Both the position numbers and the translations under genes were made by a program. A model generated the notes under the pieces. That model was not told the origin of the DNA. It did not search any database and saw nothing but the letters and a program-made list of their open reading frames with translations. Positions 1-64,000 of a stretch of DNA of 64,000 nucleotides are shown in pieces (within the stretch, counting starts at the first letter, position 1; each line of letters begins with the position of its first letter). Source of the DNA: Penicillium oxalicum (lineage: Eukaryota > Ascomycota > Eurotiomycetes > Eurotiales > Aspergillaceae). The stretch is from the NCBI RefSeq assembly GCF_001723175.1, contig NC_064652.1, positions 3,348,001-3,412,000 of the forward strand, written 5' to 3'.

Positions 1-700
1 CGAATAACCTTGTGGGAATCTTGAGCAGCCCTTTTCTTCAGAGTGAAATCTTGAGTGTTCAGATTGAACTGGAATTTGTACCGTCGATATTCCTTGCCAG
101 CTTTCTTGATGACTTATCAGTACGGACCAACCTCTCGCATTGACCTGTTAAAGAGGGAGAGATTTGTTCCTTTAAATAGCCTTGCGTCACATGCAAAGAC
201 ACAAAGAGCTGCGATTTGAATGAGGTTCTTCTGAACCGCGAACTTGAAAGGATTCTTGAACTTCGGAGTGGGCTCCTCGAACACGGGATAGTGGGGAACT
301 CGTGGTTCTCCGAAGGGCTGATTGGACACGGCTATTTGGCGGTTCGAAACTGCGACCCCGCGAGCTTTCTGCCATCAAAGCTCGTTACTAGTTACTGTCT
401 ACTGTGTAGAAGGCAGGTGATTTCATTATTTTGCGATATTTCATTATATTGTTGCCCGGCCCTTGTACAATACATATATCTACTGTATCGAGAGTGGCCA
501 ATTCTGGCGCTGGGATTGTCTGAACAATTCAAAGGCAAGTAAAAATCATATACAAAGTGACACTGGGCCATATACACGTCCGCTACGATTTTAAAACCTG
601 GTCGGTTGCAGCCTTGCCAGTCCTCTCCCCAAACCAAATGCCCCCGCGGTATTACGTCTCTTTGCCTCTCCATTGAGCTCGGCCTCCCTATCTCGTTCTT
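1..700. other. No gene recognised
   Basis: Only short open frames occur on both strands, with no recognisable motif and no convincing splice chain. The left end of the window may hold the upstream flank or the 3' flank of a gene lying outside it. Confidence 0.5.
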
Positions 701-707
701 AATGTCC

Positions 708-1950
708 TTATTGCACCCAAGAACTCTCCCTCTTCAGTTGGCTCACTGCCTCCTTTGCCTTTGCCACCCAGGTTTCAACACCAGTAACAGCACCAAAAGG
801 CGAGTTCTTCTGCTCCATCAGGAACGACAAAACTTCAGCTGGACTGAAAAATTGGTCTGGCACCTTGGAAGCAAAGTTGTCGGCAAGTCTCTCAATCGTC
901 TCATCACCGAATTGTCTCTTGGATTGCTTGTGGCCGGGCGTCTGCTTGAAGACTGTCTGAAAAAGTTGAGCGGACATTTTCCTATCGGCAAGCTAAAAAT
1001 GCACCTTTTTATCCGTACGGCCAGGCCGAATGAGTGCTTCGTCCAAATGTTCGATGTGGTTGGTTGTCATAATGAGCACCCGACCTTCTTGAGATGACGC
1101 ACCATCAAGAACATTAAGAAGACCAGAGGGGGTGACTCTAGAGCCTGAATTGCTTTCTTGGTCTGCATCTGCACCGTCCCTTCGTCCCATCCCAGCGGCG
1201 TCAACGTCCTCCAGGAGAACGATACAGTGCGGTGGAAGCTCAGCAAATAGCTTCATCAGCTTGCTGTCCGAAATACCGGACAATTGTAGCGTATAAATAT
1301 CAAGTTCAAATTCCCCCGCCAGTGAAAGACTGAAGCTGGATTTTCCGGTTCCACGAGGTCTGTATAAAAGGTAGCCTCGTTGGTAGGGTATTCCATGGTC
1401 GGCGTACCACTTTTGAGTACGCTCATCCAGAAAGTCCTTCCCATCTCCCAAAGGTCATCCTGAACTTGTTTGTCCATGATAACTGTAGAGAGTGGTCGAA
1501 TTGGTCTTAACCTGGTCTTCTTCCAGTCCCCTTCGCGGTGCTCAAAGACAGCAATATTTTTGTCAATATTATTAAGATATTTTCCTCGGTACTCTTCAAC
1601 AAGCTCTTTGAGTATGTTTGGATAAAGGCCAATGGAGGAGATGTAGATATCTTCTCGATGGTCTTTGACAGCGCAGTGAAGTATGAGCAGATATCCCTTG
1701 TACCAGAAAGGGAAAGACCCGTCCCAGGGAGAAAAAGTTAAAGTCTTTTTCTTTGCTTGATTTTGGATGCTCGCGATCGTCTAGGACAGCATCCTTGAGG
1801 TTTTTTGACCTTTCTTGTCCAGATTTGACTACTGTCTTAAATTACACATATCCGTCCAGAATGACTTGGGCATTTTCGTGCGCCTCGCCATGTACGTCTA
1901 AGCGCTCCCGAAGCATCCTTTTCCATTCGACATCCATGTCACCTTGAAGA
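708..1950 (-). pseudogene. BCS1-like AAA ATPase pseudogene
   Basis: The family is mitochondrial-type BCS1 chaperone-like AAA ATPases, which are greatly expanded in filamentous fungi. Reading leftwards from about 1760, the frames give the BCS1 N-terminal domain (FWYKGYLLILHC, then VFEHREGDWKKTRLRPIRPL), a Walker A region (YRPRGTGKSS), Walker B (CIVLLEDVDAAG), the sensor region (TTNHIEHLDEALIRPGR) and the usual C-terminal helical part ending with ESSWVQ at 708. The gene is broken. One frameshift lies near 1455, where a base is missing just before KDFLDERTQKWY. Another lies near 1760. An in-frame TAG lies near 990 after DKKVHF, and a stop lies near 1840. The Walker A loop is also changed from the usual GPPGTGKS to RPRGTGKS. 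No start is assigned because the extreme N-terminus is not recognisable. The family call is firm and the pseudogene status is well supported unless several sequencing errors coincide. Confidence 0.88.
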
Positions 1951-2319
1951 GATAATAGCAGCGTTAGTCTTGCATGTTAGATTAGCACTTTGCCTGTGAA
2001 GCATCCACTGCGAGAAGGGGGGAAGGCGAGCAACCCCACCATGTGAATTGCTGACTCACCACCTAATTGAAAACGAAGTGGCATCTTTAGGCTCATTGGG
2101 CACCCGTAATGTTGGCAACCCCACCAGCATAAGCCATAAAGTGTCTTAATTCGGATCAGCAAGGGGAGCTCAAGGCAGATGCAATCGGTTGATGCTGATC
2201 TTTAGTCGCTCAGACACGCCTGGTCACTGGCGGAGTTGCCGCTTGCACGGTGGGCGCCCTGCAAGCCATGTTTCAGCACTCCATCAAACTTAGGACACTT
2301 CAAGGTGATTGCCATGCCG

Positions 2320-2500
2320 TACAGTAGATTTCGAAAACAGGTTACCCCTAAGACACACACGCTTTCTTTCCCAGCGCCCCACTCCGACCGCACTAGACTG
2401 TATTAGATCAGGAACAGTCCCACCATTTTTGCTTCTAAGTATCTCTGGTGGATTACTACAATTACAGTACTGTAATTGCAAGTTCCGGCATTAGGCAGAA
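2320..2500 (+). repeat. Left 181-bp terminal inverted repeat
   Basis: It starts TACAGTAGATTTCGAAAACA and ends ATTAGGCAGAA. Its reverse complement matches 5793-5973 with a single difference (GATCTAAT against GACCTAAT). Similarity stops abruptly at both edges. It contains the internal palindrome ATTACAGTACTGTAAT. Confidence 0.9.
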
Positions 2501-2810
2501 TTCGAGGGAGATTACCCCTCAGATGCTTCCGCTTCTTGGGTCGTACCGTTTGAAACCATACCCATCCGGAGTACAGTAAGACATAGCGTATACAAGCCTT
2601 TTCTAATAATAGATCCTTGTCTCTCCTCATGTCTCCTAAATGGTCTTAACACTAAATTTTTCGATTGTTTTCCATAGTCCAGATCCACTAGACTACAGTC
2701 ACGATGTCTGTTTCAATTATAGTATTGAACCCTAATTTGAGACTCTCATTGATAAGATCTTGGATTATCATCCTGCAGTAGAGTCTATTTTTTTCCTACG
2801 AGCCAAATTG

Positions 2811-5618
2811 CTAATGCTCGCCAGTCTCGTCCCAATGAGTAACCATATTGTCCCAAGTAATAAAATCCAAGATCCTCTGCCTATTTACTAAGCTCGAGCC
2901 CGATTCCATCACGTCTTCGAACATACGCTGCAGTTTGCGCCTCGCAAAATGGCACATCATTGCGACATCATTCACAGCCAGATCCTGCCCATCTTCCCGA
3001 ACAGCCCAAACATTCCCTATCTCACTATTCCAGTACATTGGCGCCCAGCCCCACTCGTCTTTGGATGCATCAGTTTCCATCATCAAGAACGCAACATTAG
3101 GATTACTGTCTGCCGTCATGCCCCCTTCCCATCCGGGCGGGTCATCGCAGAACTCAGTGTCCGGGTCCTTCCAAAGCCGTATAGCCATACCAAGGCAGAC
3201 AGATATCGGTGAGAGGGATCCGCTGCCCAGGGATATCTGGTTTGCGCGGGTGACATTGACAGAAACAAAAGGCTCTGAAGCATGAAGCTTTATTTCGCCG
3301 TGGCAGCAGATCTTCACGCGCGCGGACCGTTGTTGGGGCGCGGTGTAGCAGATCCGGGACGCTTTCCCTGATATTCGTGCTTCGGTAGCTTATTAAGTAA
3401 TCCACTAGATGTCGGAAGTCGGCTAGTGTTATATCGGTATAGTCCTCATGGGGAACTTCTCGTATGGCAATCATAGGACCGCGATATTCATGTGAGAGGG
3501 TGGACGCACAGGACGCTCTCAAAGAAGCTAATATACTTCTATTTGTGGCTGACCCGTCCTTCAAACAGGCCTCACGATGTATCAAAGAGACACAGTATCC
3601 TTCTTTGTATGGGGCCCAGCTTGCAAATCCGGCGCCCAGGTTTCGACATCGTACCGGGTTATGTTCGATGTGCATTATCCCTTTAACCGGTTGATCAGTT
3701 CCAAGGTAGGGATACGGATCAACCTGTGTCCATTTGATACCGTCCTCGTCGTGTCGACGTCGACATGGGACCCATATCAAAGATGGATTCTCTCTCTCAG
3801 CTGGAAAGTATATGGCCCTTTTGTGTCCCGGAGAGGGCCTATCAAGTTGAGTAGCGAACTGTTTGCAGAGAAGGCTATGTGAGCGAAAGTCACTTCTCTC
3901 GCAGTCTTTGGAGCAATAGTAAGTGCTTTGACACTGTGCACATTGAATCCCTGGGCTCGTGTTACACATCGCACAACAATATTGAGGTTCGAAATTCTCG
4001 AGTGGGCGATATCGCGATTTTGTAGTAGGGACAATTCCTTCACTATTTGAGTCATTATTGGTTAGTCATTAATCGCTCTCCAAAATAAAAATATGTAAAC
4101 TCACAGAATGAGCAATTCATTATGCTTGATCTTTCTTTTCTTCTAAAAAGCCGCACATCTGCGTTCTTGCTGCCATCTTCAAGAGTAAAGCGTGAAAAAT
4201 TTGACACCATGCCGGATTGCATGATATTGGCAGCGAGCCCTCTCTGTCCGGGGTTGTTCAAATCATTGAGAAGTCCTCGAATGCGAACTACGAGGCTTTT
4301 CTCTAACCGCTCGACGGCGGCTTCTATAGCACCTGAATTTGAGCCCGGTACAGCCCAGGCAGGATAACAAACACCATGCCTTCCACGTGTGGCAATTGGA
4401 CTCGGTAGCGAGCGAAGAAAGGTTTCACAGAGCAAGCAAGTCTTCTTACTGCATCCAAAGTAGTCTAATGTAGGCCTAAGCGCGCATCTCTCCTCGTAAT
4501 GCGTCACTAGCTGCATCTCAGCATGCAGAGAAAATTTCTCTGCACAGGCTTTTTCAAACCTCTTGCTCAAGGAATCAAGTATCCTCATCACGTGTTCAGG
4601 AATGGAGCCCAGCCCAAGTCGTTCCCATGCCTTGGATATTCTAAGCCTGTATTTGGCGTCCAGTGCTGTCTTCGATTTAATGGAAACTAGTAAGATCCTG
4701 CATTTCCGCAACTGTGGCTCATGGGCGGCTATTGATCCCAATAATCGGCAGTCGACCAGCGGCCTAGCGATAAAGTTCAACTTGCTCCAGAGTCTCAAGC
4801 CACCCTGGATCCCAAAGGAGTCCGACAACAACTGTCGGACTTGAGTTAAGTTGAGACAGTTGTAAGCTTGTTGAACTATTAAGGATCTAGATTTGACGGC
4901 TTCCTTATCAGTATCAAATTTGAGTGTAAGATCCGTCATGGTCGTCCAAGCTTTCATTGCAGCCTCCTGCCCAAACCATGGCTGAGAACTCCAGTCAGGA
5001 CAATTATGGAGGGTTTGTAGAGATTCTCGGAAATCCTCAACCCAATGATCGATCCGGCGGGACATATAGTCTATCACCTTCAGCTCGAAATCGGTTGGGG
5101 AGTTTGCAGTTGTATTCATCCCTATTTCAGCCGTCAAGTCATCAAAAACTCAAAATTTCACGACCGAGAATTGAAGTATGCTACATACCTCCAGTTCTAC
5201 CATCTAGATATTCCTCCAACATCTTGCAGTAACCCATAATCTCACTATCTTCATCCGAAAGAAAACCATCGTTTCTTGTAATATCAACCTCAACTCCGTC
5301 TTCTCCTTCCCGTATCGCCGTTGCAGTAACTCCATCCCATCCCTTACATGGCGACAGCAGCTGCGCAATACAGTCCAGGAATTTCTGGCGAGTAGAATCT
5401 CGAGTACCTGACAAAATCATATTCTTCTCTGTCTCGTAGTCTGTCTCGTGATCGCTCGAGTCATCTATATGACTGCCGTATTCCAGATTGTGCTCAGCTT
5501 CAGGTAGCTCCTCATGGTTTCGGCTTTTTGTGAGAATATAGAGGATGTGAGCTGCCCAAACGACACGTGCAAGGCATTCTTCCTGCGGGTAAATTGACGT
5601 TCTGTGCGGTCCAGCCAT
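2811..5618 (-). CDS. OTT_1508-like deaminase with C-terminal MYND finger (one frameshift)
   Basis: Three exons are proposed: 5618-5189, 5121-4101 and 4042-2811. Intron 1 has a GTATGT donor. Intron 2 uses GTTTAC with branch CTAAC; the stronger nearby GTGAGT donor would lose the MYND frame. Exon 2 carries the deaminase-type zinc ligands, HAEMQL and further on CSKKTCLLC, as in the fungal OTT_1508-like deaminase family (cytidine-deaminase fold, substrate unknown). Exon 3 opens with a complete MYND zinc finger (CAMC, CAQC, YYCSKDC, final H and C), a protein-interaction module. The long C-terminal region has no function I can name. A one-base frameshift occurs near 3317-3325 in a GCGCGCG run: the frame from HRAPTTVR continues one base over as ICCHGEIKLHASEP. 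It could be real or a sequencing slip. The gene is the sole cargo of the flanking TIRs. Confidence 0.8.
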
Positions 5619-5792
5619 CGTGCGAGGTGAGTGACTGTTTTCGGGAAAAGAAGAAAGAAGTCAGGGTTCGGTGCTCAAAGTCAATAATGGGCATTGACGG
5701 CCAGCTCAGTGAGGGGTAGTACTGTAAGAGTAGGAGTGTGGAGGGACAAAGAGGTACGGGTGTATCTGAGTTCCTTATATCCCCCCCCGGAT

Positions 5793-5973
5793 TTCTGCCT
5801 AATGCCGGAACTTGCAATTACAGTACTGTAATTGTAGTAATCCACCAGAGATACTTAGAAGCAAAAATGGTGGGACTGTTCCTGACCTAATACAGTCTAG
5901 TGCGGTCGGAGTGGGGCGCTGGGAAAGAAAGCGTGTGTGTCTTAGGGGTAACCTGTTTTCGAAATCTACTGTA
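5793..5973 (-). repeat. Right 181-bp terminal inverted repeat
   Basis: This is the inverted partner of 2320-2500. It lies 175 bp upstream of the start codon of the deaminase-MYND gene, so it could carry promoter sequence for that gene. The outer edge is CTACTGTA followed by TCTTAACG. Confidence 0.9.
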
Positions 5974-6317
5974 TCTTAACGTTGGATAAGAAGTTTTCAA
6001 CACCTTCAGCGGCGCCTAAATCTCTCTCACCCCAAAATTGGGGTCTTGGTGGAAGCAGTAGCGCTAACTATCCTTAAGCGCTAACTCGAACCACAAAGAA
6101 CTGCGGAAAAGCGAAAAGGGAAGGTAAGATAGGGTTGGAGATTTTGGCGCTTAGGTGCCGGCCAATACGATTCAATGCATCTTTAATAAAAGCGCTCTTG
6201 AACCGACTGTAACTTCTCTGTATTTCGAAAATCTCCCAGAGATGGCGATACGTCTTCCAAACGTACAACACTAGGTGCAAGCATGATATCGGACGATTAC
6301 ACACTCAGCCCAGAACA

Positions 6318-6324
6318 TATAAAA
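6318..6324 (+). promoter_or_regulatory. TATA box
   Basis: TATAAAA lies about 118 bp upstream of the ATG at 6436, followed by a pyrimidine-rich leader. The spacing suits a core promoter for the small downstream gene. Confidence 0.5.
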
Positions 6325-6435
6325 GGCCGGCAGAAGTAGTCAGTGGAACAGTCTTTTGCCTAGCTGACCGCTTCATCTGTTGTCTTCTCGTTCTATATAT
6401 CGATCTGTTGATATTTGCTATCTCACAGTTTCATC

Positions 6436-6834
6436 ATGTCCTTCAACGTGTATACCGCTGAATACGCTGGCGTGCCAAACCATGAAGCTATATATATCGA
6501 AACCAACCCTGCCGCTCCGAGAACGTCGGAAGGAGGTCGTCTCTATCATGTGACTGGAAATTTACTTCAAGGCATGAAATACGATCCCAGAGGCTCAATG
6601 GACCCTGAATTCTCTGCTTCCCATGTACCGGGTACCAAAAGAAAGATTGGAACTATCTCAAAGGAAGACTTGGCCAGATTCGAGACAGAGTGTTGCCAAG
6701 CAGTTCCCGCGCCCCGCGCTCAATTGACTCTCGGGGGCAAGCAATTGTATCCTGGCACGCCTCTCTATCGCTACGGAGACTGGCTCCGCGACATCCAGAA
6801 GCTAGCGTTTGAAAAAGGGATCATCAAGCGTTGA
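6436..6834 (+). CDS. Small conserved fungal protein, 132 aa
   Basis: A single-exon frame starts at MSFNVYTAEYAG. The ATG at 6436 is preferred over the one at 6415 because its context (TCATCATGTC) is better and the region upstream looks like leader. The sequence contains GGRLYHVTGNLLQGMKYD, a pattern I associate with a family of small fungal hypothetical proteins in which a Gly-rich LYHVTG segment is conserved. There is no signal peptide, membrane helix or known catalytic motif. It lies just outside the right TIR of the deaminase element and has a TATA box upstream. The function is unknown; coding status is supported by the intact frame and clean composition. Confidence 0.7.
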   Translation: MSFNVYTAEYAGVPNHEAIYIETNPAAPRTSEGGRLYHVTGNLLQGMKYDPRGSMDPEFSASHVPGTKRKIGTISKEDLARFETECCQAVPAPRAQLTLGGKQLYPGTPLYRYGDWLRDIQKLAFEKGIIKR

Positions 6835-7098
6835 TTAGCGTAAGTCAAATGTAAAACAAGTTTGCCATGCCATTATCTAACTTAGAACAAGAAATCCAGG
6901 AAACGGTCATTGGAGACTCCTAAGCTTAGCGAGACCCTACAACTAGTTATGGGAGGTTCGATTTCTCAGTTCCGTCGACGTGAGAGATTTGGACCGGAAT
7001 TACAGGTGTCAGGGCCTCTAGGATCTTACAATAGTTGTATAGCAGATACCGTATGAACACAATGATGATTTGAAATTGAAAGAAGAGGCGACGAGTTT

Positions 7099-7941
7099 CT
7101 AGTAAAACACTGAGGAGTAAACAACCTGCATCATCAAGTATTCCAAATGATACTGGTCGAGAATATCCGGGACCAGCTCTAACCAATCAGGCTTTAACTG
7201 GCAATAAAGCGTCGAATTGCAGAAATCCCAATATTCTGGGTACCAGCCTGAAAGATTCCAGTCAATCAATGTGATTTTGAAGTCGCTGCTGCCATCTTCT
7301 TGGAGTCCATTGCGTTCAACTATTATATTCTTTGGTTGAAGATCTCCGTGCGTGAATACAATCTTGTGGCCTTTGAGGGTTCGATCAACCATTCCTCTCA
7401 AAAGACGAATGTAGTGGGGCGACTCCTTCTGACCAAGCCTTGTCAGGATACCATGATTCATTTGTTCTTGATTATCGAATGGCCCCGAAATTGTTAGATT
7501 GTCGTCAGGAGAAGAGAGTACGCCATCAGTATAAGGCTGGCGTTCCAAGTTTCCAAAATACCCTTAAGCTAGAATCTGCCGTAGTTCATCAAGCGCGCCT
7601 TTAATCCGCCTACTAATTGTCTTTTTTTCCACTGACGTAAGCAATAGTAGCAACTTTTAGAGGTCCATGCCTGGGATATAATCCATAATGATATATCTCT
7701 TTTGAGTTTCCCGATCGAGAAAGTTGTCGTGAACCGTCGGCACCGGAACGTTGCTATTGTGTGCGACGAATTTCATGTTCTCTGCTTCTAGGGGTGGAAT
7801 AGAATAGCCAAACTTGACTGCGAAGCGTTCCCGGACCCGAACGACTTTGATAGCGTTTGTCCGAATACTCAACACATCCGGCGAGGCTTCGATCTCCGCA
7901 ACTGTTGGTAGGTCGATTCTTTCGGGCGCAAGTATGGCCAT
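7099..7941 (-). pseudogene. APH-like phosphotransferase pseudogene
   Basis: This is a fungal member of the aminoglycoside-phosphotransferase/choline-kinase-like superfamily; the natural substrate of this branch is unknown. The start is taken at MAILAPERIDLP (7941). One continuous frame gives the N-lobe (VRERFAVKFG), the hinge YIIMDYIPGMDL, the catalytic loop FTHGDLQPKNI with the HGD and Asn residues, and the metal-binding ITLIDWNLSGWYPEYWD. Two in-frame TAA codons interrupt it: one directly after GMDL (about 7658), probably a former CAA, and one near 7565 before GYFGNLERQPY. The reading frame is otherwise preserved. No splice sites remove both stops, because conserved family sequence lies between them. 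It is divergently arranged with the intact APH-like gene starting at 8301. Confidence 0.8.
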
Positions 7942-8300
7942 ACTGCCAAATTTGTGTATGGATCTGACACGTATAGAACGAGGCAGCTGAGTGTGAGATT
8001 GCGAAGACAAGGGGGCACTGAAAGACTCAACTCGAGGGCAGTGTGCGTTGGCGGAGAGTCTGAAAGACCGTATTATCAGACGCCGCGCGTGAAACCATGC
8101 GAACCAACTCAAAAGGGGTTGGCCGGGAGAATTGTTCACCCGAGCCGACAGTGTGGCAGTTGTACAACTCCCTATTTCCACCCCTGTCAGACAACATTAT
8201 GTCGAGCCATCTTGTCTTACCGGAATAGTCAAGCCAGCTTCGACTTATTCAGCCTTCAAACGAGGCCAAGGCCTGGTTCGAATGTGTCAGTGTCAGGGGC

Positions 8301-9894
8301 ATGGATTCGCCTAGCACTCTGAAACCTATTCGCTTGCTTCGTGGTGAAATTACCTACACCGCAGCGAAGGACAAAGATGCTAACATTCTCCATGAGTTGG
8401 GCTATAGGGATCGAAAAATCCGATTTTTTACTCATCTTCACCGGAATAGAAAGCTTATAAAAGCCATCGCTGCGCACCATCTCGGCCTTGCTTCTACAGA
8501 TGTGTGCCAGGTTGCGGACGTGGACGAATGGATCCATGGGAGCTTCAATGTTTGCATACGCGTTGATGTTGGTGGTCAAGAAGAAAATTTCGCCAAGCAG
8601 TTGATGATTCGATTTCCCTTGCCATATCGGATTGGCGAAGATTACTGTTCAGGGAATGCGGATGAGAAGGTCCGTTGCGAAGCCGGAACATACGCATGGC
8701 TTGAAGAGAATTGCGCAACTGTTCCTATTCCTCAACTCTATGGCTTTGGACTGTCCAATGGTCAGACCGTATGTTGCCTTGATATTCATTTTCATGGATT
8801 TTCGCTTACGCCCTCAGTTCACGTTTCTCGACAATTTGCCTATCTTCACCCGTACCATTGAGCGTCTCCGTCGTTGGCTCTTGTCTTTGCTAGGCTACCC
8901 AACTCCATCCCGGTACATTCAGCATCCCACCAATGATCAGCTTGTGTTTGACACACCGTATCTTTTAATTGAGTACATCAATCCGTCGCGAGGCAAGGTG
9001 CTCTCTGAAACCTGGGAAGAAGGTCGCCATGACCCGGAATTGCGCAGCAACCTCTTCCGTGGTCTCTCCCGAATTATACTGACTTTGGCTCACACTCCAT
9101 TGCCAAAGATCGGATCCTTCGTTTTGGATGAAAAGGGATATCTGAGCTTGAGCAACCGCCCTCTCACTCTCGAAATCCAACAATTGGAAAATGAACATAT
9201 TCCGGTTGATATACCACGAGATGTGACCCATACAACAGTTGACTCTTATCTGAGTGACATTATTGCAATCCATGAAAGCCGTCTACGCCATCAGGCTAAC
9301 GCGGTCAACAGCCTGGAAGATGGTTTCTATCAGACAGCTGCATTGATGGTTATGAAAAGCATATGGTCTTCTTTTTTTCGCCGAAGGTTCCGTCGAGGGC
9401 CATTTTTTCTTAACCTCACGGATCTAAATCAGACCAACATTTTTGTGGATGACCGTTGGAACATCAAATGCCTCATCGATCTTGAGTGGGCTTGCTCCCA
9501 CCCGGTAGAGATGATTCATCCTCCATACTGGCTAACTAACCAGGCTATTGATTTAGTCAACCCTGATGAATACAAGAATCTTCATGCCGAGTTTATGGCA
9601 GCTTTCGCGAAGGAGGAACTTCAGATCAAGCCGCCGATCAGTCTCCACTCTATTTTGCAGCAGGGTTGGGACAAAGGGACGTTCTGGTGTGCCTTAGCAC
9701 TTAGCAGCCCCACGGCGTTGTTCAGCATATTCTATGATCACATTCAACCGATGTTCACTAAGACGCACGACGACCCATCATTTTGGCGGATTACTATGCC
9801 TTACTGGACGTTCAATACGTTTGCGTTCATCGAGCAAAGAGTAAAGGACAAAGAGCAATATGATATCGCTTTGCGAGAAGCATTTCAGTCCTGA
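8301..9894 (+). CDS. APH-like phosphotransferase family protein, 514 aa
   Basis: Two exons are proposed, 8301-8768 and 8818-9894. The 49-nt intron has a GTATGT donor and a CCCTCAG acceptor, and the lengths sum to a whole frame of 514 codons. The fold is the fungal APH-like kinase group. The N-lobe includes FAKQLMIRFPLP and the hinge LLIEYINPSRG. The catalytic loop is unusual: LTDLNQTNIFVD in place of HGDxxxxN, so Asp and Asn are kept but His-Gly is Leu-Thr. The metal-binding segment is CLIDLEWACSHPVEM. As I recall it, LTD in place of HGD is common in this fungal subgroup, so the protein may still be active or may have become a pseudokinase. The substrate is unknown. It is divergent from the broken paralogue at 7099-7941. 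Confidence 0.82.
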
Positions 9895-9934
9895 ATCTCG
9901 TGGTACAGTTTTACATACAAATTTTCGATTGTCG

Positions 9935-10165
9935 TTATCGACTTTGCCCTTGCCCGTCACTATTACTTCCTTTCCCTGCTTGTTCCTTACTTTTGAAATC
10001 CTCAATCGCGGTCTGAAGATTCAGAAGAGCTTTCTTCCCTCTTTTTTCTTGTGCAGCTTTTCCTGATGAAGACAGCTGCCTCATGGTTTTGGCGTCCATC
10101 TTCATAGCGACACTTGCTTCTTCAATTTTACCATCATAACTGGAATCGGAGCGTCGGTCCCCCAT
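9935..10165 (-). CDS. Hypothetical small charged protein, 76 aa
   Basis: An intact frame runs from MGDRRSDSSYDGKIEEA to the stop at 9935. The protein is hydrophilic, rich in Lys, Ser and Gln, with no membrane segment and no motif I recognise. It is convergent with the APH-like gene, 40 bp from its stop. It could be a true small gene or the last exon of a longer one whose upstream part I could not find. Confidence 0.35.
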   Translation of the reverse strand: MGDRRSDSSYDGKIEEASVAMKMDAKTMRQLSSSGKAAQEKRGKKALLNLQTAIEDFKSKEQAGKGSNSDGQGQSR

Positions 10166-10199
10166 TTAGTAGATTCTAGGGCGCAATATTAGTGATCGT

Positions 10200-11880
10200 G
10201 AAGATAGAACCCGTTTTCAGCTGATTAGTACTGACATGAACTATCCACAATCAAATGAGTCGAGAGTACTTGGAGTGTCCTAAGAGATACATGCTAGCGG
10301 TATACTTACAGGATGTCACTAGCAGCTATTCATCAGCGTGAAGCTTGACTCACATTGGTAACTCGAGGGGATCTGGTGCAGTAGGATGTTTGAAGCCGGT
10401 CAACTCTGGAGTTGAGAACAGCGAAACGTGGTGAGTTCCAGAAGCTACCTTCGATACTGGTCACTAGTAGGAATACACGTGCAATGAAACCCCGCACATA
10501 TGCGGACGAAATCAATTTAGTCGCGTGTGGTCTATTGACGTGGCTTCGCAGCCTGAGATTTCCGCATTTGCTCGGGTGCATCTGGAGAGGAAGCATGAGC
10601 AGGGTGTGTGGTCATGCTACAGTACACGACCATAATCGTGCTTCAGCTAGGCGGCTAAGTAAGTGCGCGCCAGACCAGATGTGATTTACCGAATGTTGCA
10701 TGTACGCACTTGCAACATGTTTCGAACTTAAAATGATCTATGCACTGGATCTGCCCAAGAAGATTTGCTGACATCCACCTGCGGTAGTAGCAGGTGCCAA
10801 TGGTTTGGCGAGGTAGGCCGTTTCTTTAGTGACGGTATGACGCAGCCTCGCGCTAATGCATGAAGATTTGCATTGTTCCCTTGCGGCGTGACGCCATATG
10901 ACCACGCGGTAAATGATTGGCCAAAAGGTTGCCTCTTTCCACTAGGTTGAATGCATTATAGATAGCGCCAGCCCCTGTTCTGCGAAATCGACATCTTTTT
11001 GAAAGGATATTTTCAAACCAGAGCGTTGAAATGACGAGCTGAACGATTCGCCGACGCGGAAGTCAATTCCTTCATGCGATGAAAAATTACATTTCTAATG
11101 AGAGTATTGTGATCAGCGCTGTATTGAGTAAGAACTTACATACATTATCATGTGCACTCGGTTCTATGTATGATTTACAGCTAAAAGGTCGGTCTTGCGC
11201 GGGCCACATGAAACAATGCGCCAGGGGGGATCAGATACCGAATCATTGATTAGCACGGAAACATTCCAAGTACGTGCGCTTGTAATTCAACGCCATATTC
11301 CACTTTAAGACAGCTATGCCTCGAAGTAGTAGCACGGCTGTTCTTCCCTCTAATACAGAAGCTCCCTGCGCGAAGAAAGAGACTTCTTTCCCCGTCAGTC
11401 TTTCCCACATCAGAAGCGTAGTTCAACGCTCTGCCATGCCAGTTACCTTTCCCAAGTTTCTGGATGCTTATAGATTGCTTCATACTCTTTATTTCGGGTC
11501 ACTGCTTGACTCCTATTAGAGGATCGTGGATGATAGCATAGCAGGTGACTCGAGGGAGGATGGTGGGGTTTTCGTCCCTCAGTCTGCCATCATCGGGGCG
11601 GGGGTGACAGCGGGTTGCCCCTCTAAACACGTGACAGAATTTCGTGGGCCAACTTCCGCAAAGCACAACATGAAAACCTGTTAGGCACTTGGGCCCCAAT
11701 ATGCCTCGGACTCCGGAAATCCATGATAATTGTACGAAAAACATCGGATATCTTCCCAGATACTGAGAATCAAGTTACATGGTCAGTATCAGCCCACCTC
11801 CCAAATGTCCAAGAGTGCGACCGAATTTTGCTTACTTTATTACTGAACAGAACCCTCAGATCTCGCGGTTTCCAACCTCC
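10200..11880. other. No gene recognised
   Basis: Only short frames without family resemblance or coherent splice chains are present. I see no convincing repeat here. Confidence 0.5.
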
Positions 11881-11890
11881 ACGACCTAAG

Positions 11891-12359
11891 ATGACATCTC
11901 CTATACCTATGAATGCCGAAGCAGAAGTGCATAGAAAGCTCTTGGTCGACTGGATTTCCCAGTCTCAGCTACAAACGGATTATGTGTTGGATGAGAAAGG
12001 GAACCGAATATATTCTCGAGGCAGAATAGCGTCTCATGTCGAAGATCTCCTGCAGGCTTTGGGACTTTCTGTATGGCCTCGATGAGGATTCATTCCCTAT
12101 TCGTGTGCTAATGTGTCTACAGGGTTTAGGTTTCACTATGTGGCGATACTGCGTGTTCACGCTGATCAATCCTGATCCTCCGACGGAGCTCTATTTCATT
12201 CCAATTCAAATAGTCTCGGGACAACCCCAAATTTTCGCAGATCGCAGACAGCATCAAGTTTTCCCTGGTTGGTACAGCGTTACAGGGGGCCCGTTTGAAC
12301 TGACTCCAGAGTTTGACTGCCTTCTTGCGGGAGACACGTCCAAAGCCCTTGGCGCATGA
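11891..12359 (+). CDS. Hypothetical two-exon protein, 138 aa
   Basis: Exon 1 is 11891-12070 and exon 2 is 12123-12359. The 52-nt intron has a GTATGG donor, a GCTAATG branch and a CTACAG acceptor; joining gives a whole frame. The start is MTSPIPMNAEAEVHRK; an in-frame ATG at 11723 would extend it but crosses less coding-like sequence. The product has a charged N-terminal half (LLVDWISQSQLQTDY) and a more hydrophobic C-terminal half (GFTMWRYCVFTLINPD). I do not recognise the family. It is convergent with the gene at 12383-13535, with 23 bp between the stops. Confidence 0.5.
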
Positions 12360-12382
12360 CTCAGTTCAGTCTATTGTTTACA

Positions 12383-13535
12383 TTAAGGATTATTTCGCAT
12401 ATAGTCCAGAGGATTCACAGCATGTGGCCCCTCGAGCATGTACCCAAGGGGGTTAGATGGCATGAAAAATACACGATATATCCGAGATATCAGTGCAAAG
12501 TCATAGCCGAGACAGTCACATATTTGTGACAGCCTGTGAATGTTAGTGATATCACCGCAAAAGTGGATATTATACTTACTCAATCTTATCGCCCGCTATG
12601 AACTTGACGATGCAAGGAATGCAGTAAGGGACCCACCCCTCTTCAAAGATTGGCGTTTCCCCCTCGCCCATTGACCGCGTGAAATATCCCATACTCTTCT
12701 TGTTGTCCGCAAATCGACCGTACTGATGTACAGATTGTGCGACTTGATCGTCGTCAGAATGCTCCTCCGCCAGATGGTTGATCTTTAAATACTCACATAA
12801 GATAAACAACTCCCAACTTTTATAACCCCATCTCTGCTCTAATAACCCTGCTATACATCGGTTCACCCACAAACAACCCGAACGATGCCTTTCGAGGTTT
12901 TTATCATCTGTATCACTGATGAAGCGCCGCATCATCCAATTGACTGTTTCTTTCGAATTCCCCACGTGAATGAGAACAGTACAATAACACACAAATATCA
13001 GTTGCTGATATTTTGACACCCGTACCGCGAATTTGCCATCATCCACGGAGCGCACTACAAACCGTCCATATTCACAGCCTCGGTTGATCAAGTCTTCCTC
13101 ATCCGTAGGAAGAAGTAACGGCGTGTCTGAATCTTGGAAACTGAAACTGGGAACGGAGCTTGCCGGTCTTCCGAGCAGAATCTGAATAGCAAGTCTGTTT
13201 CTATCCACAGTGGCGAAGCCCGTCGTCTCTCTGGCTTTTGTCCAGTTCCGCGCCGAAGGAACTGACGAAAGAAACCGTCTTAATTCCAACTCCCACTGGG
13301 GTACCTTCTGAGATGGTTTTGAAATTTTGCCTTTGGTAGACTTTGGGGGAAAGGAATTTTGGGATAAATTAACGAAGTTCGACTGTCCAGACCGGGGAGT
13401 AAGGGCAATTTGGTGGCTGCTTGGTCGAGAAGAAGGGTGGCCAGAAGGTCGGACCTCCAAGAGCATGGATTCCAGATATTTAATGTATTCTGAGTCGCTT
13501 CCTTTGAATGGAAATAGTCTGTCGGTAGATTCCAT
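12383..13535 (-). CDS. Hypothetical protein, 368 aa
   Basis: Exon 1 is 13535-12580 and exon 2 is 12533-12383. The 46-nt intron has a GTAAGT donor and CTAACATTCACAG at its end, and splicing keeps the frame. Without splicing the protein would stop after GDKIE. The N-terminal third is basic and Ser/Pro-rich, probably disordered. The middle holds VNWMMRRFISDTDD and a Cys/Trp-rich stretch. The C-terminus continues through ICDCLGYDFALISRIY. I see no transmembrane helix and no known catalytic motif. The family is not recognised, but the clean splice and long open frame make it likely to be a real gene. Confidence 0.65.
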
Positions 13536-13920
13536 GGAGTTTATGTGGAGGTAAGACGACCAGCGGTCAATAACAATACTTTATACCTGATCTGGTACCC
13601 GTTAAATGGGGTACCAATTCGGGCAATTGATTCAGCTGAGCGGGGTAATCATCCTAAAGCATGCGCCTGGCTCGAACGGGATTAAACAAACCTCCTGCAT
13701 GAAAAACGGTTTCGACCAATCACAATTCCATTCACATCAACACAAATATGTGGTGCGCCGGACATGAATGGTTTTCTTCCTGGCCTCGTTTCCTTTTTTA
13801 GAAACTAAACATAAAGGAAGGTAGATGTTTAAATAGTACAATCGTCCAATCCCCTTGGTACATATCTTCGTGAGTACAGAACTATTCAGACAAAGCTCAG
13901 ACCCAGCCCTCATTCTGGAC

Positions 13921-14485
13921 TCAGTTTAAGACCAGCAAAAAATCGAACGAATCGCTCAACGCAGCGCCGCGGTCCATCATGCTTCTATATCGGTCTTGTA
14001 GTATCTCAATCACGGCCTTGTTGGGCCGACTCAAGAAGAAGATCAAATCTTCCGAGGCTGAAGCAGGCGGTTGCTCAAAATGGCAATGATCAAAATGCCA
14101 AGTTGTCAGGGCTAACTTGAGAACAGTATCGTAGCTCCAGTGGGCCAACACCTCCCCCACCAAGGCGATGACGCTTTTGTTAACATGTTTAGGTTGTCTC
14201 AGGTATTTCAAATCCTTGCACTTATTCAGCAACAATCTAGCATCCTGGCTAAGGTCATCTGGGGGATTCCAAGTCCAGAAATATGGAGAACCAATTCTCG
14301 AATAAACCAGTGCCTGTAAGGCCAGTTTTGCTGGAGGAGTTAAGACAAGCTGAGGAATCGGAGAGGGCTTTGGAGGTTAGCACTATAGCACTCTCATGGA
14401 GTGTGGGGACTAACCATGACTGTACAGATCCTTTTCAATGAGACTGATGGATTGTAGAGACGAATAATACTGAGCTCGCGAATTG
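13921..14485 (-). CDS. Hypothetical protein, partial gene model
   Basis: A frame ending FDFLLVLN at 13921 continues upstream without a stop through FWTWNPPDDLSQDARLLLNK to about 14366. There a GTTAGT donor with GCTAACC branch can join it to an exon reading AIRELSIIRLYNPSVSLKR near 14480. The first exon and start codon were not found. The product is Leu-rich, with paired Trp residues, and has no motif I recognise. It may be a truncated or decayed gene. Confidence 0.4.
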
Positions 14486-14489
14486 CATA

Positions 14490-16690
14490 GGACTATATAT
14501 CAATGACCCTGACACACCTCTGGGTACCTCTATCTTTGATAACATCTTCTCGACGTCAGACACACCTCTATTATGGATTGTCTACCCACTTTCTTTCTTC
14601 CGGCTTTCCTTGCCAATTGCGTTCAGTCCTTAGGTTGCTATCATAACGATAATGATTCCTTTTGGGGTGGAGAAGAGAAGCAATGTCGTGATAAAGACCC
14701 TAATAGAGAGTTTCCTGGCACCACAATTTCACATGCGCGACCTGAGGGCATGGTATATGAACCCGATCCAGTCTACCGTACAGACAATCCAACCCCAACA
14801 AGAGTTGAAGCAGACTCAGCTACTTGTCAAGTTCAACCTATCTCGAGTGAGCTACACACAGACCTGCAAGATTCGTCTTGTTTCTCACTGTAGAGGACCA
14901 CAGAACCACCGGCCGCGCAAGGCAGATCTCGAAGGGAATCTTCATGGCTAAGCAGTAGCATCGACAGTGACACTATTGAGCTTCCATCGGTACCGACAGA
15001 TTGGAAATGTTATTCGAAAACCCGCACCGACTCGTGAACTCTGGTGAGACGCCAACAGGTAGCTGCCAAATCATCCGGAGAAGTGTAAGTTCTTCATGCG
15101 GTTATCCGTCGTCCCTTTCTACGCTCTCCATATCTAATAATCTTATGATAGCCAAAGAAATTGGATCTTAATTTGCTGAATGAGGTGTGGAGATTTGAAT
15201 GTTTTTGCGGCTTGCTTTACAACCACAACACAGTAGACGCTCGTGACATGTTGTTCTTGGCGGTATATTACAACGGCAAGAGAGGTATGGTGTCTGGTGG
15301 ACCGTGGATTCACGGGAAGCCTCAGTCTATTCGAGACCTTTTTTCTTTACATGTGAAGATTGTGCGGCCAAAGAACTCGTACCTTGGGAGGACTTGTTGC
15401 CAAACAATATCAGGAAGGAGGAAATGCTTCGCCTTGTTTTACCACCGTATCTTTTGGCTTAAAACCCTGCAATTGAATGTAAAGGACTTTTGTCTCAATA
15501 GAGATCATTGCATACGTATGTAAAGGAAATCCCCCAGGCTGGCTTCTCTCATATGGACACAAGGTAGCTAGCTGTCAATGCGCCTTAGATAAACCCTGTA
15601 CGAGATTGCCGAGACATAGTCTTATTTAACCCATGCCAGCTGCCCAACACCTTCACGGCCAGCCTCATATTGTAGGACCATGACAAAAGGTGTGTAAGGG
15701 AGTTTCGATGTCGAATAAACGGCTGACGCATCCTTATCACAATTCTGGCTGCATATAAGTAACGGGCGCGGCCAAATAATTAGAATTAGACCGAGGAGTT
15801 CTCAAAAACTTCGTTTAATGGAGACATTTCGTGAACACCAAACATTCCAAGCGCTCAACTCGACACCTAATGGAAGGACCATGGCACATACGGCCGGCGG
15901 AGGTGCACTATCTCCTCGGAATTCTCTTTCAGATTACTATCGAAGAATGCTTTGCCTGCTGCCCTACGAAGTGTATATTTTTGAGTTTCCCTCTATACGA
16001 ACAGAAGGATCATACTATTGGACTAGACACTGTTGTGACTATGTTGAGATACAGTACAGTCTGGTAGCCGTCGATCAACATGGAATGTACCTTCCATCTG
16101 CGGTTCGGAAAGTTGACTACATTCTCGACCCCCTACGCGCCATCGCCTCACCCAAATCTAAAAAGCGAGGACGGTTTCGGGAGCTTGCATGAGGGTATGT
16201 TGAAAGTGCATCATGATACTAAACCCACAGTGGCCGTTCTTTTGCATTTGGAACGTAGAAAACCCCATGCTTGTAGAAAGATAAGTGGGGGATGTAGCAT
16301 GTCCAAATACTGATAAGCACTGAGTGTACTAGTAAGATGTCCGTATCTCGATGGAGCTCACTGATATTCCGACGGAAAAGCACTATATCGGGTTTGCTTC
16401 CATCACATCCACCACTTGTCAAAGCTCCCCTTTTTCAAACGCTGTACGAGATTGCCAAGAAATGACTGATTTAATCAACTCTCGTATGGCTTCTTTAGTA
16501 TCTAACCGCCTGAACGATAGTTGAGCCTCTAGTATACCTGGAGCGCCACGCTATCGCGAGTTGAGTTGAACGTGTCCTTGACCTAACGATCCTAACACTC
16601 ATCTCTAGGTTTATGTGAAGCTGTCCAGCTAAGTCTGCTCTGCCTTCTATGGGGCGATTTTCATAATACTTCCTGAATGGACGCGCAATT
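14490..16690. other. No recognisable gene; short frames only
   Basis: Several frames of 60-125 codons occur on the plus strand (14573-14951, 15161-15523, 15818-16192), but none shows a known motif or links by good splice sites. The stretch is probably decayed coding sequence or intergenic. Confidence 0.4.
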
Positions 16691-17077
16691 AAACGTCAAG
16701 AGGACAAACAGAAAGTGTCGGCGCGTGCCCATTCGCGCCGTTCCCAGGAACGCCGAGGGCCGAATTTACTGCGACCATCAGGATTGGAGCCCACTCATAT
16801 CATCCCAGGTAAACATATAGATAGACACGATCGTCCATTCAGATGTCAAGAGCCAGGCTGTAGCAGAGGAAAAAGCCTACTCCGTTGGTCTCTTACGCCT
16901 TTACTGAATATGTGTCCGTACGTGGACTGCAATCGCAGTTCTGGGGACGGATTTATGCGGCGGGAGGACCTCCGAGAATATCTGCGCCGTCGGTATCAGC
17001 ACGCACATGATATTAACCGCGATAAACCGTTTACACAATACGACCAAAGGCTTGCCAGAAGCAAAAGATGGCGGTAA
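16690..17077 (+). pseudogene. Decayed C2H2 zinc-finger fragment
   Basis: The plus-strand frames contain the fungal C2H2 array signature HIDRHDRPFRCQEPGC followed by CPYVDCNRSSGDGFMRREDL. The following ligands are damaged: the expected EHLRRRH reads EYLRRRY, so both His ligands are Tyr (CAC-to-TAC type changes). An upstream piece (RIYCDHQDW) sits in another frame with a stop. The intact family members I know often follow ankyrin or NLR-type modules in fungi. Here it abuts the DUF3723 remnant, perhaps by rearrangement. Confidence 0.6.
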
Positions 17078-17250
17078 TCTTCGTACAGAATTTACACAAC
17101 TGAAACAGGAGATTAGAGTGATGACTGTCGGCTGGAGGAGCTGGAGTGCATGGTGGCTGTTCTGGAAGGCGATTGCCTGGTCATCCTAGTCGGTCTTAAG
17201 ACGAAAATTGCCCCCAATTAGATTGTACTTAGGCATTTCAAGATATCTGA

Positions 17251-18923
17251 TTGCAAATTATGAGAGACTCTTTCACGAGGTCATGGGCCCGTTCCGGGGT
17301 GCCACAAACGCGCACTCGGAAGCAAGACAACGCTTTGCTCTTCCTGGACTATTTACATGCGGAAGTTGAGGTTGCCGACACCATCACTAGTTTCTTTGTT
17401 CGCCCCGGTGTTTATTTTGCATTTCTCGGGAAGTCTACACCGCACGGACTGGTTCCCGATAGAGATCAACCTATGGGGGGTGGGGGGGGCGTGCCTCCGT
17501 CGCCGCTATTTGTCGAAGAGGAAGAGCCATCGGATAGCTATGAGCAAACGGTGCATGCAGCTCCATCAAGCGGGCCAACTCACGACTGGCAAGAGGAGCC
17601 ACAAGAGGATGGCACCGGACCGAGTGAGGCGCGACCAAGCATAGCACGCCAGCAACCGCCAAGGAGGAGAAATGCATGGGATCATTTGAAACGTCGAAGG
17701 CGGAAAGTTCGTATGCGCGGAGTTGCTTCACGCCCAGCGACGGAGAGGGAAGAGGAGCAAGAAGAACCCATAGAGTGGGAATTACTGAACACGGAAACTC
17801 AGGATCACGAAACGTCAGACCAAAGCAGTCCTCACAATGAAAATATTTCCCTTCGGGAATCAATTATCGAACCCACGCCAGTCGATTCCGCACCGTCTGC
17901 TATGTATGATGCCCATGGTTCTACTGGTGCAGGAGATGCAGATGCTGCCAGTGATTGTACAAGGATCTCTATCGAAGCAAATGGGCCTGCACACGATCCG
18001 GATGAAGGAGGATTGATCGTGGTGCCCAACCAAGATGATGCTCTCAATGATCCGGCGAAGATTAATAATGCACTCCCGCCGGCGTCCCCAGAATCCGAGC
18101 CCACTCAGTCATCAACTACTGTGGCGCCCCCGGGTAGCAAGCGTTGGATGCATACCTCGCCCACTTACAAAGAGCTCAGGAAGAGCAGGAGCGATTGGAA
18201 CAGGAATTGGAGAGTGAGAGACTTAATGAAGACCTTGGTCTGTCTAATCAGGCACAGCTGCCTTCAGGGCATCCGCCCCGAGTAGTGGACCAACAAAACT
18301 CACCACAGCTGGCCTCTGATGATGAGCCAGCGGTACCAGTGCAGACTGACAGGGAGCTCACAATTCCTGCTATAAACGTCACCAGTCCCGATCTGCCGTC
18401 AGTTCCCCTCCATGACGGTCAGCCTGAATCCATAGTGGAGAATAGTGATGAAGGAACATTGGTTTCCCGGGACGTTATCAGAAAGCATTCTAGCCACCCC
18501 TCTTCCACAGATGATTCTGGGTCCACAGGAGCAGTGTTGCCTCAACCACAGCCAGGGCCGGTTGAGATTCATTTCTGGGCGTTTGAACGAGAACAGTGGA
18601 GGCAGTGCGATCGTCTGCTCGTCAACCCGTCAGATCCATCACCGCTAGAGCGACTCGCACGAAAGTATACGTGGAAGGACTATTCGCTGTAAGATTTACA
18701 TCTTCAAAGCCTTAGACCGAGGCAATGTTTCCGTGCGGCCACAGCGGATGGCAGGAATGCCATCTTCATGATTTCTGAGCATGAAGAGCAGGAACTTATC
18801 GCGGCAGGGCGACTCACCAAGAAGAGACAACTGCTCGCAATGATTTCCCGAGCGCTGGATAGGGTAGAAGAGGAGACCGGTTCAATTCCGCCGGGTCGTT
18901 TTGGGAAGCAGAGACAATCATGA
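17251..18923 (+). pseudogene. DUF3723-family pseudogene (C-terminal part)
   Basis: DUF3723 proteins are fungal accessory proteins of unknown function, repeatedly reported among Starship-associated genes. The recognisable pieces are VADTITSFFVRPGVYFAFLG near 17370-17430, a long acidic Ser/Pro-rich linker, then the C-terminal module FWAFEREQWRQCDRLLVNPS and RKYTWKDYSL, and after a stop RPRQCFRAATADGRNAIFMI and RQLLAMISRALDRVE. The large N-terminal domain is absent. A frameshift lies near 18130-18150 and an in-frame TAA follows YSL at about 18690; coding resemblance continues to the TGA at 18923. A second, differently decayed DUF3723-like gene lies at 34.2-36.7 kb. The family name comes from memory of its C-terminal pattern. 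Confidence 0.65.
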
Positions 18924-19690
18924 TGACCATTTCAAGCAGATATGGGTCCTGTGTAGCCTGGAACAAGAGGTCATTGCAGATATGAGCGATGCCGCCCTGA
19001 AAGACAGCTCTTGGAAATCCCGGAATAAAAAAATTATTCTGAGAGGGTTATCCTCTTGAGCGAATCCTCTTGAGAGCAATTTAGTCCTGTGACGTCCAAC
19101 AAAAGAGCAAATGCCAGATAAGAGAGACGACGTCATATGAAGCCCCTCTTCGTACTGCACCCTTCCTATAATGGTCGTCCTAGTCCTAGCCTGGTCGTGA
19201 AAACGCACAAGGCATACAGGGCTCTATGTGCAATAGGCTCTTTGTGGAAGAGGGCGTCGTATGAAGTGGAGGTCCAACGAGACCAGGGAGTCAAGACCAG
19301 AGGCCGTGGTCTCGTTACCTGCTGCGGAAGTGGGTCAATGCAGGAGTGACGTGACCCACCCACTGCCGATCGCAGTGGGCGAAGACGCCTCACTCCATTG
19401 GTCAACTAGGCTCATTGCCTGCTGAAGCGGGTCACGATCGAGAGTGATCTGAGTCACTACTGCAGCGGCCTCGTATTCTATTCCACGGTGATTTAAGAGT
19501 TGCTCTTTCCTCACCCATTCAAGCTTTGAAACATGCAGACTTCCCACGCAAAGTTTACAGTATGTGTGTGTGTGTAATTCATTTACCCTGACCCCTCACC
19601 GAAGTGATATGCAGGCTACCACAATTATATATACATCTAGAATACATGTTTCGTGTACCACTTCCAAAACGAACTTAAAGCCTCGTCGGG
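18924..19690. other. No gene recognised
   Basis: There are short frames only. The segment 19310-19460 is rich in GTGACC/GGGTCAC-type words but shows no clear long repeat. Confidence 0.4.
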
Positions 19691-20060
19691 GCCTGCCGTG
19701 GCCTAGTAGCCCTTATTGCTTGTCTTGCTGCCCTCATGGCGCGCGGCTTTGAAATCGCTATGACGCTTCACCGAAGTCCAAGACAGCCTCCACTGTCTTG
19801 GCACGTGAAGCAGTTCCCCTTTCTCCAGATCCTCCCAATAAGGTTGTCATGCTGTTAAACGCGTCCCCGACCTTCCCCCAGAGCTCTCGGCGTAGATCTC
19901 GGAGTAAAGGACAATCTAGCAGAACATGTATCATACTTTCCCGCCCGCCGCAGACGCACAGCTTATCGTCGCGGAAACGTTTACAGTACGTTCTAAAACC
20001 GATGCAAAAAGAACACTCTTACACACTCTTTCCCGCCCCACCGCCAAGACGTTAGCGTGC
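19690..20060 (-). mobile_element. LINE (non-LTR retrotransposon) 3'-end fragment
   Basis: The minus-strand frame reads RFRDDKLCVCGGRESMIHVL, followed by a Cys and DLRRELWGKVGDAF. CxCx(7)Hx(4)C is the zinc-knuckle-like C-terminus of fungal Tad1/I-type LINE ORF2 proteins, after the RNase H domain. The frame ends at a TAG near 19760. Upstream resemblance is lost in frameshifts. The same motif ends the larger LINE at 61.6-64 kb, so the family appears twice in the window. Only this terminal piece is present, as expected for a 5'-truncated or decayed copy. Confidence 0.65.
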
Positions 20061-20386
20061 GCCTTTTACCAATTGCATCTGCTACAGTATACTGTATCAG
20101 CGAAGAATAGTACCCCGTACTTCGAGAAACCACAGTGTCCCCCCCGCGGTTACTACATAATCTGCGCAAAACCTTTCCGCACTGCCAACCGGACTCGGTC
20201 ACAGCCATTCAATTTCCGCTTGTGCTGGCATTGTACTGAATGTACTAGTGTATTCAGTCGTTTTTCAAGTTTTTTTAAATCACAAGAGATTCATCAAATC
20301 CTCATTGCCGACGATGTGTAGTAACTAGACGGATAATGAATTGATGCGTGAACAAATTAACTGTCACCTGTGGATGACCCCGCACA

Positions 20387-20870
20387 TTAGGTTGAGATGC
20401 GGCCAGAGGATGGATACAGGCCGATTTTCTCCATGACTTCATTTACCTGCTGTACATCTTCGTTGGAATCAACCCAAACTGCACCAAGAATAGCTTCCAC
20501 GGTGGTGGCCAATGTGCTATCTGGCACATGCCTTTCTAGGTCTGGCCTTTGGTGGATAAATCTCTGCAAATTCAAGACTCTAGCCATAGAGGCTAGCTGC
20601 TTGTTGCAGGCGTAAGTCTGAAGCAGACTTGTCCCTTGCTCTGTTTATATTAGCCTGATGTCAAATCTTGAAGGGGTAAACGTACCTGTAGTGTTGCCTT
20701 CACGATACCAACGACGAAGCAGCATAAGGGCGAGTATTTTGTCTCCTACTAAGGCGAGTCGCTCATTTCCTGCTGATGATAGCCCTGACTCTTCTAAAGC
20801 CTCTTCCAGCAATCCTTGGTCATGGAAATGATGTCCAATCACACTTTCTCAAATTTTGGACTGGATTCTT
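20387..20870 (-). CDS. RNase III domain protein, catalytic residues altered
   Basis: Two exons are joined by a 45-nt intron (20641-20685, GTACGT donor, AAACAG acceptor): ...-20686 and 20640-20387. The product resembles a single RNase III domain: HHFHDQGLLEEALEESGLSS, then the signature NERLALVGDKILAL, and TTVEAILGAVWVDSNEDVQQ. Compared with the canonical ERLEFLGD and DxxEALIGA motifs, the second Glu of the signature is Ala and the Asp before VEA is Thr, while the first Glu, the GD and the later Glu remain. The protein may therefore bind RNA without cutting it. There is no ATG at the start of this exon; an upstream exon (region 20839-21075) is likely but its joint is uncertain. It has no dsRBD or PAZ. 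Confidence 0.65.
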
Positions 20871-21772
20871 GTCCCATAGTCTTCAGTCTGATTGTAGTTT
20901 GTACAGTAAAAGGTGCAAAACGATTTTGAAAGTCATCGTGAGCTATATAAAAGATTTCATGGGGTCTCTGTAATAATGACGTCAGTATGAGTATTAGATA
21001 AAGGTGAACTGTCGTTCGTATCTGGTAGTCTACTTCATACCATGGTTGAAATGGCAAATTAACCTTATCAAGCAAATTGATAGGCGGTCTGCAGGGCGGA
21101 AATGTCTGACGACCAGCTCCTTAACTAGAGCTAGGTTATTAAGGGGAGAAACTATCAGTGATTTTGGAGATAGTGTACCTGACCTGTGAAGATTGAGATC
21201 TTTCTGATGGGAGAGGATTCTATCGTAGAGGTTATCTGCTCAGCGGGACTACAGTTCCCCAATAGTATATCCACGCTACTATCTTGGCAGCGGAGCCAGA
21301 AAGATTGTCTAAGAGTGTTCTGGTTGCACCGATTTCGCAAAACACTGTAACAACCTTGTTCTACGTTCACGTTAACCATAATTCCTTATTATCTTGTAAG
21401 TATCTGTGTACCTTAATAATGTATTTTTTCAGCTTATTTAATCTATTCGATTTACCACAGGTTGAATGCTACGAAGGCGTTCCGCCTAAAAACGTTAATC
21501 AGTACGCCTTCCAATCCCGCAGATTCAAAATTACGACCTAATTGTCTTTTCTGAAGGATCAGGGTATTCATCAGAAGCAACAAAGGCGAGATTCTGGAGG
21601 ACTTTGAGAGTTTCAGTGGCTTTTCATGGGTGCAGAGATTTCATTGTTCTATACATGTCATAGTACTAAGCTTACTATGGTATTTACAGTGCTGAAATTT
21701 CCGAAGACCTCGTGGCTTGTTTAAAATCTCATGAGGATGTAGAAGACGTTGAGATCGCACTCGGCGGGTGGT

Positions 21773-22048
21773 TCAAAAAAATCTACAAAGGGGCTCACGA
21801 ACTGCCTGTAAAGATAAGAATGCACTGACTAATCCGGCGATGATTCCCATAAGAGCCTCGTTTGCTGCGCACCAGCTTGATGCCGACAAGACAGCCCACA
21901 AGATCAGTATTGCCACAAAGAGCCCACGGTCGAGCCACTGGTGGGACGCATGATTCTGAAATGTTACACAAAGGAAAGGAATTCGAGTGCAATTCAGGAG
22001 CAGCGAGACTGTTGCCAAGATCGAGAGTAGCACAGGGAGGGTCTTCAT
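21773..22048 (-). CDS. Small secreted or membrane protein, 91 aa
   Basis: The frame starts MKTLPVLLSILATVSLLL, a good signal peptide or first helix. Two more hydrophobic stretches follow, VAILILWAVLSAS and LMGIIAGLVSAFLSL. An AT-rich sequence with TATATT-like words lies just upstream. I do not recognise the family. It may be a complete small membrane protein or the first exon of a longer one. It is divergent from the ferric reductase pseudogene. Confidence 0.4.
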   Translation of the reverse strand: MKTLPVLLSILATVSLLLNCTRIPFLCVTFQNHASHQWLDRGLFVAILILWAVLSASSWCAANEALMGIIAGLVSAFLSLQAVREPLCRFF

Positions 22049-22704
22049 GATGAATATATTTTAAGGCATATCAAAATAGAGGCTAGAAAGGCAGAATCCT
22101 CATTTTATACTTTGAAACAGTCACTTATAAGGTGCTCATGGAGATATAAACACGCAGAGCTCCTGGGAATCCCGAAAATGCCCCTGGGCTTCGAAGACCC
22201 GCTAATGATTGATTATTTTTAACGCCAATACATCTCTTATATATTCTCAAGTAGACGACAGGACTTTATCACGCGTAATCGGCAGGATAATACTTACCAG
22301 TGCTTTAGCATCTTAGGATTTGATAGGTAGATGAGATAGCCAAGAGTTCTAGATAGGAATCTACGGCAAGAAATGATAATGACGAGTACGACCTACTCTG
22401 ATGTCGAAAATGCAGTATCGAATCTTCCTGACAGCTTCCTAGACCTTGAGTGAAGAGACCGCTATGTTTGGATACGTACCTTCCAGAGCCTGTCTGGTCA
22501 TCCAGTCTCCGACGCTTGAACGGGGACGTTATGCGCTAATCGTAACGAGGAAGCGGCCCCGCCACGGAGGGCGCAATTACTTGTACCGATTAGCTAGATT
22601 CCGAGGCAGAAAAAATTTCATGGTGTTCTTCGACACGGTTATAGTAGAGAGTATATCATTTCGCCTCCTCAGGAAAGGAAGGCCAAGTAAGGGAGTGACC
22701 TCTC

Positions 22705-22712
22705 TATATAAG
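22705..22712 (+). promoter_or_regulatory. TATA box
   Basis: TATATAAG lies 48 bp before the ATG at 22760 and is followed by a CT-rich leader, a typical core promoter for the ferric reductase gene. Confidence 0.5.
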
Positions 22713-22759
22713 CATTCTAGCTCTCTCACTCTTCCTGTAGTCAGGATAGGTTACGGAGA

Positions 22760-24653
22760 ATGTACAAGCCAATATCGAACTTCTTCCGCTGGTTTTCGAA
22801 TTTATCTGTTCCTGAAGTTTACGGTACTTGCGCTGCGATTCTTCTTGCATCCTGGCTTATCTATTTATCTATAGTGCGTATATGGTTCTGGGCTTATAAA
22901 AGAAGATATCTGTTGTCCTGGCATTCATGGATCTCAAGGCTGCCGGAGTTTTGGCGACGAATTATCTTTGTCCACCTACCAAATTCCTTCAGATGGCTCG
23001 ACATCTCAACATGTTGGCAGGCTTTAGCTTTGGCAATTCTGCTCGCAGCAAACATCTTAGCCTTGCGACTTAGAGCCACGTCCTTGATGGTCGTCCAAAA
23101 AAGAGCTGGGTCTTTGGCCGTCATCAGCATCGCCCCTCTATGCACCGGTCTGAACTTTGGGTTTCCAGCTGATCTCTTATGTATCGACCGCCAGTCGCTC
23201 GGATGGTTTCATCGATGGATAGGGCGTATATGCGTGTTTCATTCCCTTCTACACGGCATTATTATCATGTCTACAACCGAAGCTTCGATCTTCATAACTC
23301 CGCGGTATATTTTCCCTATCATAGTAAGTCTACTTCGCGGTTGAGCCAGAAGACAGTTTTGGACCTCAGATCACTCTAACTCTTACTAGGCAGGGGGATC
23401 TCTCATTCTGATTGTTCCGGTCACGTGCGCGGCAATACGAACACGACATGTGCAGTTCGCTTTGAAATGCCATTATTTGCTTGCGGTAGTAGCCACATCT
23501 ACCCTTGGATATCATCTCCTGAAACAACAATCTCTGTATCGTTGGGTCTTATTAGGTGCTCTCTGCCTCTGGGCTGTGACAAGTCTCACCGTCTCTATAT
23601 CCACTGTGTGGTCTCGGAAGCCATGGCGACACGATAGACAAGAAGTGTCTATGAACGCATCTAATGGTCTTCTTTGGCTTGAAGTTGATCTACCTCCTAC
23701 TTGGGCTGTACAACCTGGTCAATATGTGCAGCTCTGGATGCCAAGTGCCGGCATTCGCGCCGGTCTGCAACTGCCCATCTTCTATGTGGCAGTATGCAAA
23801 AAGGATGGCGCGTATAAGATCGCACGGATGGTGGCTCGTTCCCGCTCTGGTATTATTCGAAAGCTTTACGACAGGAATCTCGCTTCTCCACGCGTCAATC
23901 GAATCCCAGTCACTGTGCTCGGACCATATGGGCGCCCGGAAAACCTGCTCCGGTTCGGGACCGTTGTGTTAGTCGTAGAGGACGTTGGCTTTTTTCGAGC
24001 TCTCTCGTACATAGAGATGTTAGTCAAGGCTAGCGTGCAACGGAAAGCGCTGGTACGGAAACTGGAGATTTTGTGGCAAGATGACGGGGAATCGAGTGAG
24101 TCGTCGACTTGTGTTCCTAAGTGGTCGCTTGGTATATCTGCTGACTTGGGGTTGGAGACTATCCGCCATGGGTGAAAGAGTGGAGGCAAGAGGTCTTATG
24201 CCTAGACCATCCAACATCTGGCGGATTTGACGTGAGTGGGTGTCCGAATGATATTTGAAATAAATACTGACTTCCGCTTAGATCCTACAATTCAAAATTT
24301 ACTGCGGCAGAGCCGACTCAAATGAGGATCTTTCCACTTCATATCAGGAAGGAAATCGACTCTGCTTCTACCGTGACTCATTGAACATTGAAAAAGAAAT
24401 AAGGGGATACATCAAAGACCAACGGGGGGACATGGCAGTCGCAGGTATTCTCCTTAAGCATTCTCATAGTAACCTGTGGGGAAGGTCTGGTGCAGTTCTG
24501 GTTCTGACAATTTACTATATAGTTTGTGCAGGCTATAGGATGCGTGAGACCGTCAGGAAGACCATCCAGCCGCACATCGGAAGCAATCTCAAATTTATAG
24601 CCCTTGACCTAGGGCCATATCATGCGTGGCCAGAAAACAACCACTATCTCTAA
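22760..24653 (+). pseudogene. Ferric reductase (FRE family), frameshifted
   Basis: FRE proteins are membrane flavocytochromes that reduce Fe3+ at the cell surface using NADPH, FAD and two haems. Exons are proposed at 22760-23323, 23390-24231, 24282-24444 and 24523-24653, with good GT/AG sites. Seen: an N-terminal helix, haem-region histidines in FHRWIGRICVFHSLLHG and CHYLLAVVATSTLGYH, the FAD-side QPGQYVQLWMP, the nucleotide loop GPYGRPENLL, and the C-terminal CAGYRMRETVRKTI with a family-like ending. The FAD-binding HPF motif is missing; the equivalent reads LQLPIFYV. The exon lengths do not sum to a whole frame. The frame shifts by one base near 24150-24165, just before YPPWVKEWRQEVL. It is probably a decayed copy. 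Its presence matters because FRE genes are a typical Starship accessory class. Confidence 0.8.
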
Positions 24654-26990
24654 AGCTGGCTAACACGCTAACAGATAAAATTAGATCGACCGTTAACTAG
24701 CTAGGGTTTTATATAGTCACAGATAGCTGATTAAATGAAGCCTCTCATGGTAAAGCAATCTGATATTGAAATGCTAGTGTTATCGTATCAATCAATTGCT
24801 AGGCTGAATCAAGTAGCCTTGGTGAGAATAAAGGTGATTTGCTAACTTAATTCGAAAGTGGCCTGCCCTATAGGAGTACCGGGAGAACCCGTCGTGTTCT
24901 TTAGTCTGAGTTTGCCTTAGAAATTGCGTCCTCAGAATGAAAAAACGATTTTCCGAATCGGCAAGTTAGGTCTTCAACCGAAGGAATGAGAGATCATGTC
25001 TAAATAACGAAGATCGTGAAATATGGAACGCACTATCCAAAAACCCAATATTTTTCGATCGTTTTCCTGATAAAATTTCTTGCCCTACGATTTTAGGAGC
25101 TTTTATGGCGAACAGTATCTAGGGTACAGTATTGCTAGCACTAGTTTATCAATTTGTCCTATTTTTCTTGAGATTTGCCCCTACTTGCCACTCAGAAAAA
25201 GAATTCACCCGACACATTCCGAACCTATTGCCGTTCCATCTCCGGGCAGCTCATAGATAACAGGTAAATTCATAGAAGGGCCCCAAAGTCTCGATCTGTA
25301 TAACATACACTTTGTCCGGCGGCGAGAGCAGATTCCAACGGCTGGAAATGTGACTGGGTCGCTCATGTGTTTTCTGTGGTAGGAGGCTGATCGACCGTGA
25401 TGGCAAACCTCGCAGCGAAGCTCGTGAGTCATCGACTTCCCTGTCAGGTGGTGAAGCGCAGTAACTCTTGCAGATCGGGAATCCTGCGTGCTAACTTTAG
25501 GCTGGCCCTCGTGTCGGCTGGGAAGTAATGGCATAACAGTCTCCTTGAGTCTATTTTCATTAGACAGGTGTACTCAATCTCTTAAATTCTTCGCAGTGTA
25601 GATTAAGTCATACCTGGTGTTGATCCACAGTCGGTTACCTAGAAACCAATGCATGAGCAGAATAATAGGTAGATAATATAGTACGGGAATGTCGAATCAG
25701 TATAAAGCACTCGACTGATTTTTATGTCCCCTATACGGGCTGTAACTGATGAATTAGAGCTGTCGCAACGGCAGATTTGAATAATACGTTCGGCTGTGGA
25801 GCTGATGTAACTCTTAAAGAGTGATCGGCTTTGATGAAAATGATAATCTAAGAGACTAGCACGCCTAGCATTCCCCTGGATTCCCGTACAAAGCCACCTA
25901 GTGATACACTGAGCTGATCCTCGTGATCAAGCCCTACGTTGACCCCAAGACATATATTCAACGGTAACCCTCACATAGCTACACAACAGTTGAATATATG
26001 ACGATAGGAATGGTGAGAGGTAGAGAATCGGTGAGGTGTTGGAATGTATTTCCTGATAGCGTCGGTGGACGTTAGAGTAGACACTATGTTAGGACGGGAC
26101 CACGACTGTGGAACGGCATGATGGAGAATTTAAGTCGCGTAAACGAGAAGCATCTTTTTCTCTCGATGCTCTCAATCATCTCAACCATAAACAGTCTCAC
26201 TCTACTAGTCACCGGCTTCTTCTGTATCGCGATAGCCACCCCGCTCTCCGACCGGCCTGTGCTACGTCCGGCAACTAGCGTAATAACCCCCACCGAAGCA
26301 GCGAAGGGAGCTCTGCAGATAGCTGTTAGAACCTTGCTGCCCCGCTATAACTCGACGCTTGGATTGCACCGAACTGCCCACGGGACAGTAATACTTCTAC
26401 TCAATTTACCGAATTTGTGCTCGCACGAAATATCTCAAAGGCCATTGTTGCTCAAAAAGTTTCCGTCTCAATAGAACCCTAATAAAGCAGGAGCAGTAAG
26501 ACGTCTCTGTGACTAGTGACTACGTAACCTAGTACCCCGATAAAGATCAGCTATCCTATAATAGTTCCTCATGCTTGACATTCTGGCAGACTTATTATGC
26601 AACTAATAGAAGCATAGCCTGCCATAATACACTCTTATCTACATATCACCACCTGTGGAATAATCTAGGCTTGCTAGGGCGATGAAGGACCCCGATACCT
26701 ATAAGTTTCTCTTCTCAGTTTTGGATAGAATAGTGCTAGTTTCAACCTGGGTGGGAGGGGTTCATGTATGAACCCGGGATTTAGAAAATAGATCACTGAT
26801 TCTATTGAAACTAAATAGTCTCTTTAGACACGTGCAGCGTGTAGGTGTGTTACTTTACAAAATCCTAGTAATAGTGCACTGAAGGCATTAGCAGCTCAAA
26901 GCTAAATTAAATCGATTCTGATACCGTTATGCTCAAGGTAATTCATCCGGCAAAGTTTTTGACAATGTTTTGTACAAAACGGTGGGGATG
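24654..26990. other. Gene-poor, AT-rich stretch
   Basis: No recognised gene. A minus-strand frame at 25205-25534 has a Cys/His pattern (LRCEVCHHGRSASYHRKH, then ICSRRRTKC) that may be a small zinc-binding remnant. A plus-strand frame at 26118-26474 begins with a hydrophobic helix. Both are too weak to call. Confidence 0.4.
25951..26000. repeat. 12-bp perfect inverted repeat (hairpin)
   Basis: CATATATTCAAC at 25951-25962 is followed after 26 nt by its reverse complement GTTGAATATATG at 25989-26000. It could be a transcription terminator-like hairpin, a small element end, or chance in AT-rich DNA. Confidence 0.4.
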
Positions 26991-27049
26991 GAGTATCGAG
27001 GATGGTGCTATATGAGGAAAATAGCAGGGTAGTACCGCTATTTGGCTCT

Positions 27050-27583
27050 CTAAATTCTGTCGATGAGAGGCCGAATAAACAACTGGAAGTGATGCTGATG
27101 TTCTTCTGTGTGGAATTGCTGCGAAAGGATGTTAAGCATGCACCGACGGAGGCGGCGCAAGTTTCCCAGTACGGACTCGGTACGAGGGAGAAAGAACGGA
27201 TATTGTTCCAGGACCTCTTCTGTCACTAGGTGAACTTTGGAAAGACGGAATTCCACCCAGTGGACGTGCTCACAGAGGTAAAAGTCTGACAGGTAGAGAA
27301 AGATATCGTCGGCGGAGGTGGTGGGGCACAGCGGATCGGGTCCAGTCCAGTAGATCCAGCAGTTTTTTTCAACCGTGGCGTCGTGAAGGCATCTAACGGG
27401 GCTAGCTCCTTTCGCTCCTTGACTGAATACAGAATCATCGAAAGGATAGATGAAGGTTTGACTGTGGTGGTTGGCCCCGATACAGGGTGGTAGGGTCGGT
27501 ACATCAGAGAACTCCTCCCAAAGAGATTCAAGGTTCAGATCGAAGGAATCCGCGCACGGATAATCTTGAGTCTTGAAAACCAT
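27050..27583 (-). CDS. Hypothetical protein, 177 aa
   Basis: A single open frame begins MVFKTQDYPCADSFDLN and ends at 27050. It is acidic in the N-terminal half (ESLWEEFSDVPTLPPC), with several His and Cys residues, a CWIYWTGPDPLCP segment and a basic RRLRRCMLN stretch. I see no signal peptide, helix or motif I recognise. A 177-codon frame in this AT-rich setting is unlikely by chance, but nothing else supports expression. Confidence 0.4.
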   Translation of the reverse strand: MVFKTQDYPCADSFDLNLESLWEEFSDVPTLPPCIGANHHSQTFIYPFDDSVFSQGAKGASPVRCLHDATVEKNCWIYWTGPDPLCPTTSADDIFLYLSDFYLCEHVHWVEFRLSKVHLVTEEVLEQYPFFLPRTESVLGNLRRLRRCMLNILSQQFHTEEHQHHFQLFIRPLIDRI

Positions 27584-27599
27584 CCTGGGGAAGACAAAG

Positions 27600-28490
27600 G
27601 AGAGGAAAAAGACACTGGCAAAGACTGGTAGGAGAGGAGAGGACAGTAGCGGGCCAATACAAGGTACGTCCTGAGTGAAGGCTTAAACCCCTAGTCTTCG
27701 CCTTGAGAATCAGAATATAAACATATAAGATTTCAATACTTATGCAGAAAAAAATGAACGACTAGACTATTCCGTACCGTACTTCTAACGCTCTTCCAAT
27801 GCATTTGGCAGAAGGCCTTTATTAACCAACTTACAACCCTCTGCAGTGGATAGCAGTGTGAAACGGATTACCAGCGCGACGGTTGAAGTAGGGCACACTA
27901 TTCGGTCGCCGCTCCCTTGCCCCACTTCACCAGACAGCAAAATCGTGCATCAATAGTTGTGAATCAACAATAAGACAGCCCAAGTATAACCTATCATCCA
28001 GATTTCCGCTCATTACCTCAAGAATGAGCCGAAAGTGCTTTGAATGTTTGCAGGCGAGGGTCACCGGCCTACTTGTTTACTGCGCGGGTTTAGCTTGGCA
28101 TCACTGGCCCACGCGCCAAATTAAACAGGCCTCGAGACGTGGAAAAAGCCGTTGAATACGGTCGGCGGGTGCTGATATCACCAGCTAGGCACCGTGTACA
28201 CGGTCAAGTGGACAGGTAATGCTAAAGCAAAAGTTGATTGATTCGTGTATGTTATGTGTTGATTCTAGGTCCTCGTCTATTGCCCCTGAATCCGTGCGGC
28301 GGTAGCCGTAGCCGAGCAAGAATACGTACGGTACGTTTTCTGACAGTAGGATATGTCCTGACAGCACGAAAAGATTACCCAGAAAGCTTGGGAGAGATAA
28401 AGCGTTAAGATGATCAGAGATTGGATAAAGCTCTATTTAGACTGAAGTACAAGTTCTTCTAGCCCAAAGAACTAACCGCGCCGCGGGAGC
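27600..28490. other. No gene recognised
   Basis: I see no coherent coding frame or repeat between the 177-aa hypothetical gene and the F-box-like gene. Confidence 0.4.
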
Positions 28491-28500
28491 AGCATTAATC

Positions 28501-30550
28501 TCAAAATTCGTACGGCGATTCCATTATACCGCCCCCTGGACACGCGCCGAGGAAACGAGCACCATCCACCGAGACACCATCCCAAATGTGAGGGTCGGAT
28601 AACTCTATTGGGTAGAAGGGCAGAATTTCGGGAGTAGGGCGGGGAATATTTGACGACCCCAGCCGGCGCACTAAAAAGCGCTGTGACCGATACCGGTCCT
28701 CATGAGAGAAGTCCCCAAACCCCAGCACTTGTAAAGATGGTAGCCCGTCTGGGCTGAAAGCCCATTTAGCGAATGACAAAAATTCGTCTGCCTCTGTATA
28801 TGATGTAGACAGCGTAGCATCTGCTCTCGGGCCGTATTGGGCCGCCGCTAGATCGCAATGACTATGCTCTGTCTCATAATTCTCCACATACAGAGGAAGA
28901 AACGGGTCGGCTGTGACGTCACGGAGAGGATATGGCTGTCGTGATTTACGCAAAAGAGAATCAATCTCTCGCGTGAGGTAACGGTGCATGTAGTCGGGTC
29001 CGCTGAAACGCAGGTGTAAAAGCTCCAGCGTGGAATGCTCACGTGACGGCTCCAGGTGTCGTTGCTGTTTCTATTAGAACCGGTAGGAAGGAAGGATTAC
29101 GAAACTTACCGCTGCCGCTGGATTCATCGATAGCGCCAATGCAGTTATTTGTCTCAGGTCAACCACAGAAGACAAATCTGCAATCCAAACAGGACTCACA
29201 TCCCGTTCATCTTCGAACAGCCCATCATGGTCATCGAGCGGAATCAGCTGTCGCTCATGGTACACAAGGGATCTTAGAGTGGAATGATGCGATTGAATAC
29301 CCTCCTTGACGAGCGTCTCGTTTAATGGGAAATTCGATAAACGTAAGCACAGGTCCCGTAGTCCACGAAAAGAGCCAAGGAAATCAGCAACTACACCAGC
29401 GCAACCTTCATCCGAACTATGTAACAGGAAGTCGAAGCATGCCTGGAAACTCTCCAGATGCATGGTTCTGGATGCTCTCGATAGCGAACGCAAAAGGCGA
29501 AGCTGGTTCGGACAATTGAATAGCGACAAAGATTTCAGAGAAGTAAAGGTGGAGATATAACCGCGAGAGAGCTCGGATGGAAGCGTGATACGGGACAGTG
29601 ATAGTGATACGAGGGATGAATTGATCGGAGTCTCTCGACTGTCCTCTGCATGACCCACGGGCTCGTGCCAGGGGTCCGCAAAGACCTCCCAGCACAGCGA
29701 TTGAGCGGAAGCGGATGAGATAAAACCGACTGTGAGATTGGCGAGATGCGTTCGATTCCGATCAATGCATTCCCGCAGCGACATTGCTTCGGCGGGATGC
29801 TGCAGTCCCTCCCACTCTAAGCTTCTTAGGCATGGAAAGCTAGACAGTCCTTCGAGAGGATATTGGGCCCGAGGGCAAGTGCCATCGGTGATAAGGACGA
29901 GATGTTGGAGGCTTGTTTGGTGTTGACTCAAATAACCTCCTTGTCCTAAAATGCCCATTGGGATGCAAATCCCCAGTCGCCACCTATCGTCAGTCAGCCT
30001 TATCGCCACTAAGTGGAGGGTAGCTAAGAACTCACTGGAACGTGTGCAGGCTGTTCGGCTTTAAGCACGCAAATACTCGTAAGATTTGTTGGTCAATGTC
30101 GCTCAAGAAACGTTGGTGTATGGTTGTTTCATGGGAAGCGTCATTGACGGGCGAGTGCTCTGACATTCCGGCCATGCGAAAGATGCTGTAGTATGCGCAT
30201 CGGTTGAAGCGAGCGTGGTGAATTGGCGCCTGGATATGTAGATGCTTGGTATGCTGCAACAGGCTTCTGGCTCGTGATTCCTCGTGATGGAGAAAGAAGG
30301 AGTCGACATCAAGCACATTGAGCGCCCACTCGTCCGTTGCGCGGATGGTCAGTGAGCGGTAGACCAAAGGATTCAGCGTGGAATATAGCCGGGAAGACGC
30401 TCTGCTTGCAGCGAACAGACTGTCCAGGGGCAACTGGAAGGAAATTAGGGATCTGGACCACACATCTGATTGAGGACTCACGAAATGTGCAATCAAAAGA
30501 AGAACCTCACATGGCAGAGTGTGAAGTGTGGTGCCAGATTTGGAGACCAT
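28501..30550 (-). CDS. F-box-like / leucine-rich protein, 645 aa
   Basis: Three exons are proposed: 30550-30036, 29983-29110 and 29049-28501. The introns are 52 and 60 nt (GTGAGT and GTAAGT donors), and joining gives exactly 646 codons including the stop. The N-terminus LHTLPCEVLLLIAHFVS fits an F-box helix (the LPxEhLLhI pattern), followed by ALxASSRLYSTLNPLVYRSL-like sequence. The middle is leucine-rich and irregularly periodic (SLVSLSLSRITLPSELSRG, then SLKSLSLFNCP), as in fungal F-box/LRR substrate adaptors of SCF ubiquitin ligases. The substrate is unknown. The frame is intact, in contrast to many neighbours. The last acceptor (CTGGAG) is the least certain joint. Confidence 0.7.
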
Positions 30551-30599
30551 AGCTGTACTTACACAGCGTTTCGATTAACACAAGGAAAAGGAATACTCT

Positions 30600-31310
30600 A
30601 ATAAGCAGAAGTTGTTACTGAAGAGCGTAGGCTTACGCTCAGAACATGCGCCTGACGTAATGATGCAGTGGAATGGACCCAACACTCGATCATGGTTGCT
30701 TTACAGTTATGGTTGAGTTTGGCTAGGATCACGACCGATTTTTCAGTTTGGTGACAAACAGGTGGTGGGATGGGAGTCAGTTCTGACAGTAGAGCTGATT
30801 GTTCACGGTGAACAATGAATTCTGAACGGGGTCCTACTATGTAAACGACGTGGTGTGTTCAGATGCTACGATTCCTGGCCAATTGATCAACCGGAGTATA
30901 GCCCACGCCAGATTCGGGTTCGATGCGGGTACCCACCGATAGCAGTGGAAACCGTGCAACTCAGCAAGTGGCTCTCAATTTGTGCATCAATAATTGGACA
31001 TTCGGTGGCACCTATTTCATGACCGTGTGGGAAGCTATTGATTGCTCGGCAAGCAGCTTAGTGCCTTGTCTAAAAGCGGCAGTTGTAGGATTACAGGCCT
31101 CTGGTCCGACTACTTTCCCTCATTCGTTCTACTAGAAGTATGTGCACTGACTACAAGCTCAAAATCAGAAAGCGAGGAGCCCCAGACCTCACATGTTACT
31201 GTTCAGTGAAAATACAATGCCCTAGTTGAATTCAACTTGACAGCCATCCTCTTCGATTCCTACAATACTCGATTTCTACCATTCAAAATTGCCAATCTTC
31301 AAGATTCTGT
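30600..31310. other. No gene recognised
   Basis: Short frames only. This is probably shared upstream or intergenic DNA between the F-box-like gene and the 3' side of the membrane-protein gene. Confidence 0.4.
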
Positions 31311-31327
31311 GTGATTCCCAAATCTAT

Positions 31328-32041
31328 TTATGCGGCTGACTGCAGCGCATAATACAGGACAACTCTCGAGTATCTGACCAAGCTGTAGGCTAAGACAAAG
31401 TGCATCACGTAGAGGCTAGGCCGCCACCCACACAGAGTATGGGTTCGCTCCAGAGGGCGAAGAAGGTAAAACCCAGCAGCGAGGGAATTTCTTAGGGTCA
31501 TGTAACCAAATTCGATTGCCAATGCTGAGGTGTGTTGTGCGTTCTCGGTAAACGAATAGATGGCCGGGACCAGAGATAACAGGCCAAGCGAAGCACAGTG
31601 GTAGGGAAAACGCGCCTGGGTCACAGATATGCTTGTGTCGCAGGCTAAGAAGTCTACGAGATTTCCGACGGCGATCAAGGTGAAGGCAGCTACATAAACG
31701 AGCTGAAGAGATGGCTGCGAGGGAAACAGAAGGATCACGGCGGGTAGCGTGGTCGTCCAGATGAGGAACAAAACGCCACCTAACTCTAGCTTCTGCCAGT
31801 ATGCGATATGGCTGCCATAAAAAACGGAAATGACCCTCCAGGATAATGTGTAGAGATACCACGTGATGACGCCAGCGCTAAAGGAGATGACTGAGAGAGT
31901 ATTAATGATCCCGTTAGGGGTTGAAGGAAAGTGAAAAAGAAGGTGCTGAACGGCGAAAAGAGAAAAGTAGGATAGTCCAAAAATACTGATGATAGAAAAG
32001 ATGACACAATCGCGTAGATTATGGGTTTCAATGGTTGACAT
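31328..32041 (-). CDS. Seven-helix membrane protein, possibly PAQR/HlyIII-like
   Basis: A single exon; the start is chosen at MSTIETHNLRD (32041), 54 bp below a TATA box, although an in-frame ATG exists at 32068. Seven hydrophobic segments are evident, beginning with CVIFSIISIFGLSYFSLF and ending with SLYVMHFVLAYSLVRYSR. The order and loops (SWRVISVFYGSHIAYWQKLE before LGGVLFLIWTTTLP) resemble the adiponectin-receptor/haemolysin III (PAQR) fold. The usual PAQR metal-binding histidines are not clearly all present, so the family call is tentative. The frame is intact. Confidence 0.55.
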   Translation of the reverse strand: MSTIETHNLRDCVIFSIISIFGLSYFSLFAVQHLLFHFPSTPNGIINTLSVISFSAGVITWYLYTLSWRVISVFYGSHIAYWQKLELGGVLFLIWTTTLPAVILLFPSQPSLQLVYVAAFTLIAVGNLVDFLACDTSISVTQARFPYHCASLGLLSLVPAIYSFTENAQHTSALAIEFGYMTLRNSLAAGFYLLRPLERTHTLCGWRPSLYVMHFVLAYSLVRYSRVVLYYALQSAA

Positions 32042-32094
32042 TTTATATATTCTCGATGAGGCTTTCACTGGCGCTGGGCGTTAGGAGCAGAGGC

Positions 32095-32101
32095 TTTTAT
32101 A
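32095..32101 (-). promoter_or_regulatory. TATA box
   Basis: The minus strand reads TATAAAA, 54 bp upstream of the ATG at 32041. Confidence 0.45.
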
Positions 32102-32394
32102 CCAGACATAGAATCGCTCCAGAACAGCCTTGATAGGAGAGCAGGGGGAGCTACCACCTTCATTTGCGCCGAAGCAACTTCTGCATTTTCTTGAGGAAGC
32201 TATGGCCATAGAATTAAACTAACCCGGCAAACAATATTCACGAGACCCGCAAAAAGGATGACCAAGGCTCGTCAATTTTCATCAGACTGGACGGTCATCG
32301 CCGCAAAACGTACTTCTTTCTGGTGATCTACCTGGATCAGTGCTCTTTGAATAAATGCTCATCACATCGCAGAAGGCTGTTTGCGACACTTTAC

Positions 32395-32775
32395 ATGGAA
32401 TCACACACCCATATGGATGAGATTGCAGATATAGTCCGACAAATTGGCCGGCAGCAGGGCGAGAATGCTTATTACCGCGCATGTTACGCCCTACTCAAAC
32501 GCTTGCAAGAGTTGACTACTCACGCATCAAACGAGTTGCTTCGGCTTCACCAATTTGGGCCACTCGGTTCGGAATACCAGCTTCAGTCTGCGTATGAAGT
32601 TGTGCACGAACTACGGAATTCGGCCTATGAGCTGATTGATGAAGCCTGCAATGCCCAAGCAGCCTGTGAGGAATTTTGCCGGGTCGACGACCGCTTTTCG
32701 GCAAACGCTATTTTCCGCTCTGCACATTGGCCCCAGATGACCGACCGAGGTCCAGGCTTTAAACTTCAGAGATAA
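32395..32775 (+). CDS. Hypothetical helical protein, 126 aa
   Basis: An open frame; the start is placed at MESHTHMDEIADIVRQIG, with an alternative ATG at 32323. Predicted by eye to be mostly alpha-helical and charged (YRACYALLKRLQELTTHAS, then YELIDEACNAQAACEEFCR). No known motif. It stops at 32775. It is divergent from the seven-helix protein gene. It may be an intact small gene or a truncated N-terminal part of a larger one. Confidence 0.45.
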   Translation: MESHTHMDEIADIVRQIGRQQGENAYYRACYALLKRLQELTTHASNELLRLHQFGPLGSEYQLQSAYEVVHELRNSAYELIDEACNAQAACEEFCRVDDRFSANAIFRSAHWPQMTDRGPGFKLQR

Positions 32776-33049
32776 AATTGAATGGCCTCAGTAGTGTTTT
32801 GTGAAGGTCCAAGCTCCGTCAACTTTGGTGGAAAATTTATTCTGCATTCTACTGTATGTAGACTCCAATTCCTTCGTCTAGAGACAGAAAGTACAGAAAG
32901 CCTTGTAATAAGAGTATATAGAAAGACCAACACAATATCAAGATTACTGGAAGCAAAAGAATTCATCGCTGCAATCTACTTGAGCGAGAAGAGTAAGTTT
33001 CAATTTGTTTACTGATAGTGCGCTGTACTGCATTCCACAGAGGGACTAT

Positions 33050-34070
33050 TTATCTCCTTCGAATACAACAGCACACCCGGATGATCGACAGCGTCAGTTT
33101 GGTAAGAATGGAAAAGCCTAATGCGAGCCAAGTGGCTGTGAACATGCATACTCCAATGCTGGCGTGCACGCCCAGACCCCCAAGAACAGTCTGCACAGTA
33201 CTGGTGGTCGGTAGGTGTATCCTTGTGATCAATCTAGATGCAGCGATCATACAGATGGTTGCAACCTAAGCCTGACTAGCATATTTATCTGGAAGGGCTC
33301 GTTTGACGTAACGTAGATGAGAGAACGAGTAGTATCTCGCACTAGTTATCTTCCAGCGAACAGAAAATTGTCATGCTACCTAGTGCAAAAGCAGAAGCAG
33401 TTGGAACAAAGCCGATCATGTAAGTGGATACAAGCCACTTTGCGAGGATAGGGAGTCCAGAAAAGATATTGTTGACTTCACTAGGAAGCACATTGTCCAT
33501 CTCTCGCGAGACTAGACGGAAGATGTCAACAAGATCGAACGAAAATGAAATTTTAGGCTTCGAGCAGTCGGAATAAGGGGCGTCATCCTTCTCTCCTTGG
33601 CAGTAACCCCAGAGCACAATCGCATCATACACCGGGAGCTTCAGTTTGAGCTCATTGGAGACAGACTCCACTTTACTACTTACTTAACTCACTGCCATCT
33701 GCACGGTTGCGCTTGATTGAGTGACACTATCTGCTACATTCTTGCCCACCTCGGTGGCCTCGCTCGTGACTGTGCCCAAAAGATCGGATATATCGAATCT
33801 TATGGCACCCCATGACCGACTAAAGTCGAGGGCCCGAGCCTGGGGAACTCTGTCAGGTTGATCTAACCCGCCAAATTCCGCCACGGGTTTTCAAACTACA
33901 CTACTATAGCATTCGACTTTGCGCACCTTCATGAAATAGAGGTAACTCGGAGACGAAGTGGACGTACATCCGGCAAAAACAATGGCCAGACACATGAGGG
34001 TACCGACAGAAAAAGCCAGCGATAGCACGGAAACGATGAACTCGAGTTTGTTTTCTGCATAAACCAGCAT
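33050..34070 (-). pseudogene. SUR7/PalI-family membrane protein pseudogene
   Basis: SUR7/PalI proteins are four-helix plasma-membrane proteins of eisosomes or pH signalling. The first exon (34070-33927) starts MLVYAENKLEFIVSVLSL and contains one helix. A later frame carries the extracellular segment VYDAIVLWGYCQGE with the family-like W..YC and a following SFDLVDIFRLV, then helix YMIGFVPTASAFALGSM. The last part, GGLGVHASIGVCMFTATWLA, gives the final helix and a Cys-rich tail. An in-frame TAA follows QMAVS near 33700 and a TAG lies at the next exon end (33342). No splice choice I found removes both, so the gene looks broken. Confidence 0.6.
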
Positions 34071-34229
34071 CTTTTCGCAACTTGGAGGTTTTCAACCTCC
34101 GCAAGAAGTTTCAACTAAGAAAAATGAGAGATGTGTAGATCATGGTCCTTTATATAGCACTGGACTGTATTCACAGGCTACAAAGAGCCGGGTAAGATTC
34201 AGAGGGGGTTTGGTGAAGTCATATTCCAG

Positions 34230-36650
34230 AGCTGGAAAACCATGCGCCGACCCATTTGGGAACCTCAGTCAGCATCTGACTGGGATCGCCGTGTACGAGT
34301 ACGGAAGTTCGATGGCGGTATCGACTGGTTGGATGTGGACGTCGACTATGAGCTTCGCGCTCAGGATGATGAAAACCTCATATCAGCCGCACACAAAAGA
34401 CTTGGATCTAATCAGTGGTGGCTGGTCGATGTCTACGTAATAGACCAAGCTGGTATGCAGTTTCATTCCACATTGTTCTCGAACTCAGTCCCGAAGTCTT
34501 TTGGTTCGGTGTGACTCCCCCGATGCTTGTGTGGTATCTCTGGCCTACCTGTTCGCTTTAATTGTGTCCCCCTTTCGCATTTCTTCGAGGAGGGTTTTTG
34601 TCCCTCTCGTTGAAAATCTTCTTCCTTTCCTCTCTCTCCCATGAGATGTATTATCAGACGACGCTTTTTGATCAACGCCCCTTTCGTCAGTACCCAAGCA
34701 CAAAGGCGTTTCATCTTCCCAATTCTGTTATCTGGGCTTTTTAGATTACTATTGCTTGCCAGGGAATTGGCTTTGCTTGATCTAACCTTTGTACGCCCGT
34801 GAAGATCGTGGGCAGTCCGATCATAAACATTTTGTGCGTTCTCTCCGTGAGCACTTTTCAAATAACCCTCAACCCTCAGATGGTTTGATCTACGAAAGCA
34901 CTCGACGCTACGAGGAATTCTTGGGCGACCCAATCGATTGACTGGCTGCAAACAACTGGTGGGCCATTTTCGAGACAAAACCGGGAAGTAAAAAAGGAAG
35001 CTATTTACGGACCTTTTTCAAGCATCCCACGCTGGCCCAGAAGCTAGATTCGTTACTCCGCATAGAGGAAATTTGGGAAGGGGTGAAGATTGCCTTACTC
35101 TATAAAGTAGTAGCGATGCAATGCAACGAGGTATGCCTAGTCCATTCTCGGAGTCGATTCGGCTAAGCTGACAGCGCACAGGCAATTATGTGCTACTGGA
35201 ATCTCATCTGTCAGATATTTTTGACCCTTGTCGAAGAGAATACTGAGCTACTCGGTCTTATTGACGGCGTCACCGTGAGCCTGATTCAGTCTCGAGTGCC
35301 AAAGGCGTCGCAGGGCGACCTAAACTTTCTGTCGCGAAATTGGGAAAATGGGGACCTCTTTCCTTATATTCCAACTCAGCAGCGTCAAGAGGCCTAGGAG
35401 TGACTGAAAAACATAGAATTTCCCGCCCTGACCCTGGAGACACTCTTCAGAGACCGAATCTACCTAGAGGTAGGCCGGAGCGTAATGCATCGGCTGTTTC
35501 TTCCCGACCTACCACGGACGGTCACCATCGATAAAGGTGTCTGTGAACAGTTCGACATCCACATCCCGATCCTGATACCCCACCGGCATGAAATGCTCAA
35601 GGCAGAACTTTGAGAGCTCTGGCGTTTTAGTTTTCAGTACGGATTTGAGATGACGGAACATCGACGCCGCGTCTCACGAGGCAAGGTCGACATCGAACGT
35701 GAAAATGGACGCCATGGCAGGGTTTCTAGCCTAACTCATGATCTTGAGCGATCACTACTTTGGGAGCATTTCTTCTAGCTTGCTGCCCAAAAGGGATCTC
35801 GCATCCCTCTCGGCCAAGGATCCCATTAACCGTCAAGTGCGCTACCAGTGCCTACGTTGTGCGAGGACAGTAGTAAGATCCCAGTAAGACACAGGAGTGG
35901 AACGCCTCTTGATGATTCGGTGGAGGAAGATCGATTCGCGCTTTCAGCAGAATCATTGTAGCGCCCTTGGTTAACGCCAAAAGTCACGGCAGAGTTTCTC
36001 CATAGATTAGTCTTCTTGGCCTTCTTCCGATACCTCATGGCAACTGGCGACGGACAGACTGTCGGTCGGCGGGAAAGCGGTGGCCCACCCGCGGCCGAAC
36101 CCATGGAAGAGGTTGATGTGGATTCAGTCCAAACACCCCCGAACCTACTATGCCGCCGGAACCCTATCACGCCTCACTTCTGCTTGCACAGCAGTTTCAG
36201 CAAGAAAGTGAGCTAAATCTTTCACACGTGCAACAGCCAACCGTTTTCATGATGGACGTGTTCTTAGATGGGAATATACACACGCTAGGACTGACGGACG
36301 ACAGCACCGTTTTGAATGAATTCTTCCACAGTCTAGAAGCGAATTACTTTCACATGTCTAATCCGGGAGACAATGGAAAAGGGTTGAGTGCCAGCGATTG
36401 CTACTATCACTATATCTAAAACCCCCTTTCTCGACTCTATGCGAGCTTCTGAAAAAGACAGTCCCCAGTATGACACGTGAACTATACAATGGGACGATCG
36501 GACGGGACAGAACTAGGTTTGGAAACGCAGAGCTGGAACAGGCCAGAGAATGGCTGAATAGGGCAAAGAGGGTCTTGGCCGAATTGGGTCCTGCATCCTT
36601 GGAGCTAAAATCATCCACGCTATATATTTGTATTTCCGACTTATGATGCT
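34230..36650 (+). pseudogene. Second DUF3723-like pseudogene, heavily decayed
   Basis: Plus-strand pieces follow one another in family-like order but in changing frames. They are NQWWLVDVYVIDQAGMQFHS and NSVPKSFGSV (34.4-34.5 kb), STKAFHLPNSVIWAF (34.7), SLREHFSNNPQPSDGLIYES (34.85), NLICQIFLTLVEENTELLGL with SLIQSRVPKAS (35.2-35.3), and TLFRDRIYLEVGRSVMHRLF (35.45). After these come ELWRFSFQYGFEMTEHRRR (35.6) and a C-terminal module near 36.2-36.6. At least six stops or frameshifts separate them. The HFS...QPSDG, LLQSR and FFEDxxYLE-like blocks are what I associate with DUF3723. That this is one dead gene is fairly clear; the family label is less sure. Confidence 0.5.
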
Positions 36651-36659
36651 TCGACGATT

Positions 36660-37430
36660 TCAAATTACAACTATATTGCCTTTTTTTTATCGTTTGTGGG
36701 AATAGAAAACATGACGCTTGGTCACATGATCATATATCAAATAGTGTCAGAACGCAGCAGGTAGGTAGATACCCGGAGGCAGGAGATGTTATCTCCCGCC
36801 AAGATTAGTCATATATAAGGCCCTATCCAAAATTCTATATAGGAGGCCCTTTAGAAAATTAGACGCGCCCTTGATCCTATTAGTGCACCCGTATGGTTCA
36901 CTCCACTCTGTTTCCAAGAAATAGTAACAAAACGTGATGAAATTGTAAATATTGTAGTGGGGGATTCGGTTGCATGTACTTAGTGGATGTTTAGTAGTGA
37001 GAGATGCCTGATAGCCTGACCGCCCAGGGAGGTTATCTAAGACCTAGGCTACGGGATCTTTGGGATCATCATACTTGATCAACAGTTTGGACGGAGGATT
37101 CAGGACAGTCTTTACAGTCGGATTCCTTACACTTGCAATGTCACACTCCTTTTGATTCCTGCCCTTTGTTCCTGATATCGGATTACACGATTACCTTGGA
37201 GGATTCCGGGACTTGCGTGCTGGTGGGTTTGGTTTGGTTCCTCTATGACTCGACCTGTCTGGTAAGATCAGACTGCCTTGAGCATTCCCCTCTTCAATAT
37301 CTAATATACACTCTGGCGATTGATGATCAGGCGGAACTGACCTAAATGGAATGAATTGTTTTAGTGAACTACAAAATTGAGCACGGGCGAGGACACGTTA
37401 AGTTGCCCTTGCAAGCAAAGACGGGATTGG
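36660..37430. other. No gene recognised
   Basis: An AT-rich intergenic-like stretch with short frames only. Confidence 0.4.
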
Positions 37431-37439
37431 AATAGACGA

Positions 37440-38035
37440 AATCCAAACGTCGAAAACAGCCCATCAAAGATAAACTCCGCGCGTCCGAGATCAGGTCGAC
37501 CACCGACGATGTGGATCGATAAGCCAAATTGGGCCAACCTGGGCCGCTGTGTTTTAGGGCACCAAGAGACGTTTCTGATACCGTTCGTCACGAAAATTTT
37601 ATGCAACAGCAGCAGAGGCTGGAAAGTTCACAGTCCAAAGACGTACCAATCCCTAACCTCTGGAAGCTGTTCTTTCATTTATATCGACTTCAGGGGAGAG
37701 CAATCGGTTTCACAGCCTCCTGTAGCTTAGATGACCGTCTCACTCGTCTTACATTCGCAGAAAGACAGACAAGAGCCGGATCAGCTCGGGATAAGCGGAC
37801 CACGAGACGTAGCCGTGAGGACATACACTGCTTAGCAAGGAACAAATGTTATCAACGACAGTTTAAATGCTCAATTCAAGCTGACCCGTGATATTACGCT
37901 CACCTATCGTCTAGATCTTGACCAGATACATGTGGATCAAAACCTGGAATTTTCTATTGAGGGAAAATTTGTGATTGGTATTGCATGTCGCTTTGTAGGT
38001 GACATTAGTCGATGGGCAAGGGACGTAAGTAGTTA
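37440..38035 (+). pseudogene. Decayed coding region with a kinase-like N-terminal motif
   Basis: The frame near 37460-37545 contains SARPRSGRPPTMWIDKPNWA, closely matching HPKRVRPPTIWCEDKPNW at the start of the kinase-like pseudogene at 52.8 kb. Further along, another frame reads FKLTRDITLTYRLDLDQIHV and EGKFVIGIACRFVGDISRWA, ending at a GTAAGT donor near 38030. The two halves may belong to different genes. I do not recognise the second. No intact frame joins them. Confidence 0.35.
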
Positions 38036-38927
38036 ACTACGGTTTACGTTCCGAACATAATACGGCAAGTCTTTATAGATTAAGCTCAAACTTTACCTTC
38101 TATTATTTCCCGTAGATTGTGTGATTCAACCCCACAGTAAGGTATGTAAAGAAAACGCGCCGTAAAATGCCAGCTCTGTGAACCCAGAATCCCCAAGAAT
38201 CCCACTCATCCCTACTACCTAACGAGAAACAATCAGCGAACCAACGTATTTTTTATACCTGTGGCAAGAGCTACCGTTAAAATTTTCTGCCTGATGGAAA
38301 TTTATCTGAGCTGGTGCTTCTTGCTGATGTAATTCCGGTGCTAGTAAAATGGCGGCCGTTTCCTGCGTCGCGCTAACCGTCTCAAAGAGTAACCCCCATC
38401 CCGATGACATGAAATGCCCTACGTGGTGAAACACCCGCGAGGTATCTGACAAGTCCAGCATATTTATCCTCTAACAACCAGTCAATTCTTATTTGTGGAT
38501 AGAGGATACCTCAATTACATGATTCTTGCTATCACTGCTTTTGCAAAAGCTATTAAATACCACGTCCCAATGCTGAAGTACAAGACCTAATGTATTACCT
38601 GGAAATCTGCCGTTGACGGCTGGGACGCCAAGACCACCCACCATGACATCAGAGATAAGTGTGAGGGATAAAATTGCGCAAGTGTAATGTCGGGTATCAT
38701 CTTTCCAGGCCATCAAAATGATGTGAGTCACAACAATGTGGAGTTGAGCGAAACCCGTGGCAGCGGAGAGGTACTAAGATTACAAATTCATGAAGTTGAA
38801 TACACGGGAAAATAACAATGGTGTAAGTTGGTGTATGAAATATATAACTGCGGCTAAATATGGAAGTAGACCCACACCAAGTATGTAATTATTACGGAAG
38901 ATTCACTCGCTATGCTCAGGCCATCGA

Positions 38928-41900
38928 TCAGGTGACGACCACGGCCGTCCAGAGAAACCACTGCGCGTGGCAAGACAAGGCTTGCGTGCGATTGTCCTTT
39001 ACTTCGGGTCTTAACTGGCTATTGACCATAGCCGTGAATCGCTCAGTCGGCACCCCAGTCGCGAATCCGAAGATCAAAACACGTCCAGACGGGCAGCCAA
39101 GCACCACCGCTATTCCGGACTTTCCTACAGCCGAACTGGTCGGGCGATAGGTGGGAGGCAGCCAGAGCCAGTTCTGTGAACGCCGCGTGATCCAGAGTCT
39201 ATCGAAACTGATACCGTAGCCTTGATATTCGGGGGGTTGCGGCAGTTGATTTGCACTAGGTGATTGGAGGTCTAACGCGGACACTTTAGTCGGAGGCCTA
39301 GGATTAGGTGTTGCTGAGCCACGAAGGGGAAAAATCCCAACGCTAGTGTGAAGAGAGGAGTTGGTGGTGTCGAAGGAAAGAATATTCACATAATTGCCAA
39401 CATTTAGGGTTTGCAGGCAGGCCCCGGTGTGCGCATCCCAGATCTTGATCATCTTGTCCAAAGACCCGGACGCGACGCGACTGCTGTCGGGGGAGAACAC
39501 CACTGAGTTGACATCATGATTATGGCCCTCCAGCGTCTGCAGGCAGTCCCCAGTGTGCGCATCCCAGATCTTGATCGCCCTGTCGGCCGACCCGGACGCG
39601 ACGCGGCTGCTGTCGTAGGAGAACACCACTGAGCTGACATCGTCATTATGGCCCTCCAGCGTCTGCAGGCAGTCCCCAGTGTGCGCATCCCAGATCTTGA
39701 TCGCCCTGTCGGCCGACCCGGACGCGACGCGGCTGCTGTCGGGGGAGAACACCACTAAGGTGACCCTGCTACCATGGCCCTCCAGCGTCTGCAAGCAGGC
39801 CCCGGTGTGCGCATCCCAGATCTTGATCATCTTGTCCCTAGACCCGGACGCGATGAGGCTGCTGTCCGAGGAGAACACCACTGATTTGACATCGTCATTA
39901 TGGCCCGCCAGCGTCTGCAGGCAGGCCCCGGTGTGCGCATCCCAGATCTTGATCGTCTTGTCGTCCGACCCGGACGCGAGCCGGCTGCTCTTGGGCGAGA
40001 ACACCACTGAGTTGACATCGTCATTATGGCCCTCCAGCGTCTGCAGGCAGGCCCCGGTGTGCGCATCCCAGATCTTGATCGTCTTGTCGTCCGACCCGGA
40101 CGCGAGCCGACTGCTGTTGGGCGAGAACACCACTGAGGTGACTATCCGATCATGGCCCTTCAGCGTCTGCAAGCAGGCCCCGGTGTGCGCATCCCAGATC
40201 TTGATCGTCTTGTCGTAAGACCCGGACGCGACGCGGTTGCTGTCGGGGGAGAACACCACTGAGCTGACATCATGATTATGGCCCTCCAGCGTCTGCAGGC
40301 AGTCCCCAGTGTGCGCATCCCAGATCTTGATCGCCCTGTCGGCCGACCCGGACGCGACGCGGCTGCTGTCGGGGGAGAACACCACTGAGGTGACCCTGCT
40401 ACCATGGCCCTCCAGTGTCTGCAGGCAGGCCCCGGTGTGCGCATCCCAGGTCTTGATCGTCTTGTCATAAGATCCGGACGCGACGCGACTGCTGTCCGAG
40501 GAGAACACCACTGAGCTGACCAGCTGCCATGGCCCTTCAGCGTCTGCAGGCAGGCCCCGGTGTGCGCATCCCAGATCTTGATCGTCCTGTCGGCCGACCC
40601 GGACGCGACCCGGCTGCTATCGGGGGAGAACACCACTGAGTTGACCAAGAAGTCATGGCCCTCCAGCGTCTGCAAGCAGGCCCCGGTGTGCGCATCCCAG
40701 TCAGTTCCCATTATCGGCATCATCGTGACATCTTTGGGCCGCTCGTGCCAGAACAACTTCTTAATCAAACTCCGCGATGGACTAAATACAAGCCCACAAC
40801 CGTACGCCTGTAGGGGGCTGTTCTCGATCGCCATTCGGTGGTACAGAATGAATCGATATGTATCTTGGACGAGGATGCTCAGTTTGGCTGCTGTCGGTCG
40901 TTCCTATCGCGGTGTTAGAGCAGTTCCAATTCCCGAAATGAACACATACCAATACGAGATCCTTCAGTCTCTGTATCGACATAATTCCATCCGATATGCT
41001 TCGCAGGAGGCTCAGTGCCTCGAGCCAGTAGAGACACTGCGTTCGAAGAAACGTGTCGACAGTACCACCCTCCTTGAGATCTTCGTATGATCCGCTTTCT
41101 CGTAGATGGTCGACCCAGTAGACACACGAGTATCGTGCGACTGCAAGCGGATCCGGATTAGGTGGCTGGGCTTGCTTGATAGGAGTACCCAGGGCTCCTA
41201 GGCTATACATATCCCGCCGTAACGCCTTCTTCACGACCTGGAGGGACTGCGTGAACATTCGGCGATGGGCAACCGTAGGGCCAGCCGAGAAGATACTCTG
41301 CGCGCCCTTTCCGATTAGATAGTCCTTGGCAGACTGATGCACAAAGTAGATGCTTTCGTCGCGGACCGTGAGGAACGAGCCGGTCCTCTTGATCATCGTC
41401 ACAAGACTTTTCGCCTTTCCGGCGATCTCGTCAGGGAGTCCCGACACTGCCCCTAGCTCCAGTAGCTGAAGCGGCCGATAGGCCAGGGTAGCAGCTGAGA
41501 GGACCAAGTGGCAAAACTTTCGGGTTCGAGGCGCTTCCTGTTCGATCTGGTCTATCATTCGCGCATACATATCATCCAACCCTGTCGGCACTTCATCCAC
41601 CACTTGCTTCACGTCCCAGCTATCAACGCCCCGAAGTTCCTGGACGACGAGCGCCACCCAGAGAAACGTTCCTTCGGCTTTCTCCTCGAGGGTCTGCTGA
41701 ACATATTCCAGCAAAGTATCATCCTCCTCCAGAGACTCAAGTTCCGCTAACCGGTTCGAGATGTAAGCTCCGATGGCCAGAGACACAGCTTCGGCGTTTT
41801 CCTGCAGTTCCAGGCTCAGTATTGACTGCGAGTCGTCAAGCCTTATGCGCTGATTAACGTGGTTCCGGCTGGATATGATCCATTTGACGTGCGGTAATCC

Positions 41901-42703
41901 CCTTGTCTCCTGGAGAATAAGCTGTAACAGTTTATCTTGGTCCTGTACGCATTCGTCCAGAGCATCAACTATAATGTAGATCTTGTCCGTGGTACAGGCG
42001 CGCAAGATACATAAGAACATATTGCACAATGCAGCCCATGCTTCCGCACCCCCAAATTGTGGCTCCCCATTTTGATTGAACCTTTTCTGTATAAGAGAGA
42101 GAAATGATGGTTGTGTGTCCACAAGCATATAGATCAACCCACGTAAGACAGCATGAGCGTTACTCAGCTTAGGAACAGTGGCTTGACAGAAAAAGAAAGA
42201 CAGGAATGTCTTGGCTTGGGAATCTGCTATTTCTATGGTCGGGTTAAGCTCGTCGATGATGCCACAGAGTAGCATTGTCTTGCCTTTACCAGGATCCCCC
42301 TTGATCCAAAGGACCTGACTGTCGTTACTGTTGTTACCGTCGCGCCAACACTGGAACTGGTGGTGGTGGAGGATCCATTCATAGGACTCTTTGAGGGGCG
42401 CCCCTCTTGTCTGGTGGATGTTTGTCTTGACGTCGCGCGGATCCGTCACTGCGAAGTATTCGCGGCAGCGATCCCTGCTTTGTCGGTCTTGGTCTTGCGA
42501 GCTTTCATGTCAGACGGAGTACCGCCAGGAGGAAAACTTGATGTTCAGACGTACCTCCGATGTTTTGAATGAAGGTGCTAAGATGGCACCAAGTTAGTAA
42601 TACTCGTCAACGCGGTACAATCATCAATATCGACGTACGAATGTGTCGCAGTGCCTTCGAATTGGACATTTCCCCCATTGTTGTCCCACTGGTGCCTCCT
42701 CAT
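38928..42703 (-). CDS. NACHT-WD40 NLR, left copy (about 10 WD40 repeats, one frameshift)
   Basis: NACHT-WD40 proteins are fungal NOD-like receptors that oligomerise on ligand sensing and trigger incompatibility or cell death. The start is placed at ATGAGGAGGCAC (42703), opening a short exon with NNGGNVQFEGTATHS. Its joint to the NACHT exon is uncertain; a GTACGT donor fits. The NACHT exon has Walker A LWIKGDPGKGKTMLL, Walker B IYIIVDALDECV and VKWIISSRN. A 46-nt intron (40904-40949, GTATGT...CGATAG) precedes the repeat exon. The 42-residue WD40 units are nearly identical (GHxxxVxSVVFSPDSSRVASG). In unit 2 one base is missing (near 40520), shifting the frame. After the repeats comes a C-terminal domain ending WTAVVVT. 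The NACHT exon is identical over 555 codons to the right copy. Confidence 0.85.
39408..40700 (-). repeat. 126-bp tandem array encoding about 10 WD40 units
   Basis: The units encode GH-led 42-residue blades ending IKIWDAHTGACLQTLE. Differences are concentrated in the residues after GH (DFLVNS, GSRVTS, NHDVSS, DRIVTS, NDDVNS, NDDVKS and others), the positions expected on the ligand-facing surface. The array is longer than the one in the inverted partner. Confidence 0.88.
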
Positions 42704-43249
42704 CGAGATGACAAATCAGGTGATATTGGCTAGATCTGCTGTATAGTGAGTTGAGCGTATCTAGCAGTCGCACTGTAGTGCGCCACTACCAGCGGAGAAA
42801 TTCGGTACGCGGCAGAATTTGAGTCCTCGCTACAAGATCAACCAGAAATGTTTCTGCCTTGCACAGGATGAAAGGGCTAAGCCGTTAGGCTGCAAGCTAC
42901 TGCGGGTAGCAGGGCTGACAGGAGACACCATCGCTCTTGTATGCTGTTGAAGCAGGTGTTGCCATCTGGTCCCGAGTTGCAGCCGCGCCAGCGGCAAGCC
43001 ATGCAGATATCGGCCCGTCGCCTGTACGTCGCCCGCCAATCACTGCCGCCCGCCCCTTCACCTTGGCCTTCCCCTTGGGCAATCGGGTGGAATAGCGCTC
43101 ATGCAGTGTGATGAATTGCACAGCGGGGCGTTGTATTGCCACGTCTCGTCCCCCACACCTGCATCCTCTCCTGTGGGGCGATCTTTCGACGTGAGGTTGA
43201 TTTATTTTCTGGCGCAGAGAGCACGAACTGCTTTCTAGCTGCGGCTGAG

Positions 43250-45290
43250 GTGCCTAACGCTCTTGCGCTTCCGGACACCTTGACTATTACAGATAGCAAG
43301 AGAGACATAAAGCTTACTTGGATCACATAAAAGATAATTCTCCGGTTTCATTTTACCTGCTCAGAGAACATCTGCGGTGGATATCTGCCTTTATGCACAC
43401 GTCCATAGGCTCTTATAGAGTACTCCTACGTTGCCACAGGTATCCAAAAATTACATGAGCCTAATTGGCGGTCCAAGCTGATTGTCATTGCGCTAATTTG
43501 CTTTTTGAATGCCAAGTGATCTGAGATGGCGTCTCAAGTATCGGATAGGGCACCCTCAAATGTCTCGTTACCTGCTATCTTGTATCTACCCCCGCGCCAT
43601 GCTTAGAAACATTGGGTAAAAAGGACAAATTTCCTATACGCCGAGTCCTTAGTAAGTCTACCGTTATGTTGGACGGGTGATGTTTCTGCTTCCATAATAC
43701 TTTCTGTTATACTTTTTAAGTCTTCATCGCATTCCCCAGCCTTTTTGATCTCAATATATTTTTACGAATCACAGCGCGCCTTGAAAGGTGAAAGCACCAC
43801 TCGAGTCTTAGTATTTAGGAGCACTGAACAACCTAGCGTGTGTGTGAGATGTGAGAACTGCGGTTGTGGACAGAAACCAATGCCTTCGTTATCAATACTA
43901 TAGGACACGTAGCGCAATGCTTTGACATTAACTCTGGGCCCTGTGATCCCGACTGACCATCCTTGGCCTAGCTCAAGGCTAGCCTCTTCAGGATTAGCGC
44001 ACCGTGAGATATTAACTTACGTGATCCCACATCCAGGGCGGAACGAAAAACCTTCATTTCCTCATTTCCTCGGGGGATCGCGTAGACCCCGAACTCCACG
44101 TGACCATTGACTCAAACCAAGGCAGAATGCGGGGCTCCACCAAAATCAACCGTTTAACTTGCAGTTGGTGAGAATTGCCAAACGGTAACTAAGAAGATTG
44201 CAGGCTCTATATTCCACAGTAGTTCAAATGTGGTTGAAAGTCAAAAATTGAGCTCTTTCTCTCAACAAAACCGCTCTATCAATTTTGCTCGGCATTGTTT
44301 TCGTCTGCTCAGCCCAGAGCGTTCAGATGCTCTTGGTGTTCAACGGTCGAAAAAACTCCCTGGCTGACTATGTTTAAGTTAGTTACTCTGGCGGTTGCCG
44401 GGCTGTCGTTGAAAGGCTACAGTAATGATTTTAAGAGTCATAATTTTGTTTTCATAATAACTAAACAATGTGTAACTTACATCTAGTTAAAAATTATGCT
44501 CATATCGCATGATTCAACCCCTCTTTGGAAGCTCACCGGTCAATTTAGGCTAATTGCTGACGTAGATTCATCCTTGCCAAAAGTCCCGCAAAGACAAGCA
44601 TGACTGTACACCCGCAGCAATTATTTTGATGCTGCTGGAAACACCAACGGTTATCACGTCTACGGACCGACAACCCAGCATATTTTTGACCTCTTTGACA
44701 ATGCTGCGAAGCTTCGCATAGAGATTCAATGACGTTTGGTATGCTCAGGATTGTGGTGGAATCGTTAGATCTGGCTGGTGGAATTTGATTTCAAAGAACC
44801 TGTCCACCAATAACTAATCGCTGACTAATTTAGGTAATTACAGAGCCGGGCGTTTCTATCATATAATTTAAGACCGAGTAAGTTATCCTTCCTTAACCCG
44901 GCCTTGGATGGATCACAATAGGTACTGGACGGCCAAAACTTCAATGCCCGCCCTGAAGAAGGGCAATGCTAGCGATGATTCTAGCTCCCTACTAGCAGCT
45001 ACACAACCTTCTCCTTCGATATTTCATTTGCATGGTGGCCAGCACGAGACTTTTTGCTCGGTAATGAATTTACCTCGAGGATTTTCGAGACGTCCTCAAT
45101 TTGGGCTTATGCGCATTTCCAGTCCAGCAAAGCTAAGTTTAAGCCCAAATGGGCATAGCGTGACCAGAATGCTCAGTCCTCTATTATTAATTCACGAAAC
45201 AAAGCAACTCGCAGGCATGAACGTCGGATTGTCTTCAATACATATCTGAATCCCATGAACTGCTCCGAACTGCAGTCAGCTGGTCAACGC
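43250..45290. other. Spacer DNA; possible secreted-protein remnant
   Basis: Mostly non-coding. At about 44370 a frame starts MFKLVTLAVAGLSLKGYS, which looks like a signal peptide. Around 44610-44730 another reads NYFDAAGNTNGYHVYGPTTQ, suggestive of the mature part of a small secreted protein, with stops between. This is a weak call. Confidence 0.35.
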
Positions 45291-45294
45291 AGCG

Positions 45295-46184
45295 CTATCT
45301 TCTTTTGCTTGCATCAGATGCGACCGTCATTACATAGTGACCTTGCTGATCCTGCCCTATTTTCTGGACAGTAGACTCCGTGGTGTTGAAGATCATGTTT
45401 TCATTCTGCTTGCATTAACAACACGATGACACGATGATAGACTAGAGAGAGGAGAATCAGATCGACCTCCACTTACTCTTTGCTCCAATAGATTCTTGAC
45501 AGCCGTGTTCATTACTGGATCCCGCTCCGATGCAGAGCGCAATTCCTTCATGACTTTGAGAAGCTTATCCATTTCCTCCCCGCCCGCCGCTTCTTCGTCG
45601 CTCGCAGACGGAGTGTAAATTTGGTACAGTGCGTCAATGTGGTCATTGATGTCCTTGACTAGCTTCTCGAGATGCTTCTCGTCGTAAATAGCGAACTTGA
45701 AGAGTCTAGGAACTGACATCTTGTTTCTGCGCTCGTGCACGATTTTTTGCATTGTCTCATGGAGGTAACGGTGCATAGCACTCCACTTAAAGCCATCCTG
45801 GCCGAACGGCTTCATTTCGTTCGCTCTCACTTCAGGGTCATCCTCAGACTTTCCTTTGCGTTCATTATGACAGATTTTCATGGACTCTTCGAAAAAAGTC
45901 GCCAAGATCTGAAATGTCCGTATAGCCTGATTCTCTTGCTCCTCGTCGAGCTGGAATAAGCCCGAGCTTTTCAGCGACTCCTCGTCTTCGATATTCGAGC
46001 CTGTCAGACCGACAGCCTGGCCCCAGCGCGTTAGTCTCAGCTGCGCACTGCCAAGCTTCACGATCAGAGACTGAAGTCGCGGGGCCGCCTTTCTGGCAAT
46101 GTAGATGTAGTCAAACCAGGTAATAATCGTGGTAAAAAGACCGGCTAGCCCAGATGCCGCACTAATAACTTCTACACCCGTCAT
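45295..46184 (-). CDS. HeLo-domain protein with candidate C-terminal amyloid motif, 272 aa
   Basis: HeLo domains are membrane-targeting cell-death effectors of the HET-S type, normally activated by an NLR through a shared amyloid motif. Exon 1 (46184-45477) starts MTGVEVISAASGLAGLFTTI; the hydrophobic N-terminal helix and the following LGSAQLRLTRWGQAVGL match the HeLo pattern. The rest is helical and charged through DPVMNTAVKNLLEQR. A 71-nt intron (GTAAGT donor, GCAG acceptor; CAAG three bases earlier also fits) leads to a short exon, 45405-45295, encoding a segment with NTTESTVQKIGQDQQG. Its Asn, Thr, Val, Gly spacing recalls HET-s-related amyloid motifs. The exon sum is a whole frame. It is divergent from the right NLR, whose ATG is about 680 bp away. 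Seen: domain and exons. Inferred: the amyloid role and the pairing. Confidence 0.72.
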
Positions 46185-46866
46185 CACGGTAGAAGTGCGC
46201 CTGTCTGTGTGTGAATGTATAGACTGGTTGATGATGATAGGCCTGGGGGAGCTCGGTATGGATTTTGCGCATAATTCTTGGGGTAATGTGGTCTTATGTA
46301 TCAAAGAGCGAGGTCACCAAATTCACTGGTGCTTGCGGCTGGAAAGCGGTCCGTGCGATTCGCTTGTTGGAAAATGAGGCATTGTCACCTGCAATGGAAA
46401 CGCTGCCCGGAGCGATCTTCAACCGCGGGGACGCGACGTGGCAGTACGATGCGGCGCAGTACAATCTGTCGCACTGCATGAGCGCTGTCCCCCACCCGCT
46501 TGCCCTAAGGTAGGGGGCGGGCGCCAGCGATTGGTGGGCGACGTGCAGCAGCGGCGCGATATCTGCAATGCTTGCCGCTGGCGCTATGTTACAACATCGG
46601 AGCCAGTGACGGATCCAATAGCGGTTTTCGCACATGCAAGACCCATGGAGTCAGCCCTGCTATCCGCATTGGCTTTCAGCCTGATGACCCCGCTTTTCAT
46701 ACAAGTGCGAGAGACAGACGGAAAGAGGTCTCTGATCGGTCTGGTAATGACGGGTCGAATTCTATCACCTACCGAATTTCTCCGCTGTTAGCGGCGCACT
46801 GCCGTGCGACTGCCAGATACGCTCAACTCACTACACGGCGGACTTAGCCAGGGTCAGTTGACTTGT

Positions 46867-49800
46867 CATGTCGATAAGGAGGCACCAGTGGGACAACAAT
46901 GGGGGAAATGTCCAATTCGAAGGCACTGCGACACATTCGTACGTCGATATTGATGATTGTACCGCGTTGACGAGTATTACTAACTTGGTGCCATCTTAGC
47001 ACCTTCATTCAAAACATCGGAGGTACGTCTGAACATCAAGTTTTCCTCCTGGCGGTACTCCGTCTGACATGAAAGCTCGCAAGACCAAGACCGACAAAGC
47101 AGGGATCGCTGCCGCGAATACTTCGCAGTGACGGATCCGCGCGACGTCAAGACAAACATCCACCAGACAAGAGGGGCGCCCCTCAAAGAGTCCTATGAAT
47201 GGATCCTCCACCACCACCAGTTCCAGTGTTGGCGCGACGGTAACAACAGTAACGACAGTCAGGTCCTTTGGATCAAGGGGGATCCTGGTAAAGGCAAGAC
47301 AATGCTACTCTGTGGCATCATCGACGAGCTTAACCCGACCATAGAAATAGCAGATTCCCAAGCCAAGACATTCCTGTCTTTCTTTTTCTGTCAAGCCACT
47401 GTTCCTAAGCTGAGTAACGCTCATGCTGTCTTACGTGGGTTGATCTATATGCTTGTGGACACACAACCATCATTTCTCTCTCTTATACAGAAAAGGTTCA
47501 ATCAAAATGGGGAGCCACAATTTGGGGGTGCGGAAGCATGGGCTGCATTGTGCAATATGTTCTTATGTATCTTGCGCGCCTGTACCACGGACAAGATCTA
47601 CATTATAGTTGATGCTCTGGACGAATGCGTACAGGACCAAGATAAACTGTTACAGCTTATTCTCCAGGAGACAAGGGGATTACCGCACGTCAAATGGATC
47701 ATATCCAGCCGGAACCACGTTAATCAGCGCATAAGGCTTGACGACTCGCAGTCAATACTGAGCCTGGAACTGCAGGAAAACGCCGAAGCTGTGTCTCTGG
47801 CCATCGGAGCTTACATCTCGAACCGGTTAGCGGAACTTGAGTCTCTGGAGGAGGATGATACTTTGCTGGAATATGTTCAGCAGACCCTCGAGGAGAAAGC
47901 CGAAGGAACGTTTCTCTGGGTGGCGCTCGTCGTCCAGGAACTTCGGGGCGTTGATAGCTGGGACGTGAAGCAAGTGGTGGATGAAGTGCCGACAGGGTTG
48001 GATGATATGTATGCGCGAATGATAGACCAGATCGAACAGGAAGCGCCTCGAACCCGAAAGTTTTGCCACTTGGTCCTCTCAGCTGCTACCCTGGCCTATC
48101 GGCCGCTTCAGCTACTGGAGCTAGGGGCAGTGTCGGGACTCCCTGACGAGATCGCCGGAAAGGCGAAAAGTCTTGTGACGATGATCAAGAGGACCGGCTC
48201 GTTCCTCACGGTCCGCGACGAAAGCATCTACTTTGTGCATCAGTCTGCCAAGGACTATCTAATCGGAAAGGGCGCGCAGAGTATCTTCTCGGCTGGCCCT
48301 ACGGTTGCCCATCGCCGAATGTTCACGCAGTCCCTCCAGGTCGTGAAGAAGGCGTTACGGCGGGATATGTATAGCCTAGGAGCCCTGGGTACTCCTATCA
48401 AGCAAGCCCAGCCACCTAATCCGGATCCGCTTGCAGTCGCACGATACTCGTGTGTCTACTGGGTCGACCATCTACGAGAAAGCGGATCATACGAAGATCT
48501 CAAGGAGGGTGGTACTGTCGACACGTTTCTTCGAACGCAGTGTCTCTACTGGCTCGAGGCACTGAGCCTCCTGCGAAGCATATCGGATGGAATTATGTCG
48601 ATACAGAGACTGAAGGATCTCGTATTGGTATGTGTTCATTTCGGGAATTGGAACTGCTCTAACACCGCGATAGGAACGACCGACAGCAGCCAAACTGAGC
48701 ATCCTCGTCCAAGATACATATCGATTCATTCTGTACCACCGAATGGCGATCGAGAACAGCCCCCTACAGGCGTACGGTTGTGGGCTTGTATTTAGTCCAT
48801 CGCGGAGTTTGATTAAGAAGTTGTTCTGGCACGAGCGGCCCAAAGATGTCACGATGATGCCGCCAATGGGAAATGACTGGGATGCGCACACCGGGGCATG
48901 CCTGCAGACGCTGGAGGGCCATGATAGCTATGTCAACTCAGTGGTGTTCTCCCCCGACGGCAGCCGCGTCGCGTCCGGGTCTTCGGATAACACGATCAAG
49001 ATCTGGGATGCGCACACCGGGGCCTGCCTGCAGACGCTAGAGGGCCATGGCGACTGGGTCAACTCAGTGGTGTTCTCCCCCGATAGCAGCCACGTCGCGT
49101 CCGGGTCGGAGGACGAGACGATCAAGATCTGGGATGCGCACACCGGGGCCTGCCTGCAGACGCTGGAGGGCCATGGCGACTGGGTCAACTCAGTGGTGTT
49201 CTCCCCAACGGCAGCCGCGTCGCGTCCGGGTCGGCCGACAGGGCGATCAAGATCTGGGATGCGCACACTGGGGACTGCCTGCAGACGCTGGAGGGCCATA
49301 ATCATGATGTCAACTCAGTGGTGTTCTCCCCCGACAGCAGTCGCGTCGCGTCCGGGTCTTTGGACAAGATGATCAAGATCTGGGATGCGCACACCGGGGC
49401 CTGCCTGCAAACCCTAAATGTTGGCAATTATGTGAATATTCTTTCCTTCGACACCACCAACTCCTCTCTTCACACTAGCGTTGGGATTTTTCCCCTTCGT
49501 GGCTCAGCAACACCTAATCCTAGGCCTCCGACTAAAGTGTCCGCGTTAGACCTCCAATCACCTAGTGCAAATCAACTGCCGCAACCCCCCGAATATCAAG
49601 GCTACGGTATCAGTTTCGATAGACTCTGGATCACGCGGCGTTCACAGAACTGGCTCTGGCTGCCTCCCACCTATCGCCCGACCAGTTCGGCTGTAGGAAA
49701 GTCCGGAATAGCGGTGGTGCTTGGCTGCCCGTCTGGACGTGTTTTGATCTTCGGATTCGCGACTGGGGGTGCCGACTGAGCGATTCACGGCTATGGTCAA

Positions 49801-49898
49801 TAGCCAGTTAAGACCCGAAGTAAAGGACAATCGCACCTAGCCCTTGTCTTGCCACGCACAGTGATTTCTTCTGGACGACCGCGGTTATCACCTGATCG
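46867..49898 (+). CDS. NACHT-WD40 NLR, right copy (about 4 WD40 repeats, frameshifted)
   Basis: Same architecture as the left copy: short first exon from ATGTCGATAAGG (46867), a NACHT exon identical over 555 codons (47128-48627 and on), a 46-nt intron at 48628-48673, then the repeat exon. Only four WD40 units are present (GHDSYVNS, GHGDWVNS twice, GHNHDVNS). The third has a one-base loss near 49205 (VVFSP then out of frame). A second shift is an extra G in a G-run near 49767, which ends the C-terminal domain early at GFATGGAD; the left copy has one G fewer and reads on. The homologous stop would lie near 49898. Unless these are assembly errors in repeats and homopolymers, the C-terminal part is not expressed as a full receptor. 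Confidence 0.82.
48880..49420 (+). repeat. 126-bp tandem array encoding about 4 WD40 units
   Basis: The short counterpart of the array at 39408-40700. The last unit (GHNHDVNS to KMIKIWDAHTG) is identical in both arrays; the first units differ. This shows loss or gain of units after the NLR duplication. Confidence 0.88.
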
Positions 49899-50449
49899 AC
49901 GGCCCGAGCCTAGCGAGGTAATCTTCCGTAATTATTACATACTTAATGTGGGTCTACTCTATATATAGCGGCCGTAGTATATTTCATACACGAATTTACA
50001 CCATTGTTATTTCCCCGTGTATTCAACTTCACCAATTTGTAATCTTGGTACCTCTACGCTGCCAAGAGTTTCGCTCAACTCAACATTGTCGTAACCTACA
50101 TCATTTTAGTGGCGTGAAAAGATGATGGCCGCGATCGCAAAATTACACTCACGCTGAATTATTCTTCACACTCATCTCTGATGTCATGGTGGGTGGTCTT
50201 GGCGTCCCAGTCCTCCACGGCAGATTTCCTGGTAATACATTACGTCTTGTACTTCAGCACCGGGACATGGTATTTACTTTCTTTTGCAAAAGCAGTGATA
50301 GCAAGAATCCTCTAATTAAGGTATCCTCTATTCATAAATAACGATTGAATGGTTTCTAGAGGATAAACATGCTGCACTTGTCAGGTACCTCGCGGGTGTT
50401 TCACCACGCAGGGCATTTCATGTCACCGGGATGGGGGTTAAGAGGGTAT

Positions 50450-50925
50450 CGTTTGTGTCGGTTAGCTGTAGGCTGCTTCTGGCGCCTGCCCTGAATGTCT
50501 CCTCCCCGGGTCCCTCGGGGCACGCCCAAGTATACCGAAACGCACGTGACAACGCTATTCCCTAGTGTCCGTAGAATGATTGGTCCTCAGTCGTCACTCA
50601 AATAACTGCGGCCCCCCGCTTCTTTGAGGTCCGTAACAATAGACTCATCGGTGATAGGAAGGACTGGATATATAAGGACACTCGTTTCAGCATCATGTAT
50701 TTAGTTCTTCGCGATCAATTGCACACTGTTACTTGGTTACTACCTTGAAGCACTTTGCACTCCACGGTTCAACTCTAAGACAAATCCAACCTACAGGTAG
50801 GGGATTCACTTAGTGGTAACACTTAGTGATTGACCTACTTGGCGCGCACTTCTGGCACATTTTGCAAGACACTCAACAGGATCCAACCCGCAGTAAGGCT
50901 TTGCGAAGCAACGGTACGATTGGAG
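50450..50925. other. No gene recognised
   Basis: A short non-coding interval between the right arm of the inverted repeat and the retrotransposon debris. Confidence 0.4.
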
Positions 50926-50929
50926 ACCA

Positions 50930-51125
50930 GGTTTTGAGATTTGATAGACCTACAGGTCTACAAGGCAAGGAAGCAATCTGGAGGCGAGACAAATGGGATT
51001 GGGAAGTCTAGGGAGAAGGAAGAAGAGAGAGAGAGGGAAAACCCACGATGGGGGAAAAACCCTCAAGACACATGACCGCTGCTGGGCCTAGCAAACATCT
51101 GGAGAGGGCAAACTCTCTCAAGATT
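50930..51125 (+). repeat. LTR-like repeat, copy 1
   Basis: It contains TTGATAGACCTACAGGTCTA, a run with GAAGAAGAGAGAG, and GCAAACATCTGGAGAGGGCA. The same sequence occurs inverted at 55425-55625 with moderate divergence. It sits beside gag-like debris, so it is probably a solo or remnant LTR. Confidence 0.55.
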
Positions 51126-51299
51126 GGAAGTTAGGATAGCAGGCAAGTCTCGGCCCTGGACGTTCTGACTCACAGTGACCAGTCAGCACCGCGTAAAATT
51201 AGGTTTCTTTTCCTATCGTAGAGGTCTAGGTTCGAGGCTTCTCTCGACCTTTTCTGATGCTTGTACCTAGCATCTACCGTCGTAACAGCCCACTATGGC

Positions 51300-52440
51300 T
51301 CTGAGATCTTGCTAGGGGTGTCGTGCGTATCCTTTGCATGCATACCTTGGGTTGTTATATAGACATTGCTCTGTATCCTCTTGGGGGTTTCTTTCTTGAG
51401 GCTGTGCAGTGGTATCCTTCCCTAGGAACTGCGGTGGAGCTTCTGGGATTTCTGGAGTTCCTGGGTTCTCGCTTGGTGTTCCCGAGGTCCTTCCCGCTCC
51501 TTCCTGGGTTTCGTAGGATAACTCCAGGGAGTCGGTAGGGTCCTATAGACCGTGTTGGGTCCACCCTTGACTCTCGAAATTCTCCCAATCTATCTCGGGG
51601 AATTCTTCCGTCGCGTGCTCTGCACTGATTAGGCCGCGGTAAACTATATCGTCTGTGAAGTCTTCGGGTCTTAGGTCCTTTGTGTTTCGTCGCATTACTT
51701 CCGCCCGTTCTTTATACACGTCGAAGGTGTCTGAGGTTTTACCCTTCGTGGTTTGGTCCCGCGTATCCGCCTAGTTCCCTCCGTGGGTAGTGGCGATGCG
51801 TACCTTCTTGCCGTTACGTAGCGGCGTCTCGGAGCCATCGTTGGTGGCTCGTAGCTGCTAAGGCGGAACCCAACCGTCCTGGGTTGCCCTTATTTGTTGT
51901 GGTCTTGCGTTGTTGCGTTTTTCGTTACGCTCACGCGCCTATGGCTTTGCGTTATTGTGCTTTTCCTTGCATTTACGCGCCCTGTGTCCTGCTTTTCTAT
52001 ATTTAAAGCCTAAGTTGTTGTCTCTTCGTCGTTTTTCTTTATTGCTTGGGAGTCTCGCTGCGTCGAGCTCTATTGGCTTTGGACTATAGGGATCGCTATC
52101 CCTTATGGGTCGGTTTGGTCGTTTGTCGTATCGATGATGCGATGGTCGGCCAGTGCCTCGGCGCTATCCTTCGATTTCTCTTTTTTCTATTTATCGATCG
52201 TACAGGCGATTGTTAATCCGCACTGTTACGTCGATGAGTTTTTCTATAGTGTCTGGTCGATCGATCCGTGCAAGTTTATTCTTGATATGGGGTTTAAGTC
52301 CGTGGTCGTAGTACGGGATCAAAGCGTAGTCTTCCTATTGCAGTATCGCTGCAAGTTGTATGAACTCGGCCGTATAGGCGGATGCTAACCTAGTTTGTCG
52401 AATTCATTTTAATTTGCGTTTAGCTGTCTTCTTGGCATCA
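51300..52440 (-). mobile_element. LTR-retrotransposon gag remnant
   Basis: Minus-strand frames give gag-like sequence in order: SAYTAEFIQLAAILQ with a stop, EDYALIPYYDHGLKPHIKNK, DTIEKLIDVTVRINNRLYDR with a stop, then a zinc-knuckle relic FKYRKAGHRARKC in which the expected first cysteines are Gly and Tyr. Downstream frames read LRPEDFTDDIVYRGLISAEH and FPEIDWENF. Several stops show that it is dead. The layout suits a Ty3/gypsy-like gag; no pol is visible. Confidence 0.55.
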
Positions 52441-52789
52441 ATGTCGCTAAAGGTTCGTTCGAGGTGCTGTCGGAACGTAGTGTAGCTGCTAAAGATTGAT
52501 TGCGTAGTTGTGTTCTATTCGTCGCTGTCTTTTTCGTAAAATGACAAGCTCCCTTTTACCGCAGCTTTTTACGGTAGGGGCAGTAATAGCTGTTCATCAG
52601 AAACGAACTACCGATTTACATTTTCCAACGGTTACTCAACCAATACGGCTGATATTCCACCGAACTGAGAGCATCAAGTTCTGCAAGCTAAGATCAAGGG
52701 CGGTTTATATAAATGAGCAAATCCGCCTCAGGAGTTCGTGGCCTGAGAGGGTCAGGTATTGTCGGTTCTCATTACTCAGCTGACTCATA

Positions 52790-53868
52790 CAGGATGAACT
52801 CCAGCCATCCAAAACGCGTTCGACCGCCGACGATATGGTGCGAAGACAAACCAAACTGGACCAAATTGGGAACTGATTCTAGTTTATCCCAAATGCCTGG
52901 GGAGCAAATGAACGGCGGACCTAACTCGGTGACCGTTCCTGCTGCAAGACCGACAATCAAAGTTTCCCCTCCCAAGATACGATAGACGACAGAGGATCCG
53001 TGGCAAACTTATGAACTGGTTATGCAGGTTTCCTGGGTCGCAGCATTTGCCTTGCTCATCGTCGAACTAAGAAGGCCGAACTGGTCAACATTGAACGACT
53101 GAAACAGCAGTCATCGTCAGCGGCTACTATGGTCGAGGCGATGAACCAAATCTCTCATCCTAGCTTTCCAACGCTGCTGGAATGCTACCATATCGGAGAT
53201 GATGCGATTCCGGTATGGGAGCCAGCGGAGCTTTCTGTTAACGAGATTCTGGCATCGAGATGTCCGATTACTGAGAGTGAAATTGCCGCGATCATCAGGC
53301 CGGTAGGTTTCGAGAGACTTACCGCGAGAGAGTGACTGTTACTTATGTTCAGCAGGTTCTCGACGGAATCAAGTACTTGCGCGACCAGGGAAAAGCACTC
53401 CCCAAATTGAGCTCGGATACTATCTTGCTCACCGAGTCGGGCCAAGTTAAAATCGGTGAGCACATAACGAAACAAGCGTCCTGCTCAAACCTTACGCGTA
53501 GGATGCTAAAGTCACACTGTAGCTGCTGTGGAGCGTAGTTGCGAGATCATAGCGTCGGAGATAGACGCGGCCACCTTGAAACTACTCGCCTCGGCCGAGA
53601 TTGCGGAGAAATTAATGAAGAAAAATCCACCCCCACATCCGTGGAGCACTGAGGTTCAGCGCCTGCCGGAGTAGCTGAGAAGTGTCTCTGTGGAGGAACT
53701 GCTACAGGTAAGTTTCTATTCCTTATGTCGACTCCCAGCTCACTGAATTCAGAATACGTATCTCAAACGACTGGCGTGGGATGGAGGTCTGAAAATACTC
53801 GTAAAAGGGGCAAACAAAACTGCCAGCCATAAGGTGGATTTCTTCGACCGCTCAGGCGGGAGTTCCTA
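52790..53868 (+). pseudogene. Protein-kinase-like pseudogene
   Basis: Pieces in order are HPKRVRPPTIWCEDKPNW, then AELVNIERLKQQSSSAATM, the N-lobe-like NQISHPSFPTLLECYHIGDD, and IPVWEPAELSVNEILASRCP. After an intron at 53303-53352 (GTAGGT donor, CAG acceptor) come VLDGIKYLRDQGKALPKLSS and DTILLTESGQVKIG. Finally there is AATLKLLASAEIAEKLMKKN and, after a stop (TAG within LPE-LRSVSVEELLQ) and another intron, YLKRLAWDGGLKILVKGANK. This resembles a divergent fungal kinase-like family without a clear HRD or DFG; catalysis is unlikely even in intact members. Stops and frame changes indicate a dead copy. Confidence 0.55.
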
Positions 53869-53869
53869 A

Positions 53870-54890
53870 TTCCAGCACGGCACAGGACGGTTCAAGTCAG
53901 TCCCAAGCCAATTATTACGCGTGTTGTATGTCGTACCGTAACTAACGATGACTGCGAGCCTGACCGGATTGGTTACGCTGATGTGACCAATGTCAACAGT
54001 AGGGCTTTTACACGCATTATGAACAAAACCAGCGCTTGTAGCAATAGAAGCGCGGGGATGAGTGAAATCATTGCATATTTTCCTGCCTTGAACCTGGAGA
54101 CCAGCGTTTCGTGCGGTTATAGTGGTAATACGAACCCTTACCGGCCGAGAGGGGTTGAGCGAAAGCCAGTACCCTAGGCTGATGTGTAGTGGTCTTATAC
54201 ATAGTGTACAGTACTCCCTGGTCACACACAATCTCTGAACATGCCTACTTCCTACAGTACGTGCTTGTAAATTGGACTGGTCAGCACAGGAATTGGCTAC
54301 GAGTATTCACCCATACTCCGTGTTGGTCAACGTTAGCTGCTCGCCACGAAGGGATTTCAAAGACTAAGACGCTATACACGGCTAAGGAGCAAGAATGGAA
54401 TTAACTGTTCGGTCTTTAGTACTGTACACACTGTGCCGTACCAACCATCTCTCGATCTTGATCATCGGCATCCGTCCCCATTCCCGCCACCACTCTCTTT
54501 CACTACTCTCTTTCACCACCCTCTTGGTAGACCAAGTAATGGCTACGTTGAGATGAACGAACTTAAGTTTCTGGACACACTACGTTGTTTACTTTGATAA
54601 ACCATCAGACAGCGTAGACTTACCTTTCCCTTACCCGAAGGGAGAGCAAACCGGGAATATGGGAACTTCAACGCCCGGGCAAGCCGCTTGATGGCCCACG
54701 TAATTTGCCTGCGGGTAATAGATGAGAGAAACCTAAAACTCATTTGATTAGTCTCGGGGATTTATGGATGCTCCATATAAAACAGAGCGTAAACTTGCAC
54801 TCTCCTTTCCCTCAAGCTTACCTTCGGAGTGTTCTCTGGATCTGCGAGCTCAGCTTTCTGATTAGAAGTGGAAAATCCTTCGGCTGACGG
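53870..54890. other. No gene recognised
   Basis: Short frames only, including one of 64 codons at 53983-54177 without resemblance to known proteins. Confidence 0.4.
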
Positions 54891-54892
54891 AA

Positions 54893-55277
54893 ATGGAAAC
54901 TACAGCGCTTGGTGCCAATGCTACCACCATATCTGGCCTTACAGGGTCCGACACGGCATCGGAGGATATTCCTTCAGAGACCAGCGATGACCGCGCATTC
55001 ATTGTCTCCGATACCGATCAATTGTCATATTTCTCGACCGACTCATCCGAGGCTTCAGATTCGAGCCTGTTTCAATATGACCCAAGTTACAATAATATCG
55101 TAGATGCGGTGAGTCCTTTTCTTGGATATTTTGTGCAATAGCTAACAAACTAGACAGCCGCGAGACTGGATGAAACTACCAATTAGGGAAATTACCCGAA
55201 AGATAGTCCTCGAGTATGGTCATGAAGTGGAACAGTATCTTGTTCTGTGGTGCTACTGGGAAACCAAGACCGCATGA
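54893..55277 (+). CDS. Hypothetical protein, 111 aa, probably truncated
   Basis: Two exons, 54893-55108 and 55158-55277, are joined by a 49-nt intron (GTGAGT donor, CTAGACAG acceptor) with the frame kept. Exon 1 encodes a Ser/Thr/Asp-rich, likely disordered segment beginning METTALGANATTISGLTG. Exon 2 reads MKLPIREITRKIVLEYGHEV and EQYLVLWCYWETKTA before TGA. The same frame after the TGA (SLITASIERLSPGFGSS) still looks coding, so the stop may be a nonsense mutation. The YLVLWCYWE core vaguely recalls a chromodomain, but I would not name it. Confidence 0.45.
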
Positions 55278-55424
55278 AGCTTGATTACAGCGAGTATTGA
55301 ACGGCTCAGTCCCGGTTTTGGAAGTTCGTGTACATGTTATACTCGATTGCGGAAAATCATAGCGAATCGCGTCGGTAGCACGAGATGAATATGCCTGCAA
55401 AGTGTGTTTTGAGCTTATGTACTC

Positions 55425-55625
55425 TTGAGAGAGTTTGCCCTCTCCAGATGTTTGCTAGGCCCAGCAGCAGTCATGTGCCTTGAAGATTTTTCTCCCGCTC
55501 GTGGGTTTTCCCTCTCTCTTCTTCCTTCTTCCTGAGATAGACTCCCCAATCCAGAGATCTCGCCTCCAGATTGCTTCCATGCCTTTAGACCTGTAGGTCT
55601 ATCAACTCTGTTGCCCAGAACAAAG
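55425..55625 (-). repeat. LTR-like repeat, copy 2
   Basis: The inverted, partly diverged match to 50930-51125, including TAGACCTGTAGGTCTATCAA and TTTGCCCTCTCCAGATGTTT. The two copies are in opposite orientation, so they are not the two LTRs of one intact element. Confidence 0.55.
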
Positions 55626-55816
55626 TAACTAACGGTAGGACCGGCAACTAAAGCCGGCATTTGATAGCCATACCGGATTCCACTCTACACCTTGAAGTAA
55701 TCAGCGACTGCATAAGGACGATGATGGATGTAGGAAAGCAAATTGTGAATTAAGCATTTATTGTGCAGTTCCGTATAGTAGCACCAGCCTCTGTTGCGAA
55801 TTTGTACTTGTCCAGG

Positions 55817-55867
55817 ATGCCTCCTGCGGCGTTGAGGCTCCTGCGGCATTGAGGCTCCTGCGGCATT
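55817..55867 (+). repeat. 17-bp tandem repeat, three copies
   Basis: The unit is GAGGCTCCTGCGGCATT. The second and third copies are identical; the first is slightly diverged. It lies in non-coding DNA. Confidence 0.7.
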
Positions 55868-55869
55868 GA

Positions 55870-56345
55870 GGGCTTGATCGCTCGATGATACTTCATGGGG
55901 ACCATTCACGTATTCACAAATGCCGTGAGTATAGGATAACCATACGCTGATTGGAATCTGTGTCTCTATTGCTTTCCTTCCTGGTACGATCTCTCTGCAA
56001 TCCCTCGGTGTGGTGGTTTTACTCTCTCCTACCTCGACAGGTCTGTTAGCTCAATTTTCATTAGGCCCTAACCTCTACACTAATTGGGTTTACTATATCT
56101 GATAGACATCTTTGCTCTCTCACTTCCTGCAATCCATGGTTGCATTACCTTCATCGTACAGTTCTCTAGTGGGAGACTACTGTTTCTGTTTGGTCGGTTA
56201 GCCTCCTGGCGCTTCTCTATACATGCGATCACTAAGGCGGTAGGAATTTGCAAGCGACCGTTGGACATTGAACTCCGATTACGACGAACTGGGCGTGACT
56301 AAAGCCGTAGAGCAACGTCGAGAAATGTCTTGCCTCCCTTACCTG
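55870..56345. other. No gene recognised
   Basis: Short frames only. This is probably the 3' region of the membrane-protein gene on the minus strand. Confidence 0.4.
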
Positions 56346-56349
56346 GAAC

Positions 56350-57070
56350 TCACGTACGTCCCGATATCCCTTTATCTTCTCGTTTGATCTTTTCTAACTT
56401 TGCCCACTTGTAGATTGCCAGTAAAGCGAGGAAGGTAACAAATGCGAGGCCAGTGACAACCGTTGTTGCAATAGCCATCACCGACCAGTGACCGCTCCGC
56501 GACGTATAAATATTAACGAATGTGGTGAGCAGCCCGGCTGCTGCATTCAAACAAGCTGGCCTAGTCTTCTGTAAGCTACGCAACGATGGTAGGAGGAAGT
56601 GGGGTGTTGTCGCCTCACGTGAAGAGTTTGTTAACGAGCCATGGATAGTTGCCTCGAGGCTTCGGTGATCGATAAAGCAAAATGACTAAGGCTGAAATTG
56701 CGCCCATAAGAAACAAGCATGCGATACCAAGAAGGGGCGGGTTTTGAATCGTATGCATCACTGCACGGCCCGCGCTATTCTTGCCCAACGTGTCCTGGAC
56801 CTGGCTCGACTTTTGCAACGAAGTAAAAGTTCCAGGAACGACCAGGTAGCCGGCAAGTAAAGCCCAGTTAGCTATGCTGACTGTGAGATTATATCTCAAC
56901 TCCATTTCGGCTTCTTCTCTCAGCATTCGCACGTAAGTCGTTTCATTGGCTCTGCTTGTGGCAGTGATTGTTCTTTGAATACCCTCAGCATTCTCATTAA
57001 GTTCCAATTTTGCGTCCCCCGAGTGTCTTCGTAGAAATCCCGTCACGCTAGACTTATGGCCAGTGTGCAT
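56350..57070 (-). CDS. Multi-helix membrane protein, 225 aa
   Basis: Exon 1 is 57070-56619 and exon 2 is 56575-56350. The 43-nt intron has a GTGAGG donor and GCGTAG acceptor, and the frame is whole. The start is MHTGHKSSVTGFLRRHSG. A charged N-terminal cytoplasmic-like part (ENAEGIQRTITATSRANET, then REEAEMELRYN) precedes four hydrophobic segments: VSIANWALLAGYLVVPG, LLGIACLFLMGAISALVILL, a weaker one in exon 2, and VVTGLAFVTFLALLAIYKWA. The tail is basic. I do not recognise the family. It is divergent from the patatin-like gene, about 620 bp away, so they may share a promoter region. Confidence 0.6.
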
Positions 57071-57693
57071 AATTGAAGTCAGACAGTATGATGGTCCAAG
57101 TGCTTGAAAGATTGTTGCTTTTATCTAATCTCAGGATGGGAACACCTCTATATTTATATCGGAGATTCTGGACACAACAATGCTCTTGATCTTACTGTCG
57201 GGACCCACTTTCTGCTCGTGGTATGCTCATTGTGAAATGACATCGCCAACCTCATAAAGTCGCCATGAGGTTATTCCGGGAGATTTAGTTCTTGAGGCCA
57301 GAAGGTTTTACGGAACATGCGGCAGCCGCGTTTGAAAAACTGATGGCAAAGGCGCTAATGGAGGTTTCATGTCAGTATTGTTGGCGTTCTGGGCCGAAAG
57401 CTGATGTTTTTCTCTCTGTACACAAACGCCAGTAGAAGCCTCGGAATTCTGTTTCTGGTTAGCGCCGCACCAGGCCCCATCTACCATTGTTCCTCGTCGA
57501 GGCTTAAGCTGTTTAGAAGCCCGTCCTGGGGCTGGCAATTATGGGGCCCCCTTGGTAAACTGCGGAGGCGCAGGGTAATGCCGGAGCCCGCAGGAATTAC
57601 CAGAAGGTCATTGTTCTCAAACCTGATTTTGTATAAAGTCTCTAACGCTCCAGCCCATCCTTGTTCTTATCACAGGGCCTCCTTCTGGACTCA

Positions 57694-60600
57694 ATGGCAG
57701 CATGGTTGGACCTTGTTTCAGACGCCGAAGGCTGGTCCCTGGTGGACACTGGCCGGTTCGAGGAACTCGTACAGGGAATGAGCCACGCCAAGGAACAGTA
57801 TCCATCCTTGATCTACTTTGCGGGAAATGGTGCACGCATCAACGCGCTTCGGGCCCTTTTCCCCCACAACAACGTTACACGTAAAGGACCATCCGGATTA
57901 GCCCGGCTCCACATCAGCACGTCGACGGCTCACACCCAAAACCCTACCATTTTTGTCGAGGGCAACCCATTCACGCAGAAGGGCCTAGGAGACACCAAAT
58001 CGCTGAGAGGCTCCGCAGAAAAGCATCGGAGATTTCCAATGTCTGGTCCCAATGGTTCTCAGCCATTGGCAACAGTCCAACAAGACGTGATCAAGCAATT
58101 TATTCTTCCTTGGACCCAAATCCTTTGCCTTTTTGTGAGCTCGGCTTCGGAGATGAAACAGGCGCAGGATTTGCTCCAAGGCCCATCCCGAAAACTGACG
58201 GTCGGCAATCAACCTCTTCCGGAGTTGATGCGCCTGATGATCATCTTGACTCATGACAATCACAGTAACAAGGACGAATCGGCCTCCGAGGTCAGAGATA
58301 GTTTCACCCGGTCTCGTATCACAATCCTCGACCTCCGTAGTCGTGCTGAGCTCTCTGATGCCGCGGCTTTCGAACCGCTGCGGTCTTTGCTCTTGGAGGA
58401 TATCCAGGCCGTCCACGAAGACCGGAGAGCGAACGGCTTGGTGTTCTCGGCTTTTCACCTCAGAGCTCTCTGGGATGCAAGCATTCGATCTCACGAGCGA
58501 ATAGATCCAAGACATGCCAACTTAGACTGTCTTTCGGTCGCAAGGGAAACCCGCCACGCAAGCTCTGTCATGCTGGATTGCCTTGCTGAGTTCCGGCGTC
58601 AGGCCGAATCCACTGCCTGCCCCGTGGACCAAATCGAGGAACAGGTCGCCTCGGCATTCCTTATGGACGCGTATCCCCCTGAAATGCATTGTAAGATTAG
58701 ATCTTCGTCGAACGGAATCGATCCACGCGAAACCCTGACGATACTATAAAACTCTAACCATAGAATAGACTTTCAACCCGAATTGGTTTTCAACGCCCTT
58801 TACCAGGCACAATGTCTCGATGCATGGCGTGACGACGAACCTCGTATTCACGCTGGAGGCGTGCTCGTTCATTTTGTCCGCTCATTCGCCGAATTGGGCT
58901 GCCACAAGTCGTCCGCGATCGTACGGCAACAAAAGATAGCCACCTTTTACCGTCAATGGGGCGGACTGCGATCGACCGCAGCGTGCCTTCTCTGTATGTG
59001 TCGCCAACCGGAGTATGTCATGCCTTGTAAACATACCATCTGTGATACATGTGTTGTGATATTTGGAACGAGGAGCCCATCCGCGGAATACCATACGGAC
59101 CTGTTCCGATGTCCGATATGTGACCATTCATTCCATTTGACGGTTCGCCGACTACCACCAACTAAGGGTCCTATCATATTCAGCTTGGATGGCGGAGGCG
59201 TTCGAGGAATCATTCAGCTCGGTCTTCTGCGAGCGCTAGAAGAGCGACTTGGGGGCATATCGGTCGTTGAAATCCCGGACCAGTGCACCGGAACCAGTGT
59301 TGGTGCGTGACATGTTCTGTGCGAGCGCTTGTGACACAAATTTGAGCTGATGATTCTCTGCTTGCACAGGCGCACTGACAGAAATGGACCTGTTCTTTAA
59401 TGGGTCGTCCGCGGGGGAAAGCTTCGCTAGGTTCCCCAGTTTGGCCCGGGGGATCTTCAGGGCATCTGCCGGTCGGATGGCACCCTCATTCCTTCGCGGT
59501 CTTAACCTCATTAGGGGCTGTGTTCGAATGCTAGTAGATGGCCTGTACGACACAAGGGACCTGGAAGATACATTGAAGCATGCTATTGATCCACAGCGTC
59601 GGATGTTTGACGTTCCGGGTGGCGCTAGCCCAGCCGGTTGCCGGGTGGCCATTATCACAAGTCGAACGTCCGATGGGAAAGCGTGTGTCCTGGCAAACTA
59701 TCGCGGCTTGGGCCAACGAGATACCGACGCGGCATATGTCTTCTTAGCTCCGCAGAGCGAGGCTGAGAACCCATTCTTGTGGGAAGCGTAAGCGATTTTC
59801 TCTAGTAGCATCCGATGCAGTTAGCGCTGACAAAGCTCCAGTGGCCTATGCAGTGTCGCAGCTCCAGGGTAGGTTTTACAAGATCAGCAGGGACGATTGT
59901 TGGCTGACGCTGACTAATCGTAGTTTTTTCCGAGCAAAGTCGCTAGTAGGCTTCGGTCCCATGCAAGACGGGGGTGTGCGTGCCAACAATCCCCTCGCAA
60001 TCGCATTGAAGGAATCTACTGTTATCTGGCCGTCGGCTAAAAAGCACGACCTTCTTCTATCGGTGGGCACTGGATATTCTCTACCTGCCTCGGAGCCGAC
60101 ACGTGGCCCCTTCAACGCACTTCGAGAGGGCGCGCTGCCTCGAATGATCCGAGCGATGATATCTTCGCCATGCATGGACGGCCGCCAAGGATATCACGAA
60201 GCGCTCAACTACATCCCTGAACTCGCTAGTTGGGATATTTTCCGGTTGGATCACGGTCTTCGTGGATCTCTGCCTCGACTTGACGACATTGAAAAATTGA
60301 CGGAGATGTCTGACATCCCGTTTGGAGTTCCTGATACACTTGTTAGGGCCATCCTGGCGACCGCATTCTTCTTTTTTGAGCTGGATGACATCCCAGTCAA
60401 GGGTCATGGGGGATACTTCTGCCGTGGATCGATCCTGTGCTCGAGGGAAAACACGCCGACTATTGTCAAGGGTGTCTTGGCAGAGTTTCCGGGGGCGAGA
60501 TTTCGCACCGCCCAGGATTACCACCTCGGTCCAGTTGGCGAGCACGATGGCTGCAGCGATTGTGGGTACTATCGAAAGAAAGTGACGTTCTCCGTCGGCA

Positions 60601-60839
60601 GCCTACAAGAGGAATTCACGATTCAAATATGCGGCAACACATCTAGTCAAAGGATTGGAGGTTTTCCAAAGTCTGTGCAACAGCTTACCCATGAGCAGCA
60701 AGCATACGCTCACTTTGGTCGTGCGGATCACGTGAGCGCTGCTTGGCCACCCAAGAGGTCCTGCCATTGCTTTCAGGGGAGCAAGAGGAACGTCCGCTTT
60801 GTGGAACCAGGTTTAGAGTATAAGAAGCGTCGTTTATAA
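57694..60839 (+). CDS. Patatin-like protein with degenerate P-loop and RING-like finger, 963 aa
   Basis: Five exons (57694-58690, 58769-59302, 59370-59787, 59842-59868, 59924-60839) sum to exactly 964 codons. The N-terminal region follows the layout of fungal patatin-like proteins with a GTPase-like domain, but the P-loop position reads AGNGARINALR with no GKS/T, so nucleotide binding is doubtful. A RING-like zinc finger follows (CLLCMCRQ, MPCKHTICDTC, FRCPICD). The patatin domain has the oxyanion loop DGGGVRG, nucleophile elbow GTSVG (Ser) and the second catalytic element MQDGGVRANNP (Asp), so acyl-hydrolase activity is plausible. C-terminal Cys/His clusters follow. In fungi patatin-like proteins occur both alone and as NLR N-terminal domains, and free ones are a common Starship accessory class. 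An extra 5' exon upstream of the ATG at 57694 is possible (CACAG acceptor at 57671-57675). Confidence 0.85.
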
Positions 60840-61570
60840 GCTTGAGTCTAGACACCATGTCACCCCTTCTTGACGGAGTTCCAGGGAAGCGTCGTCGGAT
60901 GGTTGTAGTGCGAAGTCCCTTTGTAGCTCGCTGTAATTTGGAATTCTACAGTTAGGTTGGTGTCTTCGGCCGAGTCCTAGTAAAAACTCATGGTAAAATC
61001 TGTGCCGTCATGGAAGAGCGCAGTTCGAGGGACAAAACGCGCGAAGTCTTTGCAGAATGGGGCTCAGATGGTCATACTGTATTTATTATCGCAAACATGG
61101 CCGCCTGGTCCTCCAGGAAGGATTCTGAGGTATCAGCATGTTTACCAAATATTGCTCGGGCAATTTCCGAGGGCTTATAACGCGCCAGACCTTGAACTGG
61201 TCCCGCGTCCAGAAATCAAGCCCTTTACTTGCATGTTTGTCTTGTGTTGGTACACACACACACAATTTATTAACGCCCAGCGGCTAAGCCGAAAGGGCAA
61301 CTGTCACTGCTCTATCAATACAGGTCCTAATGTACATATGCAGTATCTCCATCGAGCCCATACATAGATCCTTTCAGTATATGTCCTCCTAGCGTGTCAA
61401 TATCGTAGGAATACCTGTGGGTTAGTAATTTTGTCGGTAGCCTGGCTTGAAGGCGCTTCTTCAAGTGTTCAACATCCTATCCTCGGCAGTTGAAGCGCGT
61501 CTACCATCTTTGGTACAAGGTGGTTGGTGTAGGTTGGTTAAGGGAAGGGTGTCAATGTGTTGAATGACGT
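60840..61570. other. No gene recognised
   Basis: The 3' flank of the patatin-like gene. It contains a short (AC)n run at about 61251-61263 and no supported coding frame. Confidence 0.45.
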
Positions 61571-61572
61571 GG

Positions 61573-64000
61573 TTATGTAGCGTCAAGTCGGCCCGTGGCG
61601 ATTGCGAATCGTATTGAGGCTCGCACGGCTTCCAAGTTCGGCGTCCAATTCTGGTCATCCGAAGGCGAGAAATCGCCTAGGAAACAGGATATGTTGCCTC
61701 GATGAGTATGGGTGCATCGTAGCATTTCCATTCCATCCAGTGTGCGGTCCACTTCCAGCATCGAAAGAGGAAGTGTTCCACGGTCTCTCTTACTTGTCCA
61801 CATGCACATTGATCCGATAGAGATAGCCATTGAGTCTAGCCATGCCAGTCCGGAGTTGGGCTAGCACGCTCGCTTCTTTGCAAGATAATCGATCATAGAG
61901 CTGTCGAGTGTGTTTCCCTGGAAGTGCTGCATCTACTCGTTTGGAATGTCTCCCTACGTTCTCCAGCAAGTTGTTGCTGGCAGCTGCTTGGGACCGAACG
62001 ATATTCAGTGTTGTCGACTTCATCCTAGGGACCGATTCTTGTGGGGCGGCATCCTTCTAGGTCGCAGTTCTGGCCTGCTCTTTCGCCAGACCTGGCAGTT
62101 GAATGTCTTTGCTGGTAGGAACCCAAAGAATATTGACAGGGCTTCCATTTCTCCGCAGTCTTCTCATCAGCTTGTACGTCTGGCAGACGAATTCCTGGCC
62201 TGATTGTTGTCGAGGGTTCCTCATCGTGAGAGCCGCGGCTTTGTTGCTCGAGAGCAACCTGATCCTGTAATCATTCAGTCCCACTAGCATGTTCAATGTA
62301 TGTGCTATTGCTGCTAGCTCCGCGGAGAACGGATCTTGCTCTGATCTTGCGCCTAATGTCACGGAAAAGGTCTTCAGTTTCAGTTTTCGATATCGAGGTG
62401 GTTGCTTCTCGATCGCCACCCCAAGCCCTACGAGCCCGTTTCGTGCGCAACTGCTGACTGCGACTTGCATTGACCCACCCGGTACAGTCTGTGAGGCCGG
62501 CATTGCTTCAACGTCGGTCTGCATGCGTGTCTCCCAATGTGCTAATGTAAACGGATTGATGGTTTCCAGTGTCTCCATCTCAATGCTTTTCAGAGCGTCC
62601 GCTACCTGGTACAGCGGTGAACGGTGATACCTCTTAAATTTCTTGATCCGAGCTGTATTCCTGTGGAGAGGATTGGTTTCTGGGAGAGTGTGGAGGTCCG
62701 TCCACATTTTCACGGCCCGTCTCCAAAAACGGTGTTGGGCAGTGGCAATGTAAGCATCTGCCTCCGCCAGGCTGGTTGCAACTGTGAGAAATGTCCCTAC
62801 AGTTGCCTGCGCTCCCACCCTTTGGACTCGGTTGATTGGCCCGATTGCCTTATCCTTGCAAGCGTGCATCCAGACGCTAGAGGCGTAGTCTACCACCGGA
62901 GCCACCGTCGATGTGAGTAACCGCCGTGCTGTGGCTGGGGATAAGCCACGAAGTCGCCGAAACTCCATCGCTGCCTCCAGGCCTTTAGACGCTGCCCTCA
63001 CGATATGCTCCTTGTACTTGAGTCTCGTGTCCATGAGGACGCCCAAAATTTTGACATGGTCTTTGGGCTCAACGGTCTGTCCCTTGATGGTGAAAGGCCT
63101 CTGGTCTGATTTGTTAGCATTAGAGGCGAAGTGTATGATGGCTGTTTTGTCTGCCTCAAACGTCGCGCTACTCCTTTTCTCCCAGCCGAGTGCTTTATTG
63201 ACAATTGCTTCAATACCTTCCGGATTACTCTGCGCAGTTGGTCCGGTCACCTAAGCGGTAAAATCATCCACGAACGCGATTGCTCCTCCCTGGCTGTCGA
63301 TCTGTCGTTGTACGAGGTCTGCGTTGAAGAAGAGGAATAGGATTGGGGAAAGCGGCGAGCCCTGCGGCAGTCCAGCCTGTGGCAGCCTTTGGACCTCAGA
63401 CATTTGCCCATTGATTTGGATAGTCGCCGTTCGTTCCGAGCAGAACGCCTCAACCCACCGGAGCAGAACCTCCGGTATGCCTCGCGCTTTCATCCTCTGA
63501 AGCAATCGTTCTTCGCACACTCCAATAGAGGCTCCTTTGACGTCGAAGCTGATCAAGCTCAACACCCGTCGGCCGCGCCACGCCGTGTATATTTGCTCTT
63601 GAAGGAGCGCAAGTGCATGCACCGCTTCCCAGACTGCTGACATGAGACGATCGGTTTTTCTGCCGCACCGTGCCCTCCAACGGGGTGGCGGCCAGGGTGT
63701 TCCCAATCCTAGCATTGATTTCTTTCCATGGAGCGTTTTTCAGCAGCAGCCGTTCCTGCTGCTTTGGGGGCGACCATGGAGCATCGAATGCGGCCTCAAT
63801 CGCGCAGTGATCTGAACCGTGTTCCGTCCCGAGTATGGCACACTTAACTATGGAGTCTGTCAGGTTTTTTGACGCCAAGACGAGATGAATAAGCTCAAAA
63901 ATCTCAAATGTCATACATTGATCATAGATCACGAGTCACCTAATCTTCTTAGGGATGATTGAAGGGTCTAGAACTAAAACACCGCATGATTTGGACCTTC
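61573..64000 (-). mobile_element. Tad1/I-type LINE, internally deleted and inactive, continues past window
   Basis: Minus-strand frames give the endonuclease C-terminus (DLVLAS-like HLVLASKNL, then HGSDHCAIEAAF), a linker, and reverse transcriptase from RRVLSLISFDVKGA through LPQAGLPQGSPLSPILFLFF to the active-site FVDDFTA. A TAG follows where Trp is expected (a TGG-to-TAG change near 63251). The thumb/RNase H region continues (NPFTLAHWETRMQTDVEAM, then DPFSAELAAIAHTLNMLVGL), followed by frameshifts and a terminal zinc knuckle CACGQVRETVEHFLFRC near 61750-61800, ending at 61573. The endonuclease-linker joins the RT with the fingers missing, so an internal deletion is likely. The endonuclease start lies beyond 64000. 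Confidence 0.82.

Follow-up and report, generated by a model that had tools for sequence, protein, structure and literature searches.

Pack-TYPE elements of plants are non-autonomous terminal inverted repeat (TIR) elements that contain gene sequence, mostly fragments with a parent gene. Among fungal elements, ToxTA (formerly ToxhAT) of wheat-pathogen fungi is 14 kb long and lies inside Starships, empty sites have been shown for it, and no autonomous relative is identified in the parts of the reports used here (PMC12506042, PMC9594970). For Pyrenophora tritici-repentis, the portion of the report used describes a Tc1/Mariner transduplication with 46 repeat-family members, 31 of which have both coding regions full length (PMC3538342). 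A hAT element with histone H3 in Pseudocercospora fijiensis is described, in the sections drawn upon, with 8-bp duplications, 20-bp arms and hundreds of copies, and a resident H3 gene is known in that species (PMC6710886). As far as these descriptions go, the Penicillium oxalicum element reported here is like ToxTA in being non-autonomous and likely Tc1/Mariner, with TA duplication, long inverted arms (74 bp in ToxTA), gene cargo and a transposase presumed to act from outside. It differs in its length of 3.65 kb, its deaminase-MYND cargo and the presence of a candidate autonomous relative in the same genome, and its movement is read from two copies in one genome rather than from empty sites. 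With the Pyrenophora family, as described in that portion, it shares an ORF that lies between Tc1/Mariner arms and is multiplied along with them (PMC3538342), but here the copy number is two, the interior lacks a transposase and the cargo differs among the relatives. The likeness to the Pseudocercospora hAT element, on the sections cited, is that of a gene amplified by a TIR element and later inactivated by repeat-induced point mutation (RIP) (PMC6710886).

The element occupies positions 2320–5973 of the window, the 64,000-nucleotide stretch of contig C3 that was analysed, and spans 3,654 bp counting the TA at each end. Its left terminal inverted repeat (2320–2500, plus strand) and right terminal inverted repeat (5793–5973, minus strand) are each 181 bp long including the outer TA and differ by one mismatch, at arm position 88; a longer pairing of 189 bp, reaching to 2508 on the left and 5785 on the right, contains four differences in total. 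The outer ends read TA/CAGTAG and CTACTG/TA, so that the arms and termini are as the original prediction had given them. A 20-bp perfect palindrome is found within the left arm at 2459–2478 and again within the right arm at 5815–5834. A chance inverted repeat was rejected on the length of the arms and the existence of a second full copy of the whole element. The CAGT-type termini within the TIRs and the TA at both ends, in both copies, are those of Tc1/mariner elements. The predicted lack of a transposase held up as well: tblastn with the family transposase and accessory protein (described below) at E up to 0.01 returned no match inside the element, and no DDE transposase was present in the four of its 19 listed ORFs that were scanned against Pfam. 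Because no transposase match lies inside, the element is at most a non-autonomous member of the Tc1/mariner group. A Starship was also considered and rejected, there being no DUF3435 captain in the four scanned ORFs of 19, TA at the ends and a length of only 3.65 kb.

The genome searched comprises 30,766,980 bases in 17 contigs, and the repeat counts obtained from it are lower bounds. A search of this genome with the arm, proposed in the original prediction, recovered a second full copy with the same cargo at C6:39626–43281 on the minus strand, 94% identical to the window copy. When the element was submitted together with 1 kb of sequence from either flank (a query of 5654 bases, in which the element itself occupies 1001–4654), the C6 match covered 1001–4655. 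The homology of the two copies thus ends at the ends of the arms, the flanks are unrelated, and TA is present on both ends of both copies. On this sequence evidence the element is mobile and has moved, since a second full copy stands in unrelated flanks with homology ending at the arm ends. The prediction of a non-autonomous, TA-flanked TIR element carrying a deaminase-MYND gene is therefore supported, the second copy showing movement.

Elements with related ends were sought by a pattern search, which returned 20 places as compared with seven for the reversed pattern used as a control. Fourteen of the 20 places were inspected, the other six all having three mismatches; of those inspected, L041 contains no element and one falls within L036 and is not an end. 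L010 came from another search. Seven two-ended elements were recognised (the window element, its C6 copy, a relative on C3, L035, L036, L038 and L040), together with four places at which a single end is clear (L037, L039, L009 and L010); no left end was located for L037 or L039. Six of the seven two-ended elements contain a gene or a long open frame, of five kinds, so the suggestion that copies with other cargo might exist is answered by elements whose ends are related and not identical. Kinship of the ends was assessed by comparing the first 95 bases of the left arm of the window element with 300 dinucleotide shuffles. Leaving aside the ends of its own copies, the left arm scored above all 300 for each of the 13 family ends, and with TACAGT omitted it did so for eight of the 13, the other five being matched by one to five of 300. 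The scores without TACAGT were 10.4 SD for the left and 4.9 SD for the right end of the C3 relative, 6.5 for L036 left, 5.2 for L037, 6.7 for L039, 17.0 for L040, 13.7 for L010 and 13.2 for L009. Of the two control ends, from the distant Tc1 element L052, one was matched by 25 of 300 shuffles and the other by none (4.6 SD; 3.1 SD and four of 300 with the six bases omitted), and because this one control end beats all 300, the test does not cleanly separate the family from other Tc1 elements. Judged from sequence, the ends are related, and the window element is nearest to L040, L009 and L010. Its arm is identical to the arms of the C3 relative at 66 (left) and 59 (right) positions in about 95.

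The C3 relative (C3:3254202–3263978, 9.8 kb) lies 86 kb left of the window element and has arms identical at 75 of 89 positions with TA at both ends. It encodes an inward-reading transposase in an unbroken stop-to-stop frame of 396 residues, 326 from the first likely Met, which matches DDE_3 with 102.8 bits and has the D-83-D-34-E spacing of a Tc1-type DD34E enzyme. An autonomous relative had been a further expectation, and this element provides the one case of an unbroken transposase frame between related, not identical, ends. The sole PDB match of the protein is Sleeping Beauty transposase (E 0.00087), and POX_c04532 of Penicillium oxalicum (300 residues) is 100% identical to it over 76% of the query. 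From one end of the C3 relative reads inward an accessory gene in two adjacent frames, and an NLR-type gene is spread over three adjacent frames, with matches to NPHP3_N (119 bits), NACHT (30.4 bits) and WD40, a PigL_N match being below its cut-off. Within this relative, at C3:3256173–3258069, a nested element (L056) with identical 50-bp arms and a DDE_1 transposase frame was observed. The accessory gene stands opposite the transposase and faces it in the C3 relative, in L035 and partly in L039. Searching with the second half of the accessory protein yielded 221 homologs, many of about 455 residues, and among the best 120 of the 221 those that are named come from Penicillium save one from Lasiodiplodia and one from Aspergillus. 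Neither Pfam nor PDB returned a match for an alignment of 42 sequences, and no firm match came from the predicted fold. Weak matches to the C-terminal half of the accessory protein were seen at window 37565–38027 (36%), which adjoins duplicated WD40-type genes and near which no family end above 15 bits was found, and at L007 4678–4947 (33%), about 0.7 kb from the C6 copy. A large inverted duplication extends over 38390–50440 of the window, with arms at 40520–42846 and 46731–49057 (98%) and at 39053–39613 and 49208–49768 (100%); by eye, its frames show WD40-like repeats.

The remaining two-ended elements are shorter. L035 (C2:3580005–3585950, 5.9 kb), in which the right TA reads TG, has a transposase (67.6% identical) with three stops, accessory gene matches of 57% and 53%, and two protein-kinase frames, one above the cut-off at 35.0 bits and the other below it at 19.6 bits. 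In L036 (C3:2158110–2162759, 4.65 kb), 48 residues of a transposase remain inside one end, and there is an open frame of 779 residues that has acidic repeats and matches nothing in Pfam. In L038 (C5:1324093–1326649, 2.56 kb) there are P450 frames of 53.2 and 65.9 bits, whose closest relative in the genome, at C4:2587207–2588369, is 65–75% identical. L040 (locus positions 4356–6101, C6:242355–244100, 1.75 kb) contains no recognised gene; its ends resemble those of the window element, and the left one is degenerate, with agreement at 39 of the first 60 positions. L039 has a broken transposase and an accessory fragment behind its single end, L037 has accessory fragments in that position, and in L010 the accessory fragment is outside the end, so that this place is not a clean element. 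Further DDE_3 places occur on C1, on C4 and at C3:2185489 and C3:3998041. Some smaller repeats were noted at the single-ended places. L009 4367–4546 (C5:1331366) may be a miniature element in decay: an end of the family type (85% over 61 bp) is faced, at a distance of about 180 bp, by 40 bp in inverted orientation (82.5%). A different miniature element may be present at L010 4290–4588 (C4), where a 79-bp inverted repeat (87%) spans about 300 bp. In L037 (C3), the arms of a 740-bp inverted repeat (98.6%) at 3211–3950 and 7587–8325 flank the single family end at 7262, with an alpha/beta-hydrolase frame (Abhydrolase_3, 52.5 bits) between them.

The interior of the window element is taken up by one minus-strand gene with two introns (5188–5122 and 4104–4043). 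Exon 1 (5189–5618) was placed by ORF and splice-site reading and is 70% identical to the N-terminus of the homolog P0012. Exon 2 (4105–5121) is open through its deaminase part and disturbed in frame near its 3' end. The Pfam scan, which took in four of 19 listed ORFs, matched the region 4346–4528 to the OTT_1508 deaminase PF14441 (65.7 bits, cut-off 27) and the region 3865–3966 to the MYND finger PF01753 (31.4 bits, cut-off 22.7). The PF14441 match together with HxE (here HAE) and CxxC motifs identifies an OTT_1508-like deaminase domain, and H205, E207, C234 and C237, which we take to be the catalytic residues of the deaminase, are invariant across 33 aligned sequences (the query plus 32 of 68 homologs); P0031, a homolog outside this alignment, shows HAK rather than HAE. 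The exon 3 region (2811–4042) contains a MYND frame (3969–3154) and a C-terminal frame (3317–2811). The last part of exon 2 falls into three frames in the window copy (about 4,110–4,190) and runs in a single frame in P0001, which is 94% identical to the window copy in the deaminase exon. Likewise, P0067 and P0031 pass from the MYND-side part to the conserved C-terminal part in a single frame, whereas the window copy shifts near 3,320; the C6 copy, stops aside, retains a single frame there. With the splice sites unchanged, the joined exons of the window copy reach a stop after 570 residues and do not include the MYND finger, while deaminase and MYND share one reading frame in P0012 and P0067. 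The original prediction of a three-exon interior gene is thus borne out in its two introns and not in its completeness, given that the frame slips in this assembly near 4.15 kb and again near 3.32 kb. The frame changes may be sequencing or assembly errors. Read as they stand, the sequences make the cargo gene look defective in both copies, because the C6 copy is RIP-marked with extra stops and the window copy has the frame slips.

No donor gene for the cargo was found in the genome: apart from the element copies, of which there are two, the searches gave a distant paralogue on C1, which is 27% identical over a 159-column alignment, and the proposed capture of a host gene is accordingly not supported. 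Since none was found in this genome, either the capture is old or happened in a different genome, or the gene is the element's own. Pack-TYPE elements have a recognisable parent gene in the host genome, and in this genome only the element copies and the C1 paralogue were found; they also hold mostly fragments, whereas here a nearly whole gene with introns is present. Because the introns are kept, the cargo appears to have entered as DNA. It is conceivable, though improbable in our judgement, that the deaminase-MYND gene is a resident of the transposon lineage which aids transposition or counters silencing, the transposase having been lost; its close copies were found only within the window element and the sister copy, and it starts some 350 bp in from one end and is directed towards the interior, like the transposase and accessory genes of the C3 relative. 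Such residency sits poorly with the absence of the gene from every other family element examined, a tblastn search of 15 loci and the window having matched only the C6 copy and the C1 paralogue, and perhaps with the occurrence of homologs in Penicillium, Aspergillus and Blastomyces.

That the copies arose by segmental duplication or recombination, with arms that are parts of an unrelated repeat, we regard as very unlikely and reject, for although only two full copies exist and hence no transposition burst is apparent, their homology stops at the TA on both sides in unrelated flanks, and several other elements are framed by similar ends.

Strand bias is a feature of RIP, which is a premeiotic process. 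The alignment of the two copies has 3,658 columns, of which 206 differ; read from the window copy to the C6 copy, these comprise 153 C>T changes, 27 G>A changes and 26 others, a strand preference of about six to one. The C>T changes lie in CpA context in 146 of 153 cases and the G>A changes in TpG context in 24 of 27. For the C6 copy the composite RIP index comes to 0.37, compared with −0.47 for the window copy and −0.54 and −0.34 for the C6 flanks. Counted in the columns of the window-copy exon frames, the C6 copy has 22 extra in-frame stops, and the GT donor of its second intron is gone. By sequence, then, the C6 copy bears the mark of RIP; in the sections of the source used, CpA context in duplicated sequence is the RIP signature (PMC6710886). 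The same changes are strand-biased and confined to the element, and four residues of its deaminase are invariant in the alignment of 33, but their origin in that deaminase, which would have to edit DNA, rather than in RIP is hardly credible in view of this signature and of the HAK in P0031. Either RIP hit one copy only, or the copies came together later. Because RIP is premeiotic, the presence of one copy with its mark and one without it is relevant to sex in this fungus. The 26 other differences are 20 substituted and six indel columns, and as the copies differ at these besides the C>T and G>A changes, arm identity alone does not date the move, as the original prediction of recent mobility or gene conversion had it do.

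We therefore consider it probable that this carrier of a deaminase-MYND gene is a non-autonomous element of Tc1/mariner type which a related transposase moves in trans. The C3 transposase or a similar one is the candidate mover, the pairing being made only from end similarity. This enzyme, or one like it, would recognise a common outer sequence consisting of TACAGT, five variable bases and TCGAAAACAG, and would, acting in trans, excise the element and insert it at a TA. The cargo gene would have arrived as genomic DNA, in an ancestor or in another species, and would presumably be expressed. RIP would afterwards have ruined the C6 copy, and the window copy would have escaped RIP and decayed by small indels.

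Judged by titles and abstract openings among the open-licence papers that the searches listed, neither a deaminase-MYND cargo nor this Penicillium family is described; both may be new, with ToxTA, the Pyrenophora elements and the hAT elements with histone H3 as known precedents. The related elements with other genes hint at a shuttling of genes. A broader reading, which we offer tentatively and hold to be rather less likely than not to prove correct, is that this Penicillium Tc1/mariner lineage is a small-scale gene shuttle with a core of transposase and accessory protein and exchangeable cargo. The DD34E transposase and the accessory protein of about 455 residues, for which Pfam gave no match, would occupy opposite ends and be read towards the middle. 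Cargo such as an NLR-type gene, a kinase, a P450 or a deaminase-MYND protein would lie between the core genes or, in non-autonomous forms, fill the interior entirely. Discussion of cargo transport in fungi now centres on Starships. If this reading is true, a Tc1/mariner lineage whose related ends enclose genes of several kinds within one genome would represent a second, much smaller vehicle that could be tested at the bench, and ToxTA and the Pyrenophora elements would gain a common mechanism in which autonomous relatives move them in trans. If the shuttle is real, a tilt of its cargo to self-recognition and defence would give the Starships a cut-and-paste counterpart.
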